This document shows, piece by piece, positions 1 to 56,620 of a DNA stretch of 56,620 nt. This DNA comes from Acidimicrobiia bacterium. Its GTDB lineage: Bacteria; Actinomycetota; Acidimicrobiia; Acidimicrobiales; SZUA-35. Made by a program: the position numbers and the translations under genes. The first letter of the stretch is position 1, and each line of letters opens with the position of its first letter. The notes under the pieces were generated by a model. The model had not been told where the DNA came from. It saw only the letters and a list, made by a program, of their open reading frames with translations, and ran no database searches. The stretch covers positions 1 through 56,620 of the forward strand of contig QIKW01000079.1 of assembly GCA_003231975.1 (NCBI GenBank), read 5' to 3'.

Positions 1-17
1 CCCAATGCAATCGTGCG

Positions 18-92
18 TGGTCGCCGTCGGCGACCAGCGAGTATGAGGTGACCCGGATGGGGCGAAGCCCGGTCTGCGGTAGCAGGCCCAAT
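18..92. repeat. Intergenic palindrome plus diverged 38-nt repeat
   Basis: A 19-nt hairpin (TGGTCGCC, 3-nt spacer, GGCGACCA) lies at 18-36. It is followed at 55-92 by a diverged copy of the repeat that occurs at 7779-7817 and 7960-7998 (GGATGGG..AGCCCGG..GCGGTAG..CCCAAT). The same palindrome recurs at 7742-7760, 55813-55831 and 55902-55920. It lies directly upstream of the first gene. It resembles REP-type extragenic elements; the function is unknown. Confidence 0.7.
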
Positions 93-109
93 GTGACAGT
101 ATCGGTGGC

Positions 110-814
110 GTGTTTCGTCGAGGTGCGGTTGTTCTGGTGATGGCTCTGGTGGCTGCGGCTTGTGGTAACTCTGGCGATTCGGAATCCTCGATTGATATTT
201 TTTGTGAGGAAGCCAGGGCCTTCCAGCAGTTTCAGCAGACCATCGAACTTGTTTTGTTCGACCCAGCAGAGACCCAGCAGTTCTTTGTCGGGTCAATGGA
301 GCGAATTAGTCGGCTGGCTGAGATTGCCCCACCAACCGTGCGAGGAGATGTTGAGACTGTCCGTCTAGGGTTCGAGGCCTTGGACAAGTCAATGGCAGAA
401 GCGGGCTACAACGTGTTGCTGGTGCCAGAGTCTGCGTTGGACAACAGCGGCACCGAGGCAGCTGCGGGCCGAATTGATGATTTCTTGGGTTCGGCCTGTA
501 GGGGCGATGGCGATCCGATAGCCGGGTTTGGCGACGATCCGTTTGCCCCGTCGGTGCTTAGTCTCGACGAGATCGAAGATCTTCAGTCTGCGGTTGACGA
601 AGATGGAGACGACCTGGAGCAGCTGGTGGCGGTTCAGTTGGAGGAAGAGTTCGGTCTGACTGGGAACGAGGCCAGCTGTATCGTGTCCGGCTTGGACATC
701 AGCCTGATCACCTCGCTGGCTGGGGGCGATCCCATAACGGCTGAGGCGACGGACCGGTTTGTAGCGGTGTTGGAAACGTGCGGAGTTGATATGAACCGGT
801 TGGGCGGCCGGTGA
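110..814 (+). CDS. Lipoprotein with C-terminal two-cysteine domain
   Basis: 234 residues from a GTG start. The N-terminus has Arg residues, a hydrophobic stretch (VVLVMALVAAAC) and a lipobox, so it is probably a lipid-anchored exported protein with mature Cys18. An acidic region (about 25-135) contains a Cys pair and a PP motif. The C-terminal part (about 165-234) has the pattern L-T-x2-E-A-x-C-I-V-x2-L-D and a second Cys about 40 residues later near the end. That domain recurs in the lipoproteins at 12494-13363 and 13424-14020, and the N-terminal half also resembles the 12494 protein. CAGTAT at 97-102 could be a -10 box placing the transcript start at or next to the GTG. Function unknown; no named family recognised. 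Confidence 0.8.
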   Translation: MFRRGAVVLVMALVAAACGNSGDSESSIDIFCEEARAFQQFQQTIELVLFDPAETQQFFVGSMERISRLAEIAPPTVRGDVETVRLGFEALDKSMAEAGYNVLLVPESALDNSGTEAAAGRIDDFLGSACRGDGDPIAGFGDDPFAPSVLSLDEIEDLQSAVDEDGDDLEQLVAVQLEEEFGLTGNEASCIVSGLDISLITSLAGGDPITAEATDRFVAVLETCGVDMNRLGGR

Positions 815-850
815 CCTGATGTTGAACGAGGCAGCTAAAGGAGTGAGATC

Positions 851-1261
851 TTGAGAAACAGAGTTGTGATTTGGGGAGGGGCGCTTGGGCTTTGGACCCT
901 GTTGGTGTGGGTTGGGCGGATCCGAAATGTGGTTGGCGCCGACGACATTGGCGGTTTTGGAAAGTTGTGGAGGTTGGTTGTTGCTGTCGGTTTCGTGGTT
1001 GTAGGAGCAGCAGTGACCATTGGCGTGCTGTCCTCGGTCAAGAAGGCCACCAAGCCGGCTGCGGTTGGCAGCTTGGTTGTTGGGCTGGCCGTTGTTGGTT
1101 CTGGCTGGTGGCTGATCCGCGGAGGGCAGATTCTGATAGGAGATTGGGACACCAGTTTCAAGGTGGTTCACACCCTGCTGGCAACAGCAACATTTGGATT
1201 CAGCGCGATGGCCTGGCGGGCAGTGCGGTCACAGCAGCTAGCATCTGTCAGCCATGGGTGA
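851..1261 (+). CDS. Small multi-pass membrane protein
   Basis: 136 residues from a TTG start chosen because AAAGGAGTG lies about 8 nt upstream. Hydropathy by eye gives four membrane segments (about 7-21, 42-62, 73-91 and 110-126), with short polar loops and a few basic residues at the C-terminus. No catalytic motif is visible and I do not recognise a family. It follows the lipoprotein by 36 nt and overlaps the next gene by 8 nt, so the three are probably co-transcribed. Confidence 0.7.
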   Translation: MRNRVVIWGGALGLWTLLVWVGRIRNVVGADDIGGFGKLWRLVVAVGFVVVGAAVTIGVLSSVKKATKPAAVGSLVVGLAVVGSGWWLIRGGQILIGDWDTSFKVVHTLLATATFGFSAMAWRAVRSQQLASVSHG

Positions 1262-1574
1262 ACCAGTCAGCGTTATCCAGAAGTCGTCAAGTAATCATGG
1301 GGTGATTCGGCTTGAGACGAATCGCACTTTCACAGGAATGGGCCATGAGCGCTACAAGGCATCAGATGTCATTGTCGGTGACCGCCCGCCGGATGTGGCG
1401 GCTCGTGCTTTGTTCGCAACCGGACAGGTAGACCAGGTTCACGTTTACGCCCAAACCATCACAGTCACCCTTGGCCAAGGTGCTGATTCGGATGGGTTGA
1501 AGGAGATTGTCGAGAATCTCTTCATCCATTATCTGCCAGGCGTAGAAGTCCCAGACGAATCATCTTTCGATTGA
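1254..1574 (+). CDS. NifU/Nfu N-terminal-domain protein
   Basis: 106 residues resembling the Nfu_N (scaffold protein Nfu/NifU N-terminal) domain: an N-terminal strand with L-E-T-N-R-T-F, then P-P-D-V-A-A-R-A-L-F, a segment on a hydrophobic strand (VDQVHVYAQTITVTL) and a terminal helix with a Y-L-P-G-V-E end. The family is associated with Fe-S cluster assembly scaffolds, but this protein lacks the C-terminal NifU domain with its CxxC cluster ligands, so it cannot itself be a classical scaffold. It overlaps the preceding membrane-protein gene by 8 nt. The SOS promoter of imuA' begins immediately after its stop codon. Confidence 0.75.
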   Translation: MGEPVSVIQKSSSNHGVIRLETNRTFTGMGHERYKASDVIVGDRPPDVAARALFATGQVDQVHVYAQTITVTLGQGADSDGLKEIVENLFIHYLPGVEVPDESSFD

Positions 1575-1580
1575 CTCGAG

Positions 1581-1612
1581 TTGACCAGTATCGAACAAAT
1601 GTTCGATACTGG
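1581..1612 (+). promoter_or_regulatory. LexA (SOS) box in imuA' promoter
   Basis: The actinobacterial SOS consensus TCGAAC-N4-GTTCGA is perfect at 1591-1606 (N4 = AAAT). The palindrome extends to 12 bp per arm (1585-1612, CCAGTATCGAAC mirrored). TTGACC at 1581-1586 and GATACT at 1605-1610 are a -35/-10 pair with an 18-nt spacer, so LexA would sit between and over them. The ATG of imuA' is at 1617, six bases after the -10 box, so the transcript is probably leaderless. Confidence 0.85.
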
Positions 1613-1616
1613 CTGA

Positions 1617-2336
1617 ATGGCGGAGCTTGAAACCAAAAGACGGCCGGCACTGAGCGCCGACATCATCCAGCGAATAAAGCCGGTCACATTGGCGACCAGG
1701 CAAGTGATGGACGTCCCTGAGATGCTCAAGCCGCTCTTTCCATTGGGCGGAGTGCAGCGAGGCACCAGCCTTGCCTTTGCCGGCAACAGCGGCTGGGCAC
1801 TCGCCATGGCAATCATGGCTGAGGCATTGGGCACCGAAGGATGGCTGGGCTTGGTTGGGGCACCCGACTTTGGTCTGATGGCAGCAGCAGAGTACGGGGT
1901 TCGACTTGATCGGATCCTTGTGGTTGAGACGCCTTCGCTGAAGTTGTGGCCAACAGTGGTTGCATCACTTCTTGAGTCAGTTGATGTGGTTGCTGTTGCT
2001 CCAGTAGGGAAGGTTGGCTTAAGGGATGCCCGCCGTCTGACCGCCAGAGCCAGGGAACAGTCGTCGGTACTACTTCATCTGGACGGTGCTGCCACCTGGC
2101 CAACTGCGGTTGATGTGGTGCTTGCAGCAAGAGCGCGAGATTGGAGCGGCCTTGGTGATGGCCATGGGCATCTCGTTGCCCGACGGGTTGAGGTTGAATC
2201 AACCGGCCGTCGCTCTGCGGCGCGCCAAACAAAGGTTGAGGTTCTTCTGCCTGGCCCCGATGGGTGCATTGGTGAAGTTGTGCCGGAAGCAGCCGTTGCT
2301 GTCAGCCGTGGTGGGTCAGAACCGGCGCTGTTGTGA
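1617..2336 (+). CDS. imuA': ImuA'-like RecA-fold mutasome protein
   Basis: 239 residues resembling actinobacterial ImuA', a RecA-fold protein that links the inactive polymerase ImuB and DnaE2 in SOS mutagenesis. Near residues 43-60 the protein has F-P-L-G-G-V-Q-R-G-T followed by G-N-S-G-W-A, a degenerate P-loop position without GKT/S. A central RecA-like core follows, and the last 30 residues are poorly structured. The identification rests on position (directly upstream of imuB), size, this GG-x-x-RG motif and the perfect SOS box. Its TGA overlaps the GTG of imuB (GTGA), implying translational coupling. It starts without a ribosome binding site, consistent with leaderless translation. Confidence 0.85.
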   Translation: MAELETKRRPALSADIIQRIKPVTLATRQVMDVPEMLKPLFPLGGVQRGTSLAFAGNSGWALAMAIMAEALGTEGWLGLVGAPDFGLMAAAEYGVRLDRILVVETPSLKLWPTVVASLLESVDVVAVAPVGKVGLRDARRLTARAREQSSVLLHLDGAATWPTAVDVVLAARARDWSGLGDGHGHLVARRVEVESTGRRSAARQTKVEVLLPGPDGCIGEVVPEAAVAVSRGGSEPALL

Positions 2337-3922
2337 CTGCTGTTCGAATGGCTGTGTTGTGGTGCCCAGACTGGCCAGTGGTTGCATGGGGGGTACCGCT
2401 TGACGAACCAGCAATTGTGGTTGTCGGCAACCGAGTGGTCGCTTCTTCGCCGGCCGCGAGAGAAGAAGGCGTGGCGCGTGGGCAGCGACGGCGTGACGCC
2501 CAGAGCCGTTGCCCGGATGTTGCGGTGCTGGAGCGAGACGTAGGCCGCGAAGTGAGATTGTTCGAGCCAGTTGTTGACGCCATTGTTGAGGTTACGCCAA
2601 GGGTTGAGGTGGCTGGGCCGGGCATTGCCGGATTCCCGACCAAAGGCCCGTCTCGATTCTTCGGTGGAGACAAAGCGCTGGCCAGCACCGTTTTGGACCG
2701 AATCGTCCCGGTGCTTGCCAAGAGAGGGGAGGGCCGGATTGCAATTGCCGACGGAATGTTCGCCGCCCGCTTAGCTGCTCGCTCGGCCAACTTAAAGAAC
2801 GGACCCGTGATAGTGCCGGTGGGGGAGAGCCCGGCCTTTCTTGGTGGCTTTCCCATTGCTGCACTGGAACAGCCAGACCTCACCGATGTGCTTGGGAGGC
2901 TTGGGTTGAGCACCTTGGGTGCGTTCGCGAAGTTGGCCTCGGCAGACGTTGTTGGCCGTTTCGGCAAAGTCGGGCAGTTGGCCCATCGATTGGCAAGAGG
3001 GGAAGACGATCATCCGCCAGACCTCAGAAGGCCTGCCCCAAACCTTGCTGTTACCTGGGTGTTCGAGCCGGTAGCGAACCGTATCGACCAGTGTGCCTAT
3101 GCGGCAAAAGCTTTGGCCGATGAACTCAACGCGTCACTTGTGGCCGACGGTTTGGCTTGCATCAGGGTTGCGATCGAGGCCGAGACGCACAGTGGAGAAG
3201 AGCATGTTCGTTTGTGGAGACACGACGGAGCCTTGTCTTCTGCTGCCATAGCAGAACGGGCCCGCTGGCAATTGGAGGGATGGCTTGGGATGGCTGTTCG
3301 CACTTCCGGAAAGACGGGAGACCAGGCAGACGACGACCGTGGAATTCGACGCCTGACGCTTGTTCCTGATGAAGTGGTTCCAGCCGACGGTCGCCAACTT
3401 GGATTGTGGGGTGGAAGAGCCGAACGGGCAGATGACGTAACCCGGGTTGTTGCCAGAATCCAGGCCTTGATGGGAGCCGAGGCGGTGCTTGTTCCAGAGT
3501 GGCGGGGCGGTCGCGGGCCAGCGGATCAGATCACACTGATCCCAGCCGCCGCAGTTGATCTTGGTGAAGAACGAGTTGCCACAGGCATTGGTTGGGTTGA
3601 TGAGCCGTGGCCGGGGAAGGTGCCTGCACCCGCTCCATCAAAAGTGCTTCTCGATCAGCCAGAGATTGAAGTTGTTGACACAGCAGGTAAATCAGTGGTG
3701 GTAGGTGGGCGGGGCGAGCTGTCTTCGCCACCGGCAATAGTGATCATGGCAAAGAAGCAATGGGCGGTTTCGGCCTGGGCTGGCCCATGGCCTGCAGACG
3801 AACGGTGGTGGGATCCCCTGACACAACGCCGCAGGGCCCGCCTTCAGGTGAAGCTTGAAGACCAGTCGGCCCATCTTCTGATCGTTGAACGCCAGGCTTG
3901 GTATTTGGAAGCAACCTACTAA
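2333..3922 (+). CDS. imuB: ImuB, catalytically inactive Y-family polymerase homologue
   Basis: 529 residues, the usual ImuB length. The N-terminus (R-M-A-V-L-W-C-P-D-W-P-V-V-A) aligns with the first strand of Y-family polymerases, but the metal-binding DxD is not preserved, as is typical of ImuB. Next come A-S-S-P-A-A-R-E-E-G-V-x-R-G-Q-R-R-R, the palm/fingers region, the S-R-F-F-G-G-D-K-A-L-A segment, a helix-hairpin-helix-like stretch (L-G-R-L-G-L-S-T-L-G-A-F-A), a little-finger region, and a long C-terminal tail. ImuB is known to bind the beta clamp and recruit DnaE2. The GTG start overlaps the imuA' stop. dnaE2 lies 5 kb downstream under its own SOS box, so the cassette is split. Confidence 0.92.
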   Translation: MTAVRMAVLWCPDWPVVAWGVPLDEPAIVVVGNRVVASSPAAREEGVARGQRRRDAQSRCPDVAVLERDVGREVRLFEPVVDAIVEVTPRVEVAGPGIAGFPTKGPSRFFGGDKALASTVLDRIVPVLAKRGEGRIAIADGMFAARLAARSANLKNGPVIVPVGESPAFLGGFPIAALEQPDLTDVLGRLGLSTLGAFAKLASADVVGRFGKVGQLAHRLARGEDDHPPDLRRPAPNLAVTWVFEPVANRIDQCAYAAKALADELNASLVADGLACIRVAIEAETHSGEEHVRLWRHDGALSSAAIAERARWQLEGWLGMAVRTSGKTGDQADDDRGIRRLTLVPDEVVPADGRQLGLWGGRAERADDVTRVVARIQALMGAEAVLVPEWRGGRGPADQITLIPAAAVDLGEERVATGIGWVDEPWPGKVPAPAPSKVLLDQPEIEVVDTAGKSVVVGGRGELSSPPAIVIMAKKQWAVSAWAGPWPADERWWDPLTQRRRARLQVKLEDQSAHLLIVERQAWYLEATY

Positions 3923-4036
3923 CCAGAAAAAACCAAGTGACAACAGACCACAGTTCTCAGTTCGAGCGGAAAAGCTCAGCGGGATATGCTTTGAGTTTCT
4001 AACTATGACACGCCAAGATGAACACTCACCGATGAA

Positions 4037-5311
4037 ATGAACACCCCACGCGAAGAATTCTCAGCAGCCTTCAAATCCTTGCAGATCCCGAACTACCGGA
4101 TCCTCTGGTGGGCCGGGGTCTTCTCGTTCATGTCTGTTCAAGGCCAGTTTGTGTTGCGTGGCATCCTTGCGTGGGACCTGACCGGCCGAGAAGGGGCGCT
4201 TGGGCTTGTGTACCTGGCCTTCGGCCTTGCTCTGTTGGTCTCAACCCCACTTGGAGGGGTGGCCGCAGACCGCTTTCCTCGTCGAACGGTGCTGGCCGCA
4301 AGTCAGGCAATGATCTTCTGTAGCGCGGCCGTGATGGGGGTGGTGGTACTCGCAGGCCTAGTTGAGTTCTGGATGGTGCTGGTTGCCGGAACGGTCCAGG
4401 GAGTTTCGTTTGGTTTCTACGGGCCAGCCAGGGTTGCTTTTTCGGCCGATCTGGTTGGGCGAAAGCAACTGGGTAACGCAATCACGCTCTCCCTCCTCAG
4501 CATGAACGCAACCAGGATTTTCGCTCCGGCGCTGGCCGGTGTTCTTGCAGGCGTATGGTTCGTCGGGATCGGTGGTGCCTACCTGATCTCCGCTTTTTTT
4601 TCGTTCTTCAGCTTGGTGGGAGTGCTGAGGCTCCCCAAGATTCAGATCGAAAATCCAAGCAGCCGCAACCCGTTTGCCGACATCGCCGACGGTGTCAGGT
4701 ACGTGGCAGGCAAACCAAAACTACGTCGGCTGGTGCTCGCTTCCTTTTTCATCATCATGTTCGGATTCAACTACGTTGCGTTTCTCCCAGCCCTTGTGAA
4801 GGACGTGTTCAACCGTGGTGATGGAGCACTTGGGGTTTTGAGTTCTGCCAGTGCCATCGGCGCGTTGGTCATCTCGATTCCGCTAGCCAGCCGAGCCGAC
4901 TCTGCAAAGGCCAAACCGGTGATGGCCGTGTCGGGTGCAGCATTTGGAGCTCTTGTGATGCTGCTGGGAGCCGCCCCAACATTCTGGACGGCGTTCGCGG
5001 TGTTGATTGTGGTTGGAGCATCAACTGCGACATACATGTCGTTGTCGAACACAATTGCACTGCAGATGGCAAGCGATGCCCAACGTGGTCGCGTGCAGTC
5101 GCTAATGCAGCTGTCGTTTGCTGGTTTCGGAATAGCCGCTGCGCCCCTTGGCCTGTTGGCCGAGGCGGTTGGCCTTCGCCTCGCGATAGGAGTTATGGGC
5201 GGCGTGGCGCTGGTGGTCTCAGCGCTCTATTTTGCCTTCGAGGTTGCAGGCAGCAACGAAGCGGCGCCGGGCCTGGTCGGCCAGGAACGAGCCAATGTCA
5301 GAAGAGGATGA
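4037..5311 (+). CDS. MFS transporter
   Basis: 424 residues with about 12 hydrophobic segments. After the second helix comes the major-facilitator loop signature G-G-V-A-A-D-R-F-P-R-R, and a central polar loop lies around residue 200. It resembles the enterobactin-exporter/tetracycline-type MFS_3 families, so drug or small-molecule export is likely; the substrate cannot be read from sequence. Its 3' end overlaps the 3' end of the convergent alcohol dehydrogenase by 14 nt. I see no clear operon partner; a 114-nt gap separates it from imuB. Confidence 0.9.
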   Translation: MNTPREEFSAAFKSLQIPNYRILWWAGVFSFMSVQGQFVLRGILAWDLTGREGALGLVYLAFGLALLVSTPLGGVAADRFPRRTVLAASQAMIFCSAAVMGVVVLAGLVEFWMVLVAGTVQGVSFGFYGPARVAFSADLVGRKQLGNAITLSLLSMNATRIFAPALAGVLAGVWFVGIGGAYLISAFFSFFSLVGVLRLPKIQIENPSSRNPFADIADGVRYVAGKPKLRRLVLASFFIIMFGFNYVAFLPALVKDVFNRGDGALGVLSSASAIGALVISIPLASRADSAKAKPVMAVSGAAFGALVMLLGAAPTFWTAFAVLIVVGASTATYMSLSNTIALQMASDAQRGRVQSLMQLSFAGFGIAAAPLGLLAEAVGLRLAIGVMGGVALVVSALYFAFEVAGSNEAAPGLVGQERANVRRG

Positions 5312-6383
5312 CCGAGCGGGCAACGTTGCCGGCCTTCATGTCGGCGAAGCCCTCGTTTACCTCTTCAAGCGTGATGGTCTTTGACACCATCTCATCAAGC
5401 TTGAGCCTGCCGTCGAGGTACATCTCGACGTAGCGGGGCATGTCTGTCCGAAACTGGTTGGAACCCATGTTTGACCCGGTCAGCATCTTTTCGTCAAGCA
5501 GGTCTGCGCCGTGAACCTCAATCATCGTGCCGACGGGGATCAGGCCGATCACGGTTGCTTGGCCGCGCCGCCTCAGCATCTTGAACGCCTGCTCGGCGGT
5601 TGACTTCAGACCGACGGCTTCGAAGCTGTAGTGCACGCCTCCGTTGGTGATGTCCTTCACCGCCGCAACCGGGTCGTCATCTGCACCGTTTACCACGTGG
5701 GTGGCACCGAGCGATTGTGCCAACTCCAGCTTTGAGCCGACGGTGTCTACCGCAATGATCTTGTTGGCGCCGGCAATTCGAGCCCCCTGCACGGCAGCCA
5801 GGCCAATTCCGCCACAGCCAATTACAACAACGGTGGTGCCTGCCTGCACCTTTGCGGTTCGAAATACTGCTCCTAGGCCCGTGGTGACGCCGCAACCAAT
5901 TAGCGAGGCCTTGTCAAGCGGCATGGCCTCGTCGATCTTCACCAAGGCGTGCTCATGAATCAGCATCTTCTCGGCGAAGGACGATAGATGCATGAACTGT
6001 TCAACCGGCTCGCCGTTTCTGGTGATCCGGGGCGGCTCGCCAGGCTGGCGGACCAGCTCTTCATTCTTCAGTTCGCAAGTGCTCATGTGGCCGCTGAGGC
6101 ATTGCTCGCAATGGCCGCAAAAGGCGCTGAGGCAGGTGATCACGTGATCACCCGGCTTGACATGGTGAACCGCAGAGCCAACCTCTTCCACCACACCCGC
6201 TGACTCATGACCGAGAACGGCCGGGCACTCCTGCGGATAGAGACCTTCCATGAAATGCAGGTCGCTGTGACAGACACCGGCGGCAACGACGCGTACCAGC
6301 ACCTCGCGAGGGCCGGGCGAATCCAGCTCGATGTCTTCGATTTCCAATTGGCCGGGGACAGAGTTGAGGATGGCTGCTTTCAT
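5298..6383 (-). CDS. Zn-dependent class III-type alcohol dehydrogenase
   Basis: 361 residues of the medium-chain dehydrogenase family. Visible: G-V-C-H-S-D-L-H (catalytic Zn ligand Cys), G-H-E-S-A-G-V-V, a structural Zn site with four Cys (C-G-H-C-E-Q-C-L-S-G-H-M-S-T-C), and a Rossmann motif G-C-G-G-I-G-L-A-A-V-Q-G followed by an acidic strand end (IAVD), pointing to NAD(H). It resembles actinobacterial Rxyl_3153-type and class III ADHs; the substrate is unknown. The gene lies 12 nt downstream of a MarR regulator on the same strand, which suggests one transcript and control by that regulator. Confidence 0.92.
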   Translation of the reverse strand: MKAAILNSVPGQLEIEDIELDSPGPREVLVRVVAAGVCHSDLHFMEGLYPQECPAVLGHESAGVVEEVGSAVHHVKPGDHVITCLSAFCGHCEQCLSGHMSTCELKNEELVRQPGEPPRITRNGEPVEQFMHLSSFAEKMLIHEHALVKIDEAMPLDKASLIGCGVTTGLGAVFRTAKVQAGTTVVVIGCGGIGLAAVQGARIAGANKIIAVDTVGSKLELAQSLGATHVVNGADDDPVAAVKDITNGGVHYSFEAVGLKSTAEQAFKMLRRRGQATVIGLIPVGTMIEVHGADLLDEKMLTGSNMGSNQFRTDMPRYVEMYLDGRLKLDEMVSKTITLEEVNEGFADMKAGNVARSVILF

Positions 6384-6395
6384 AGGCAGCGAACC

Positions 6396-6887
6396 CTACT
6401 TCTCGTCTGACCTGATTTCCTGACTGTCGACGTAGTCATCTATTGACCGGGCGAAGCGCTCGAGAAAGTCTGCAAGCACGATCTGGTCGTCGTTGCTGAA
6501 CTCGCTGAGAATCTGAGTGAGACCAAACTGCACCCGTTCAGCGATTATGTCGTTCCGCTCGCGACCCATTCGCGTAACCGACACCAGAACCGAGCGTTGA
6601 TCGTCTTCAGCTTTGACCCGTTCGGCGTAGCCCTTCACCACCAAGCAGCTGACCGCTCTGGTTGTTGACGCAGGCGTGATGCGAAGCGCTTCTGCCAATT
6701 CGCCCATTCGAAGCGGGCCCTGTTGGGCCAGCACGCTGAGGGCGTCGGCCAGCGCCATGTCGAGCCCCTCGTCGCCCATTCCGTAGAACAGGTCTTTGAT
6801 GCGGCCTGCCGATGCCCCTCGTCGGATTTCGCGCCATGCTCTGCCGACCCTGCGGCGCACGTCGGTGGGTATCACGATGCCGGTCAT
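6396..6887 (-). CDS. MarR-family transcriptional regulator
   Basis: 163 residues. The winged helix-turn-helix is clear: M-R-M-G-E-L-A-E-A-L-x-I-T-P-A-S-T-T-R-A-V followed by a wing with E-D-D-Q-R-S-V-L-V-S-V-T. I chose the ATG at 6887 over the TTG two codons upstream. It is encoded with the alcohol dehydrogenase. The divergent gap to the lipoprotein at 7049 contains ATTC-N6-GAAT (6926-6939), a possible operator; that assignment is inference. Ligand unknown. Confidence 0.9.
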   Translation of the reverse strand: MTGIVIPTDVRRRVGRAWREIRRGASAGRIKDLFYGMGDEGLDMALADALSVLAQQGPLRMGELAEALRITPASTTRAVSCLVVKGYAERVKAEDDQRSVLVSVTRMGRERNDIIAERVQFGLTQILSEFSNDDQIVLADFLERFARSIDDYVDSQEIRSDEK

Positions 6888-7048
6888 CGGCAACGAGTCT
6901 GGCCGCTGGTCGAGGGCAATGTCATATTCGAGTGTGAATTACCTAGAGCGCACTGGTCAATCTGAACCCCGCAACAATGGATCTGTTCGTCCGATAGGAC
7001 TTGTGGGTTGGAGCTTCTTCCATTCCTGACCGCCCAAAGGGAGATGGC

Positions 7049-7546
7049 ATGAGTCCTAGAAACGTGGTCGGAATCCTGGTTGGGTTTGCCCTCTTTGCCA
7101 GCGCCTGCACTGCAACATCTGAAGTTGACGAAACAGTACGTGACGACAGGGGAGCGGTTGTCGAGGGAGGCGAAGTTGGTGTGTTTGCGCTGAACGTCGG
7201 AGACTGCTTTACCGATGTGCCGACGGGCACCGTTGAGTCAATCGAGGCCGTCCCGTGCGCCGGGGAACACGGTGTTGAGATCTACCACCTCTTCGATGTG
7301 AGCCTGGACTCCTTCGATGAAGAAGAGGTCTCAACCTCGGCGGGAGACGGTTGTCTTGCCGCCTTCGAAGGCTACGTGGGGACCAGTTATGCCAATTCGA
7401 TCTACTACTCCAGCAGCCTGAACCCGTCGGACCAGTCGTGGAAGCAGGGTGACCGAGAGGTTGTTTGCATGCTGTTCCCCGTAGCGGCCGAGGGCGAGCC
7501 CGAACCTGCCACTACGAGTGGCACCGCAAGGGGATCCAAGCTCTAG
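7049..7546 (+). CDS. Septum_form-domain lipoprotein
   Basis: 165 residues. I chose the ATG at 7049, preceded by AAAGGGAG, over an upstream TTG. The signal peptide ends in a lipobox (FASAC), giving a lipid-anchored protein. The globular part has G-D-C-F-T-D-V-P, then V-P-C-A-G-E-H-G-V-E, two later Cys residues and W-K-Q-G-D-R-E-V-V-C-M-L near the end. That is the pattern of the septum-formation domain (PF13845-like) of actinobacteria, whose role is poorly defined. The protein encoded convergently at 7998-8831 carries the same domain behind a membrane segment. Confidence 0.82.
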   Translation: MSPRNVVGILVGFALFASACTATSEVDETVRDDRGAVVEGGEVGVFALNVGDCFTDVPTGTVESIEAVPCAGEHGVEIYHLFDVSLDSFDEEEVSTSAGDGCLAAFEGYVGTSYANSIYYSSSLNPSDQSWKQGDREVVCMLFPVAAEGEPEPATTSGTARGSKL

Positions 7547-7555
7547 CGCGATCGT

Positions 7556-7575
7556 TCGAAAGGGGACCCTTTCGA
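7556..7575. terminator. Hairpin 10 nt after lipoprotein stop
   Basis: Perfect inverted repeat TCGAAAGG, GGAC loop, CCTTTCGA. It begins ten bases after the stop codon at 7546. No U-tract follows, so it is only a candidate terminator. Confidence 0.45.
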
Positions 7576-7596
7576 CCGAGACTTATTCGTGCGCGT

Positions 7597-7998
7597 CGTT
7601 CCTCGGCCTTGCGGCCTCGTCTCTTCCCGAGTGTTTGTCGCTTCGCGCCAAAACTCGCCGGCGCCTGTTTGTTTCATTCAGGACCAGCAAAGCCGGACCC
7701 TGCTTGGCCCAGGGGCTCTGCCCCTGGAACCCCGTCTTGCGTGGTCGCCGTCGGCGACCAGCGAGAATCGCGTGACCAGGATGGGCGGAGCCCGGGAGGC
7801 GGTAGCCGACCCAATATGATCGCCCGGGAGGCGGTAGGCCACCGCCGTTCCTCGGCCTTTGGGGCCTCGTCTCTTCGCAACTTTTTCGCTTCGCTCAAAA
7901 CTCGCCCTTGGCTTGTGACGCGTTGCCGACGGCGTCGGCACGCTGCGAGCGGGTGAGTTGGATGGGCGGAGCCCGGGAGGCGGTAGCCGACCCAATAT
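7597..7998. repeat. Intergenic repeat block (REP-like palindromes and direct repeats)
   Basis: This gap holds no convincing gene and is built of repeats. A direct repeat of about 30 nt (CGTTCCTCGGCC..CCTCGTCTCTTC) occurs at 7597-7626 and 7846-7876. A 39-nt sequence is present identically at 7779-7817 and 7960-7998. The TGGTCGCC/GGCGACCA palindrome lies at 7742-7760, and TGCCGAC-GGC-GTCGGCA at 7924-7940. The second 39-nt copy ends on the stop codon of the gene at 7998-8831. Related units occur at 18-92 and 55669-55931. Confidence 0.85.
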
Positions 7999-8831
7999 CA
8001 GAGCCCGGAGTCTCTGACCGAACCTCGCGTGGTTACTGCTTCTTGACCAATTAGGCACATGAAGGCTCGATCGCCTGCTTCCCATGAGGCCTCGATCGGG
8101 ATCAAGAAATCATAGATCAGCACAGATTCCTGATAGCTCAAGCCGACGAAGGGCTCGAATTCGGCAAAGCAGATCTTGTCCACGGCCAAGACAAGATCCG
8201 TTTCGGCCGGGTACGAGGCGCCGAATTCGGTGATCTCGCCCGTCTGGAATACCTCCCACTGATGGGTTTCGGCACAGTCCAGAATGTCGATCTCAAAGAT
8301 GTCCTCGACCCCAGGGTCATTCAAGCAGTCTCCAACAACCAAGTCGTCCACTGGCGTGGCTCCTGTTACTGAACGAACAATTGCGACAAGGATCACCACT
8401 GCCACAACAGACCCACGGACTGCGCGGCGTGACAAAGAGAATGACTTCTTTGCGGGTTGTCCCGAGCCGCTGTGCGGCGGTAGGGCTTGCTCTGGATGGG
8501 GGGCGAGGGGCGATCCTATTAGAGCGTGGTCGCTAGGGGCCAGTTGACCAACTGGAGCCGACATGTCGAACGTAGGGGGAACGGTGGGATTCGGAGGTGC
8601 GCCAATCGGAATCTGAGGGTCGGAGTTGGTTTCTGCCCCTTGGGCCCACGCGGGTGTGGTTGACGGTGTTTCGCCAATCCCGGGTTGGGCCGCCGGTTTT
8701 GGCCTCGGCTTCGGTTGTTGGGGCGGCGCCGGAAAGCCGGCCGGAGCGGGAGGGGCTGAAGATGCGGGAGGGGTCTGGGTGTTTGGAAGTTGCCCAAAGG
8801 CAGAATCGTGACCGGATTGCTGGTTGCTCAT
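7998..8831 (-). CDS. Pro-rich, membrane-anchored Septum_form-domain protein
   Basis: 277 residues. The first 130 are low-complexity and rich in Pro, Ala, Gln and Ser, expected to be cytoplasmic and disordered. A single membrane segment follows a basic stretch (S-R-R-A-V-R-G then VVAVVILVAIV, about 138-155). The exported C-terminal domain has V-G-D-C-L-N-D-P-G, L-D-C-A-E-T-H-Q-W-E-V, K-I-C-F-A and W-E-A-G-D-R-A-F-M-C-L, matching the actinobacterial septum-formation domain and the lipoprotein at 7049-7546. Its upstream region abuts the SOS promoter of dnaE2. Division involvement is only implied by the family name. Confidence 0.82.
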   Translation of the reverse strand: MSNQQSGHDSAFGQLPNTQTPPASSAPPAPAGFPAPPQQPKPRPKPAAQPGIGETPSTTPAWAQGAETNSDPQIPIGAPPNPTVPPTFDMSAPVGQLAPSDHALIGSPLAPHPEQALPPHSGSGQPAKKSFSLSRRAVRGSVVAVVILVAIVRSVTGATPVDDLVVGDCLNDPGVEDIFEIDILDCAETHQWEVFQTGEITEFGASYPAETDLVLAVDKICFAEFEPFVGLSYQESVLIYDFLIPIEASWEAGDRAFMCLIGQEAVTTRGSVRDSGL

Positions 8832-8880
8832 CCTGGTTCGTACGGTGCAAACCTGTTGTCGGTTGAGTTATCAAGGCCGT

Positions 8881-8910
8881 TTGACCCAACGAACAAACGT
8901 TCGATATATT
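8881..8910 (+). promoter_or_regulatory. LexA (SOS) box in dnaE2 promoter
   Basis: ACGAAC-AAAC-GTTCGA at 8889-8904 matches the SOS consensus with one mismatch (A for T at the first base). TTGACC at 8881-8886 and TATATT at 8905-8910 form a -35/-10 pair with an 18-nt spacer. The ATG of dnaE2 is at 8917, six bases after the -10, matching the imuA' promoter; both carry TTGACC, a LexA box and no leader. Confidence 0.85.
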
Positions 8911-8916
8911 TAGAGG

Positions 8917-11900
8917 ATGGGTTGGGGCAATCCACCGGTGCCGTGGAAAGAAATAGAGCAAACGCTCTCAGATCATCGTCCGGCTGACAAGCCAATTGGC
9001 GACGGGGGTGACAGCCCGGCATGGTCTTACAAGCGGCCAAAGTATGAAGCTCCGGTACTCACCCGAAACAAAAGCAGGCATCAGTACGCCGAACTTCACT
9101 GTCATTCCAGCTTCAGCTTTCTTGATGGGGCATCGTCGCCGGAAGATCTGGTGGAAGAGGCCGCCAGGCTGGATCTGAAAGCGCTTGCCATCACCGACCA
9201 CGACGGTTTCTACGGCGTTGTCCGGTTCGCCGAGGCTGCGCGCGACGTTGGTATGCCAACCGTGTTTGGCGCCGAACTCACAGTTGACAAGCTCGACATC
9301 TCTCCGGCCCAACCAGATCCAGATGGCTCGCACCTCCTTGTTCTGGCCCGCAACCCCAGCGGCTACGCGGCATTGGCAAGGGTGATAAGCGAGGCCCAGT
9401 TGGCAGGCGAGAAGGGAGCCCCTCGTTTCACGATGAGCAACCTCAATCACTGGCTTCGTCCTGGCGAGGCAGCCAACTGGCTGGTTCTCACCGGTTGCCG
9501 GAAAGGTTCGGTGCCTCGCACCCTGGAGCGAGAAGGGCCTGCTCGGGCCGAACGAGAGTTGCGGTTTTTGGTGGATTGTTTCGGGGCAGACAACGTGGTT
9601 GTTGAGCTCTGGGATCATGGTGCACCACTTGACAGTGCTCGCAACGACGCACTGGTGAATCTGGCAATGCGGGTTGGCGTGCAGGTGATTGCCACAAACA
9701 ACGTGCATTACGCCGCTCCTGCCAACCGGCAGTTGGCAATGGCAATGGCAGCAGTGCGGTCTCGCCGCAGCCTTGATGAGATAGACGGCTGGCTGCCTGC
9801 TGCATCCGGGGCTCACCTTCGTTCTGGAGACGAGCAGAGCAGACGTTTCGCCCGCTACCCCGGCGTGGTGGAAAGGGCAGCTGCTCTTGGCCTGGAATGT
9901 GCATTCGACCTCCGCCTGGTCGCTCCAAACCTCCCACCCTTCCCGTGCCCAAACGGGCCGGACGGCAAACCGCTTACCGAGATTCAGTTCGTCCGCCAAC
10001 TGGTTGAAGAAGAAGGTGCGCTTCGTTACGGCAGGCGCAATGCGGAAACTGTTCCCGGAGCCTGGAAGCAGTTAGACCATGAGCTGGACCTAATCGAACA
10101 GCTTGGATTCCCTGGCTACTTCCTGGTGGTCTGGGACATCGTTCAGTTCTGTCAACGGGCAGACATCTTGTGCCAAGGGCGGGGCTCGGCTGCCAATTCG
10201 GCGGTGTGTTATGTGCTTGGCATCACCAAGGCAGATGCGGTCAGCCTCGGCTTGCTGTTCGAACGCTTTCTCGCCCCCGAACGAGATGGCCCGCCAGACA
10301 TAGACCTAGACATCGAGTCTGACCGGAGAGAAGAGGCAATTCAGTACGTCTATGAACGTCATGGCAGGCGTCACGCGGCCCAAGTGGCAAACGTGATCAC
10401 CTACCGGGCAAAGTCTTCGGTAAGAGACGCGGCAAAAGCTCTTGGTTATGCCCCAGGCCAACAAGACGCCTTTTCAAAAGGGGTTGACCGGTGGAGCGGC
10501 CTAGATACTCCTGACCTGCCAGACGACGTGATTCAACTTGCCACTCAGTTCGAGGGCCTACCTCGCCACCTCGGCATCCATTCCGGCGGGATGGTGATGT
10601 GTGATCGGCCGGTAATCGAAGTGTGCCCGGTTGAGTGGGGGAGGATGGAGAACCGCACGGTTCTGCAATGGGACAAAGATGATTGCGCCGCCGCAGGGTT
10701 GGTCAAGTTCGACCTCCTTGGCCTTGGCATGCTGTCTGCTCTTCACTACAGCGTCGACCTCATCCAAGCCAATCATCCAGAAACGCTTCCGAAGGGATCT
10801 GACGGGTTGCCAACCCTTGATCTGGCCGATCTTAAACAAGAAGATGCTGTGTACGACATGCTCTGCCTTGCCGACTCAATTGGCGTGTTCCAGGTAGAGA
10901 GCAGAGCCCAGATGAGCACTTTGCCTCGGCTCAGGCCGCGCACCTTCTATGACCTCGTTGTTGAAATTGCCCTCATCCGCCCCGGTCCAATTCAGGGAGG
11001 CTCCGTCCACCCGTACATCCGCCGCCGTAACGGCAAGGAAGCGGTTACCTACTTGCATCCACTGCTTGAAAACTCGCTGAAAAAAACCCTTGGCATTCCC
11101 CTGTTCCAAGAGCAGTTGATGCAGATGGCAATAGATGTCTCGGGGTTCACCTCAGCAGAGGCAGACCAGCTTCGTCGAGCCATGGGGTCCAAACGCAGCC
11201 TGGCAAAGATGGAACAGATGAAAGAGCGCTTCTTCACCGGAATGGGCGAGAGGGGAATCACAGAAGAGATTGGTGACCAGATCTGGCACAAGCTGGTTGC
11301 GTTCGCCAACTACGGGTTCCCCGAGAGTCACTCGATCAGCTTTGCCTACCTCGTCTATTCCTCGTCGTGGATCAAACTCCACTACCCGGCTGCTTTTTGT
11401 GCCTCGCTGCTGAACGCCCAACCGATGGGCTTCTATTCGCCGCACTCTCTGGTGCAGGACGCTCGGCGCCACGGCGTGCCAACGTTGCCTCCGTGTGTCA
11501 ATCGCTCAAGAGCGGTTGCCGGGCTCGAACGAACAGCCAATGGCGCAGCCGAACCAAAGATCCTGGTTGCCGGGGCAGACAACATCCGCAAGCAGCGTCG
11601 AGACGTTGGTTGGGCTGTGCGCCTTGGCCTGTCATCGGTCCGCCATCTTGGTTCTGAAGTGGCTGAATCAATTGAGAAGGGCGCTCCGTACACCTCCATT
11701 GAAGACGTCGCCCGCCGTGGCAGTCAAAAGCGGCCGTTGAGTGCAGAGCAGCTGGAGGCAATGGCAACAGCGGGCGCCTTCGACTGTTTCGCCACCTCAG
11801 CTTCAGCCCCATTTGATGCCACCTCTACCGCAACCAACAGCAGCTGGAGGCGGCAGGCACTGTGGACGGCCGGAGCCGTTGTGCACGGGGGCGACAACAA

Positions 11901-12381
11901 GCTGGCAGGCATCGTTACCGGCATGCACTCACCGCAACTTCCCGGCATGAGCGAAAGGGAAGAGGCACTGGCCGATTTGTGGTCAACCGGCGTTGCCGCA
12001 AACGGTCATCCAACCAAGTTTTTGCGAGAGAACCTTGACAAGATTGGGGTGATCCCAGCCAACGAACTGGCTGGTGTTATTGACGGGACACGGGTGCTGG
12101 TTGCTGGTGTGGTTACTCACCGTCAGCGCCCGGCAACCGCCGCCGGGGTCACGTTCATGGGCCTTGAGGACGAAACCGGTTTGATAAACGTTGTTGTTTC
12201 GGTTGGCTGTTGGGCTCGGTATCGCCGCTTTGCCCGCAATGCTCCGGCCCTGCTGGTTAGGGGAAAATGTGAACGGCAGGGCGAAGTTGTGAACATTGTT
12301 GCCGACAAACTTGAGCCGCTTCCGATCGGGCCAGATCAGGGGCACAATCCTGCCGCATCGATGAGCCGAGACTTCCGTTGA
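8917..12381 (+). CDS. dnaE2: Error-prone DNA polymerase DnaE2 (ImuC)
   Basis: 1154 residues. The N-terminus (M-G-W-G-N-P-P) is typical of actinobacterial DnaE2 and supports this start. A PHP domain follows from about residue 58 (Y-A-E-L-H-C-H-S-S-F-S-F-L-D-G; I-T-D-H-D-G-F-Y-G). The palm contains the catalytic carboxylates in P-P-D-I-D-L-D-I-E. Then come the fingers, a helix-hairpin-helix region (Y-T-S-I-E-D-V-A-R) and a C-terminal OB-fold that binds single-stranded DNA (about 1040-1130). It is the catalytic subunit of the SOS mutasome, working with ImuA' and ImuB encoded at 1617-3922. Expression should be LexA-controlled from a leaderless promoter. Confidence 0.96.
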   Translation: MGWGNPPVPWKEIEQTLSDHRPADKPIGDGGDSPAWSYKRPKYEAPVLTRNKSRHQYAELHCHSSFSFLDGASSPEDLVEEAARLDLKALAITDHDGFYGVVRFAEAARDVGMPTVFGAELTVDKLDISPAQPDPDGSHLLVLARNPSGYAALARVISEAQLAGEKGAPRFTMSNLNHWLRPGEAANWLVLTGCRKGSVPRTLEREGPARAERELRFLVDCFGADNVVVELWDHGAPLDSARNDALVNLAMRVGVQVIATNNVHYAAPANRQLAMAMAAVRSRRSLDEIDGWLPAASGAHLRSGDEQSRRFARYPGVVERAAALGLECAFDLRLVAPNLPPFPCPNGPDGKPLTEIQFVRQLVEEEGALRYGRRNAETVPGAWKQLDHELDLIEQLGFPGYFLVVWDIVQFCQRADILCQGRGSAANSAVCYVLGITKADAVSLGLLFERFLAPERDGPPDIDLDIESDRREEAIQYVYERHGRRHAAQVANVITYRAKSSVRDAAKALGYAPGQQDAFSKGVDRWSGLDTPDLPDDVIQLATQFEGLPRHLGIHSGGMVMCDRPVIEVCPVEWGRMENRTVLQWDKDDCAAAGLVKFDLLGLGMLSALHYSVDLIQANHPETLPKGSDGLPTLDLADLKQEDAVYDMLCLADSIGVFQVESRAQMSTLPRLRPRTFYDLVVEIALIRPGPIQGGSVHPYIRRRNGKEAVTYLHPLLENSLKKTLGIPLFQEQLMQMAIDVSGFTSAEADQLRRAMGSKRSLAKMEQMKERFFTGMGERGITEEIGDQIWHKLVAFANYGFPESHSISFAYLVYSSSWIKLHYPAAFCASLLNAQPMGFYSPHSLVQDARRHGVPTLPPCVNRSRAVAGLERTANGAAEPKILVAGADNIRKQRRDVGWAVRLGLSSVRHLGSEVAESIEKGAPYTSIEDVARRGSQKRPLSAEQLEAMATAGAFDCFATSASAPFDATSTATNSSWRRQALWTAGAVVHGGDNKLAGIVTGMHSPQLPGMSEREEALADLWSTGVAANGHPTKFLRENLDKIGVIPANELAGVIDGTRVLVAGVVTHRQRPATAAGVTFMGLEDETGLINVVVSVGCWARYRRFARNAPALLVRGKCERQGEVVNIVADKLEPLPIGPDQGHNPAASMSRDFR

Positions 12382-12411
12382 TCACTGCCGGATTCGGGAG
12401 CTTCCCCTGAA

Positions 12412-12439
12412 ACGGTAGCCAGCCCATGCCTGCTACCGT
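12412..12439 (+). terminator. Hairpin downstream of dnaE2
   Basis: ACGGTAGC (12412-12419) pairs with GCTACCGT (12432-12439) across a 12-nt loop, 30 nt after the dnaE2 stop. No clear U-tract follows, so it is a candidate only. Confidence 0.5.
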
Positions 12440-12493
12440 CTTCGGGGCCCGTGATGCGGAAATCAACATGGGCAACAACTAGGAGGGATAACT

Positions 12494-13363
12494 ATGACAA
12501 TTTACGCGCCCAGGAAGTGGGTCTGTTTGCTGCTGGCCTTCTCGCTGACAGCCACAGCATGTCTAGACGGGGGTGATGATGAGAACTCGGCCGAGGAAGC
12601 GGTTGGTTCGGGCGAAGAGGCTGATGTCGGCGGGGCTCTTGGCGGTTCGGAAAGCGATGAGGCCGACACAACCACCACAACCGAGGTCACCACCACTACG
12701 ACCGAGGTCACCACCACCACAGCAGCTGTTGCCGATCCGGTTGTGTACTGCGCCCTTTCACACAAGGCCGAGTTGGTGGGAGACGGCTTCTCAGACGACG
12801 ATTTCGGCGATCCCGAAGCTCTTGAATCGTTCCTGACAGAGCTTCTCGGTTTGCTTGACTCAGCTGTGCCGCCAGCCGAGATAGCCGCCGATTTCGGAAC
12901 AACCAGGGACTTGTTCACAGAGCTGAATGACCTGTTGATCGACGTCGACTACAACATGGTTGCGATTGCCGATGCGCCCCTTTTCAGCGACGAGGAGCGC
13001 AGCTCGGCACAGGACCGACTCACCGAGTTCGACAATCAGTTGTGTGGGCCGCCACCGTCGCTGCCCGATGATGTGGCCGCCGATGACGAATCGACGCCAG
13101 ACATAGTTGCCGATGCTGTTGCCACCGGTGACTACGCACTCTTTGAAGCCTTGCTGCAAAGCGAGACCGGCCGAACCGCATTCATCGAGGGCCTTGCCGG
13201 CGACTCTGATCTCACAGACGCTCAAGGCGGCTGCTTCCTCGACAATATGCCGATCGAGTTGCTGGCTGAGATGGCGGTGAACGGCGCCGAGTCACCAGAG
13301 GTGATCAGCGGGTTCCTCGCTGCCCTAGATGCCTGCGACATTCCGCTCTCAGTGTTCGGCTGA
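12494..13363 (+). CDS. Thr-rich lipoprotein with two Cys-paired domains
   Basis: 289 residues, preceded by an excellent AGGAGGGA ribosome binding site. The signal peptide (WVCLLLAFSLTATAC) ends in a lipobox. An acidic linker (about 24-60) is followed by a Thr-rich segment with two TTTTEV-type repeats. Region 75-190 starts V-V-Y-C and ends Q-L-C-G, with a D-P-E-A-L-E and PP motif in between, resembling the same region of the protein at 110-814. The final 75 residues contain G-R-T-A-F-I-E-G, L-T-D-A-Q-G-G-C-F-L-D-N and a late L-D-A-C-D-I-P-L. That domain is shared with the lipoproteins at 110 and 13424. Function unknown. Confidence 0.85.
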   Translation: MTIYAPRKWVCLLLAFSLTATACLDGGDDENSAEEAVGSGEEADVGGALGGSESDEADTTTTTEVTTTTTEVTTTTAAVADPVVYCALSHKAELVGDGFSDDDFGDPEALESFLTELLGLLDSAVPPAEIAADFGTTRDLFTELNDLLIDVDYNMVAIADAPLFSDEERSSAQDRLTEFDNQLCGPPPSLPDDVAADDESTPDIVADAVATGDYALFEALLQSETGRTAFIEGLAGDSDLTDAQGGCFLDNMPIELLAEMAVNGAESPEVISGFLAALDACDIPLSVFG

Positions 13364-13381
13364 TTCCAAAGAATTTCGACA

Positions 13382-13423
13382 GGCAACCAGTATCGGGCAA
13401 TCCCTCCCCCGATACTGGTTGCC
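13382..13423. terminator. 16-bp hairpin between two lipoprotein genes
   Basis: GGCAACCAGTATCGGG (13382-13397) is perfectly complementary to CCCGATACTGGTTGCC (13408-13423) with a 10-nt loop. It ends on the base before the GTG of the next gene. It may terminate the upstream gene. It may also occlude or provide expression signals for the next one, since GATACT at 13411-13416 is -10-like. Confidence 0.6.
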
Positions 13424-14020
13424 GTGCTGTTCCTATCAGTTCTGTTTGGCCGTGGCCGATGCCGTGATCGACTTGGCTTCGTGGTCCTCGTTTTCGCGCT
13501 GCTGGCTACGGCCTGCACGGCTGGGCAGGTGCCTGATGTGGTTGTGGTTGAGGCCACCCCAAGTTCCACCAGCATCACGACCGAGGTTCCCAGCACCGTT
13601 GCTCCGTCAACCCAGCCACCGTCAACCCAGCCACCGTCAACCGAGCTGCCACCAACCGAGCTGCCACCATCATCAGAAACCGCGGCGTCGGCGACGCCCA
13701 CCACAACCGACGCCGGCCAGACGGGAACCAGCTTCAGCCTCGGAGCAACGGCAAGCAGCCTGCTGGCAGCTACAGACCTAGACGACCTGGAACAACTGTT
13801 GGCAAGCGACAGCGGGCGCCAAGACTTCATCGACAATGTCGTCGAAGCACTTCCCGGCCTTTCACAAGACCAGGCTGGGTGCTTTCTCGACAATCTTGAC
13901 CTGGGAATGCTTGCCGCGCTTGACGGCGATCTGGCCAGCCTCTCCTCAGAGCAGATCTCGTCGGTGTTGGCCGTGATGCTGACGTGCGAGATCCCTCTCG
14001 ACGCATTGTCTGGCAGCTGA
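13424..14020 (+). CDS. Lipoprotein with Pro/Ser/Thr linker and C-terminal two-Cys domain
   Basis: 198 residues from a GTG. An Arg-containing N-terminus, hydrophobic segment (LGFVVLVFALLATAC) and lipobox indicate a lipoprotein. A linker of P-S-T-Q-P and P-T-E-L-P repeats covers about 50-85. The C-terminal domain (about 125-198: G-R-Q-D-F-I-D-N, L-S-Q-D-Q-A-G-C-F-L-D-N-L-D, then L-T-C-E-I-P-L) closely matches that of the preceding gene. The middle Cys domain of its neighbour is absent, so it looks like a duplicated, shortened paralogue. No ribosome binding site is visible and a long hairpin abuts the start, so start choice is uncertain. Confidence 0.78.
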   Translation: MLFLSVLFGRGRCRDRLGFVVLVFALLATACTAGQVPDVVVVEATPSSTSITTEVPSTVAPSTQPPSTQPPSTELPPTELPPSSETAASATPTTTDAGQTGTSFSLGATASSLLAATDLDDLEQLLASDSGRQDFIDNVVEALPGLSQDQAGCFLDNLDLGMLAALDGDLASLSSEQISSVLAVMLTCEIPLDALSGS

Positions 14021-14029
14021 GGCGAGATC

Positions 14030-14050
14030 GGCTGAGAAGGGGCCTCAGCC
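14030..14050. terminator. Convergent-gene hairpin (lipoprotein / typA)
   Basis: GGCTGAG (14030-14036) pairs with CTCAGCC (14044-14050) over a 7-nt loop. It lies between the convergent lipoprotein and typA and overlaps the typA stop codon. It could act in both directions. Confidence 0.45.
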
Positions 14051-15907
14051 CGCTTCTGTAGCCAATCGTTCGGCTTTCAGTTCTTTTTGGCGACGGGCCC
14101 TGGCGTGAGGGTCCAGTTCGGCTTTGCGGAGCCGCGTGTGACTTGGAGTGACCTCAACGAATTCGTCGTCAGCAATGAACTCAAGAGACTGTTCGAGGCT
14201 CAGCACCTTCGGCGGGGTCAACTTCACGGTTGCGTCGGATGCCGCGGCCCGATGGTTGGTGAGTTGTTTCTCCTTGCAGACGTTTACTTCCATGTCTTCG
14301 GAGCGACTGTTTTCGCCAACGATCATTCCGTTGTAGACCGCAGTTGTTGGGGAAACCATCATTTGCGCCCGTTCCTGGAGGCTGATCAGGGCGTAAGCGG
14401 TGGCGGGCCCCTGTCTGTCTGCAATCAAAGATCCTGAGCGGCGGGTGCGAAGCTCTCCGAACCACGGTTCGAAGTCCTCAAAGGTGTGATTCAAAACGCC
14501 GGTTCCACGAGTCTCGGTGAGGAACTCGGTTCGGAATCCAATCAGACCCCGGGACGGGACCAAGTAGTCCAGCCGAACCCACCCCGTTCCGTGGTTCACC
14601 ATGTTTTTCATTCGTCCCTTTCGGGCTGCCAGCAGTTGGGTGACGGCTCCGAGGTGGTCTTCTGGAACGTCGATTGTCACCAACTCAACTGGTTCATGGA
14701 TCTGCCCGTCGATCTCCTTGGTTACGACCTGGGGCTTGCCAACGGTCAGCTCGAAGCCTTCGCGCCGCATTTGCTCAACCAGAACAGCAAGTTGAAGTTC
14801 ACCGCGAGCCTGAACCTCCCATGTGTCGGGCCGCTCGGTTGGCAGAACTCGCAGGCTCATGTTGCCGACCAGTTCCCGGTCAAGCCTGTCTTTCACCATC
14901 CGTGCGGTCAGCTTGGTGCCGTCCTTACCCGCCAACGGCGAGCTGTTCGTGCCAACCGTCATTGACAACGCAGGCTCGTCGACCGCTATTACCGGCATCG
15001 GCCGCGGGTCGTCTGGATCTACGAGGGTCTCGCCGATCAAGATGTCTTCTATTCCCGCCACCGCGGCCAGATCTCCGGGCCCGGCCGACTCAGACGGAAC
15101 ACGCTCGAGGTGTCTGGTGAGGTAGAGCTCTGTGATCTTGACGTTCTTGACAGTGCCGTCGACACGACTGAGGGCCAGATTCTGTCCCTTCGTGAACGTG
15201 CCGTTCATGATTCGACACATTGCCAGTCGCCCGACATACGGAGAAGAGTCGAGGTTTGTGACCCAGGCCTGAAGCGGGTGGCCGACTTCATAGGTTGGGG
15301 CCGGAATGTGTTCAATAAGAGCCTCGAACAATGGCTCGAGGCTGGTGCCAGCAACGGACGGATCGTTGGAGGCCCACCCATCGCGGGCAACGCAGTAGAG
15401 GATAGGGAAGTCAATCTGGTCGTCCCGGGCGTCGATGTCCATGAACAGTTCATAGACGTCGTCGACCACCGCTTCGATTCTGGCATCATGGCGGTCAACC
15501 TTGTTTATGACAAGGATCACGGGAAGATCCCTGGCCAGGGCCTTGCGCAGGACAAAGCGAGTTTGGGGCAGTGGGCCCTCAGCGGCGTCAACCAAAAGAA
15601 CAACACCGTCGACCATCGTGAGAGCCCGTTCAACCTCGCCGCCAAAGTCAGCGTGGCCCGGCGTGTCAACCACATTCACGGTGGTTCCGTTCCATGTGAC
15701 TGAGGTGTTCTTGGCCAGGATCGTTATGCCCTTCTCGCGTTCGAGGTCGCCGGAGTCCATCACTCGTTCGGCCACATTCTCATTGGCCCTGAAAGCGCCA
15801 GTCTGGCGAAGCATGGCATCCACCAGAGTGGTCTTGCCATGGTCCACATGGGCAACGATTGCCACGTTACGGATGTCGGAGCGCTCGGCCCGGGCGGTGT
15901 CAGTCAC
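14045..15907 (-). CDS. typA: Translational GTPase TypA/BipA
   Basis: 620 residues, full length for TypA/BipA, a ribosome-associated GTPase of the EF-G family with roles in stress adaptation and 50S assembly. The GTPase motifs are all present: A-H-V-D-H-G-K-T (19-26), the switch-I R-E-K-G-I-T-I, D-T-P-G-H-A-D-F, N-K-V-D-R, and the C-R-x-D-type G5 region. EF-Tu domain 2, EF-G III and V-like domains and the BipA-specific C-terminal domain (V-N-V-C-K-E-K-Q-L-T-N-H-R-A) follow. It is the last gene of a minus-strand run with the Nudix gene upstream (55-nt gap). Confidence 0.96.
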   Translation of the reverse strand: MTDTARAERSDIRNVAIVAHVDHGKTTLVDAMLRQTGAFRANENVAERVMDSGDLEREKGITILAKNTSVTWNGTTVNVVDTPGHADFGGEVERALTMVDGVVLLVDAAEGPLPQTRFVLRKALARDLPVILVINKVDRHDARIEAVVDDVYELFMDIDARDDQIDFPILYCVARDGWASNDPSVAGTSLEPLFEALIEHIPAPTYEVGHPLQAWVTNLDSSPYVGRLAMCRIMNGTFTKGQNLALSRVDGTVKNVKITELYLTRHLERVPSESAGPGDLAAVAGIEDILIGETLVDPDDPRPMPVIAVDEPALSMTVGTNSSPLAGKDGTKLTARMVKDRLDRELVGNMSLRVLPTERPDTWEVQARGELQLAVLVEQMRREGFELTVGKPQVVTKEIDGQIHEPVELVTIDVPEDHLGAVTQLLAARKGRMKNMVNHGTGWVRLDYLVPSRGLIGFRTEFLTETRGTGVLNHTFEDFEPWFGELRTRRSGSLIADRQGPATAYALISLQERAQMMVSPTTAVYNGMIVGENSRSEDMEVNVCKEKQLTNHRAAASDATVKLTPPKVLSLEQSLEFIADDEFVEVTPSHTRLRKAELDPHARARRQKELKAERLATEAG

Positions 15908-15962
15908 CCCAAAAGGCTAGGGCCTCGCGACCGAAGTGCGGCTTCTTCGCATCAAGGTTCAC

Positions 15963-16811
15963 TTACTGTCGAACCCAGCCGGACTCCACATCCTGTGCCG
16001 CCCCTTCATAGCCATCGTCTCCCGGCAGAACCGCTCGGTAGGTCGCCTCTGGATCGAGCACCCTAACTTGGCTGTACGGGCGGCGCTCTGCTGTCGCGCT
16101 CAAGACATCGGCCCCGGATCCATGCCGCCCAAGCCACTCGATCATGAGAACCGTTGGTGAGATCATTTCGAACTGGCCGGCTGCTCGGCGAGCCAGCGCG
16201 TCGTGAGGTGTGACCCAAACCGACGCCACGATTTCGCCGCCGTCGACCTGGGCCACTTGACCGTGGGGCGCAGCGGCCACAAAGAATCGGGCGTCGAATC
16301 GGCGGGGCGACCCAACTGGAGTGATGAACCGGGCAACTTCGTGGATCCCGGCAGCATTCACCTGAATCTGGTGGTCAGCCAGGGTCTCTGAGAACGTGGT
16401 CCTGCCGCCAGCGATCTGGTCTCGCACGGCCGCCAGCTTGGGGGAGATCAGGTCTGCTGTCAGCAGAATTCCTGCTTCCTCAAAGGTCTCTCGACACGCA
16501 GCAAGCCACCAGGCCAGGCCACCTCTTGGCACGTCGAGGATTGCCGATGCCTCATGATCTGTTAGCCCGGCGCACAATTGGCCAAGGTCGCCCCGGTGAT
16601 CCTCGGGGTCAACGCGGCCGCCCGGGAAGACCCAGGCGGCTGGAGCGAAGGCAAGGCGGGCGGCTCGTTGGAGCATCAACACGTGCAGCTCCAACGGTCC
16701 ACCAGGGCCCGGGAGATCGGCGATCACCATCACGGTTGCCGCATGTTGTACTGGAACTGATTCGGCGTCGAAGTCCGTCTCGTTGCCGGGCGCGCTATTG
16801 GGCGGTGTCAC
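15963..16811 (-). CDS. Nudix hydrolase with interrupted Nudix box (NUDT19-like)
   Basis: 282 residues. The N-terminal fold contains A-A-W-V-F-P-G-G-R-V-D-P-E-D, and the second half of the Nudix box is A-C-R-E-T-F-E-E-A-G-I-L-L. Between the GG and the R-E-T-F-E-E helix lie about 35 extra residues rich in acidic and Ala residues. A comparable insertion is known in eukaryotic NUDT19-type CoA diphosphatases, so a CoA or acyl-CoA pyrophosphatase is plausible but not proven. The catalytic Glu residues are intact. The start at 16811 lacks a strong Shine-Dalgarno. Confidence 0.85.
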   Translation of the reverse strand: MTPPNSAPGNETDFDAESVPVQHAATVMVIADLPGPGGPLELHVLMLQRAARLAFAPAAWVFPGGRVDPEDHRGDLGQLCAGLTDHEASAILDVPRGGLAWWLAACRETFEEAGILLTADLISPKLAAVRDQIAGGRTTFSETLADHQIQVNAAGIHEVARFITPVGSPRRFDARFFVAAAPHGQVAQVDGGEIVASVWVTPHDALARRAAGQFEMISPTVLMIEWLGRHGSGADVLSATAERRPYSQVRVLDPEATYRAVLPGDDGYEGAAQDVESGWVRQ

Positions 16812-16866
16812 TGGGTAGCGACGTTACCGGCCCGACTTCGCCATTGCCAAACGCACACTCTGGGTA

Positions 16867-17334
16867 TCAAACTTCCAGCAGACGGTCTGCTTCGGACTCG
16901 TCTTGAAGGTCCCGGGCAGTGACGAAGACAAAACGGTTCTGCAACGTTTCACCAGGATCGAGGTTAAGAGAACCCGGATCGATCGGGCCCGACGAGTTGG
17001 CGACGGTGTCGCCGGACGCTGGATCGTAGAGGCCGAACGGGCCGTAGATAAGGCTGCTGAGAGAACAGAGGAAAGCCGGCTGGCAAGCGTCGGGATAGGT
17101 AGCGCCGTCGCTGATTTTAGCCCCACCGGGCGAGGCGCACCTGAGCCCGAGGGAAATGTTGCTGACATCCAGCAGTCGTTGCTGAGCATCGCTGACGTCG
17201 CCCGACGGGCCCGTGGCCAGAGCCACCCCCGTCAGCATCGCGCCCGCAACGAGGCCAATAGCTGCCAATACTCGAGAAGCTTTCACTGTCTTCCGCCGCT
17301 TTCTTGGGGCTTCGTTTCCGAATCCCCATGCCAT
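16867..17334 (-). CDS. Exported hypothetical protein
   Basis: 155 residues. A very basic N-terminus (P-R-K-R-R-K-T-V-K) precedes a hydrophobic segment (VLAAIGLVAGAMLTGVALA, about 22-40), consistent with a signal peptide or single anchor. The remainder has four Cys residues near the middle (L-R-C, A-C-Q-P, L-C-S) and a Gly/Pro/Asp-rich C-terminus. I recognise no family. A GTG at 17283 just before the hydrophobic segment is an alternative start. It probably heads the run with the Nudix hydrolase and typA, but a 55-nt gap separates it from the former. Confidence 0.6.
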   Translation of the reverse strand: MAWGFGNEAPRKRRKTVKASRVLAAIGLVAGAMLTGVALATGPSGDVSDAQQRLLDVSNISLGLRCASPGGAKISDGATYPDACQPAFLCSLSSLIYGPFGLYDPASGDTVANSSGPIDPGSLNLDPGETLQNRFVFVTARDLQDESEADRLLEV

Positions 17335-17885
17335 CCGTTCGTACCCATACGAACTGCGCCATCATTGCCGCTGGATGTACATTGCCACGGAGAGTGAGTA
17401 TAGAGCCACTGAAAATTGTCGTTCGGTGAGTTCCATCGCGAAGAGAAACTTCAGGTAAAATCCACCAAGCGCTGGCCAACGGCCGCAAGAGGCGTTACTT
17501 TGTCTGAAGACCCCTTGGAGGGAGTCAACCGGTTTGGCGCCGGCGGTGGCCCAGCCTGGGCGAGTAAGCGGGAATGCGTCGGGAGTGATTCCGGCAAAGA
17601 TGCGGAGGGTAGAACTGTGGCGACAGCCGGTGTGAGCACGACCTTGCTGAGTGACGCGAGCGTGATTTGTCGCACAATTGGGCAAATCTTTTTGCCCAGT
17701 CGTACGGCTTACGGGGGATTGGGCGAATCGGTGCCCTTAGCTGTTGGGAACGGGTATCTTCTGAGATTTTCATATATTTCCATCAATAGTGCTCAAGGTT
17801 CGTCCGAGGCAGGCCGATAGACTATGAAACTGGGTATTGGTTGCGAACATTGGGCGATGTGCTCGCAGAAGGCGGAGGGAAACAA
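17335..17885. other. 550-nt intergenic leader before polysaccharide locus
   Basis: I see no convincing gene here; open frames on both strands lack start signals and codon structure. It presumably holds divergent promoters. At 17679-17698 there is a perfect hairpin (TGGGCAAA, TCTT loop, TTTGCCCA), and 17759-17790 is locally AT-rich (ATTTTCATATATTTCC), a likely promoter region for the plus-strand genes. I could not match it to a riboswitch consensus. Confidence 0.5.
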
Positions 17886-18716
17886 GTGTCTTCAATAGAA
17901 ATTGCTGGCATGGCTTCGTCGCGAAACGACCCGCCTGCCGTCAGAGTCACCTTTGTTGGCTCCAAGGGGCGGCGCTCGGCCGCGGGCCCTCAGCTGCTTG
18001 AGGAGCTGGAGGGAGAGCTACGCATAGACCATTCAGTCGAGCCCGCGGAACTCCGTTTCCGGGGTGTTGTTGAGGCACTTGATCCAGAGCCTCAGTCTCT
18101 TCCACGGCGGCTGGCGGTCCGGGTTTTTGATCTGTTGTTCGCCATACCCGCAGCATTGTTTCTCTTGCCTGTCATGTTGTTGGTTGCAGCGGCTGTTGCT
18201 TTCAGTTCATCAGGCCCATTGATCTATCGATCGAGGCGAATCACGAGAGACGGCCGCTACTTCGACATGTTTAAGTTTCGGTCCATGGTGCAAAACGGCG
18301 ATGAAGTCCTTGATGAGTACTACGCGCTGAATCCTCGGGCCAAGGAGCTTTACAAGCAGCACATGAAGTTGCCCGAAGACCCGCGGCTAACCACGGTTGG
18401 TCGGTTCCTCCGCAAGTGGAGCTTGGACGAGCTACCTCAGTTGTTCAACGTAATCCGTGGCCAGATGAGCATTGTGGGCCCCCGTCCGCTGCTTGAAGAG
18501 GAATTCCTTCGTTTCGGCGAAGCTGTCAGAACGGTCCTGCGGGTCAAGTCCGGGATGACCGGCCTCTGGCAGGTTGGCGGACGAAATCTCCTAACCTTCG
18601 AAGAACGAGTTCCGCTTGACGTGCGGTACGCAAGGACTCGTTCGCTGAGGGGTGATTTGAAGATCATTCTCAGAACCATCGCTTCCTTTTTCAGAGGAAA
18701 CCCCGGTGCATTCTGA
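17886..18716 (+). CDS. Initiating phosphosugar transferase (Bac_transf family)
   Basis: 276 residues from the GTG at 17886, chosen because GGCGGAGGGA precedes it. A variable N-terminus of 80 residues leads to a single hydrophobic hairpin (V-R-V-F-D-L-L-F-A-I-P then LFLLPVMLLVAAAV). Next is the catalytic domain with K-F-R-S-M, D-P-R-L-T-x-V-G-R-F-L-R-K-W-S-L-D-E-L-P-Q-L-F-N-V and G-P-R-P. This is the core of bacterial polyprenyl-phosphate hexose-1-phosphate transferases (WcaJ/RfbP type), which load the first sugar onto undecaprenyl phosphate. Only the catalytic half is present, without the four-helix N-terminal domain. A second copy follows at 18983. Confidence 0.93.
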   Translation: MSSIEIAGMASSRNDPPAVRVTFVGSKGRRSAAGPQLLEELEGELRIDHSVEPAELRFRGVVEALDPEPQSLPRRLAVRVFDLLFAIPAALFLLPVMLLVAAAVAFSSSGPLIYRSRRITRDGRYFDMFKFRSMVQNGDEVLDEYYALNPRAKELYKQHMKLPEDPRLTTVGRFLRKWSLDELPQLFNVIRGQMSIVGPRPLLEEEFLRFGEAVRTVLRVKSGMTGLWQVGGRNLLTFEERVPLDVRYARTRSLRGDLKIILRTIASFFRGNPGAF

Positions 18717-18722
18717 GTCAAT

Positions 18723-18836
18723 TGGCTGAATGGGTCAGCCAGCAGTTGGGTATTGGAGCGCAAACTAGGAGGAAACGGCGGTACCGGGGCAGGTCGGGAA
18801 CGACTGGGTAATTGTCCCCGGGGCACTAGGGGGACA
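18723..18836. other. Two hairpins between the paired transferases
   Basis: TGGCTGA/TCAGCCA (18723-18741, 5-nt loop) lies just after the stop of the first transferase and may be a weak terminator. TGTCCCC/GGGGACA (18813-18836, 10-nt loop) follows. AGGAGGAAA near 18767 looks like a Shine-Dalgarno, but no start codon with a long frame follows it. Confidence 0.4.
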
Positions 18837-18982
18837 TCCCCCATCAAAAAGTAAACAATCAAAGACAAGATGTACTCGTGGTGGCTCGCCCAACGGCGTG
18901 CGGGCAACCCATGGGATGCGGGCACGCGCGCTTGTGCGGTGCGGTGTGTTCGCTTGGCAACGGAGCGCGAAAGGGTTGGGCA

Positions 18983-19744
18983 TTGTCATCTGTAAGAGTG
19001 GTTGACGACCTCACAGTAATAGGTTCGTCTGCTCCACCTCTTCGGTTGGTGCCGTCTCCGGTGGAGACGGCACCCGCTGAAGTTGTGGATCTCAGAGATT
19101 TGGAGGCTGGGTCTTCGGCCCTAACTTCGGCGCAACGGGCAGCAGTCAGGATTTTCGATCTTGCGCTGGTCACTCCGGCGTTGCTTCTGGCGCTTCCCGT
19201 GATGCTCATTGTTGGGCTGGCGGTGTTGGTGTCTTCAAAGGGCGCTGTCATTCACAGTGGGACCCGGGTAACAAGAGACGGCGTCCGGTTCAAGATGTAC
19301 AAGTTTCGCTCGATGCATCAGAATGGCGATCAGATCCTGGCAGCTCACTTTGCTGAGAACCCAGAAGCTCGCCTGCTGTATGAGCGTGACAGAAAGCTTC
19401 GCGATGATCCACGACTAACCGCGGTGGGTCGAGTGATCCGCCGGTGGAGCCTCGACGAACTGCCTCAGCTGTTCAACGTGCTGGTTGGCCACATGAGTGT
19501 GGTTGGGCCAAGGCCCATGCTGCTTGATGAGGTCGATCGATTCGGAGCCGCCTACGCCACCGTGGTGAAGGTGAAGGGTGGCCTAACCGGGCTATGGCAG
19601 GTCAGCGGCCGCAGCTTGATGACATTCGATGACCGGGTTCCTCTCGACGTTCGTTACGTCTCAACCCGATCCATCCGCAGTGATTTTCGTATTGTTCTGC
19701 GCACGGTGTGGCACTTCATTAGAGGTTGCCCCGGCGCTTACTGA
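18983..19744 (+). CDS. Second initiating phosphosugar transferase, paralogue
   Basis: 253 residues from TTG at 18983, chosen because GAAAGGG lies 7 nt upstream and the resulting N-terminus (M-S-S-V) matches that of the paralogue (M-S-S-I). A GTG at 18878 is possible, but the added residues look non-native. The hydrophobic hairpin (I-F-D-L-A-L-V-T-P-A-L-L-L-A-L-P-V-M-L) is followed by K-F-R-S-M-H, D-P-R-L-T-A-V-G-R-V-I-R-R-W-S-L-D-E-L-P-Q-L-F-N-V and G-P-R-P-M. It is strongly similar to the preceding gene along its full catalytic domain. Two transferases could start two different polymers or use different sugars. Confidence 0.92.
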   Translation: MSSVRVVDDLTVIGSSAPPLRLVPSPVETAPAEVVDLRDLEAGSSALTSAQRAAVRIFDLALVTPALLLALPVMLIVGLAVLVSSKGAVIHSGTRVTRDGVRFKMYKFRSMHQNGDQILAAHFAENPEARLLYERDRKLRDDPRLTAVGRVIRRWSLDELPQLFNVLVGHMSVVGPRPMLLDEVDRFGAAYATVVKVKGGLTGLWQVSGRSLMTFDDRVPLDVRYVSTRSIRSDFRIVLRTVWHFIRGCPGAY

Positions 19745-19751
19745 GGTCCCC

Positions 19752-19797
19752 GTATCGGCTGAGGCTGTTTCGTTCCGCCGCGAGCGTCAGCCGATAC
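19752..19797. terminator. Bidirectional hairpin between convergent genes
   Basis: GTATCGGCTGA (19752-19762) pairs perfectly with TCAGCCGATAC (19787-19797), loop 24 nt. It sits in the 71-nt gap between the second phosphosugar transferase and the convergent GDP-fucose synthase gene, the expected place for a shared terminator. Confidence 0.6.
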
Positions 19798-19815
19798 CGC
19801 GGGTCTTACTGTGGG

Positions 19816-20802
19816 TCAGTTGATACCGCGAGCATTCGCATAGTTGTCAATGAACCAACGGTAGGTACTGCTGATCCCCTCGGCCAGTTCAACGCGGTGC
19901 TTCCAGCCCAAGTCGTTCAGCTTGGAAACATCAAGAACCTTTCGGGGGATCCCGTCTGGCTTCGAGCTGTCAAAGACCAACTGTGCGTCTGGGTGAACTA
20001 TCTCGCCAATCAGCTCGGCCAGGGACCGAATTGAGAGGTCTTCGCCGGTGCCAACGTTGATGTGCTCGTCGTCGCTGTAGTGCTTCATCAGGAAAAGGCA
20101 GGCGTCTGCGAGGTCATCAACGTGCAGGAATTCTCTCATTCCCGAGCCGGTTCCCCAGATGGAGACCTCGGGTCTACCTGCAAGCTTTGCCTCGTGGAAC
20201 TTTCTCATCAGCGCCGGGATCACATGGCTGGCCTCAAGGTCGAAGTTGTCTCCTGGGCCGTAAAGGTTGGTTGGCATTGCCGAGATAAAGTCGGCCCCGT
20301 ACTGGCGGCGGTAGCTGCTGCACAGCTTGATGCCAGCTATCTTGGCCAGCGCGTAGCTTTCATTTGTTGGCTCCAGAGGGCCGGTGAGCAAAGCACTCTC
20401 GGTGATCGGCTGGCTGGCATGGCGGGGATAGATGCAGCTGGAGCCCAGGTAGAGGAGCTTCTTGGTGCCAGCGTTGTTTGCCGCATGGACCACGGTGCCG
20501 TGGATCATCAGGTTGTCGTAAAGAAATTCGGCTGGCCTGGTTGAGTTGGCGTAGACGCCACCCACTGTGCCAGCAACCAGGTAGACATAACTTGGCGAGT
20601 GCTCGGTGAACCAGGCGTCGACAGAAGACTGGTCTCGGAGGTCCAGTTCTTCCCGGGTTGCAGTGAGAACGTTCTGAAACCCGGCCGAAGCCAGAGCCCG
20701 CATGATCGCCGAGCCAACAAGGCCTCGGTGGCCGGCGACGAACACGGTTTCGTCTCGGGCGATGTCTGCTGTTTTGCTCATAAGGGCCGTTTCTGGGTTC
20801 AT
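19816..20802 (-). CDS. fcl: GDP-L-fucose synthase
   Basis: 328 residues. The start at 20802 is supported by AAAGGAG 8 nt upstream. The extended SDR fold shows G-H-R-G-L-V-G-S-A near residues 24-32, L-G-S-S-C-I-Y-P and the catalytic Y-A-L-A-K. Family-specific motifs A-M-P-T-N-L-Y-G-P-G-D-N-F and G-T-G-S-x-x-R-E-F-L-H-V-D-D-L-A are present. It converts GDP-4-keto-6-deoxymannose to GDP-L-fucose by epimerisation and NADPH reduction. The partner GDP-mannose 4,6-dehydratase is not in this window. It is divergent from fnlA. Confidence 0.94.
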   Translation of the reverse strand: MNPETALMSKTADIARDETVFVAGHRGLVGSAIMRALASAGFQNVLTATREELDLRDQSSVDAWFTEHSPSYVYLVAGTVGGVYANSTRPAEFLYDNLMIHGTVVHAANNAGTKKLLYLGSSCIYPRHASQPITESALLTGPLEPTNESYALAKIAGIKLCSSYRRQYGADFISAMPTNLYGPGDNFDLEASHVIPALMRKFHEAKLAGRPEVSIWGTGSGMREFLHVDDLADACLFLMKHYSDDEHINVGTGEDLSIRSLAELIGEIVHPDAQLVFDSSKPDGIPRKVLDVSKLNDLGWKHRVELAEGISSTYRWFIDNYANARGIN

Positions 20803-20827
20803 CAGAGGTGCTCCTTTGTCGCGATCA

Positions 20828-20850
20828 GGTTAGCTGCTGCTCGGCTAACC
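20828..20850. promoter_or_regulatory. Inverted repeat in fcl/fnlA divergent region
   Basis: GGTTAGC (20828-20834) and GCTAACC (20844-20850) are separated by 9 nt in the 162-nt divergent region. It lies upstream of both genes, so it may be an operator or a leader hairpin of fcl. No regulator can be assigned. Confidence 0.35.
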
Positions 20851-20964
20851 TTCGGATCGTCTGCCAAACCTGGCTAGCCTTCTCAGTCCGCGGCGGCGCC
20901 GGCCGATGGCTTGACGAACGCCCGAGCCCGGGGCCCATCCTCGATCCCCAGAAAGAGCTGATTG

Positions 20965-22005
20965 ATGCAGGCCAAGAGCCAATACGGCGGCAAACGAGTG
21001 CTTATCACAGGCGGGACTGGATCCTTTGGCAAGAAGATGACTCGACGCCTGCTGGATCAGGGCTGCGGCCAGATCCGGATCCTCAGCAGAGACGAAGCCA
21101 AACAGCACGAAATGCGAATCGAGTTTGAGGACTCCAGGCTGGAATTTCACGTTGGCGACGTTAGAGATCGGCGCAGCGTTGACTACGCAATTGGCGGAGT
21201 AGACCTAGTTTTTCACGCCGCGGCTCTGAAGCAAGTTCCATCGTGTGAGTTCTTCCCGATACAAGCAGTCCTCACGAATGTCCTGGGCAGTGCCAACGTA
21301 ATTGAGTCAGCCCAAGGTGAAGGGGTGCAAACCGTAGTCTGTCTCAGTACCGACAAAGCGGTTATGCCAATCAACGCCATGGGGATGTCGAAGGCCTTGA
21401 TGGAAAAGGTTGCCCAGTCCTCAGCCAGACGGAGCCTCGACGGCACCACCGTGTGTTCTGTTCGGTACGGCAACGTGATGTACTCCAGAGGTTCGGTGAT
21501 TCCCCTTTTTGTCCAGCAGTTGCTCGACGGGAAACCGCTAACCGTGACAGATCCCGCGATGACCCGATTTCTGCTGCCGCTGGAAGTTGCTGTGGAGCTT
21601 GTCGAGTACGCGTTCGTAAACGCCCAGCCCGGCGACACATTTGTGCGAAAAGCTCCTGCGGCAACCATGGGCGTTCTGGCCGAGGCGATGCGGCAACTGT
21701 TCGACGTCGACGTGCCAATCGAGGAAATCGGTGTCCGCCACGGCGAAAAGCTGTTCGAAACCCTGGCAACCAGGGAAGAACTGCGTCACGGCCAGGACAT
21801 GGGCGACTATTGGCGCTTGCAAATGGATCAGAGGGGCCTCGACTACGCCAGCTACTTCAGTGAGGGCGAGCAGGTTGGGCTTGAGACAGAGAACGACTAC
21901 CACAGCCACAACACCGAACGGCTTGACATTGACGGCACTATTGCTCTGCTTCGCCAACTTCCTGAGATCCAGGCGGTTCTGTCCACCGCGGGTCTGCCGC
22001 AATGA
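20965..22005 (+). CDS. fnlA: UDP-GlcNAc 4,6-dehydratase/5-epimerase (FnlA/CapE/WbjB)
   Basis: 346 residues from ATG 20965, preceded by GAAAGAG. It has the dehydratase motif G-G-T-G-S-F-G-K and S-T-D-K-A-V-M-P-I-N-A-M-G-M-S-K. The SDR catalytic Tyr position is Met (M-x-x-x-K), as known for CapE/WbjB/FnlA and unlike FlaA1. Also present are R-Y-G-N-V-M and a long C-terminal segment (H-G-E-K-L-F-E-T-L). It makes the first intermediate from UDP-GlcNAc on the way to UDP-N-acetyl-L-fucosamine. It overlaps the next gene by ATGA, starting a tightly coupled set of four genes. Confidence 0.93.
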   Translation: MQAKSQYGGKRVLITGGTGSFGKKMTRRLLDQGCGQIRILSRDEAKQHEMRIEFEDSRLEFHVGDVRDRRSVDYAIGGVDLVFHAAALKQVPSCEFFPIQAVLTNVLGSANVIESAQGEGVQTVVCLSTDKAVMPINAMGMSKALMEKVAQSSARRSLDGTTVCSVRYGNVMYSRGSVIPLFVQQLLDGKPLTVTDPAMTRFLLPLEVAVELVEYAFVNAQPGDTFVRKAPAATMGVLAEAMRQLFDVDVPIEEIGVRHGEKLFETLATREELRHGQDMGDYWRLQMDQRGLDYASYFSEGEQVGLETENDYHSHNTERLDIDGTIALLRQLPEIQAVLSTAGLPQ

Positions 22006-23144
22006 TCGTTGGTGTCACCGGCGCCAATGGTTTCCTGGGCTGGCACCTCCGCTGCCGGCTCCTCATCGGTGGGGTCCAAACCATAAGTGCCACCCGTCAG
22101 ACCTTCGCCAGCCCCGAGATGCTCGATCAGTTCGTCCGCTCGGCTGATGTGATCGTTCACGCAGCCGGGGTCAACCGGGCGAACAGCGAGGCCGAGGTCG
22201 TTGACGGCAACAAGAACCTGGCGGCAGATCTTGTGGCCGCCATGAAGCGAACCGAGTCTGTAGTTCCGGTCATTTATACCAACTCCGTCAAGTCCGAGGA
22301 GGGCGGCGTCTACGGTCAAGCCAAGCAGGCTGCGTCCGATCTCCTCCGACAGTTCCTGACCGCGGCGCAAACCCCGTTTGCCGACCTTGTGTTGCCTCAT
22401 TTGATCGGAGAGTTCGGTCAGCCGTTTTACAACTCGGCCGTTACGACCTTCGCTCATCAACTCGCCATTGGCCAGTCGCCTTCGGTCAACGGCAGCGCAG
22501 AACTGGAGCTACTGCACGCCCAAGACGTCTCGGGCGAAATACTTGATCTGGTGAACGGCTTCGCCAGCGTGCGCCGACGCATTCCGGGCCGGAAAATCCT
22601 GGTTGGCGAAGCCTGGGATCTCCTCGAGCATCAGCACCGCCGTTATGTCACGGAACAGACCATCCCGGCGTTCGCCTCAAGATTCGAACAGCTGATGTTC
22701 AACGTGCTTCGCTCCCAGCTCTATGTTGGCGGTCACTACCCGCGAAAAATCACCCGCCACGAAGACGCTCGTGGCGCATTCTCCGAGCTTTGCCGGGCCG
22801 ACGGGCTTGGCCAAACCTCAATCTCAACCTCGGCGCCGGGTGTAACCAGGGGAGACCATTTCCATCTTGAAAAGATCGAGCGTTTCGTGGTCGTCGGGGG
22901 CTCGGCCCGGATCCGACTGCGGAGGCTGCTGACAGACGAAGTGCAGTCGTTCGACGTCAACGCCAACTCGCCGGCTCTGATCGACATGCCGCCGCTGGTA
23001 ACCCACAACATCACAAACATCGGTGATGGAACCCTTACCACCATGTTCTGGGCCGGCGACCACTTTGACCCCGCCGTTCCAGACACCTACCCCGAGGCGG
23101 TAAGCCCAACCGCTGAGCCTGCACAAAGCGGGGCCAGCCGATGA
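22002..23144 (+). CDS. fnlB: CapF/FnlB bifunctional reductase-epimerase (SDR + cupin)
   Basis: 380 residues, two domains. The N-terminal SDR domain (about 1-250) begins I-V-G-V-T-G-A-N-G-F-L-G-W-H and has Y-G-Q-A-K as the catalytic Tyr/Lys pair. The C-terminal cupin (about 260-365) shows K-I-T-R-H-E-D-A-R-G-A-F, G-D-H-F-H-L-E-K-I-E-R-F-V-V and T-H-N-I-T-N. In S. aureus CapF the cupin does the 3-epimerisation and the SDR domain the NADPH-dependent C4 reduction; both sites look intact here. Start and stop overlap the neighbours by four bases each. Confidence 0.93.
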   Translation: MIVGVTGANGFLGWHLRCRLLIGGVQTISATRQTFASPEMLDQFVRSADVIVHAAGVNRANSEAEVVDGNKNLAADLVAAMKRTESVVPVIYTNSVKSEEGGVYGQAKQAASDLLRQFLTAAQTPFADLVLPHLIGEFGQPFYNSAVTTFAHQLAIGQSPSVNGSAELELLHAQDVSGEILDLVNGFASVRRRIPGRKILVGEAWDLLEHQHRRYVTEQTIPAFASRFEQLMFNVLRSQLYVGGHYPRKITRHEDARGAFSELCRADGLGQTSISTSAPGVTRGDHFHLEKIERFVVVGGSARIRLRRLLTDEVQSFDVNANSPALIDMPPLVTHNITNIGDGTLTTMFWAGDHFDPAVPDTYPEAVSPTAEPAQSGASR

Positions 23145-24253
23145 AAGTAATGACCATCCTGGGAACCAGGCCCGAAATCATTCGCCTCAGCAGGGTGATG
23201 GCGAAGTTGGATCAGGCGCCAAGTGTGAAACACGTGATTGTTCACACCGGCCAGAACTACGACTACGAGCTCAACGAGGTGTTCTTCGCCGAGCTTGGGC
23301 TGCGCCAACCCGACCACTTCTTGAAAGTCGACACCACTTCGCTAGGCACTGTCTACGGAGAAACGCTGATCAAGTCTGAAGCCGTGCTACTTAGCGAGCA
23401 ACCAGACGTGGTTCTGATTCTGGGAGACACCAACTCCTCGATTGCCTCGATCATCGCCAAGCGGATGCACATTCCTGTAGTGCACATGGAAGCCGGAAAC
23501 CGTTCGTTTGACTGGCGCGTGCCAGAGGAAGTGAACCGCCACATCGTCGACGCCATTGCCGATATAAACCTGGTGTACACCGAGCACGCAAGAAGGAACC
23601 TGCTGGCCGAGGGGCTAGCCGCAAACACCATTTATTTGACGGGGTCGCCAATGGCTGAGGTGATCAGCCACAACCGAGATGCCATAGACGCCAGCGAGGT
23701 GCTGGTGCGCGAAGGCGTTGAGCCTGGCGGGTACTTTGTTGTTTCGCTTCACCGTGAAGAGAACGTTGACAACGTCACAACGCTGGCCAACCTGATGCAG
23801 GCGCTTGAGGAACTTGGGCGACGCCACCAACTGCCCGTTCTGGTCTCGCTCCATCCCCGCACAAAGAAGAGGCTAAGCCAGTTCGGCCTCGAGGTGGATC
23901 CTGGGATCGTGCGCTTCCACCCCCCTTACGGCTTCTGTGACTACGTGAAGCTCGAGCTTGATGCTCGTTGCGTCATCTCAGATAGCGGCACGCTCTCTGA
24001 GGAGAGCTCGCTTCTGGGGTTCCCCGCGGTGCATCCGAGACGCAGCATGGAAAGACCCGAAGGCCTGGATGCCGCCAGCTTGGTGCTCAGTGGAACCCAG
24101 CCGAAGGCCATCATTGCCGCCGCGGAACACGTGATGTCACGAGATCGCTCGGATTTCACTGTTCCCTCTGATTACGCCGTTCTTGACTGCTCTGATCGGG
24201 TGTTGGGCATCTTGTTGTCTAGGCCGTTGCTGCAGGTTAACGAGGGTCCTTGA
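23141..24253 (+). CDS. fnlC: UDP-sugar 2-epimerase FnlC/CapG/WbjD
   Basis: 370 residues of the UDP-GlcNAc 2-epimerase family: G-T-R-P-E-I-I-R-L-S near residue 7, H-T-G-Q-N-Y-D-Y-E-L, G-D-T-N-S, H-M-E-A-G-N-R and P-E-E-V-N-R-H-I-V-D, and L-H-R-E-E-N-V-D-N. Given the neighbours it should do the last step, C2 epimerisation to UDP-N-acetyl-L-fucosamine, rather than UDP-ManNAc formation. It overlaps fnlB by ATGA and the following glycosyltransferase by TTGA. Confidence 0.93.
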   Translation: MKVMTILGTRPEIIRLSRVMAKLDQAPSVKHVIVHTGQNYDYELNEVFFAELGLRQPDHFLKVDTTSLGTVYGETLIKSEAVLLSEQPDVVLILGDTNSSIASIIAKRMHIPVVHMEAGNRSFDWRVPEEVNRHIVDAIADINLVYTEHARRNLLAEGLAANTIYLTGSPMAEVISHNRDAIDASEVLVREGVEPGGYFVVSLHREENVDNVTTLANLMQALEELGRRHQLPVLVSLHPRTKKRLSQFGLEVDPGIVRFHPPYGFCDYVKLELDARCVISDSGTLSEESSLLGFPAVHPRRSMERPEGLDAASLVLSGTQPKAIIAAAEHVMSRDRSDFTVPSDYAVLDCSDRVLGILLSRPLLQVNEGP

Positions 24254-25497
24254 CTGCCAGGCGGGTGGTTGTGGTCTCAGAAGTCTTCCATCCCGAAGAC
24301 AGCGCAACCGGGCACGTGATGACCGCCATCGCCGAAGGACTGGCGGAGACCTATCCGGTAACAGCCATCTGCGCCCAGCCCTCGTACTCCAACCGGGGGA
24401 GGGTTGCCCCTCGCAAAGAGCGGTACAACGGCATCGACATAATTCGGGTTCGCTCAACCACCTTCAACCCTCATTCTGCTTTCCTTCTGAAGCTACTGAA
24501 TGTCCTCAGCGTCGGCCTGTCTTCGTTCTGGGCGGCCATGCGAAACCTTGGCCCCAACGATCACGTCTTCACAGTTACGAACCCTCCTGTGGCGCCCTAC
24601 CTGATCCTGCTGGCAGCCCGCTTGCGGGGCGCCCATTGCTCGGTGATCGTGCACGACCTGTATCCCGAGGCTTTGGCTCCGGCCGGGATGATTCGAGCTA
24701 CCTCTCTTTCCTATCGGGTCATGGCGTGGTTTGCCAGACAGCTCTTTCGCCGCGCCGATGATGTGATCGTTGTTGGCCGAGATCAGGCTCAGCTAGTGCG
24801 TTCCAAACTGCAAGCTGGTGACGCGCCGAAAGTTCGAGTGATCCGTCAGTCAGCAGACTTGGAATCGATCACAAACAGATCCAAATCTGGGAACGCTCAC
24901 CTCCGAGCTTTGAATCTCGATGACCCCAACATGGTGATCGTGCAGTTCGCAGGCAACATCGGGCCGCTTCAGAACATTGACCGGTTGATTGAGATGATCT
25001 CGAAGTCGGCCCACATTCCCAAAGTGCATTTCCTGTTCTTCGGCTCTGGGCGCAGCCGCGAGAAGCTGGAGCGAGAAGTAGCAGACCGCGGCTTGACGAA
25101 CGTGACCGTGGCCGACCCTGTGCCGAGGAGCGAGGCAGACGAAATGCACGCCGCCTCCGACGTTGCCTTGATCTCACTCACCCCGGGGATGCTGGGGGTG
25201 TCCGTGCCAAGCCGAATCGGAAACGCGCTGGCTTCAGGCAGGCCGATAATGGGAGTTGTGGAACAGGGTTCAGAGCTTCAACAACTGATTGCGGAAACGG
25301 GTTGCGGGTGGTGGATTGACCCGACCGACGTTGCCGCCTTTGTGAAGACCATCGACACGATCGCGCTTGATCCCGAGATGGTTGTGACCCGTCAAGAACT
25401 GGCCAGCAACGTGGCCGAGCGCCTGTTCGGGTTGGACACCATGATCGAGGAGTACTTGGAAGTTGTTAGGGATAACGACCCAGCTTTGGTGTCGTGA
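24250..25497 (+). CDS. wbuB: WbuB-like GT4 glycosyltransferase
   Basis: 415 residues from a TTG overlapping the fnlC stop. GT-B fold: the N-domain has S-E-V-F-H-P-E-D-S-A-T-G and N-P-P-V-A-P-Y, and the C-domain has G-N-I-G-P-L-Q-N-I-D-R-L-I and P-S-R-I-G-N-A-L-A-S-G-R-P-I. The E-x7-E motif is degenerate. This resembles WbuB, encoded next to fnlABC in E. coli O26-type loci and assigned to transfer L-FucNAc. The gene order fnlA-fnlB-fnlC-wbuB is the same here, which supports that role by context. Confidence 0.88.
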   Translation: MTARRVVVVSEVFHPEDSATGHVMTAIAEGLAETYPVTAICAQPSYSNRGRVAPRKERYNGIDIIRVRSTTFNPHSAFLLKLLNVLSVGLSSFWAAMRNLGPNDHVFTVTNPPVAPYLILLAARLRGAHCSVIVHDLYPEALAPAGMIRATSLSYRVMAWFARQLFRRADDVIVVGRDQAQLVRSKLQAGDAPKVRVIRQSADLESITNRSKSGNAHLRALNLDDPNMVIVQFAGNIGPLQNIDRLIEMISKSAHIPKVHFLFFGSGRSREKLEREVADRGLTNVTVADPVPRSEADEMHAASDVALISLTPGMLGVSVPSRIGNALASGRPIMGVVEQGSELQQLIAETGCGWWIDPTDVAAFVKTIDTIALDPEMVVTRQELASNVAERLFGLDTMIEEYLEVVRDNDPALVS

Positions 25498-25542
25498 TGC
25501 CCGGCTGACCAAAAGCTGAATAGCGCGGCCCCTGGTCTGGTT

Positions 25543-26091
25543 TCACTGGCTTCGGCGAATCCGGTCTATCCGGTGCAGGATGTGAGGCATGAAGTGGCGC
25601 CCATATCGCGTCTGCAGCTCTGGCAGTCGCCAGTCTTCGTTTGTTACCGTTCCCCGACACAACGCGGTGCCGCACCGGCATTGCTCAATCCGATACGGCG
25701 CGGTGCGAGCCATCGCGTAGTCGTGACATAGCTCTTCGTTCACCGCGATGTTGCGCAAAGCCACGTAGCTGACCTGGCCGTCGAAGCCAACGTTCGCATC
25801 ACACGAGTGATTGATCATCACTGCCATCTGCTCGACTTCGGCCGCGGTGCGCGGCGTCAAGAACGTGTCTTCGTGGATTTGAAGCCCGAAGTCTCCGATC
25901 TCTTCGGTGAGCCTCTCCATCTCGGAAGTGTTCACCACATGCCCAACTTTGGTGGCAACCAGCTCTCCGGCCGCGATTGGCTCGATCGCAAAGATTCCGC
26001 GCCCGGAAAGAGATCGACTGCGAACCTCAAGCTTGGCCGAGCGCCAGACCCGAACGCCGCTCGACGAGGAGTGCTCATTTGAGGTGTTCAC
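25543..26091 (-). CDS. SET-domain protein (putative protein lysine methyltransferase)
   Basis: 182 residues. A short leader is followed by a SET domain at about 20-140: G-R-G-I-F-A (SAM-binding N-flank), M-I-N-H-S-C-D-A-N-V-G-F (pseudoknot NHSC motif), V-A-L-R-N-I and E-E-L-C-H-D-Y-A (catalytic Tyr region). A post-SET-like cluster C-R-C-G-T-A-L-C-R-G follows, which in eukaryotic enzymes binds Zn with a further Cys. The domain is complete, so methyltransferase activity is plausible. The target is unknown. It converges on wbuB and lies 21 nt upstream of no same-strand gene end; the PEBP gene begins upstream. Confidence 0.88.
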   Translation of the reverse strand: MNTSNEHSSSSGVRVWRSAKLEVRSRSLSGRGIFAIEPIAAGELVATKVGHVVNTSEMERLTEEIGDFGLQIHEDTFLTPRTAAEVEQMAVMINHSCDANVGFDGQVSYVALRNIAVNEELCHDYAMARTAPYRIEQCRCGTALCRGTVTNEDWRLPELQTRYGRHFMPHILHRIDRIRRSQ

Positions 26092-26111
26092 AGCTGGCGC
26101 CCTCCACCGCT

Positions 26112-26729
26112 CTAGCCAATTTGCATCAGTAGCGTTGCGGACTCAATCGAAACTGCGGTGAGCGTGTCCCACGATTCGTTCCCGGGAGCGTTCTCCTCCA
26201 GACCCGAGGCCTGAGGCAGGACGTACAGTCGAAACTGGAGGTCTCGGCTGCCGCTTTGGAAGGTTTCGAGGCACGGGTTGCCGTAGCCAGGTTGGCCGTA
26301 GTCGTTCAGCGTTTCGACGGCCCCGTCGTTGGGGAAGGTTCCACTGTTGATGTTGGTAACCCCTGGGTCTATGCCTGCCATCAGCCAAAGCAGCAACGGT
26401 TCTTTGGGGTCGGTCTGATCGCTGAGAGTGATGGCTAGTTCGCCCGCTCCCAGGGAGGCGTCAATATCTGTCCACGCTAGGTTCGGGAACCTGTTAGCCC
26501 CGTCACACCTGGCGATTGCAGGCACCCTTCCGCCGGGCTCAAAGTCTGGGCTGAACAGGGTGAGGCCGCTTTCTCCTTCTTGTTGGGGCGGGGCCGACGT
26601 TGGCGGCGGGGGCCGGGTTGTTGTTGTTTGCCAGTCCTGAGGGTCGGCCAGGGCCCTCCCGTCGCTGGCACACGCCGACGATGCAATCGCGAGGCTGAAC
26701 AGGATTGTGAGGAGCCGGGCCGAACGCAC
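26112..26729 (-). CDS. PEBP-family (YbhB/YbcL-like) lipoprotein
   Basis: 205 residues. A signal peptide with lipobox (IASSAC, Cys19) is followed by a Thr/Pro-rich linker (TTTTRPPPPTSAPP). The remainder matches the phosphatidylethanolamine-binding/Raf-kinase-inhibitor fold: F-S-P-D-F-x-P-G-G-R-V-P-A, then C-D-G-A-N-R-F-P-N-L-A-W. The central strands contain D-P-K-E-P-L-L-L-W-L-M-A-G-I-D-P, in place of the usual HWxxxxI ligand-pocket motif, so anion binding may differ. It is encoded 20 nt downstream of the ligase gene. Confidence 0.85.
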   Translation of the reverse strand: MRSARLLTILFSLAIASSACASDGRALADPQDWQTTTTRPPPPTSAPPQQEGESGLTLFSPDFEPGGRVPAIARCDGANRFPNLAWTDIDASLGAGELAITLSDQTDPKEPLLLWLMAGIDPGVTNINSGTFPNDGAVETLNDYGQPGYGNPCLETFQSGSRDLQFRLYVLPQASGLEENAPGNESWDTLTAVSIESATLLMQIG

Positions 26730-26749
26730 CAGTGAAGGTTACTGCCTGG

Positions 26750-27931
26750 TCAAGCTGTGTCAGTGGCAACCAGGTCTCTGCTGATGGCAGAGTCGGGCTT
26801 GGAAGCCTGTCGCCTGGCGGCTGAGGCTGGCCCGGCCGTGAAGGCAGCGGCAAGGATCAATAAGACGAGCGAAGGCTCTCTCACCAGGTGCTCGGTAATC
26901 CCGATCAAGAACAGTGCAAGTACCATTGCGTCACGATCAGATTGAGGTTGTCGCCTGCTTGACAACCCGTACGCCCCAAAAGCAGCAACGAACAGCACTG
27001 CCGGCACCCAGCCGCCGTGCACCGCCATCTGAACCGCGGCGTTATGGCCGTGAGTAGGGCCCCAACTGACCCGGCTGTCTCCTGAGCCCGCGGTTAGGAG
27101 ATCCTGAGTGCTCTCGGGTCCGAACCCGGTAAACGGGCGTAGGGCAATCTCTTCAGCCAGGAAGCTCCACGCGTCGGTGCGACCGGTGAGGGTTGTTATG
27201 TCATCAAGCTGGCCTAACTCGGCGGCCCTCTGCCCGAGGCTTTCTGTCGACAAGAGAACGACCCCGGATATTACGCCAAGTGCCATCAGAGCTGACGGGA
27301 AGCCACGACCGAGAAGTGGTCGGAGGGCCAGCGCAACTCCGAACAAGGCAGCAATGGCAGGCATTCGAGCTTCAGTTAGAACCAGGATCACAGCACCCAA
27401 GGGAAGAATCGGCAGCATCCACCAGCGGCGCTGCACCAGAGCGCTAGCGCCCGCGATCACTCCAAGGGCCGCGATTGTGCCGAGCCCGTTCGGCTCCTCG
27501 GCCCAGCCGTGCCAGCGGAAGCCGGACTTGTTCAACTCCATCGCTGCGGCTGCCAACAAGAGCAGCATCAGAACCCGTTCCAGCACGCGACCAAACCAGG
27601 ACCAGCCCAACTCTGAGCCAACAGCTGCGCCAATGGACACGGTGGCAAGTAGGGCGGCGGCCACCAGCGTGCCTCGGATCGGATTGGTGCCGAGCGGGCT
27701 GACGAACAAGATCCAAACGAACGATGAGGCCAGCAACCAGCCCGCCGGTCGTTGCACCGCCCTTGGGCGTTGCCTGCCCCAAATCGTCAGGCAAAGCCCA
27801 GCGGCAACCACTATCAGGAAAAGCAGGACCCTCGTAGGGCTCCTGAGCCCTACGCCGAGCCGGGGCAAGTCAACTGCCAACACGATGCCAAGCACCGCAA
27901 CCGCGGGCCAAGCTCGTGGGTGCAAGATCAC
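26750..27931 (-). CDS. O-antigen ligase/polymerase-like membrane protein (Wzy_C)
   Basis: 393 residues with about 11 hydrophobic segments. The large extracytoplasmic loop typical of WaaL/Wzy_C enzymes holds T-L-T-G-R-T-D-A-W, P-F-T-G-F-G-P-E-S and W-G-P-T-H-G-H-N, including the conserved Arg and His. It could ligate or polymerise undecaprenyl-linked repeat units of the cell-surface polysaccharide made by the neighbouring loci. Its start overlaps the stop of the Wzz-like gene upstream by ATGA, indicating coupled production. Confidence 0.85.
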   Translation of the reverse strand: MILHPRAWPAVAVLGIVLAVDLPRLGVGLRSPTRVLLFLIVVAAGLCLTIWGRQRPRAVQRPAGWLLASSFVWILFVSPLGTNPIRGTLVAAALLATVSIGAAVGSELGWSWFGRVLERVLMLLLLAAAAMELNKSGFRWHGWAEEPNGLGTIAALGVIAGASALVQRRWWMLPILPLGAVILVLTEARMPAIAALFGVALALRPLLGRGFPSALMALGVISGVVLLSTESLGQRAAELGQLDDITTLTGRTDAWSFLAEEIALRPFTGFGPESTQDLLTAGSGDSRVSWGPTHGHNAAVQMAVHGGWVPAVLFVAAFGAYGLSSRRQPQSDRDAMVLALFLIGITEHLVREPSLVLLILAAAFTAGPASAARRQASKPDSAISRDLVATDTA

Positions 27932-28908
27932 TCCTGAGGCTGCCGGCGGCGTTCGCCGACGAGCACCACAGCAGGCGTTTGCGCCCCCAACCGGTCAAGA
28001 CGGCGAAGCACGCGGTCGAGGTCGCGTCTTCGAGTCGTCGACTTCGGCGTAGCTACTACCACTGACACCGAGTCCACAACCGCCCTGGCCGCTTCCGGCT
28101 GGTCCACAGCCCCGCCATCCACCACATCGACAAGAAGCTCGGACGACAGAGCCTTGGCCACATCTGTTGCCAGATGAGGCGACTGAGTTGATACAACCGC
28201 AATTGGCCCGGCGAGGCCCCGTAGTGCCGCGGCCAGTCTTTGATCTCGGCCCTCCAGCGGCAGGAGATCTTTTTTCGGGCCGCTTGGGTCGACCCAACGC
28301 CCCACTCTGCCTGCGAACTCAAAGTGATTGGTTGAGCGCAGCCTGCCGAAGAATCTGTCTAAGGAAGGCACAAGGGCCAGCCCGGTGAGCAAGCCGACAA
28401 CACCGCCGGCGATAGCGCTTTTTCCTGCGTCCTCGTCTAAGGCGTCTGCGCGGTTGAGGAACGCAACGGGAGCCTCTGCCGGGGCCGCGGCCAGCATTGC
28501 TTCGGCCACACCATTGGCGAAACCTGCGGCCTCTTCGCTGGTTGAGGCGGTGGCTGTGATTGTGAGGGTGGACCGGGCCCCGCCGTTTCGTCGGTTCAGT
28601 TCGATCCGTGCCACGCCCTCAGGTACCCCGAGACGACCGGCAACCTCGGCCTCCAAGGCGCCGCCGTCTAGGGTGCCGCCGAGCGTGGCCAGCCAGGCAT
28701 CTTGAAGCGGCCATTCTGCCTCTGGGGTGAGCCCCAGGATTGCGTCGGCTGTGGCGGTTGACGGCAGCCTGGAAGCCCCGGCGGGTGCCAGCAGTAGCCC
28801 GAGTGCCACCACGGCGGCCACCATTGGGCTCCACCTGGCAACCGCTGTGAACGACTCGCGCCAGCCACTGTCAAGTTGTGCCACGCTGGCGTGCTCTCCC
28901 TCTACCAC
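27928..28908 (-). CDS. Wzz-like chain-length protein with P-loop-less kinase-like domain
   Basis: 326 residues. Two membrane segments (about 28-44 and 163-182) bracket an extracytoplasmic, Ala-rich helical region, the layout of polysaccharide co-polymerases. The cytoplasmic tail (about 230-315) has a strand pattern like bacterial tyrosine kinases (G-P-I-A-V-V-S-T-Q-S, then V-D-V-V-D-G-G), but there is no GK(S/T) Walker A motif and no Tyr-rich tail. I infer a length-control protein with a degenerate nucleotide domain. A GTG at 28884, preceded by AGGGAGA, is an alternative start. It is coupled to the ligase gene. Confidence 0.72.
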   Translation of the reverse strand: MVEGEHASVAQLDSGWRESFTAVARWSPMVAAVVALGLLLAPAGASRLPSTATADAILGLTPEAEWPLQDAWLATLGGTLDGGALEAEVAGRLGVPEGVARIELNRRNGGARSTLTITATASTSEEAAGFANGVAEAMLAAAPAEAPVAFLNRADALDEDAGKSAIAGGVVGLLTGLALVPSLDRFFGRLRSTNHFEFAGRVGRWVDPSGPKKDLLPLEGRDQRLAAALRGLAGPIAVVSTQSPHLATDVAKALSSELLVDVVDGGAVDQPEAARAVVDSVSVVVATPKSTTRRRDLDRVLRRLDRLGAQTPAVVLVGERRRQPQE

Positions 28909-28995
28909 CGGCTAAACGTACGTGATTACAGCGGTGGTAGCGACCCTGCGGGTAGATCCGCCCTAACAGAAGCCTCCGAGCGTCACTTCACTACG

Positions 28996-30267
28996 ATGCC
29001 CGGGGTGACCGAACGCAGACGCTCCAGGGTTGGCGGGCTGGCAGTGCCGCGGCTTGCGTGGCGGCCGCTAGGCGGCTTCTTTGGTCCGGATACCGCAGAC
29101 GCTAGGCAGAGCCTGACCGCCCTGGCCTTTTCGGCTCTCACCAGCGTGGTGGCAGGTCTCACACTGGCGTCCCGCGAGGATCAGCTGCGACAGCTGCCTG
29201 GCCTTCTGCTGTTCATTCCAGCCACAATTGGCCTGAGGGGAAACGTGTTCGGGCCCTTTGGCGCCCGCCTATCCACAGCCATTCAGACAGGGCAGTTTTC
29301 ATGGAGTTGGCGGCCAGATTCTGTGCTTGGTCAGAACTTGATTGCCGTTTTTGTGAATTCGCTGGCCGCCGGGCTTGGTCTGGCTGGTGCAGCAGAACTG
29401 CTCGCTCTTGCGATCGAGACAGAGGGAATCATTCCGATTGGTTTCAGCGATTTCATCATCGTTTCGATTATCGGCGGCATGCTGGCCTCGGTTGTTGTTC
29501 TGGTGGCCACCCTCGGGCTCACTGTCGCCTCGGTCCGCTTCAACTGGGATCTCGACAACGTTACGGCCCCTATGGTCACCGCGGTTGGAGACCTGGTAAC
29601 CCTGCCGGCGCTCGTTGTCAGCACAGTTTTGGTAAGACGGGGCGATCTCACGGTGGCTGTGGCAACAGTGGCCGGGGTGGTAACCCTTGCGGTGCTTGTT
29701 GGGTTGTGGCGATCAACCCTGAACACGGCTCGCCGCATCGTGCAAGAGTCGATCCCCGTACTGCTAGCCGCAGGCATGCTCAGCTTGGTGGCCGGTCTCG
29801 CGATCGAGCGGTTCGAGGCTCGTTTGTCCTGGGTGCTGCTGGTTCTGCTTCCCGGCTACCTTGGCTCAGCGGGGGCCCTCGGGGGCATTCTGGCCAACCG
29901 GCTTAGTACGCGGGTTCACCTTGGCCTGGTGGAGCCAACGAGGCTGCCTACAGGGCTGGCACGGAAGGACATGGGCGTAACCCTTGCGCTCGCGGTCCCC
30001 ATCTTTATCCTTCTGGCCATTATTGCGCAGGGCACAGCTCTATTGAGTGGCGAGGCAAGCCCCGGCCTGGCGCTTCTGGTTGCGGTTGCTCTTACCGGCG
30101 GTGTTGCGGCCACGCTCCTGGCGTTGGCCATTGCCTACTATGGAACATTGCTTGTGGTTCGCTTCGGCCTTGACCCCGACAACCTGGCCATCCCGATGGT
30201 GACGGCAAGCCTCGACGTGGTTGGTGCCCTCACGCTGGTTGCCTCTATTGCATTGTGGCGCTTGTGA
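28996..30267 (+). CDS. MgtE/SLC41-like divalent cation transporter
   Basis: 423 residues from ATG 28996; an upstream GTG/TTG extension lacks membrane character. It has two tandem copies of the MgtE membrane domain: R-G-N-V-F-G-P-F-G-A-R-L-S-T and D-L-D-N-V-T-A-P-M-V-T-A-V-G-D in the first half, then G-A-L-G-G-I-L-A-N-R-L-S-T and D-P-D-N-L-A-I-P-M-V-T-A-S-L-D in the second. The Asp residues of the DxDN-type motif are the expected metal ligands. The N-terminal and CBS regulatory domains of classic MgtE are absent, as in SLC41. The adjacent PhoU/TrkA-C protein probably regulates it. Confidence 0.9.
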   Translation: MPGVTERRRSRVGGLAVPRLAWRPLGGFFGPDTADARQSLTALAFSALTSVVAGLTLASREDQLRQLPGLLLFIPATIGLRGNVFGPFGARLSTAIQTGQFSWSWRPDSVLGQNLIAVFVNSLAAGLGLAGAAELLALAIETEGIIPIGFSDFIIVSIIGGMLASVVVLVATLGLTVASVRFNWDLDNVTAPMVTAVGDLVTLPALVVSTVLVRRGDLTVAVATVAGVVTLAVLVGLWRSTLNTARRIVQESIPVLLAAGMLSLVAGLAIERFEARLSWVLLVLLPGYLGSAGALGGILANRLSTRVHLGLVEPTRLPTGLARKDMGVTLALAVPIFILLAIIAQGTALLSGEASPGLALLVAVALTGGVAATLLALAIAYYGTLLVVRFGLDPDNLAIPMVTASLDVVGALTLVASIALWRL

Positions 30268-30325
30268 GCGAAGCGCAGCAGACCGTTCGTGGCATGATTT
30301 CTCAAACAAGGAAGCGATCGCCCTG

Positions 30326-31543
30326 ATGGAATCTCGAAACTTGCGGGAAATGCTGGCCGAGGCCAAGGACACCAGCGAGCTGATGGTTGATCTCGCCTAC
30401 GCCGCGGTCTACTTCGATGACCCCGAGATGGCAGACGAGGTTGACCGCCTCGAAGGCCAGATCACCGAGCTCGTTCACCAGATGCGGGCACTTTCCATTA
30501 TCGCGGTTCGCAACCCTCGTGAGGCCGACGCAATGTCTGCGGTTCTTCAGGTGATCTCGGCAGTGGAGCGCATTGGAAACGACGCGGTTGACATTGCCCG
30601 AATCGTCACTCGTCGCCTTGGCATACCCCGCGAGCTGGTTTTGGATCTCACTGATGCCGAAGAAGTCTCGCATCGGGTTGAGGTGGCGGACGGCTCGCAC
30701 TTCGCCAACCGGCCCCTTTCCTCCTTCGAACTTCCAGTGGTAACAGGCATGCGGGTAATGGCTGTGCGCCGCGGTCGAAGCTGGATTGTTGATCCTGGCG
30801 GAAGGGACATTTTGGCCCCCGGAGACGTTCTGTTTCTGCGTGGCTCACCAGACGGAATCGCCCGGTTACGAGAACTGGCGGGGATGGCAGAGTGGATCCC
30901 CCCTGAGATCCACGAACCGTCTGAACTCACCGACCTTGACCGGGCCGTCGACACTCTGGTTGAGATGAAGAACCTCAGCGAGGTCGCCGTTGGTCTTGCC
31001 TACTCGGCCCTTGTTTTCAGAGATCGGAGCCTCGCCGCTGAGGTGCGCCATCTAGAAGACCGTCTGGACGAGATGAAGTATCGTCTCGAAATGTGGGTGC
31101 TGAGGGCTGCGGCCGATGGGGCTGATCCCTCTCCGCTCCGAGGGCTGCTTCACCTGGGTCAGGCGGCTGAAGACCTCGGCGACCAGGCCCAATCCATGGT
31201 GTGGTTGATCGAAGAATCCTCCGACCTGCATCACCCTGTGCTTGGAATTGCCTTAGGTGACACAGACGACATCGTGGTCCGACTGCCGGTTGGGGAAGGC
31301 TCACAGGTTGTTGGCAAGTCCCTTGCGCAGTTGGAGTTACCGATTGAGCCGGGATTCGATGTGTTGGCGATCGAGAGTGATGGCCGCTACGCCTACCGCC
31401 CGCGCAGCTCAGCCGTGCTCAAAGTTGGTGACCAGATTCTTGCCAACGGACCAGAAGAGGGTCGTGTCGCCCTTGCCGAGATGCTTGGCTGGAACCTTGT
31501 CGAGGACGACGAGGGTGAAATTGAGTTGTTGCCGTTGCAATAG
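30326..31543 (+). CDS. Tandem PhoU/TrkA-C regulator of cation transport
   Basis: 405 residues from ATG 30326. Order: PhoU-like helices (about 1-85), TrkA-C/RCK-C (about 105-185: H-R-V-E-V-A-D-G-S through D-I-L-A-P-G-D-V-L-F-L-R-G), PhoU-like helices (about 200-290) and a second TrkA-C (about 305-385: D-D-I-V-V-R-L-P-V-G through L-K-V-G-D-Q-I-L-A-N-G). The two halves are recognisable duplicates. TrkA-C domains bind small ligands that gate ion transporters. The gene lies 58 nt after the MgtE-like permease and is very likely its cytoplasmic partner. The start is uncertain because the Shine-Dalgarno AAGGAAG is about 11 nt away. Confidence 0.88.
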   Translation: MESRNLREMLAEAKDTSELMVDLAYAAVYFDDPEMADEVDRLEGQITELVHQMRALSIIAVRNPREADAMSAVLQVISAVERIGNDAVDIARIVTRRLGIPRELVLDLTDAEEVSHRVEVADGSHFANRPLSSFELPVVTGMRVMAVRRGRSWIVDPGGRDILAPGDVLFLRGSPDGIARLRELAGMAEWIPPEIHEPSELTDLDRAVDTLVEMKNLSEVAVGLAYSALVFRDRSLAAEVRHLEDRLDEMKYRLEMWVLRAAADGADPSPLRGLLHLGQAAEDLGDQAQSMVWLIEESSDLHHPVLGIALGDTDDIVVRLPVGEGSQVVGKSLAQLELPIEPGFDVLAIESDGRYAYRPRSSAVLKVGDQILANGPEEGRVALAEMLGWNLVEDDEGEIELLPLQ

Positions 31544-31602
31544 TCAGTAACTAGCGGGCCCCAGCGTCGGTCGGTCACCGGGCTTGGTAGTAACGTTCGC
31601 TG

Positions 31603-32430
31603 ATGGCAGGGATCAAGTCAATGGGGCTATATCGCAACACAGATCGCATTCTGGCCGATCTCGCCGCCGACGGTTTTGGTGCCGGTCAACCGCTCACGGT
31701 TGCCGATCTCACCCCGTATGACCAGTACCACTACGAGGGCACCAGTGCAGTTGACAAGGCATGCCACATGCTGGGTGTTCGGCCCGGTTCTAGAGTTCTC
31801 GACATCGGATCTGGGTTGGGAGGCCCGGCAAGATACATCGCCAACCGGACCGGGGCGATGGTCACAGCTCTTGAGATCCAGGCCGATCTGCACGCCACGT
31901 CTGAGGAGTTGACAGCTCGTTGCGGGCTTGGCGATTTGGTCGAGCACGTCAATGGAGACATGTTGCTTGGCGCCGCAGGCAAAGGCCGGTTCAGTGGCAT
32001 CGTGTCAATGCTCTGCTTCCTTCACATCCCAGACCGCCAAACTCTGTTCGACCAGTGCGCTGCTGCCCTTCAGCCTGGAGGAGCGATGTTTGTCGATGAC
32101 TATTACCAGAAGCAGCCGCTTACTGAAACCGAACAGGCCGAGCTGGCCCAGAAGGTTTACTGCCCTTACCTGCCCGATCGAGAGACCTATGCAGCCGACG
32201 TTGAGGGCGCCGGTTTTGTGGGTCTTGAGATCATTGACAAAACGGCAGACTGGGCCAGCTTTGTTGTTGACAGGTTGGCGAAGTTCAAGCTGGCAACTCC
32301 CGGTCGCATCGACCGTTACGGAGCTGACACCGTTCGCTCACTCGACGATTTCTATTCAAGCGTGGCCCAGCTGTTTACCAACGGAGGGTTGGGTGGCCTC
32401 CGCCTCGTTGCCCGACTTCCTGACGAGTAG
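31603..32430 (+). CDS. SAM-dependent methyltransferase
   Basis: 275 residues, class I Rossmann fold: V-L-D-I-G-S-G-L-G-G-P-A-R-Y (motif I, about 66-79), A-L-E-I-Q as motif II, V-N-G-D-M and L-C-F-L-H-I-P as motif IV/post-I, and A-L-Q-P-G-G-A-M-F-V-D-D. The N-terminus (L-T-P-Y-D-Q-Y-H-Y-E-G) resembles glycine/sarcosine and phosphoethanolamine N-methyltransferases, so a small-molecule N-methyltransferase is possible. ATG 31621 is an alternative start. There is no obvious operon partner. Confidence 0.85.
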   Translation: MAGIKSMGLYRNTDRILADLAADGFGAGQPLTVADLTPYDQYHYEGTSAVDKACHMLGVRPGSRVLDIGSGLGGPARYIANRTGAMVTALEIQADLHATSEELTARCGLGDLVEHVNGDMLLGAAGKGRFSGIVSMLCFLHIPDRQTLFDQCAAALQPGGAMFVDDYYQKQPLTETEQAELAQKVYCPYLPDRETYAADVEGAGFVGLEIIDKTADWASFVVDRLAKFKLATPGRIDRYGADTVRSLDDFYSSVAQLFTNGGLGGLRLVARLPDE

Positions 32431-32482
32431 CCGGGGGCAGTTTGGGTCCTCAGCCGCTGTAAGCGGCCTGTGGTGATCTAGA

Positions 32483-33568
32483 TCAGTTTTGAGGGGGAGG
32501 TGGCAGCGGCGGCGACGGTGCCTGCGGGGCCCTGGTGGTTTGGCGCCGAGCCGGGGCCGGCTGGGACTTTGGGGCCGCTGCTCCGGCCGCTTTTGGCAGC
32601 TCGGCAACTGCCCCGTTTGAATCGTCGCCGTCGCCACGGAGCATTTCGGCAATGCCGCCGATGGCTCCGAGGGTGGCGCTCATGTCGGCAGGCACAAAGA
32701 TCTTGGTTGCTGTTCCGTTGGCGATCGCTTCGAGTGTCTCGAGATACTTGATGGCAATCACCCGGTCGTCCGTGCCGGAATTGATGATGGCGCCGAACAC
32801 CGACTCTATGGCTGTGGCTTCGCCGGCGGCCACCACTTCCTGACGGAACTGTTCAGCTTCGGCTCGGGTTCGAATCGATTGGGCTTCACCTTCGGCCCGA
32901 AGGATGTCTCGTTGACGCTGGCCTTCGGCTGTGAGGATGGCGCTCTGCTTCTCGCCCTCGGCTTCGGTAATTGCCGCCTCGCGGGTACCTTCGGCCTGGG
33001 TGACCACCGCTCGACGGGTTCGTTCGGCTTTCATCTGCTCGTGCATTGCGCTCATCACGTCGGCCGGCGGGTCGATCCGTTGGATCTCGACCCGGACCAC
33101 ACGAACGCCCCACTTATCAGTTGCTTCGTCGAGAATCTCGCGAAGTGTGGTGTTTACCCGCTCCCGGGAAGTGAAGGCCTCGTCGAGGGTCATCTCACCA
33201 ACAACGTTACGGAGGTTGGTCTGAGCCAGCTTGGTGACAGCCAGCATGAAGTTGGAAACGTTGTAGAGGAGGCGCTGGGGATCGGTTGCCTCGAAATAAA
33301 CAACAGCATCAACCGCAGCGGTCACATTGTCCTGGGTGATGACCTCCTGGGGCGGCACGTCGATTACTTGCTCGCGCATGTCTACTTTGCGCAGTTTGTC
33401 GACCAAAGGCACGATCAGCCTTAGGCCGGGGCCGGCGGTTTGTTTGTACTTTCCAAGTCTTTCGATTACCCCGTTCTGATAGGGGCTGACGATCTTTACT
33501 GCCATCGCCACGTAAACGATGGCGAAAAAGATCAGGATCAGAAGAATGGACCCGAGTGCGGCTGCCAT
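32483..33568 (-). CDS. SPFH/Band 7 (stomatin-like) membrane protein
   Basis: 361 residues. An N-terminal hydrophobic segment ([15 protein letters not shown]) anchors the protein. The SPFH domain (about 25-200) carries [20 protein letters not shown] and [14 protein letters not shown] long charged coiled coil rich in A-E-G-E repeats follows (about 190-260), then a disordered Pro/Ala tail ending in P-P-P-P. It lies 63 nt downstream of an NfeD gene on the same strand, the classic bacterial SPFH-NfeD pair linked to membrane microdomain organisation. Confidence 0.93.
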
Positions 33569-33631
33569 TGAAATCTGGTCTCGCTTTCTTTGTCGGTGGG
33601 GATTTTGGTTTGGAGGTCTTGGGGCGGGGTA

Positions 33632-34111
33632 CTAGGTATACCGGTCGAGGCCCGCCTCGACCGCCGGAGTAACCATAACTTTTGTGCCACGTACTTGAAC
33701 GATCTGGACCGCGGTGCCAACAGGTAGGCCCAGCTCGGTTGCGCTCAGAGCAGTCCAGGTTTCGCCACCGGCCTTGATCATTCCGGTTTGCTCAGCACCA
33801 GCCGGGATCCCCTCGGTCACGGTGGCCTCCTGGCCGATCAGCCGGTTGGCGCCGATGCCGGGAATGGGGGGAACGTCAATGTCAAGCCGCTTTGCCAGCG
33901 GGCGAATACCGAGGAAAGCAAGGACCGAACCCACCAGGAACACGATCCACCCAACCGCTATTGGTAGGCCGATGAAGCTGACGATGGCAGCGGGCACGGC
34001 AGCGATGGCGAAGGGCGCCAACCAGAATGTTCCGGCAGCTAGCATTTCACCGATACCAAGCGTGGCGGCGGCCGCCAACCAAATGCCACCCCAAACAACC
34101 GGGTCGTCCAT
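33632..34111 (-). CDS. NfeD-like membrane protein
   Basis: 159 residues from ATG 34111, directly after AGGAGGAACG. Three to four hydrophobic segments (about 5-70) are followed by a small OB-fold-like soluble domain (N-R-L-I-G-Q-E-A-T-V-T-E to V-G-T-A-V-Q-I-V-Q-V-R-G-T-K-V-M-V). This is the short NfeD form lacking the protease domain. Its pairing with the SPFH gene is conserved in bacteria; the complex is thought to act in membrane organisation. Confidence 0.9.
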   Translation of the reverse strand: MDDPVVWGGIWLAAAATLGIGEMLAAGTFWLAPFAIAAVPAAIVSFIGLPIAVGWIVFLVGSVLAFLGIRPLAKRLDIDVPPIPGIGANRLIGQEATVTEGIPAGAEQTGMIKAGGETWTALSATELGLPVGTAVQIVQVRGTKVMVTPAVEAGLDRYT

Positions 34112-34191
34112 CGTTCCTCCTAATCGTGTAGACGTGACACTACTAACGACGGAGGGCACCTGCCGGGTTCCCGGCCGATAGCGTTTTCGAA

Positions 34192-35037
34192 ATGGCCCGG
34201 TTAATCACGATTCATGCCCACCCAGACGACGAGGCTTCCAAAGGTGCCCCAACCGTTGCGAAGTACGTGGCCGAGGGCCACGAGGCGTACCTCGTGTGCG
34301 CCACTGGCGGTGAAGAGGGTTCAATTCAGAATCCGGCAATGGACCGGCCAGAGATTCGGGACAACCTCACCCAGGTGAGGGCTGATGAGTTGGCCCGATC
34401 GGTGAAGGCGATTGGCTTTCATGAGTGCATCATGTTGGGTTTCCGTGACTCGGGGATGGACGGGGAGGAGGCGAACAACCACCCTGAAAGCTTCTGGCAG
34501 GCGGATCTCGACGACGCCGCGGGCCGGCTGGTTCAGATCATCAGGCGGCTCAGGCCGCACGTGATGATTACCTACTCAGACGACCAGCAGGGGTATCGCC
34601 ATCCCGACCATCTGAGAGTGCATGACATAAGCCTGCTGGCATTTGACCGAGCCGGGGATCCTGCCTGGTATTCCGACTTGGGAGATCCTTGGGTTCCCCA
34701 GAAGCTCTATTATTCCAGCTGGAGCCGCGCCCGCCTCAGCGCTTGGCACAAGAAGTATCAAGAGCTCGGGCTGGAGTCCCCGTTCGACGAGAAATGGTTC
34801 GACCGACCAGACACAGACCACCGGATCACAACCAAGGTTGAGATATCTGAGCACTGGAGCGCCAGGCGTGAAGCTCTGCTGGCTCACGCCACCCAGATTG
34901 ACCCAGCCGAGAAGTTCTGGTTTGGCTTACCTGAGGATGCGGCGGTTCAGGCCTATCCGTATGAGGACTACATCCTGGCCAAGTCGGTTCGCCCAGTTCA
35001 CAGGCCAGAGTCCGACTTGTTTGCCGGAATTGTCTGA
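34192..35037 (+). CDS. mca: Mycothiol S-conjugate amidase Mca
   Basis: 281 residues of the PIG-L/LmbE family. The Zn-binding motif H-A-H-P-D-D-E is at residues 8-14, and the third His lies in Y-R-H-P-D-H-L-R. C-A-T-G-G-E-E-G and G-F-R-D-S-G-M also match Mca. Mca cleaves mycothiol conjugates of electrophiles, releasing mercapturates. The length suits Mca rather than MshB, which is longer and has a different C-terminus. It indicates that this actinobacterium makes mycothiol. Its stop overlaps the SCP2-like gene (TGATG). Confidence 0.9.
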   Translation: MARLITIHAHPDDEASKGAPTVAKYVAEGHEAYLVCATGGEEGSIQNPAMDRPEIRDNLTQVRADELARSVKAIGFHECIMLGFRDSGMDGEEANNHPESFWQADLDDAAGRLVQIIRRLRPHVMITYSDDQQGYRHPDHLRVHDISLLAFDRAGDPAWYSDLGDPWVPQKLYYSSWSRARLSAWHKKYQELGLESPFDEKWFDRPDTDHRITTKVEISEHWSARREALLAHATQIDPAEKFWFGLPEDAAVQAYPYEDYILAKSVRPVHRPESDLFAGIV

Positions 35038-35396
35038 TGGCGGCCTTTGGTGCTGACCCGTTTGGGTCTGAGTGGGTGGAGGAGGTGGTTGCGCTTTCGG
35101 CAGGACGAGAGCCAATCCCCGGCATGACTGGGGTGGTGGCGCTTGGGATCGGATCCAAGGTTGACACCACCAACGCACACGTGTTCTTGTCGATCACCGA
35201 TGGCATTGCCGACGGGTCGACGTCTAACACCCCAGACGTCACGTTGCCCTTCACCAAACGCCAGGTCGAGCGATGGCTGGAAGGCGAGCTTGTTCTGACA
35301 GAGGCATACATGAAAGGCGACATCAAGCCGGTTGGTGCCAGCGGCCCCTTGTTCGCCGCCCTCGAGCTTCTGGACTGGTTGGCTTCCGGAGCGTGA
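35037..35396 (+). CDS. SCP2-like sterol carrier domain protein
   Basis: 119 residues. A single domain resembling SCP2: a helical N-terminus, a hydrophobic strand pair (V-V-A-L-G-I-G, H-V-F-L-S-I-T-D-G), a middle with D-V-T-L-P-F-T-K, and L-T-E-A-Y-M-K-G-D-I-K-P-V-G near the end, the typical position of G-x-(I/V)-x-(V/I)-x-G in SCP2. Lipid or hydrophobic-ligand binding is inferred. It overlaps mca by one base and the hydroxylase by four (GTGA). The best guess is a lipid-linked function within this coupled set. Confidence 0.7.
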   Translation: MAAFGADPFGSEWVEEVVALSAGREPIPGMTGVVALGIGSKVDTTNAHVFLSITDGIADGSTSNTPDVTLPFTKRQVERWLEGELVLTEAYMKGDIKPVGASGPLFAALELLDWLASGA

Positions 35397-36445
35397 GCCT
35401 TGCGGCCGAGCCCGTGTTGCAGATTGCTCGCTGGAAGCGCCAAAGATCAGAAGTTGCCCATGGATATCTCGTCGATCGTGGTGTAGCTTCTGCTCTTGCA
35501 AGATGCGGGAGGGTTGGGCTAGTGACGTACATTGCGGTGTTCGGGGCGCTGATTCCAGCGCTGTATGTCCTGGGCCGTCAGAATGCCATCGTTTTCCGGC
35601 TGGCGGCAGCTGGCCTGGCGGTTGGAGCATTGGCTGTGGCGTCTCGTCCGGCGCTCGTTCTTTCCGGTTCTTTGATTCTGGTGCTTCTTTTGATCTGGTT
35701 TCGGCGGTCAAGTTGGCCCTCGCCTCCAGAACGGTCGCTTCGGCTCAACGCAATGTGGGCAGCAGCCAGAATTCTTGTGATGCCGCTGCCCTTTGGCGCA
35801 GGTTTCCTCGTCGCCCTTGGCCTTCCCCGCGGCCTAGACGTGATTCCGGTGCCAAGCCTGGGATGGCGAACGATAATCGTTGGCTTTGTTTCATTTCTGG
35901 CAGCGGATCTCACAAACTACTGGAGCCACCGGCTCCGCCATCGGGTGCCTGCCCTGTGGAACTTCCACGAGATTCACCATTCCGATACTACCCTTGGCCC
36001 AATCACCACCAGGCGTCAGCACGTGGTCGACTATCTTCTTGCCAGAACAGTGAGGATCATCCCGGTCATGTTGATTGGCCCCCAGTATCTCGCTGGATTC
36101 CTGCCATGGGCGTTGATCCGAGGAGCGGCGGGCTACTACCACCACTCGGCAACCACCGTTGAGTTCGGCCCGCTGAGGTACCTGATCACAACCCCGGCTG
36201 CTCATCGGCTCCATCACTCAACCAACCCCGCGCATTTCGGTTGTAACTTCTCGCCGGTGCTGATCATTTGGGACCGAATCTTCGGAACATACCTGGCGCC
36301 AACCGGCCAGCCCGTCTCCACCGGTGTTGTGGATTCTTCCTTGCCAAACGAAACTGACGACGACCGAGCTTTGATCGCCGTTTTCTTCGCCCAGTTCATC
36401 CACCCCTTCCGCAAGCTTGGACTGGCCAGAGTTCTGCCAACGTGA
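35393..36445 (+). CDS. Fatty acid hydroxylase/sterol desaturase family enzyme
   Basis: 350 residues from GTG 35393, overlapping the SCP2-like stop. About five membrane segments. The di-iron His clusters are H-R-L-R-H-R, H-E-I-H-H-S and H-R-L-H-H-S, matching the family. An N-terminal region with extra hydrophobic helices precedes them. It likely inserts oxygen or a double bond into a lipid or isoprenoid. Coupling to an SCP2-like gene suggests a lipid substrate delivered by it. An in-frame upstream ATG is within the SCP2-like gene and is not needed. Confidence 0.9.
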   Translation: MSLAAEPVLQIARWKRQRSEVAHGYLVDRGVASALARCGRVGLVTYIAVFGALIPALYVLGRQNAIVFRLAAAGLAVGALAVASRPALVLSGSLILVLLLIWFRRSSWPSPPERSLRLNAMWAAARILVMPLPFGAGFLVALGLPRGLDVIPVPSLGWRTIIVGFVSFLAADLTNYWSHRLRHRVPALWNFHEIHHSDTTLGPITTRRQHVVDYLLARTVRIIPVMLIGPQYLAGFLPWALIRGAAGYYHHSATTVEFGPLRYLITTPAAHRLHHSTNPAHFGCNFSPVLIIWDRIFGTYLAPTGQPVSTGVVDSSLPNETDDDRALIAVFFAQFIHPFRKLGLARVLPT

Positions 36446-36456
36446 TTACCTAGAAA

Positions 36457-37827
36457 GTGGCCGCAGTTTCGGTTTTCCTCGTTCTTGTCTCGCTGGTCGC
36501 AGCCCTTGGCGCCCTACGAGTGCTTGGCCCAGACCCGCTTCAGGCCTCATTCGTGGCAACGGTGCTGCTAGCCACGGATTTCGCGATCCGCCCATTGGAG
36601 CTGGTTCTTGGCCTTGACAAGCCCTTTCCCGACGAAGCGTTTGCCGCCAGGTCGGTAAACGACGCCATCATCAAGGCTCAGCTGGCCTACCTTTTGTGGG
36701 TTCTGCTCTTCACTTTGTCTGTGATCTTGACCCGCGGCGTCAAGCCTCGACGCAAGCCATCTCGGAACTGGTTCCCCACCGATGAAGGCGTGCGTCGCCT
36801 CCTGCCGCTGCTGGCGGTTGTGGCTGTTGGGGCCAGCGCCGTGGTTTGGCAGCGCTACGGACTATCAAGCCTTGGGCGGGTTGCCAAATCCCGCGACGTC
36901 GACATTCCAAACTTCCTGCGGGCTCCGGCTGTTCTCTTGGCCTATCTGGGGGTGGCAACCGCGGTGGTTGGGCATCGAGACCGTTCGACCAAAACTCTCT
37001 GGTGGGGCTTGCTGGCCTTCTTGTTAGGTGCTGCAGTGAGTTTCAGCTGGGGGGCCCGAAGCACAGCCCTGCTACCGCTAGCAATCGTCGTTGGCTGGGC
37101 CTGGATCCGACGGCAAAGGGTGCGGTCCTTGAAGGCCCTATTTCGCCAGGTTGGCGTGGCGGCGTTGGTCGTGTTGGCGGTTGCTGGCGCCGGGTTGGGG
37201 CTGCGGGCCTTGCGTGAAGTGATCGCCTATGGCGAAACCAACGACCGCACAACGCAAGGGTCGCTGGTTAGACGCCTGGCGGTAACTACAAACCACACCC
37301 GCTATGACGCAAACCTGTTGCTGTTCGACGACGGTCAGCCTCAAGTGGAACAACCAGGGCTTGGGGTCTTCGTGGATGCTGTCGAGCGAAGCTTTTGGCC
37401 CGTTGGGACAGAGCGCTCGGGTCTTTTGATTCCGGCCCTCGAGGTGAGGCAGACCTTTGAGCCTGCAGCCCGCAACGGTTGGCCGCTAACAGCCCTAGGC
37501 GACTGGTTCTTTGCCGCAGGGTGGGCAGGCCTCTTTGTCGGTGCCACTCTTTCTGGGGTCTTGTTCGGCGCCATCGACAGGTGGCGCAACGCCAACAGGC
37601 AGAATGCGTGGGTGGCAGCCACGGCTCTCACAACCCTGTTTGCCACAACAGTCACTTGGGGCGGCTTCGGCGTTACCACTCCTGCTCGAGCTCGTTCGCT
37701 GTTGGTGATCGGGGTTTTGCTGCTGCTGGCCTGGTCTGTCGCAGACCGGATGTTTTCCCGTTGGCTCAGCTTGCGCGCCGGTGGAAAGGCCCAGTTTGCC
37801 TGCGAGAGCCAAAGCAGCAAGGCATGA
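36457..37827 (+). CDS. Polysaccharide polymerase-like membrane protein (Wzy-type)
   Basis: 456 residues with 11-12 hydrophobic segments and a large polar loop (about 255-350) with several Arg and Asp residues. It lacks Wzy_C motifs but fits O-antigen repeat-unit polymerases by topology and by location before two glycosyltransferases and a sulfotransferase. The GTG start at 36457 is 11 nt after the hydroxylase stop and lacks a strong Shine-Dalgarno. Its stop overlaps the next gene by ATGA. Function inferred mainly from context. Confidence 0.75.
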   Translation: MAAVSVFLVLVSLVAALGALRVLGPDPLQASFVATVLLATDFAIRPLELVLGLDKPFPDEAFAARSVNDAIIKAQLAYLLWVLLFTLSVILTRGVKPRRKPSRNWFPTDEGVRRLLPLLAVVAVGASAVVWQRYGLSSLGRVAKSRDVDIPNFLRAPAVLLAYLGVATAVVGHRDRSTKTLWWGLLAFLLGAAVSFSWGARSTALLPLAIVVGWAWIRRQRVRSLKALFRQVGVAALVVLAVAGAGLGLRALREVIAYGETNDRTTQGSLVRRLAVTTNHTRYDANLLLFDDGQPQVEQPGLGVFVDAVERSFWPVGTERSGLLIPALEVRQTFEPAARNGWPLTALGDWFFAAGWAGLFVGATLSGVLFGAIDRWRNANRQNAWVAATALTTLFATTVTWGGFGVTTPARARSLLVIGVLLLLAWSVADRMFSRWLSLRAGGKAQFACESQSSKA

Positions 37828-38972
37828 GGCTTGGATTCTTCGACGATCGTTTTCAGATGGTCTATGGGGCGCAACGGAACATGTTGCTGCTGGCCCAACT
37901 GGCCGCAACAGAGGATCACGATGTGTGTTTTTACACAACCTATGCTGGGCCTTTGGCCGACGAGGCCAGACAGCTCGGGTTAAAGGTAAAAGTGGTAGGG
38001 GCACCGCTTGAACTTCGGCTCTTTGACAGAGCTGCGGTGACGAACGGGTTCGGCCAGATCCTGCGAACAGCGATTGCGGTCGCGGGGTATGGCGGCGAAT
38101 TGGCGGCCGTGCTTCGCCGGGACCAGCGGGAGGTTGTTCTGGCCTCCGGGATACGGTCTGCGGTGTTGTTGGGGAGATGGCAAGCAAACCGCGGAACCAA
38201 GCTGGTTCTGTATGCCCAGAACAACACCCCATTTGGAGTGGTGGCAGCCGTTGCTGGTTTGTTGAGCACCAGAATCGGCCTAATCGGGCCTAACGCCATG
38301 GCCACATTTCCGAGACGAACCCATCGCGTTCTTGCCGGCCGCTGCCGCCCACTTGCATCGGGCCGAGACCTGGGTGTTTACTCCGTCAAGCGTGTTCCCG
38401 GCCATCGGGGTGCCCGGTTGCGGGTGCTGACCGTGGCAGCAATCCAACGTCGGAAGGGTTTGCATTTGCTAATCGAAGCGGTTTCGGGAATTGACGTGGC
38501 CCATCGGCCAGTTGTCACAATCGTTGGCGGCGCCAGTGGCGAGCCCGCCGACCGCTATTTGGAGGAACTCCGGTCTCAGGCCGGCGACCAGCAGGTGGAT
38601 GTGGAGTTTGCCGGGTGGCAAGAAGACGTTATGCCGTTCCTGACCCGGTCCGACCTGTTCGTTCTGGCATCGTATGAGGAAGGCCTGCCTGGTGTGCTGA
38701 TTGAGGCGATGGCCAGTGGCTTGGCCTGCGTTACAACCGAAGCGGGCAACGCGGGCGACCTAGTTCGGCAGTGTGAGGGAGGCAGTGTTGTTGGAGTTGG
38801 AGACGTTGCCGGTCTTCGCCAGGCGATCGAGAAGTTTGATGGCGATCGAGACTTGTGTCGCAGAACTGGTGAGCGGGCCGCAGTCGCTGTTTCGAATCTC
38901 TACGGGCTCGACTCCTTTATCCGCCGGTTCGACGCCGTTCTGGCCGAGCTCTCAACCGATGCGGCCACGTGA
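37824..38972 (+). CDS. GT4-family glycosyltransferase
   Basis: 382 residues. The start at 37824 was chosen because ATGA overlaps the upstream stop; an upstream frame extension is antisense-like. The C-domain is typical GT4: V-L-T-V-A-A-I-Q-R-R-K-G-L-H-L-L-I-E-A-V, S-D-L-F-V-L-A-S-Y-E-E-G-L-P-G-V-L-I-E-A-M-A-S-G (E-x7-E motif). The N-domain has Gly-rich loops (Y-G-A-Q-R-N-M) for acceptor binding. Probably part of repeat-unit assembly. Ends in a GTGA overlap with the next gene. Confidence 0.92.
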   Translation: MRLGFFDDRFQMVYGAQRNMLLLAQLAATEDHDVCFYTTYAGPLADEARQLGLKVKVVGAPLELRLFDRAAVTNGFGQILRTAIAVAGYGGELAAVLRRDQREVVLASGIRSAVLLGRWQANRGTKLVLYAQNNTPFGVVAAVAGLLSTRIGLIGPNAMATFPRRTHRVLAGRCRPLASGRDLGVYSVKRVPGHRGARLRVLTVAAIQRRKGLHLLIEAVSGIDVAHRPVVTIVGGASGEPADRYLEELRSQAGDQQVDVEFAGWQEDVMPFLTRSDLFVLASYEEGLPGVLIEAMASGLACVTTEAGNAGDLVRQCEGGSVVGVGDVAGLRQAIEKFDGDRDLCRRTGERAAVAVSNLYGLDSFIRRFDAVLAELSTDAAT

Positions 38973-40102
38973 AAGTGCTTCAGGTTGTTGAGGCCAGCTT
39001 TGCCGGCGTTGGCCGTCATGTGATGGATCTTTCCCGCCATCTGATCGCCTCAGGCTTAGAGGTTCACCTGGCCTATGGCTCGGCCCGCGTCGACGGCACC
39101 TTCCTTGCCGGAGCCAGAGGCCTTGGGTTTTCTTCGGTTGTGACTTTCAACGCAGGGGGGCCAGCGGGCGTTGGCCACCTCAAAATTGTCAGGCGCCTGC
39201 GTTCGCTTGTGGCCAGCCTGGGAGTCGACGTGGTGCACGGTCACGCAGCCAGGGGTGGGGCCTTGGCGCGCCTTGCAGCAACCGGGACGCAATCGCGGGT
39301 TGCCTACACCCCAAACGCCCTGATAACCCAAGCGCCGCACATTGGCAGATCCCAGTACTGGTTCTTCCGAGGGTTGGAGGTGGCAATGGCCCCCCGAACC
39401 GACGCCTTGATATATGTGTCCGACGAAGAAGAGAGGCATGGGCTCAGCCTTGGCCTCCGTCCAAGGGCCCAGTATGTAATTCCAAACGGCATAGACCGGG
39501 TTGGGGCCCCCGACCGAGAAAAGGCCAGAGCTGGCTTGGGTTTGGTTGGAGATGCTTTGACGATCGGTTTTGTCGGCCGATTGAGCCCCCAGAAGAACGT
39601 GGGTTTGCTGCTTGACGGGTTTGAGAAGCTGACGGCTCTGCCAGGTTTAGCTGGTGTCGAACTGGTGATTGTCGGCGAGGGCCAGGAGGAATCCATGTTG
39701 AGGACAATGGCCAGGAATGCGGCAGCTGGCTCTGGCTCGAAGATCCACTTTCTCGGCCACCAGGACGGACCAGCCGCTATGCGGGCCTTCGACGTGTTTG
39801 CTCTGCCGAGCAAGTACGAAGGCTTCCCCTATGTGTTGCTTGAGGCTTTGAGCGCCGGGATTCCATGCGTGGCCACCACGGGATGTTCGGCCGAGAGGTT
39901 GCTTGGTGACGGGGCAGCTGGGCTAATCGTCGACGACCACGCCTTTGCCCTCGCTGATGGCCTGGCTTCCCTTCTGAGAAACGAGAGCCGAAGGCGATCA
40001 GCCAGCCTCGCAGCCGAGACGGTAGCTGCCAAATTCTCGGCCGCCGGCATGTCCAGTGGTGTGATCGATGTGTATCGCTCCTTGTGTAGCGGACCCGGAT
40101 GA
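38969..40102 (+). CDS. GT4-family glycosyltransferase
   Basis: 377 residues, start GTG overlapping the upstream stop. The N-domain begins V-L-Q-V-V-E-A-S-F-A-G-V-G-R-H-V, with V-H-G-H-A-A-R-G-G near residue 90. The C-domain carries G-F-V-G-R-L-S-P-Q-K-N and K-Y-E-G-F-P-Y-V-L-L-E-A-L-S-A-G, the GT4 nucleotide-sugar motif. Together with the preceding gene it would add two sugars to a repeat unit. It overlaps the sulfotransferase gene by ATGA. Confidence 0.93.
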   Translation: MKVLQVVEASFAGVGRHVMDLSRHLIASGLEVHLAYGSARVDGTFLAGARGLGFSSVVTFNAGGPAGVGHLKIVRRLRSLVASLGVDVVHGHAARGGALARLAATGTQSRVAYTPNALITQAPHIGRSQYWFFRGLEVAMAPRTDALIYVSDEEERHGLSLGLRPRAQYVIPNGIDRVGAPDREKARAGLGLVGDALTIGFVGRLSPQKNVGLLLDGFEKLTALPGLAGVELVIVGEGQEESMLRTMARNAAAGSGSKIHFLGHQDGPAAMRAFDVFALPSKYEGFPYVLLEALSAGIPCVATTGCSAERLLGDGAAGLIVDDHAFALADGLASLLRNESRRRSASLAAETVAAKFSAAGMSSGVIDVYRSLCSGPG

Positions 40103-41034
40103 GCCTGCAACGGCATGATGTTGCCAGCAGCCTGAACGCCACGCCAAATTTGTTGCTGGCTGGTGTGCCGCGAGCCGGAACAACCGCTCTGGCCCATGTG
40201 CTTGGCAGGCATCAAGAAATCCATGTGGGGCCCTCGAAGGAACCCCATCACCTGGCCTATGGCGGGCGGGTCAGTGGTTTTGCTGGCCCGGGCGACGATG
40301 TCACAGTGAACCGCCAACTTGTTCTGAATCAGAGCGACTATCTCAATCTCTATCGGCCCGGCAGTGGCTTGGCCTATCGCTGCGATGCGTCGGTTTCCAC
40401 CCTGTACCAGTGGGTAGAAAGTCGGGCTCGCCATCATCTTCTGGCCTCCGACACAAAGGTTGTGATTTGTCTTCGCGAACCACTGGCGCGGGCACATTCC
40501 GCCCACCTCTACCTGACCGGCCGAGGCTTCGAGACAGCGTCGTTTGTCGACGGTCTGGCCCAAGAGGACAATCGGGTTGGGTCAGACTGGCATCACATGT
40601 GGCACTACAGGAGATGCAGCCAGTACAGCTCGCAGCTGGCGGCACTGGCTGAAGATGTGGGCCCAGGCCGCGTCCATATCGTGATAACTGAGGAGCTGAG
40701 AAGGGATCAGTCAGCAGTGATTGCACGCCTGTTCCAGTGGCTCGAGCTTGAGACCAGCCCAGAGGTCCTAACCCCGGTCGGACCCACAAATAGGGGAGGG
40801 GTTGGCCGCAGCCGCTCAGCGAGGGCTCTGCTTGGAGGCCTTTCTCGGATGCCGCTGGCGCAAAAAGCCGCCCGCCGACTGGTGCCGTTCGAGAAGCGTC
40901 ATCGGCTTAGGTCAAAGCTGCTGGTGCAACCCGAGCTGTCCCCAGGTCTGGTTGAAGAACTAGGTCCTCAATTTCGGCCTGATCGAGACGCCGTGTCTGA
41001 ACTGTTGGGTCGGGTGCCGTACGGCTGGCAGTAG
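40099..41034 (+). CDS. PAPS-dependent sulfotransferase
   Basis: 311 residues. The PAPS 5'-phosphate-binding loop is G-V-P-R-A-G-T-T-A-L at about 22-31, and the 3'-phosphate site is L-R-E-P-L-A-R-A-H-S-A-H-L-Y around 130-145. It resembles bacterial carbohydrate sulfotransferases. Coupled to two glycosyltransferases, it probably sulfates the polysaccharide or a glycolipid. No PAPS biosynthesis genes are in the window. Confidence 0.9.
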   Translation: MSLQRHDVASSLNATPNLLLAGVPRAGTTALAHVLGRHQEIHVGPSKEPHHLAYGGRVSGFAGPGDDVTVNRQLVLNQSDYLNLYRPGSGLAYRCDASVSTLYQWVESRARHHLLASDTKVVICLREPLARAHSAHLYLTGRGFETASFVDGLAQEDNRVGSDWHHMWHYRRCSQYSSQLAALAEDVGPGRVHIVITEELRRDQSAVIARLFQWLELETSPEVLTPVGPTNRGGVGRSRSARALLGGLSRMPLAQKAARRLVPFEKRHRLRSKLLVQPELSPGLVEELGPQFRPDRDAVSELLGRVPYGWQ

Positions 41035-41196
41035 GCGGGATCGGCCGGGCTGTAGGCGGAGGTGCCCAGTCGGCTTCTGTCCTTGGTGTTGTCTACTAAT
41101 ATGGGACGCCAGGCAGCCTTTGCAATAGAGCGGCAGCCGGAGGGAACCCATGCTTCAAGGTACGGCCTGCTTTTGCGATGCCTCAGTGAGGTCGCG

Positions 41197-42204
41197 GTGA
41201 GCCAGATCCTGATCACAGGCGCAGCTGGCTACATCGGCAGTCACATGGCGGCTCGCTTGGTCGCGGCGGGCCGCGATGTGGTCGGTGTCGACAACTGGAG
41301 CAACTCTCACCGCAGCGTTCCCAAACGGGTTGAAGCGTTGTCGGGACAGTTGGACTTCGTTGAGCTTGACCTTCGTGACCGGGACGGCCTGCAGCTGCTG
41401 TTTGCTGAACGAGACGTCGGAGCCGTGATGCATTTCGCTGGCGTCAAATCGGTCGCAGACTCGGTCAGCGATCCCGTGTCTTACTACGACGTCAATGTGG
41501 GAGCAACCCTTTGCCTGCTTGCAGCAATGGCTGATGCCGACGTCCACGATCTGGTGTTTTCATCGTCGTGTACCGTCTACGGAGAGGGCGATGGTGGTAG
41601 CAGCGCTATCAATGAGCTCTCGCCAATCGCACCGACCAGCCCATACGGTCATTCGAAGCGGATGGTGGAACAGGTACTGGTCCATGCCGCTGAAGCGAAT
41701 CCCCACCTGCGTCTCGTCTCGTTGCGATACTTCAACCCCGGAGGAGCCCACCCAAGTGGCCTGTTGGGCGAGGCCCCAGTTAGGCCGGCACGAAATCTGG
41801 TGCCGCTTCTTGCCCAAGCGGCGTTTCACGGCAGAACAATTCCCGTCTGTGGCACCGATCTGGGTACACCCGACGGCACCTGTGTGCGGGACTACATCCA
41901 CATCGAAGATCTTGTGTCCGGTCATTTGGCGGCACTGGATCATTTGAAGCCCGGCCACGAGGTGATCAACTTGGGCACTGGCACCGGATCTTCGGTGCTG
42001 GAGGTTGTTCAGGCGATGGAACGAGCCTCAGGCCGATCGATCGCCCTTGACCCTCAGCCACCCCGAGCCGGAGATGCGGTTGCGCTCTGGGCCAATCCTG
42101 GCTTGGCTGGCGCGCGGCTTGGGTGGAAAACCGAGCTTGGCCTGGACGACATCTGCCGCAGCCAGTGGCGCTTCCAGATGACCCACCCGAACGGGTACGC
42201 CTGA
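41197..42204 (+). CDS. galE: UDP-glucose 4-epimerase
   Basis: 335 residues from GTG 41197, chosen because the Rossmann motif G-A-A-G-Y-I-G-S-H then starts at residue 8 and TGAGGT precedes it. Catalytic residues: S-S-S-C-T-V-Y-G and Y-G-H-S-K. Y-F-N-P-G-G-A and G-T-x-D-G-T-C-V-R-D-Y-I-H-I-E-D-L are GalE motifs. It interconverts UDP-glucose and UDP-galactose, supplying galactose for the surface polymers. The leader at 41035-41196 contains TAATAT (41097-41102), a possible -10 box. Confidence 0.94.
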   Translation: MSQILITGAAGYIGSHMAARLVAAGRDVVGVDNWSNSHRSVPKRVEALSGQLDFVELDLRDRDGLQLLFAERDVGAVMHFAGVKSVADSVSDPVSYYDVNVGATLCLLAAMADADVHDLVFSSSCTVYGEGDGGSSAINELSPIAPTSPYGHSKRMVEQVLVHAAEANPHLRLVSLRYFNPGGAHPSGLLGEAPVRPARNLVPLLAQAAFHGRTIPVCGTDLGTPDGTCVRDYIHIEDLVSGHLAALDHLKPGHEVINLGTGTGSSVLEVVQAMERASGRSIALDPQPPRAGDAVALWANPGLAGARLGWKTELGLDDICRSQWRFQMTHPNGYA

Positions 42205-42206
42205 GA

Positions 42207-43034
42207 TCAGGCTCGTTGGGCGTCTCGCAGCGCCCTGAACCCGATGAGTTCTGCTCCGCTTCGTTCCAATGCCGCCCGAAAGCCCCAATCCAGGGTTACG
42301 AGGTGGGCGTCAGACACCCGAGCGGCCCAAAGCTGGGTGATTGCCCGCAACTCAGGGGTGTCTTCAGCTGGCCGAACATGCAGTTCGGTTAGGCCCGGCG
42401 GCAAATCTCGGATGATCTCATCGATCGGGGCTCTTGCGGACAGGGGCAACGGCACTGCAACTTCGGTGTCTGGCATCAGGATGCCCTCAGCTGCGGCCAG
42501 CTGCCTGGCCTCAAAACCTAGATCCACCGTCGGATCTGGCAGGCTGACCGGGAGGTCGAACTCCAGCGCAAGATCCAAAAAGATGTCGAAGAATTCAGGC
42601 CGGGAGCAAAGTGCTCCCAGATGAGCCGAGAGATGAGTTACGTCGAACCCCCAAAGAATCGCCCTTTCGATCTGAGCCCGGCATTCGCGTCGGGTCTCTT
42701 CGAGATCGGCGTGTTCCCAGAGGTCTGCGACGGTAGTTGGAAAGCCTCCGTTGCCGTCCAGCAGCGACGGTGCCTGGGTAAGCGGCCCCCAGCGGTATGC
42801 CTGATATTCGGAGTTGACGGTGAGGGCAACCCCGGTGTCTTCGTTGAGATACTCAGCCGCCGCGCCCCGAGCCCAGGGGCACGGAACCTGGAGGCCTGCC
42901 GATGTGGCAACACCGTCTCTCAAGCTTCGATACACGGCCAGGTTTGCGGCGTTGGAGGATCCGAGCCCATCGGCAACGATGATCAGAAGGCGGGCGTCTG
43001 CTGGCTTGCCTAGTCGTTGGAGCGCGGCCGACAT
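42207..43034 (-). CDS. ChbG/HpnK (YdjC-like) deacetylase homologue with altered metal motif
   Basis: 275 residues from ATG 43034, which avoids overlap with the upstream nuclease gene. The N-terminus I-I-V-A-D-G-L-G-S-S-N-A-A-N matches the family's A-D-D-F-G-x-S-x-x-x-N, except that the second Asp is Gly. T-H-L-S-A-H-L-G corresponds to the family's His-containing motif and is partly kept. YdjC-like enzymes deacetylate sugars such as chitobiose and use the Asp/His metal site, so activity is doubtful here. It lies 3' to 3' with galE (2 nt). Confidence 0.78.
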   Translation of the reverse strand: MSAALQRLGKPADARLLIIVADGLGSSNAANLAVYRSLRDGVATSAGLQVPCPWARGAAAEYLNEDTGVALTVNSEYQAYRWGPLTQAPSLLDGNGGFPTTVADLWEHADLEETRRECRAQIERAILWGFDVTHLSAHLGALCSRPEFFDIFLDLALEFDLPVSLPDPTVDLGFEARQLAAAEGILMPDTEVAVPLPLSARAPIDEIIRDLPPGLTELHVRPAEDTPELRAITQLWAARVSDAHLVTLDWGFRAALERSGAELIGFRALRDAQRA

Positions 43035-43044
43035 TGGGCCAACG

Positions 43045-43623
43045 CTACTCCAACGGCTGGTCTGGTCCATCACAGGCAGACCAGAGCCCCCTACCTTGCG
43101 CCCTGGCCTCGTTGCGCACCCCGACAAATTCTGATTCGAATGTTGTGTTCGGCTCCAGAAACAGCACGTCGGCGAATCCCTGCTCCACCAACCACCGGTT
43201 GACGTTGAGCCCGTCTGTGGCCCGCGTCACGTACAGAAGCAGACGTCCGAACCGATCTCGTGGTTCGGTATCCCGCTGGATTTGCACCTCGGAGCCAACC
43301 GGCAACAACCCGGCGAGGGCGTCTGCTGCCTCTTGGCCATAACACTGGACCGGCACGCTTTCGCTCTTGGTTTCAGGGGTGTCTATCCCAATCAGGCGCA
43401 CCCGCTCTTCTTGGCCGTCGATGATCAAGTCCAGCGTGTCTCCGTCGACTATGAACTCGACTTCGGCAACGAGGGCCCCACCCTCCAGCTCAGTAGGCGT
43501 CGCTGATGGTGAGCCTGTGCAAGCGGACGTGAACAGCAGCGCCACGGCGCCGATCTGCAGAAACCATCGTGACCGAGGCCCGGAACCAGAGGAGGGCAAT
43601 GGCCTACGCCGCCAGACTTTCAT
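43045..43623 (-). CDS. Thermonuclease-like (SNase) lipoprotein
   Basis: 192 residues from ATG 43623. The basic N-terminus, hydrophobic core (WFLQIGAVALLF) and lipobox (TSAC) predict a lipoprotein. The SNase domain has V-D-G-D-T-L-D-L, E-R-V-R-L-I-G-I-D-T-P-E and E-P-R-D-R-F-G-R-L-L-L-Y, retaining the catalytic Arg/Glu and Ca-binding Asp positions. It would degrade extracellular nucleic acids. The start of this frame overlaps the 3' end of a small upstream frame by 20 nt. Confidence 0.9.
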   Translation of the reverse strand: MKVWRRRPLPSSGSGPRSRWFLQIGAVALLFTSACTGSPSATPTELEGGALVAEVEFIVDGDTLDLIIDGQEERVRLIGIDTPETKSESVPVQCYGQEAADALAGLLPVGSEVQIQRDTEPRDRFGRLLLYVTRATDGLNVNRWLVEQGFADVLFLEPNTTFESEFVGVRNEARAQGRGLWSACDGPDQPLE

Positions 43624-43756
43624 CCTCGACAGGATCCAGGTGCGGCTCGAGGGCCGCCCTGGCCTTGCGGAGACCGGCAATTCCCACCCGACGGGTAGTG
43701 CTGCTGAGCTGCCAGCTGCGTTGTTCGGTAACCAGGGTTAGTTGAGCATTCTTCAT
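43604..43756 (-). CDS. Small 50-residue protein upstream of the thermonuclease
   Basis: 50 residues. M-K-N-A-Q-L-T-L-V then R-S-W-Q-L-S-S-T-T-R-R-V-G-I-A-G-L-R-K-A-R-A-A-L-E, an amphipathic helix with basic residues, and an acidic end. It resembles small basic proteins seen in actinobacterial genomes, by my recollection. The frame overlaps the thermonuclease start by 20 nt. A longer frame (43786) adds residues with no ribosome site. Real, but low confidence. Confidence 0.4.
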   Translation of the reverse strand: MKNAQLTLVTEQRSWQLSSTTRRVGIAGLRKARAALEPHLDPVEDESLAA

Positions 43757-43818
43757 GAGAACCATTATGAGAAAGGGGTATGACACTCATTCGCCAACAG
43801 CCCAAAGAGTGGGGGTTT

Positions 43819-44757
43819 TCATGTCTGATCGTCGGTGAAGGTGGCTGGTTCACGGCGCCGACGGTCAACGCTCAGCCCAAGAACGTCAGGTCGGCTGTAA
43901 TGACCCGCAGGATCGAAGTTCTGCCGCTCCCGCTCAACCAGAGTTAGATCCAGATCTGCACAAAGGAGGATCTCTTCATGGCGCTCGGCCTTGGCCAAAA
44001 CATGGCCGTCCGGCCCAACGATGATTGACCCTCCGCTGGCGAATCGATTGTGAACTGCCAACATTTCGTCACGAAGAGGGAAGTCTTCCGGAATGTGCTT
44101 CTCTTGAAGTACCGCTCCGGCGCTGACAACGAACAGTCTTCCTTCCATCGCAACGAATCGGCTGATGTCGTGAGAGATTGCCGGCGACCCGGGCCAGGTG
44201 GCAATGTGAATGTGCGGCCCCTGGGCGTACAAGGCGGCCCTGGCCAGCGGCATCCAGTTCTCCCAGCAGTTGAGACCGCTGAGCTTGGTACCACCAAAGT
44301 CGTGCGCCACCAGCCCGGCACCATCGCCGTCGGCCCACATGAGCCGCTCGCCGTAAGTTGGCTTGAGCTTTCGGTGGGTGCCGACGATGCCTCTTTCGGG
44401 GTGAATGGCAACCAAAGTGCAGTAAATCGAGGTGGCGGACTGTGACCGCTCGGCTATTCCGAGGTAGACGAAGATGCCGTTCTCGGCGGCGGCCCGGACA
44501 ACGTCGTCCAGGTCTCCTCGGCCCACGTCAACAGCTGAGCTGAGGTAGTAGGCGAAGGCTGCCTTCTGCTTCTCGTCGTTAAATTGGGAGGCAGGGGTGA
44601 TATCGGCCCAAAAGGGGTACCCGGCAACGAAGGTCTCGGGGAACGCAACCAATTGGGCGCCCAACGCCGCGGCCCGCTCCAAAACCTCAACCACCTTTGT
44701 TATTGAGGCCTCCCTGTCCAGGAAGACGGGGGCCATTTGGGCGGCAGCAACTCGCAT
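43819..44757 (-). CDS. Nitrilase
   Basis: 312 residues of the nitrilase branch of the CN-hydrolase superfamily. Catalytic triad: Glu41 in A-F-P-E-T-F-V-A-G-Y-P, the Lys in H-R-K-L-K-P-T-Y-G-E-R, and Cys164 in L-N-C-W-E-N-W. Hydrolyses nitriles to carboxylic acids. The N-terminus begins exactly at the first strand (M-R-V-A-A-A-Q), supporting the start. It may be a stand-alone gene; 71 nt separates it from the upstream phosphoesterase gene on the same strand. Confidence 0.93.
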   Translation of the reverse strand: MRVAAAQMAPVFLDREASITKVVEVLERAAALGAQLVAFPETFVAGYPFWADITPASQFNDEKQKAAFAYYLSSAVDVGRGDLDDVVRAAAENGIFVYLGIAERSQSATSIYCTLVAIHPERGIVGTHRKLKPTYGERLMWADGDGAGLVAHDFGGTKLSGLNCWENWMPLARAALYAQGPHIHIATWPGSPAISHDISRFVAMEGRLFVVSAGAVLQEKHIPEDFPLRDEMLAVHNRFASGGSIIVGPDGHVLAKAERHEEILLCADLDLTLVERERQNFDPAGHYSRPDVLGLSVDRRRREPATFTDDQT

Positions 44758-44828
44758 CCCAGAACGCTACCCGTTACACGGGGTGATGTCGGCCCTCATT
44801 TCGCCGGGTGTGGCAGCGGCTGGTTTGG

Positions 44829-45866
44829 TCAGCAGGAAAGCGAGCCAGAGTCGATCAGCGGGCCCTCTTCCTGCTCGGCTGACGAGGGGGTGTTTATGAA
44901 TTCCCAATCAAAGCTGTCTGGCCACAAAGTGAGCTGGAGGACTCCCCGGTTCTTGTCGGCGCGCATGGCAGACCCCGGCCGAGGTTCACCAAAACCGGTA
45001 AGCGGACCGCCGCCAACGCCTACCGTGAAATTCGTGATCCCACCCTCGGCGGGCTGACCATTGGGTGCCAGGGGGTCGAACCGTTCGTAGTGATGGGAAT
45101 GGCCAACAATCAGAACGTCAGTACCGGCCCCGTGCAACCGCCCGTACATGGCAGACAGGGCGTCGAGCCCGCGGTAGTTAGGCGAGGAGGTGAAACGAGG
45201 CATGTGCCACATTGCAAGTCGGCACTCGTACTTCTTCTCTTTGAGGGTGGCGTCCAGCCATAGGTATTGCTCTGATTCCGTGCCGCAGCCACCAATTTCT
45301 GAACAGTTCGAATTGAGGACAATCACTTGCCAGGCGCCAAGCTCAACTGCATACCAACCCTTCCCGGTTTCGCCTGGCTGGTCTTTCATTGCGGCGAAGT
45401 AGGGAGCGGCCCCGGGTGTGTTGTACTCGTTGTCGCCTATGGCACTGAGAATCCGTGGGAGGTCGTCTTCGTACAGCGGGAAGAAGCAGTCGTCGAAGTC
45501 CTGCTGGGTTGCGTCTGGATAGGCCAAGTCACCCGCAATCAGAATAGTGCCTTCGAGGCTGTCAATAAGTTCCGCAACCTCGGCGGCGGGCGGGCGGCAG
45601 TCTGCCATGTCGGCAACGGCCAGCACGGTGACTGGTTCCTGGATGGCCGTAGTAGGCAGCGCTGCCGTGCTTGACGGTTCGGATGAAGTGGTGCTTGGCG
45701 GTTCGGATGAAGTGGTGCTTGGCGGTTCGGATGAAGTGGTGCTTGGCGCTTGAGCCTCGCCAGCTTGCGCGGTGGCTGTGCTTGTCTGGGCCGCCTCGTT
45801 TGGTCCTGCCGCGCACGCAGCCAAAATCAAACCCGCGACAGCAGCAACTACAAGTCCGTTTCGCAC
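44829..45866 (-). CDS. Metallophosphoesterase lipoprotein with tandem-repeat linker
   Basis: 345 residues. A lipobox (ILAAC, Cys18) is followed by a linker of three T-T-S-S-E-P-P-S-like units (encoded by 24-nt repeats), then a purple-acid-phosphatase-like catalytic domain. Motifs: I-A-G-D-L-A-Y-P-D, I-G-D-N-E-Y (GDNE replaces the usual GNHE), W-H-M-P-R-F and V-G-H-S-H-H-Y-E-R. The first metal motif DxH reads D-M-A-D, so one metal ligand differs. Secreted phosphatase or related hydrolase; substrate unknown. Confidence 0.87.
   Translation of the reverse strand: MRNGLVVAAVAGLILAACAAGPNEAAQTSTATAQAGEAQAPSTTSSEPPSTTSSEPPSTTSSEPSSTAALPTTAIQEPVTVLAVADMADCRPPAAEVAELIDSLEGTILIAGDLAYPDATQQDFDDCFFPLYEDDLPRILSAIGDNEYNTPGAAPYFAAMKDQPGETGKGWYAVELGAWQVIVLNSNCSEIGGCGTESEQYLWLDATLKEKKYECRLAMWHMPRFTSSPNYRGLDALSAMYGRLHGAGTDVLIVGHSHHYERFDPLAPNGQPAEGGITNFTVGVGGGPLTGFGEPRPGSAMRADKNRGVLQLTLWPDSFDWEFINTPSSAEQEEGPLIDSGSLSC
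45676..45747 (-). repeat. Three perfect 24-nt tandem repeats inside the phosphoesterase gene
   Basis: Copies at 45676-45699, 45700-45723 and 45724-45747 are identical and encode T-T-S-S-E-P-P-S-type units in the linker. The copy number is likely to vary between strains by replication slippage and keeps the reading frame (8 codons per unit). Confidence 0.9.
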
Positions 45867-45905
45867 CAGCTAGATGGAAGCACAGATTGATGCCAGAGTG
45901 AGGCC

Positions 45906-46892
45906 ATGACGAAACTGAATCGGTACGGCATCTCTATTCCGTTCGGCGGGCTGTCGTTGGCTGATCACAAAGAAGCCTTTCGGGAAGTGGTTGACCTGGG
46001 CTACACCGATGTGTGGTCCTCCGAGGCGGACGGGGCAGACGGGTTCACGCCGTTGGCGTTGGCCTCGGCTTGGGCACCCGAGCTGCGGCTGGGCGTTGCC
46101 ATCATTCCTGCCTTCACCCGCGGGCCCGCGTTGCTGGCCCAAAGCGTGGCGTCGCTGGCCGACATGGCGCCGGGCCGGTTTGTAATGGGGGTTGGCTCTT
46201 CGTCAAACGTGATCGTTGAACGGTGGAACGGTATTGACTTTGACCAGCCGTATTACAGGACCCGAGACGTGGTTCGGTTCCTGAAAGCGGCGCTGACGGG
46301 CGAGAAGGTAACTGAGCAGTACCAGACATTCAAGGTTGGCGGATTCCGCCTAGGGATCGTACCGGCCGAGCCGCCGCCCATTCTGGTGGCAGCCTTGCAG
46401 GAGGGAATGCTCCGTATGGCAGGCAGAGAAGGCGACGGGGCCATCATCAACTGGTTGTCGGCCGACGACGTGCGAACGGTGGCCCCCATTGTTCACGATG
46501 CGGCTGCGGCCGCCGGCAAGCCGCCCCCCGAAATTGCGGCGAGGATCTTCGTGTGCCCAAGCGACGATGCTGACACGGTGCGTGAGCAAGCCAAGTTTGC
46601 CATTGCGGCGTATCTGAATGTGCCGGTCTACGCTGCCTTTCACCGATGGTTGGGGCGGGGCCACCAACTCGACGCCATGTGGAGTCACTGGCAGGCTGGC
46701 GACCGCAAGGCCGCTCTGAGTGCGATCCCAGACTCAGTGGTCGATGACCTGGTCGTCCACGGGACTCCAGAAGCCTGCAAAGAGCACATTGAGCGTTACG
46801 TCCAGGCCGGTGTCGACACCCCTGCTCTTTCGGTACTGCCACTTGCCGGAGTTGACACACGCCAGGCGGTGCGGGATCTGGCCCCGGGTTGA
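45906..46892 (+). CDS. LLM-class flavin/F420-dependent oxidoreductase
   Basis: 328 residues, a luciferase-like monooxygenase fold: start G-I-S-I-P-F-G, V-W-S-S-E, L-G-V-A-I-I-P, G-R-F-V-M-G-V-G-S-S-S and V-P-A-E-P-P-P-I-L-V-A-A at about 150. The family uses F420 in actinobacteria, in keeping with the predicted lineage; the substrate is unknown. Its stop is 2 nt from the stop of the convergent HerA-like gene. Confidence 0.88.
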   Translation: MTKLNRYGISIPFGGLSLADHKEAFREVVDLGYTDVWSSEADGADGFTPLALASAWAPELRLGVAIIPAFTRGPALLAQSVASLADMAPGRFVMGVGSSSNVIVERWNGIDFDQPYYRTRDVVRFLKAALTGEKVTEQYQTFKVGGFRLGIVPAEPPPILVAALQEGMLRMAGREGDGAIINWLSADDVRTVAPIVHDAAAAAGKPPPEIAARIFVCPSDDADTVREQAKFAIAAYLNVPVYAAFHRWLGRGHQLDAMWSHWQAGDRKAALSAIPDSVVDDLVVHGTPEACKEHIERYVQAGVDTPALSVLPLAGVDTRQAVRDLAPG

Positions 46893-46893
46893 T

Positions 46894-49317
46894 CTATTCG
46901 GCTTGCCCCGGCAGCCAAACAACGAAGAAGTCGTCGACGGTGATGTCGGTCCTTTCGAGGGGAATTTCGGCCGCTTGAATGTTCAGGGCCTTGTCGGTCC
47001 ATTCGTCGTCGATCTCGATCACCGCTTCCCGAAGGTCGGCCTCTAGTTCCTCCAGATCGTCAACCCTTTCGTCGACGCGATTCTGAGCAGTTTGCAAACG
47101 GGCTTCCACCCCTCTTGCCTGGCGGCTGCCCGAAGCCATCCGCCTGGCGGCAGCTCCCAGGGATCGGGCGGACTTCCGGCCGCCGAACAGCCCGCCCAGA
47201 ATTGACGTGCCCATGTTGATCAGGTTCTGGTTCTTGCGACCCTGCTGCTGGCCCTCTAGTTCCACAACTCTGTCTTCCGCCTTGGCCAGAGCAACTTGAA
47301 TGCGGTCGTACTTGGCCTCCAGTTTTGTGCGGAGTTTCTCGGCGGCAGCATCGGCACCGTCGTCTGCGGCCTTCTTGCATCGCAACGCGAAGGCCTCTTC
47401 GGACTCGCCGGGCCTGCTCCACAGCTTGAGGTCTGGATTGTTGAGGAGCGCAACGGTTTGGTCGGTGTACAGCTTGGTTTTGAGCGCGGCCTGAGCTTTC
47501 TTGAAAGCAGTTGCTGTGAGACTGAACTGTGGCACGAGATAGATCGGGTTCGGCGGGGCGTCCACCACGAAGTCCCTGTCGTCGAAGTCAACCGGAATGG
47601 CTTCGTCGATGTCTATCTCGGGCCCGGTCAGTGGCACGATTGCTTCCCATTCCTCAACATGGCGAAGTTTGGCCTTTGTGTCGTCAAACAGCAGGCTGAC
47701 CCGAGCCGCCAATGCGGGCGTGAGCCGGGCGCCGGTGGTTAGTGCCCCCACCTCCTCGAGCCAGGGGGCAGTGGAATGCACATACCGCATCTTTGCTCCC
47801 TTTGGCACCTTCGGCGGAACGGACGACTCGTCGTCGGCCAACTGGGCGACTTCGTCCGGCACGGGATCGGTCGAGGTGCCTCCGGCGAGAGTGGTCGCTG
47901 AATCGGCGGCCCCGGAATTGGCGGATCGGTACTCTTCCATCAAACCACTGATCTGGTCGCGGGTTAGTGGGCCGGCCAGGTAGCTCATCGCCCAGCGGGT
48001 CGTGAGAAGAGGAAGTTGGCCGGACCGGGCCGAACGAAGCACAAACTGGCGTTTCCCGAGCCCGCTGATGATGCGCTCGATCTCCTTGACGTCGACCTCG
48101 CCGTCAGCAGACCGCAGACCGTCAACCAGCCGGTTCTTGTCCTGCTCGGTTTGAAGCCTGCCGATCATCCATGTGCCCGCGTTGCTGATGGCCTTGTAGT
48201 CCAGGTCAACCGGGTTTTGTGTGCTGAGCACCAAGCCAACGCCGTAGGCCCTTGCCTGTTTCAACAGCGTGAGGATGGGCGCCTTCGTTGGCGGATTGGC
48301 CGTTGGTGGGGCGTATCCCGCAACTTCGTCGATATACACCAGAACCCTGAGTTCGCCGGTGCCCGACTGGGCCCGCATCCAGCTGATCAGCTTGCTGAGC
48401 ACGAGGGTGACCGCAAACTTTCGCTCGGTCTCATCCAGATGGCTGAGGCTGACAACCGCCGCTCGCGGCTGACCAGAGCGATCCCACAGCATCGACTCGA
48501 TATCTAGGGGTTCGCCTTTGGTCCATGCCGCAAAACTGGGCGAGGCCAGCAACCCATTCAACTTCATTACCAAAGCCTGGCGGTCGTTCGGCGGGAAGAA
48601 TGAGTCCAATTCCAGAACACCGAGCTTGCGAATGGGCGGGTCCATCAATTGGCCAAGGAGAGTTGGGAGATCCATCTCGGCCCCGCTGTTCCAGGCCCGT
48701 GTAATGAGGTTGGCCATCAGAATGTGTTCACGGCCGGACAGCGAATCACTTTGCACTCCAACGAGGCTCAGTAGCCCGGCGACCGTGCTGTCGACCTCAT
48801 CTTGAAGAACCTGGGGGTCATCGCTTGACGGTTTGGCAAGCCTCCCGAGCGCGTTCAGCGGAACGCCACTGGTTGAGCCTGGGGTGTAGACGACTGGCTT
48901 GGCCGCAGTTCTCAGAACTTCGATGTCTGAGCCGTCGAGATTCCAGGATGCCAGGCCGCTCTTCCACAACTCTGCGGTGTCGGCGGCCAGTGCCGCAACC
49001 GTTGTTTGCTCTACGCGGGCTGCACCCTCGTCAACCCAGGGCTCGAAGTCTTGTGGGGCAAGCGAGGGGAAGGTGAGACAGAGATTGGCGAGGTCGCCCT
49101 TTGGGTCGATCGCCAGAACGGGGATGCCCGAAAGAAGGGCTTCCTCCAATAAGACGATCCCAAGCCCGGTTTTGCCGGACCCCGTCATTCCAACAATCAC
49201 GCCGTGAGTGGTGAAATCAGCGCTGTCAATAAATACGCGGTCGCCCGTCCGATCACCGGACGTTGGGGCTATCTGCTCACCAACGAAGAGCTCTCCTGGG
49301 GCACGTTCAACTGCCAT
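46894..49317 (-). CDS. HerA/VirB4-like DUF853-type ATPase with C-terminal coiled coil
   Basis: 807 residues. Walker A G-M-T-G-S-G-K-T is at 43-50, A-I-D-P-K-G-D-L-A-N follows about 20 residues later, and the Walker B-like L-V-Y-I-D-E-V-A-G-Y-A-P-P lies near 330. Further motifs S-T-Q-N-P-V-D-L-D-Y and W-M-I-G-R-L-Q fit FtsK/HerA ATPases. The region after about 500 is family-specific, and 640-780 is a charged, heptad-rich coiled coil interrupted by a short Gly-rich segment (I-L-G-G-L-F-G-G). Possible DNA/protein pump; no HerA-associated nuclease (NurA) is nearby. Confidence 0.88.
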   Translation of the reverse strand: MAVERAPGELFVGEQIAPTSGDRTGDRVFIDSADFTTHGVIVGMTGSGKTGLGIVLLEEALLSGIPVLAIDPKGDLANLCLTFPSLAPQDFEPWVDEGAARVEQTTVAALAADTAELWKSGLASWNLDGSDIEVLRTAAKPVVYTPGSTSGVPLNALGRLAKPSSDDPQVLQDEVDSTVAGLLSLVGVQSDSLSGREHILMANLITRAWNSGAEMDLPTLLGQLMDPPIRKLGVLELDSFFPPNDRQALVMKLNGLLASPSFAAWTKGEPLDIESMLWDRSGQPRAAVVSLSHLDETERKFAVTLVLSKLISWMRAQSGTGELRVLVYIDEVAGYAPPTANPPTKAPILTLLKQARAYGVGLVLSTQNPVDLDYKAISNAGTWMIGRLQTEQDKNRLVDGLRSADGEVDVKEIERIISGLGKRQFVLRSARSGQLPLLTTRWAMSYLAGPLTRDQISGLMEEYRSANSGAADSATTLAGGTSTDPVPDEVAQLADDESSVPPKVPKGAKMRYVHSTAPWLEEVGALTTGARLTPALAARVSLLFDDTKAKLRHVEEWEAIVPLTGPEIDIDEAIPVDFDDRDFVVDAPPNPIYLVPQFSLTATAFKKAQAALKTKLYTDQTVALLNNPDLKLWSRPGESEEAFALRCKKAADDGADAAAEKLRTKLEAKYDRIQVALAKAEDRVVELEGQQQGRKNQNLINMGTSILGGLFGGRKSARSLGAAARRMASGSRQARGVEARLQTAQNRVDERVDDLEELEADLREAVIEIDDEWTDKALNIQAAEIPLERTDITVDDFFVVWLPGQAE

Positions 49318-49380
49318 TTGTGGTCATCCGATCTGCCGGAAACGTCGTTTCCCGCCCGAAAGTAGGGCACACTAGTCGCC

Positions 49381-49405
49381 GTTGCCCACGAGTCGTGGGG
49401 ACAAC
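49381..49405. promoter_or_regulatory. Near-perfect inverted repeat in HerA/antitoxin divergent region
   Basis: GTTGCCCACGA at 49381-49391 pairs with TCGTGGGGACAAC (49393-49405) with a two-base bulge. It lies between the divergent HerA-like gene and the Rv0909-like gene, 26 nt upstream of the latter's start. An operator is possible; a 5' leader hairpin is equally possible. Confidence 0.4.
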
Positions 49406-49430
49406 CGTTCCCGAAAGAGGAGAAAAGCTC

Positions 49431-49727
49431 ATGGGTATTTTGGACAAGATCAAGGCGCTGTTCGGTGGTGCCTCCGGTGCCGCGTCAGGAATGGCAGACA
49501 AAGCTGGCGTCGGCGGCATGGTCGACAAGGTTGGCGACGTTGCAGGCAGTGCCCGTGAAACCGTTGGCGGCGTTGTTGAAGGCGCGGTCGACAAGGTTGC
49601 CGACGTCGCAGATTCTGCCACTGGTGGCAAGTTCAGCGACCAGATCGACAAGGTCCGCGATGTTGCAGACAAGATCGACGGTGAGGACGACGGCGGAACC
49701 GGCGGTTCCGGAGCCAGCCAGGCCTGA
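49431..49727 (+). CDS. Rv0909/MT0933-like antitoxin-family protein
   Basis: 98 residues from ATG 49431 with AGAGGAG upstream. It starts M-G-I-L-D-K-I-K-A-L-F-G-G and contains V-D-K-V-A-D-V-A-D-S-A-T-G-G-K-F-S-D-Q-I-D-K-V, repeating a D-K-V-x-D-V-A motif several times. This matches the antitoxin protein family typified by Mycobacterium Rv0909 (MT0933-like). It is helical, low-complexity and Gly-rich at the end. The cognate toxin of Rv0909 is a SRPBCC protein (Rv0910), but no such gene is adjacent; the nearest SRPBCC gene is at 55216-55653. Confidence 0.78.
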   Translation: MGILDKIKALFGGASGAASGMADKAGVGGMVDKVGDVAGSARETVGGVVEGAVDKVADVADSATGGKFSDQIDKVRDVADKIDGEDDGGTGGSGASQA

Positions 49728-49766
49728 TCGGCCAAAGGCCAATCCCACAATTCAGACTCTGTGGCC

Positions 49767-49791
49767 AAGCCGCCGGTAGGCCCGGCGGCTT
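49767..49791. terminator. Strong bidirectional hairpin between convergent genes
   Basis: AAGCCGCCGG (49767-49776) pairs perfectly with CCGGCGGCTT (49782-49791) over a 5-nt loop. It lies between the antitoxin-like gene and the convergent zincin gene, so it should terminate both transcripts. Confidence 0.75.
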
Positions 49792-49828
49792 CTGGCGTTG
49801 GGTTGCCGGGCGTTGCGCTGAAGAGCGC

Positions 49829-50413
49829 TCAGTTGGGGGCGTCTGAGGCCAGGGCCCTCAACAGGGCCAGTTGCTCCGCAGTTGGCGGCGGGGCCAGTTC
49901 GCCGCGGTAGTCGGCATCGCCAACCAACAATGCGGCGAAGGCCTCAGCGAAGTCACCTGCGCCACTGGAAAAGTCGGCGGCCCCACTCTTTGGCCACCAT
50001 TGCGCCCCGGCCGCGTTCCGAGCCTCCAACCAGCGGGTTCGCTCTTCACTGGTGTTCATAGTCAGGTCAACTGCGTGCCCGAGCTCGTGGGCCAGAATGC
50101 GGGCTAGTTCGTTTGGGGTTGCCCCGGGCCGCACGAAGACTTCAATGCGTTTCTCGAAACTCCACGTGTAGCCCGCAACCGATCCCTCGCCTGAGACGAA
50201 TTCCAGGGTCCAGCCAGGTAGCCCGTCCTGCCAGGCGAACGTGATCTGGTCGAGGGCGGCGGTGCCCAACCCCTCGATCCGGGGCGTCTGGAAAACAGCA
50301 ACCGCCGGTGCCGGGGCCGGGGCTGCCAGTGGCAACCAGATTGCGTACGCGCCGACGGCGGTTGCCCCGGCGCAGAGCAGAGCCTGCGCAGTCCTCAAGG
50401 CGGCGTAGATCAT
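49829..50413 (-). CDS. Putative membrane-anchored zincin metallopeptidase
   Basis: 194 residues. An N-terminal hydrophobic segment (about 7-30) anchors or exports it, followed by a Pro/Ala stretch. The domain contains I-L-A-H-E-L-G-H-A-V-D-L (HExxH Zn motif, about residues 109-113) and, about 40 residues on, G-D-F-A-E-A-F-A-A, a likely third ligand Glu. This resembles gluzincin-type peptidases of the small exported kind. I do not recognise a specific family. The gene for the glycosylase lies 18 nt upstream on the same strand. Confidence 0.7.
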   Translation of the reverse strand: MIYAALRTAQALLCAGATAVGAYAIWLPLAAPAPAPAVAVFQTPRIEGLGTAALDQITFAWQDGLPGWTLEFVSGEGSVAGYTWSFEKRIEVFVRPGATPNELARILAHELGHAVDLTMNTSEERTRWLEARNAAGAQWWPKSGAADFSSGAGDFAEAFAALLVGDADYRGELAPPPTAEQLALLRALASDAPN

Positions 50414-50431
50414 TGCAAAGGCAAATCGACG

Positions 50432-51163
50432 TTACTTCGGCCCCTCTTGAGCAACGCTCAGGTGCTTTGTGAGAGAGCCAAGGCTCTCCCGGGTGTTGAG
50501 CCCGCTGGTATTCGGCATCAAATAGACGGGGCGGCCACCAAATGTTTCCGCCTGCCATCCGGCGGTCGCCTGTCTGTCAACCGCAATCCGCCAACCTCCA
50601 AGGCCAACCATGACCAGAACCTGAGGACTCAACCAGTTCACAAGGCGCTCAACTCGGGCGGCTCCGGTTCGGAACTCGGCGGGCTTCACCTCGTCTGCCT
50701 TTGTGCTTGGTCGCTTGGCCAAATCTGTGAATCCAACACCGTGCTCGGCCAAGGCGTGATCAATTGCCCGGTCTTCAGAAACGATGCCAGCGCGGAGCGC
50801 GGCGGGCCAGAAACGGTTGCCGGGCCTGGCAAAGCTAACCCCTGCCTCGGCCGAATAGTGACTTGGATTCAGACCACAAATCAGCAACTTCATATTCGGA
50901 CGGACGGTGTCTGGAAGGGTGGGAAGGCGCACTGCTGACGGCGCGGCGGACCTGAAGCCTGCACCCTCGAAGAGGTCATCTTGAGTTACCGGAAGGGTGC
51001 CTGAGATGCTCAGCTGAACCGACGCCCCAACAGGCAGCGAGCGGTGCACCCTTGCCAACCACATTGGAATCTCCCCGGCCTCAACCGCGGACTCTCGCCG
51101 CAGACCGACTTCGCTGCTGGATGCCTTTACCAAATGCCCGCCTGAGACCATCGGCCAGACCAT
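50432..51163 (-). CDS. mug: Mismatch-specific uracil-DNA glycosylase (MUG-like)
   Basis: 243 residues in the form starting at ATG 51163. The C-terminal 165 residues match MUG: G-L-N-P-S-H-Y-S-A-E-A-G-V-S-F-A-R-P-G-N-R-F-W (motif 1 with catalytic Asn) and M-P-N-T-S-G-L-N (motif 2). It removes uracil or thymine from G mismatches. An extra N-terminal 70 residues (L-A-R-V-H-R-S-L-P-V-G-A) resemble the end of a methyltransferase fold. An upstream TTG (51199) and a longer open frame exist; CATATT at 51203-51198 (minus) could be the -10 box, supporting 51163. Confidence 0.85.
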   Translation of the reverse strand: MVWPMVSGGHLVKASSSEVGLRRESAVEAGEIPMWLARVHRSLPVGASVQLSISGTLPVTQDDLFEGAGFRSAAPSAVRLPTLPDTVRPNMKLLICGLNPSHYSAEAGVSFARPGNRFWPAALRAGIVSEDRAIDHALAEHGVGFTDLAKRPSTKADEVKPAEFRTGAARVERLVNWLSPQVLVMVGLGGWRIAVDRQATAGWQAETFGGRPVYLMPNTSGLNTRESLGSLTKHLSVAQEGPK

Positions 51164-51283
51164 ATCGGTCACACCGGCTGACCAGTTCTGGGCTCGCAAT
51201 ATGGTTACGATGTTGTAGTGCGTCCCCGGCCGGTGGGTACCGGTCGGGTCAAGATTTTGAAAGTCGTCGGGAGGCGAGCGGGG

Positions 51284-51457
51284 ATGACAGAAGTTCAGGA
51301 GCGAGAATCCATAGAAGAAGCGCTGGAAATGATCGACGCCGGACTGGGTGGCCTAACAGACAGGCGGCTGGTGTCCAGCGATGAGATCACCGATCTTCTT
51401 CTAGATGTGCGGGCCCTACTTGCCGTGCCAACCAATGAGGTGGTTGGCCAGGGCTAG
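51284..51457 (+). CDS. Small helical protein (57 residues)
   Basis: 57 residues from ATG 51284, preceded by a purine-rich GGGAGGCGAGCGGGG. The sequence E-A-L-E-M-I-D-A-G-L-G-G-L-T-D-R-R-L-V-S-S-D-E-I-T-D-L-L-L-D-V-R-A-L-L looks like a single helix-loop-helix pair. I recall similar small hypothetical proteins from related actinobacteria but cannot name a family. It is divergent from the glycosylase and convergent with PAP2. Confidence 0.5.
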   Translation: MTEVQERESIEEALEMIDAGLGGLTDRRLVSSDEITDLLLDVRALLAVPTNEVVGQG

Positions 51458-51477
51458 CTGCCCAAATTACTGGCTTC

Positions 51478-51512
51478 CGCGGTGTTCATTACCGCGGTGT
51501 TCATTACCGCAG
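51478..51512. repeat. Short 15-nt tandem repeat at PAP2 3' end
   Basis: CCGCGGTGTTCATTA is repeated at 51478-51492 and 51493-51507, followed by a partial third copy (CCGCAGTG). It ends at and overlaps the PAP2 stop codon. Confidence 0.6.
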
Positions 51513-52034
51513 TGGCCTGATCGCCTTGACCGCGAGCCCAAAGGCGGCCCCCAGAACAGCGCCCGCCGCTACGTCGGATGCGTGGTGCATCCTTGTGTGT
51601 ATCCGGCTGGTTGCCACTATCGCAGCGGCTCCGAACCAAAGCGGCTTCAAGGCTGGCACGGCGTTGCTCAGAAGCACGGCTGCCATCGTTCCCGAGCTGG
51701 CATGGCCGCTGGGAAAGCTGGCGGTGCGAGGCCGCCTGAGGTGCGGGGCGCCTTCGATCAGGTCAGGCCGCTTCCTGTCGAAGATCGGCTTGATCATCAC
51801 GTTCACCAGCACCGATTCAACCCCAAGGGCCACCGTCATTCGCAGGGCGTGGGGCCTCAGCGTCGGGGAAATTGCGGCGCCCACAAGCGACAGTGCGTGC
51901 CAGCAAAATGACATCTCAGCAGCCTTGCTTGCATTGTAGAACATCGCGTCGGCCACGGGGTGGCCCCGCAGCTTGGCGAACGTTCGGTCCAGCTGATGGT
52001 CGAACTTGTCAGTGTTTGGAATCTGCACCGGCAT
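51504..52034 (-). CDS. PAP2-family phosphatase
   Basis: 176 residues. The three acid-phosphatase signature motifs are K-P-I-F-D-R-K-R-P, S-F-P-S-G-H-A-S-S and S-R-I-H-T-R-M-H-H-A-S-D-V. Several hydrophobic segments make it an integral membrane enzyme. It could be an undecaprenyl pyrophosphate or lipid phosphate phosphatase, plausible next to polysaccharide genes. Ends in the tandem repeat; a divergent crotonase gene starts 24 nt away. Confidence 0.9.
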   Translation of the reverse strand: MPVQIPNTDKFDHQLDRTFAKLRGHPVADAMFYNASKAAEMSFCWHALSLVGAAISPTLRPHALRMTVALGVESVLVNVMIKPIFDRKRPDLIEGAPHLRRPRTASFPSGHASSGTMAAVLLSNAVPALKPLWFGAAAIVATSRIHTRMHHASDVAAGAVLGAAFGLAVKAIRPLR

Positions 52035-52058
52035 TCAGATGAGCCTACGGTCAACCCG

Positions 52059-52859
52059 ATGAACAACGAGGAGTCAACCATTCGCTACGAGGTGCGCGGC
52101 ACCACCGCCGTTGTCACCATTGATCGACCCGAGGTGCGCAACGCCGTTGACGGGCCAACGGCCACTGCTCTGGCCGATTCATTTAGGCGGTTCGAAGCAG
52201 ACCCCTCATTGGTGGCGGCCGTCCTTACCGGCGCTCCGGGGCCAGATGGCCTGGGTGGTTTCTGCGCGGGGGCAGACCTCAAAGCGATTTCCGGCGGCTC
52301 CGGCAACCGGGCCACTCCCGAAGGAGATGGCCCGCTGGGGCCAACCCGGTTGGCGCTGTCCAAACCGGTGATAGCTGCTGTTGAGGGCCATGCAGTTGCA
52401 GGAGGCCTGGAACTGGCGCTTTGGTGTGACCTCAGAGTTGTGGCCTCGAACGCGGTGTTCGGGGTGTTCTGCCGGCGCTGGGGCGTGCCGCTGATAGACG
52501 GAGGCACCGTTCGTTTGCCCCGTCTGATCGGGCAGTCACACGCGCTGGACATGATCCTCACCGGTAGGCCGGTTGACGGTGCCGAGGCCTACGGAATGGG
52601 CCTGGCCAATCGGTTGGTCGAACCTGGCACCGCGCTGGAAGCTGCTGTTGCGCTTGCCGATTCCCTGGCCCAGTTCCCCCAAGGCTGTCTCCGATCCGAC
52701 AGGCAGTCCTGCATCGAGCAGTGGGAGCTTGGCCCCGGTGAGGCAATGGCCAACGAGTTTACCCTGGGTTTCGAAGCTCTTCGCTCTGGCGAAAGCCGAG
52801 AGGGCGCCAGCCAATTCGCCGGAGGCGCAGGCAGAGGCGGATCTTTCGCAGACGAATAG
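52059..52859 (+). CDS. Crotonase-family protein (enoyl-CoA hydratase-like)
   Basis: 266 residues from ATG 52059. Crotonase motifs: I-D-R-P-E-V-R-N-A-V-D, G-G-F-C-A-G-A-D-L-K (oxyanion hole) and G-H-A-V-A-G-G-L-E-L-A-L-W-C-D-L-R, which keeps the first catalytic Glu. The second catalytic Glu position (P-E in hydratases) reads F-C-R-R-W-G-V-P-L-I-D-G-G, so that Glu is missing. The reaction may be other than hydration. The C-terminus is Gly-rich and possibly disordered. Confidence 0.88.
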   Translation: MNNEESTIRYEVRGTTAVVTIDRPEVRNAVDGPTATALADSFRRFEADPSLVAAVLTGAPGPDGLGGFCAGADLKAISGGSGNRATPEGDGPLGPTRLALSKPVIAAVEGHAVAGGLELALWCDLRVVASNAVFGVFCRRWGVPLIDGGTVRLPRLIGQSHALDMILTGRPVDGAEAYGMGLANRLVEPGTALEAAVALADSLAQFPQGCLRSDRQSCIEQWELGPGEAMANEFTLGFEALRSGESREGASQFAGGAGRGGSFADE

Positions 52860-52862
52860 AGG

Positions 52863-53243
52863 TCAGATGGCCTGGCGTCGTTGGCGGAATGCCAGCACCG
52901 CGGTAAGCCTGACTTTGCGATTGAGGCCAACCTGTTCGTAGGGGATCTCGCCTGCTGCTAATAGTTCGGCGAAATCCTGGGGCGAGATGTCCAGCAGGTC
53001 GGCCGCTTCGCCGGTTGTAAGAACCTCTCGAACCGGAGCAACCGTGATGGCCTGGCCATCAGCCATGGCTGAAACAACGTTTCGCAGTACTTCAAACACC
53101 TCGGGCGGCAACGCAACCGTCTCTCCCGACTCGGCGCCAAGCGTTGTTGGCGACCCGTCTCGAACCCCCTCAACCAGGGCCACCAACTCGTCGAAGGGAA
53201 CGCTTGGGGGAAAGACGGTGCGATCAAGGGACCACTTGGCCAC
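52863..53243 (-). CDS. Excisionase-type HTH DNA-binding protein
   Basis: 126 residues. An N-terminal helical domain (P-P-E-V-F-E-V-L-R-N-V-V) is followed by a MerR/excisionase-like HTH: L-T-T-G-E-A-A-D-L-L-D-I-S-P-Q-D-F-A-E-L-L-A-A-G-E-I-P-Y-E-Q-V-G-L-N-R-K-V-R-L-T. This arrangement is common in antitoxins paired with a PIN-domain toxin, but no PIN gene follows here. Gene order is convergent with the crotonase and 35 nt downstream of the SDR on the same strand. Confidence 0.83.
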   Translation of the reverse strand: MAKWSLDRTVFPPSVPFDELVALVEGVRDGSPTTLGAESGETVALPPEVFEVLRNVVSAMADGQAITVAPVREVLTTGEAADLLDISPQDFAELLAAGEIPYEQVGLNRKVRLTAVLAFRQRRQAI

Positions 53244-53278
53244 AATTCAGCTCCGCGGTCGGCCCGCCAGAGCCGGGA

Positions 53279-54172
53279 TCAGCTCCACTGGGCCATCAGC
53301 TTGGCGAACTCGTCTGCCGGGCCGTTTGGAACCACGTAGCCCTCTTCAGCGTTGATGGCTTCCCAGTCTTCGGCAACGGTTTCCACCGTGATGTCGGCGC
53401 CGCGGTGAGTGCCAGGGGTTAGCCCGATGAAGTAGCGGGCAATGGTGCCGCCCGCCGCGCTGTAGACACAGCCGCTGGTTTCGTTGCTCTGGTGGGCCAG
53501 GTAAACCACAACCGGAGTTACCAATTTGGGATCAAGTTGATCAGACATTCCACCAAGCAGGTCTTCGGTCATCCGGGTGGCGGCAACCGGAGCGATTGCA
53601 TTTACCAGAATGTTGTACTTCGCCCCTTCCGCGGCCAGAACCCGGGTGAGGCCAACGAGGCCCATTTTGGCTGCCCCATAGTTGGCCTGGCCGAAGTTGC
53701 CGGTGAGGCCGGAGTTGGACGATGTGTTGATCACCCGGCCATAACCCTGCTCTCGCATGTGAACCCACGCAGGCTGAGTGACGTAGAAGGCGCCCCTGAG
53801 GTGCACGTCAAGTACCGAGGTGATCTCGGCAGCCGACATCTTGTGAAAGGTCTTGTCCCGCAGGATCCCCGCGTTGTTGACAACAACGTCGACCTGACCG
53901 AAAGCGTCGATGGCCGCCTGAACAATTGCCTTGCCGCCCTCCTCGGTGGCCACGCTGTCTGCATTGGCAACAGCCTCTGAGCCCAGGGCTTCAATTTCGG
54001 CGACAACAGCCTCGGCCGCCGTTTTCGAGCTGCCGCTGCCATCGACTGACCCACCAAGGTCGTTGACAACCACGCGGGCGCCCCGCTTGGCGAACTCCAG
54101 CGCATGCTCTCGACCCAGCCCTCCACCGGCTCCGGTGATGATCACAACCTTGCCGTCGAATCCCAGTTCCAT
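53279..54172 (-). CDS. SDR-family 3-hydroxyacyl-CoA dehydrogenase-like (MFE-2 type)
   Basis: 297 residues from ATG 54172, with AGGAAA upstream. SDR motifs: V-I-I-T-G-A-G-G-G-L-G-R-E-H (about 10-23), N-N-A-G-I, N-T-S-S-N-S-G and catalytic Y-G-A-A-K. V-V-V-N-D-L-G-G-S and the S-S-K-T-A-A-E segment match the dehydrogenase domain of peroxisomal multifunctional enzyme type 2. Probably beta-oxidation or steroid/acyl-CoA metabolism, in keeping with the adjacent crotonase. Confidence 0.9.
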   Translation of the reverse strand: MELGFDGKVVIITGAGGGLGREHALEFAKRGARVVVNDLGGSVDGSGSSKTAAEAVVAEIEALGSEAVANADSVATEEGGKAIVQAAIDAFGQVDVVVNNAGILRDKTFHKMSAAEITSVLDVHLRGAFYVTQPAWVHMREQGYGRVINTSSNSGLTGNFGQANYGAAKMGLVGLTRVLAAEGAKYNILVNAIAPVAATRMTEDLLGGMSDQLDPKLVTPVVVYLAHQSNETSGCVYSAAGGTIARYFIGLTPGTHRGADITVETVAEDWEAINAEEGYVVPNGPADEFAKLMAQWS

Positions 54173-54277
54173 TTTCTGATTTCCTGCCTGTTCAGTGATT
54201 TGGGTCGTATGTGTATCGGACGGCGCAGAGCATACGGGAGCCAACGGGCGCCGCCAAAGCCGACGGACCGTTCAGCT

Positions 54278-55219
54278 TCAGTTTTGGTTGAACAGCTCCT
54301 GGTCTTCGGGAGACTGCCACTGGGGTTGGTCGCTTCGATCGCTGCGGGTATCGGCGTGCTCTGCTCCTGAAGCGCCTGCCGCTTCTTGGCCCCTGCTCCA
54401 GCTCATCGGGCTGGCCTTCCACGAATCTTGGCTCCATTTAACCCCAATGTCTGCAATAGGCCCGGGCTCGCCAGGCTGTGGCTTCTCCATGGCAACCGCA
54501 AGCTCAAGGGCGTCTTGCACAATCTTTCGTTGCAGCACGGGATCGTTTGGCGGCCCGGCAGTGTGACCAAGCGGAAGATCCACAAATGCAGACCTTGGGG
54601 GGTTCGCCCTTTTTGTGATTGACATGGCGGAAGTAAGCCCAATCGTTGGGAATCCCGCCTCTTCGAGGCTGCGAGCGATCAGACCGATCGACTGGTGGCA
54701 AACCGGTCAAACCGGCACCAGCAACACAAGGTCGGGCTCTTCAGCCTTGCAGTGCTCCAGCAGGGCAGGCACTGTGTCTTCGCCAAGTCGGCGGGTGCTG
54801 TAAATGCCTCCCATGAACGCCGCGGCGGTCGGCGTGACAGCACCGATTGTGCCGTCGGCGGCCAGCTCGTTCAATCGATCAAGGGGGAACACGCAGTTCG
54901 GGTCGACCCGGGCGTCGGTCTGGTCATACGCGAAATGGGCGGTTCGCAGCTGGCTGGTTGGTGAGTTCGACGCGATGGAGCGAATTGAGGTGTCGTCTTT
55001 GGTGTGGAAGGCCTGCTGGCCCGCGAGGTAAACACCGCCGGAACCAATGAGGGTTACCTTGCATTCGTTCAGCGGCTTAGAGATTGGAGCCCAGGGCGGA
55101 GTCTCGTGCCTTTCGGCCCACCTGTACGCGTCGTAACCAAGGCCGCTGTAGAGCCGCCGGGTTTCATCTATGTAGTCGGCTGGCGGAAGGGCGCAAGCGC
55201 CAACCGCGGCGTCGCTCAT
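54278..55219 (-). CDS. Selenoprotein B-family reductase with in-frame UGA (Sec171)
   Basis: 313 residues if TGA at 54709-54707 is read as selenocysteine. Frames 55219-54707 and 54706-54278 are in the same phase and together match the glycine/sarcosine/betaine/D-proline reductase selenoprotein B (GRDB) family: I-G-S-G-G-V-Y-L near 58, D-A-R-V-D-P-N-C-V-F-P-L-D-R-L-N-E-L at about 105-122, L-V-L-L-V-P-V-U-P-V-C-H-Q-S-I-G-L at 164-180 and V-D-L-P-L-G-H-T-A-G about 50 residues later. Homology continues across the stop, so U-P-V-C (171-174) is a redox pair. A SECIS-like hairpin follows. Substrate unknown; the usual GrdA/GrdC partners are absent. The last 45 residues are an extra tail. ATG overlaps the SRPBCC stop by ATGA. 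Confidence 0.85.
54667..54706 (-). promoter_or_regulatory. Candidate bacterial SECIS hairpin
   Basis: Immediately after the UGA, reading the minus strand. The apical loop GGUCU (54685-54681) is closed by CGAUC (54690-54686) and GAUCG (54680-54676). A lower helix can form between GGUU plus GC (54704-54701, 54699-54698) and GC plus AGCC (54672-54671, 54670-54667) with a bulged U at 54700. The loop starts 21 nt after the UGA, within the range of known bSECIS elements, and matches the fdhF SECIS loop (AGGUCU). A competing fold pairs GACCGGUU with GAUCGGUC. Confidence 0.7.
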
Positions 55220-55653
55220 TCAGACTCCAAACGTTGCTGCATTCGTTCTGCCTCTTTGTCTATCCCCGATTCCAGCACCTTGCCAAGTGCGCTGGCCAAT
55301 GGGCCGGTCAAGAATGTTGTGCCCTCGGCGTTAATGGCAAACAGCGCCTCAGTCGCTGCTTCGCCCCGTGGGTCAAGGCTGAGGGTCACCGTTACCTTGA
55401 TTCCCTTGGCTTGGGCCCGCACCGCCATGGACTGGCGGCCCGCTCGCCCAGTGGGGCTGACCGTTGCCTCGTCGTTAACCGTTCCAAGCGGGGTCTTGAG
55501 GCTGAACATGAATGCAGTGAGGTCGCCGGAAACGTCGTGGACCGGGTCTCGAAGTTTGTGAAGCCCGCCAATGCCTTCCCAGGTGCGCACCTTCTGGAGG
55601 CGCTCCCACACCTCATCCACCGGGCGGTTGATCCTCAAGGTTCTCTCTGCCAT
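55216..55653 (-). CDS. SRPBCC/CoxG-like protein coupled to the selenoprotein
   Basis: 145 residues. Pattern of the START/SRPBCC fold: R-T-L-R-I-N-R-P-V-D-E-V-W-E-R-L-Q-K-V at the N-terminus, V-S-G-D-L-T-A-F-M-F-S-L-K-T, and a long C-terminal helix (I-D-K-E-A-E-R-M-Q-Q-R-L). Resembles CoxG-like hydrophobic-ligand binding proteins. Its TGA overlaps the ATG of the selenoprotein gene. A repeat block lies just upstream of its start codon at 55653. Confidence 0.82.
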   Translation of the reverse strand: MAERTLRINRPVDEVWERLQKVRTWEGIGGLHKLRDPVHDVSGDLTAFMFSLKTPLGTVNDEATVSPTGRAGRQSMAVRAQAKGIKVTVTLSLDPRGEAATEALFAINAEGTTFLTGPLASALGKVLESGIDKEAERMQQRLESE

Positions 55654-55668
55654 AGAGCAACTATTACA

Positions 55669-55931
55669 TTGGTTCGGCTATCGCCTCACCGGCTTCGCCG
55701 GATCTGGGTCTTTTGCTCGCGGCGTGCCGACGCCGTCGGCAGCGCGTGGCTGTTGTATTGGTTCGGCTATCGCCTCACCGGCTTCGCCGGATCTAGCTCA
55801 GTCGCTCAAAGCTGGTCGCCGATGGCGACCACGCGTGGCTGTTGTGTTGGGACCTGCTTTGCAGGTCCGCCTTCGGCCAATCCAGCTCAGCCGCTTAAAG
55901 CTGGTCGCCGATGGCGACCAGCCGTGGCAGG
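55669..55931. repeat. Intergenic repeat block (two repeat families)
   Basis: No gene is supported in 55654-56071 (418 nt). A 37-nt sequence (TTGGTTCGGCTATCG.. ..GCCGGATCT) occurs at 55669-55705 and 55758-55794, almost identical. AAAGCTGGTCGCCGATGGCG.. units occur at 55808-55831 and 55897-55920, giving the same TGGTCGCC/GGCGACCA palindrome as at 18-36 and 7742-7760. TGCCGAC-GCC-GTCGGCA at 55725-55741 matches 7924-7940. CGTGGCTGTTG is repeated at 55745 and 55834. This is the densest repeat cluster of the window. Confidence 0.85.
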
Positions 55932-55945
55932 CTGGGGCCGAGCCG

Positions 55946-55992
55946 TTCTGGAGGCCTGTACCCCTAGAAAAGCACAGTACAGGCCTCCAGAA
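55946..55992. terminator. 16-bp perfect hairpin downstream of the agmatinase gene
   Basis: TTCTGGAGGCCTGTAC (55946-55961) is perfectly complementary to GTACAGGCCTCCAGAA (55977-55992), loop 15 nt. It lies about 80 nt beyond the stop codon of the minus-strand agmatinase gene and 290 nt upstream of the SRPBCC start, so it may terminate the agmatinase transcript. No U-tract is obvious in either direction. Confidence 0.5.
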
Positions 55993-56071
55993 TCTCCCAA
56001 AACCGGAACTGGCGTCAAGCTGTTTCGCGAACAACCGCCGGATCCAAGCCTGGGTTTGGTGCAAGCGAAAT

Positions 56072-56620
56072 CTAGGACCTAGAGCGCACGCCTGGGAGGA
56101 CGCAGAGCATCTCGTACAGCAGGTTGGCTGCCACCAGTGAGGTGTTGCCGGTTGGGTCATAAGCTGGCGCAACCTCAACCAGGTCGGCGCCAACGATGTT
56201 GAGGCCAGCGCAGCCCCGGATGATTTCGATGCCCTGAATCACTGTGAGGCCACCAATCTCAGGTGTTCCGGTGCCTCCGGCAAAAGCTGGATCCAAGCCG
56301 TCAATGTCGAAGCTCAGATAGACCGGGCCGTCGCCTAGCTGTTCCCGTACCTCCGCCATCAGGGGCGTCAGAGACTTGTGCCAGCACTCCTCGGCCTGGA
56401 CCACGCGGAAGCCCTGATCCCGGGACCAGTCGAAATCGTCAGCGGCATAGCCAGTTGCCCGCACCCCTATTTGCACCACCCTGTTTGGGTCAAGCAGGTT
56501 TTCCTCAACCGCCCTTCGGAACGGAGTGCCATGGGTGATTGCCTCGCCAAACATGGAGTCGTTGATGTCGGTGTGGGCATCAACATGAACCAGGCCAACC
56601 GGGCCGTGCTTTTTCTGCAT
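56072..56620 (-). CDS. Agmatinase/arginase-family ureohydrolase (partial)
   Basis: 182 residues visible; the N-terminus lies beyond the window edge. The Mn-binding motifs are present: V-H-V-D-A-H-T-D (about 11-18) and L-S-F-D-I-D-G-L-D-P, followed by A-G-G-T-G-T-P-E-I-G-G-L-T. The usual first metal motif (G-G-D-H-S) is missing because it is upstream. Agmatinase converts agmatine to putrescine and urea; guanidinobutyrase or proclavaminate amidinohydrolase are alternatives. Confidence 0.9.
   Translation of the reverse strand: MQKKHGPVGLVHVDAHTDINDSMFGEAITHGTPFRRAVEENLLDPNRVVQIGVRATGYAADDFDWSRDQGFRVVQAEECWHKSLTPLMAEVREQLGDGPVYLSFDIDGLDPAFAGGTGTPEIGGLTVIQGIEIIRGCAGLNIVGADLVEVAPAYDPTGNTSLVAANLLYEMLCVLPGVRSRS

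Follow-up and report, generated by a model that had tools for sequence, protein, structure and literature searches.

A predicted stand-alone PrdB-like selenoprotein in an Acidimicrobiales genome

Does an in-frame TGA on the minus strand of an Acidimicrobiia contig end a gene, or does it encode selenocysteine (Sec, U) within one longer protein, and what might such a protein do? We addressed this question in a window of 56,620 nucleotides (the whole stretch of DNA analysed, contig QIKW01000079.1). Under translation table 11, the frame yields a 170-residue open reading frame (ORF; 54707-55219) and a 115-residue ORF (54278-54625). The initial annotation had described two minus-strand frames in one phase, parted by the TGA at 54709-54707 alone, and had expected standard ORF calling to split them. 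We indeed observed both, and reading the TGA as U gives a single chain of 313 residues. The coding features are as follows.

54278..55219, minus strand: predicted PrdB-like selenoprotein coding sequence, 313 residues with U171 (TGA read as U), stop TGA at 54280-54278
54707..54709, minus strand: in-frame TGA, proposed Sec codon of U171, with Cys elsewhere at the same column
54698..54700, minus strand: codon of Cys174, the second residue of U-x-x-C-H and likely the resolving Cys, aligned with the Cys of U-G-T-C-H in PrdB

The in-frame TGA and the selenocysteine machinery

The proposed U171 lies in the context LLVPV-U-PVCHQ, a U-x-x-C-H motif, and orthologues and known PrdB align at this residue, in agreement with the earlier proposal that the TGA occupies the U-x-x-C redox position. 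In the clade of the window copy (support 100/98), all 31 tree members carry TGA at the Sec codon, and all orthologues fetched from it have the TGA at the same codon of LLVPV-U-PVCHQ, with LFVPV in one. The named relatives are metagenome-assembled genomes of Acidimicrobiales (Actinomycetota), the nearest (L051) matching at 66% by database search and at 72% once aligned. Differences from orthologues, counted by codon position (for L051, 10/12/43 and 16/17/37), fall mostly at third positions, downstream of the TGA as upstream. Homologues elsewhere in the tree (L073-L077, L123) carry Cys at the Sec column, in motifs such as VPHCPVCHQ, VPLCPACHQ and VPNCPICHQ, and the U/C column and the Pro that follows it are invariant in a 73-row alignment. 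Because the TGA is kept in every orthologue fetched, the downstream differences lie at third positions and the U/C column is invariant, we reject a chance interruption of the frame.

The source genome, a draft of 275 contigs that is 95.5% complete, encodes the machinery for Sec insertion. selA and selB adjoin on one contig (C16), and selD lies on another (G000:C95:2515-3432, L017) and is itself interrupted by an in-frame TGA; as judged from its sequence, the selenophosphate synthetase of this genome is likely itself a selenoprotein. A tRNA-Sec was detected at 66.4 bits with the anticodon tca (UCA). The genome search for selA, selB, selC and selD that the initial annotation had proposed thus returned selA, selB, selD and tRNA-Sec. 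It had also named a random residue at this position and an unconserved downstream half as evidence against Sec; instead, all homologues have U or Cys there, as it had supposed of the family, and the downstream half is conserved.

Family members were found in 76 of 198 genomes of the order, nearly every match containing exactly one TGA. SelA was detected in 117 of these 198 sampled genomes and in 71 of the 76 family carriers (Fisher p 2.6e-16, in a test that ignores relatedness). Among the five carriers with no SelA match, the four with TGA forms reach no more than 78-85% completeness, and the remaining one (G173, 97% complete) has the Cys form only (L073, G173:C62). The genomes of the other Cys forms, L074-L077, also contain Sec forms. 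A crude window scan for read-through TGAs revealed no convincing second selenoprotein, but it carries limited weight, since it ranked the present case low as well.

The hairpin downstream of the TGA

A SECIS-like hairpin starts about 10 nt past the UGA.

54675..54699, minus strand: SECIS-like hairpin, with 5' arm 54696-54690, loop 54689-54685 (GAUCG) and 3' arm 54684-54678
54699/54675 and 54698/54676, minus strand: lower pairs of this hairpin

With numbering from the U of UGA as position 1, the stem joins nt 14-20 to nt 26-32 across a 5-nt loop, and the lower pairs are 11/35 and 12/34. The window copy pairs at five of the seven main positions, the C.A and U.U mismatches being common to its close relatives. 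Across the family, the hairpin comprises a covarying 7-bp stem and a 5-nt loop, and its register is constant in subfamilies whose amino acids differ (AUCAGUC/GACUGAU and ACCAGAC/GUCUGGU). Further stems in the same register are ACGUGUC/GACACGU, from a paralogue in the source genome (L059), CGCGUAC/GUACGCU and CGGGCGC/GCGCCCU.

Folding energy against synonymous shuffles was unremarkable (mean z -0.46, for a segment starting after the UGA), and single-sequence folding of the window copy favours another structure over the hairpin. Because the energy test was uninformative, we turned to covariation. Among 46 distinct rows, 91.1% of the cells paired, compared with 81.1 +/- 1.0 in shuffles, which ignore relatedness, and 22-38% when the register was slid; in the same rows, five of the nine hairpin pairs had changes on both sides. 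Synonymous sites are frozen at codons +4 to +10 in near relatives of the window copy. Mean codon entropy was 0.24 at codons +3 to +11 and 1.25 outside in 14 rows chosen for sharing the hairpin type, a contrast that arises partly by construction from this selection; the unselected clade gave 0.77 versus 1.42 outside. A search of Rfam with the window and the UGA region returned nothing above threshold, as expected, since that database is not known to us to include a general model for bacterial SECIS elements.

Related hairpins were also observed in diverged relatives. The source genome contains two diverged paralogues (G000:C38:472-1254, L058; G000:C68:13567-14325, L059), in both of which the TGA recurs in frame and a full 7-bp hairpin keeps the register. 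In a sister subfamily (L080-L084, from G139, G178, G070, G024 and G087), the motif is U-P-L-D-H-Q, with Asp replacing the second Cys; these members have a perfect 7-bp SECIS-like stem and lack a resolving Cys in the motif. The more distant L115-L119 show the motif TAT-U-GTGTRC, with a TGA in frame and a hairpin that keeps the register and pairs at six of seven positions.

Taken together, the sel genes and tRNA-Sec, the conserved TGA, the Cys homologues and the covarying hairpin bear out the claim of a selenoprotein at this locus. From these sequence comparisons, the TGA at 54709-54707 is almost certainly decoded as Sec, in a manner dependent on SelB and the hairpin, to give one chain of 313 residues.

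Predicted fold, partner family and possible chemistry

Among named families the protein comes closest to PrdB, which is the selenium subunit of D-proline reductase (TIGR04483, NCBIfam; E 3.1e-48), at 164.3 bits and thus below the equivalog cut-off of 300. Pfam PF07355 (GRDB) scored 30.8 bits against a gathering score of 22, over residues 40-139 only, and TIGR01918 (NCBIfam) scored 32.6 bits, under its cut-off of 65.45. The initial label of selenoprotein B family holds as to a selenoprotein and is better replaced by PrdB, rather than GrdB, as to the family. An AlphaFold model with Cys in place of Sec (pLDDT 86.8, pTM 0.84, block means of 97-99 around residue 171) places residue 171 between a strand (164-168) and a helix (172-187), near Cys174, and builds both ORF halves into one compact alpha/beta domain. 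Sequence and fold searches of the PDB found no resembling entry (none at E < 1e-3 in the fold search). In the 73-row alignment, the invariant columns are Pro112, Asp163, U/C171, Pro172, Glu186, Thr192, Arg209, Gly218 and Gly222, and Cys174 is conserved in at least 90% of the aligned sequences.

The pyruvoyl family that comprises PrdA and GrdE (PF09338) had no match in the source genome, which as a draft makes this absence less than absolute, and was absent from 35 other carriers of the gene, of which 24 have a completeness of 90% or more. Of 149 genomes of the phylum, 7 do match the same model. Since no pyruvoyl partner turned up, this PrdB homologue very probably does not work as a PrdA-PrdB D-proline reductase. 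GrdA also had no match in the source genome, in a search that gave no match to its positive control either. Two genes flank the coding sequence.

55216..55653, minus strand: upstream SRPBCC-like gene (PF10604, E 1.7e-4, below cut-off), with its stop codon overlapping the start of the selenoprotein gene (ATGA)
53279..54244, minus strand: downstream short-chain dehydrogenase, context only (PF00106, E 2e-44; synteny partial)

The SRPBCC-like gene adjoins the selenoprotein gene only here and in the nearest relative. Across relatives the neighbours are unrelated and variable: SRPBCC-like, leucyl aminopeptidase-like, acyl-CoA ligase-like and geranylgeranyl reductase-like, the last three names being given by eye from sequence. 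Raw gene calls contained many spurious GC-rich ORFs and were filtered for coding potential, after which no conserved operon partner was left in the relatives; none was consistent in other subfamilies, and none of the neighbours suggests a substrate. At the end of the contig, an arginase-family gene is cut short (56072-56620; PF00491, E 1.9e-60).

From the missing PF09338 and the unrelated, variable neighbours, the protein is therefore best described as a PrdB homologue that stands alone. Overall, we consider Sec insertion at residue 171 of a stand-alone reductase, a PrdB homologue whose usual partner was not found, to be the best explanation, with a probability of roughly 80%. Our computations show that the UGA is conserved, that the Sec machinery is present, that the SECIS-like hairpin covaries, that Cys replaces Sec in homologues and that the partner family is missing. 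In the proposed mechanism, for which we infer translation itself as well as the substrate, the reductant and the role of U and C as a redox pair, SelB carrying Sec-tRNA-Sec would bind the hairpin and Sec would be inserted at 171. The selenolate of Sec171 might then attack an electrophilic substrate, Cys174 would resolve the adduct to a selenenylsulfide, and a cellular dithiol could reduce this bond back. We lean slightly towards this stand-alone selenol reductase with Cys174 as its resolving residue. The U-C pair is not universal in the family, because one subfamily has UPLDH, with Asp at the position of Cys174.

Two other chemistries and a non-functional origin were weighed against this reading. 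A reductive cleavage of the PrdB/GrdB type, in which the selenolate would cut a C-N or C-halogen bond of a small substrate via a selenoether, either alone or with a carbonyl partner that escaped recognition, is suggested by the homology to PrdB, which spans the whole domain and the active site. Selenoether chemistry features in the mechanisms described for glycine and D-proline reductases (PMC10298544), and work on fluoroacetate implicates a GrdB/GrdE-related pair in C-F cleavage (PMC10838667). However, the absence of PF09338 from the source genome and the other carriers tested, the lack of a conserved operon partner and the motif U-P-V-C-H instead of U-G-T-C-H make this cleavage rather unlikely. 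It is similarly a speculative possibility that the Acidimicrobiales proteins are stand-alone selenoenzymes that keep the PrdB/GrdB selenol chemistry (C-N, C-halogen or similar cleavage), with no pyruvoyl subunit and on a substrate new to the fold.

The U-x-x-C spacing, set where a helix begins, and the variable neighbourhoods, which suit a housekeeping redox role, could also indicate a simple thiol-disulfide or peroxide reductase with thioredoxin-like chemistry, serving redox protection and no dedicated metabolite. We regard this as improbable, because thioredoxin was not among the best matches of the PDB fold search, the conserved Asp163, Glu186 and Arg209 suggest a specific substrate pocket, and some relatives lack the second Cys. 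Standard ORF calling, which splits the gene, might finally point to a pseudogene, a sequencing error or true termination at the TGA with two short proteins as products. This is extremely unlikely: the TGA is present in 31 of 31 clade members and across subfamilies, purifying selection acts on the codons after it, the hairpin shows covariation, the Sec machinery is present and the two halves are modelled as one domain. We therefore rejected a pseudogene or sequencing error on the conserved TGA, the downstream selection, the hairpin and the Sec machinery, and retain Sec insertion into a stand-alone reductase.

Most of the family would be split or lost in standard gene calling, and because of this, selenium use in Acidimicrobiales is probably under-counted. 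The clear separation from PrdA/GrdE makes the role of environmental "PrdB" selenoproteins directly testable, and the family offers a predicted fold with no solved relative, together with Sec, Cys and U-x-x-D forms for comparison.

Comparison with PrdB, GrdB and environmental selenoproteins

D-proline reductase depends on the pyruvoyl group that arises on PrdA, and a selenoether is believed to form at the Sec of PrdB (PMC10298544). The protein described here is homologous to PrdB over residues 41-245 and has 36-39% identity to the records from Enterococcus raffinosus and a Peptoclostridium acidaminophilum plasmid. Its Sec is at the homologous place of U-x-x-C-H, because TAG-U-GTCHR of E. raffinosus PrdB aligns with VPV-U-PVCHQ. 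In contrast to PrdB, it has U-P-V-C-H in place of U-G-T-C-H, belongs to a separate clade and is not encoded in a prd operon, and no PrdA/pyruvoyl family was found in its genome; E. raffinosus prdB sits in a prdC-prdA-prdB-prdD cluster. The P. acidaminophilum plasmid gene annotated as prdB (L122, NZ_CP007453.1 260271-260984) has no prdA among its annotated neighbours, in a gene table that is incomplete. GrdB (PF07355, TIGR01918), the selenoprotein B of the reductases for glycine, sarcosine and betaine, is likewise a UxxC selenoprotein family, but the present protein is shorter and matches the Pfam model only in part, and the GrdE family was not found in the genome. An alphaproteobacterial protein of Haematobacter (L123), annotated as "glycine/sarcosine/betaine reductase selenoprotein B family protein", shares 35% identity and has C-P-I-C-H-Q at the same position, but differs in having Cys instead of Sec and another gene context.

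In the Sargasso Sea metagenome set, UxxC "PrdB" selenoproteins ranked third among the families by abundance, with 42 genes (PMC1088965), and 235 such sequences were listed from the GOS metagenomes (PMC2398784). Set side by side by description only, these UxxC proteins, abundant in marine samples, probably include the kind found here. In their accessible text, neither paper assigns the stand-alone form a function or analyses its partners, and in the accessible portions of recent reviews PrdB appears solely as D-proline reductase (PMC13188914, PMC9312934). No functional study of a stand-alone PrdB-like protein was found in the literature searched. The proposal of a "hidden" selenoprotein outside the clostridia thus holds for this locus and does not hold for the kind, which marine metagenome surveys have catalogued from 2005 onwards (PMC1088965, PMC2398784). 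UxxC PrdB-type selenoproteins themselves were already known; what is new here is a stand-alone Acidimicrobiales clade of them with a covarying SECIS.
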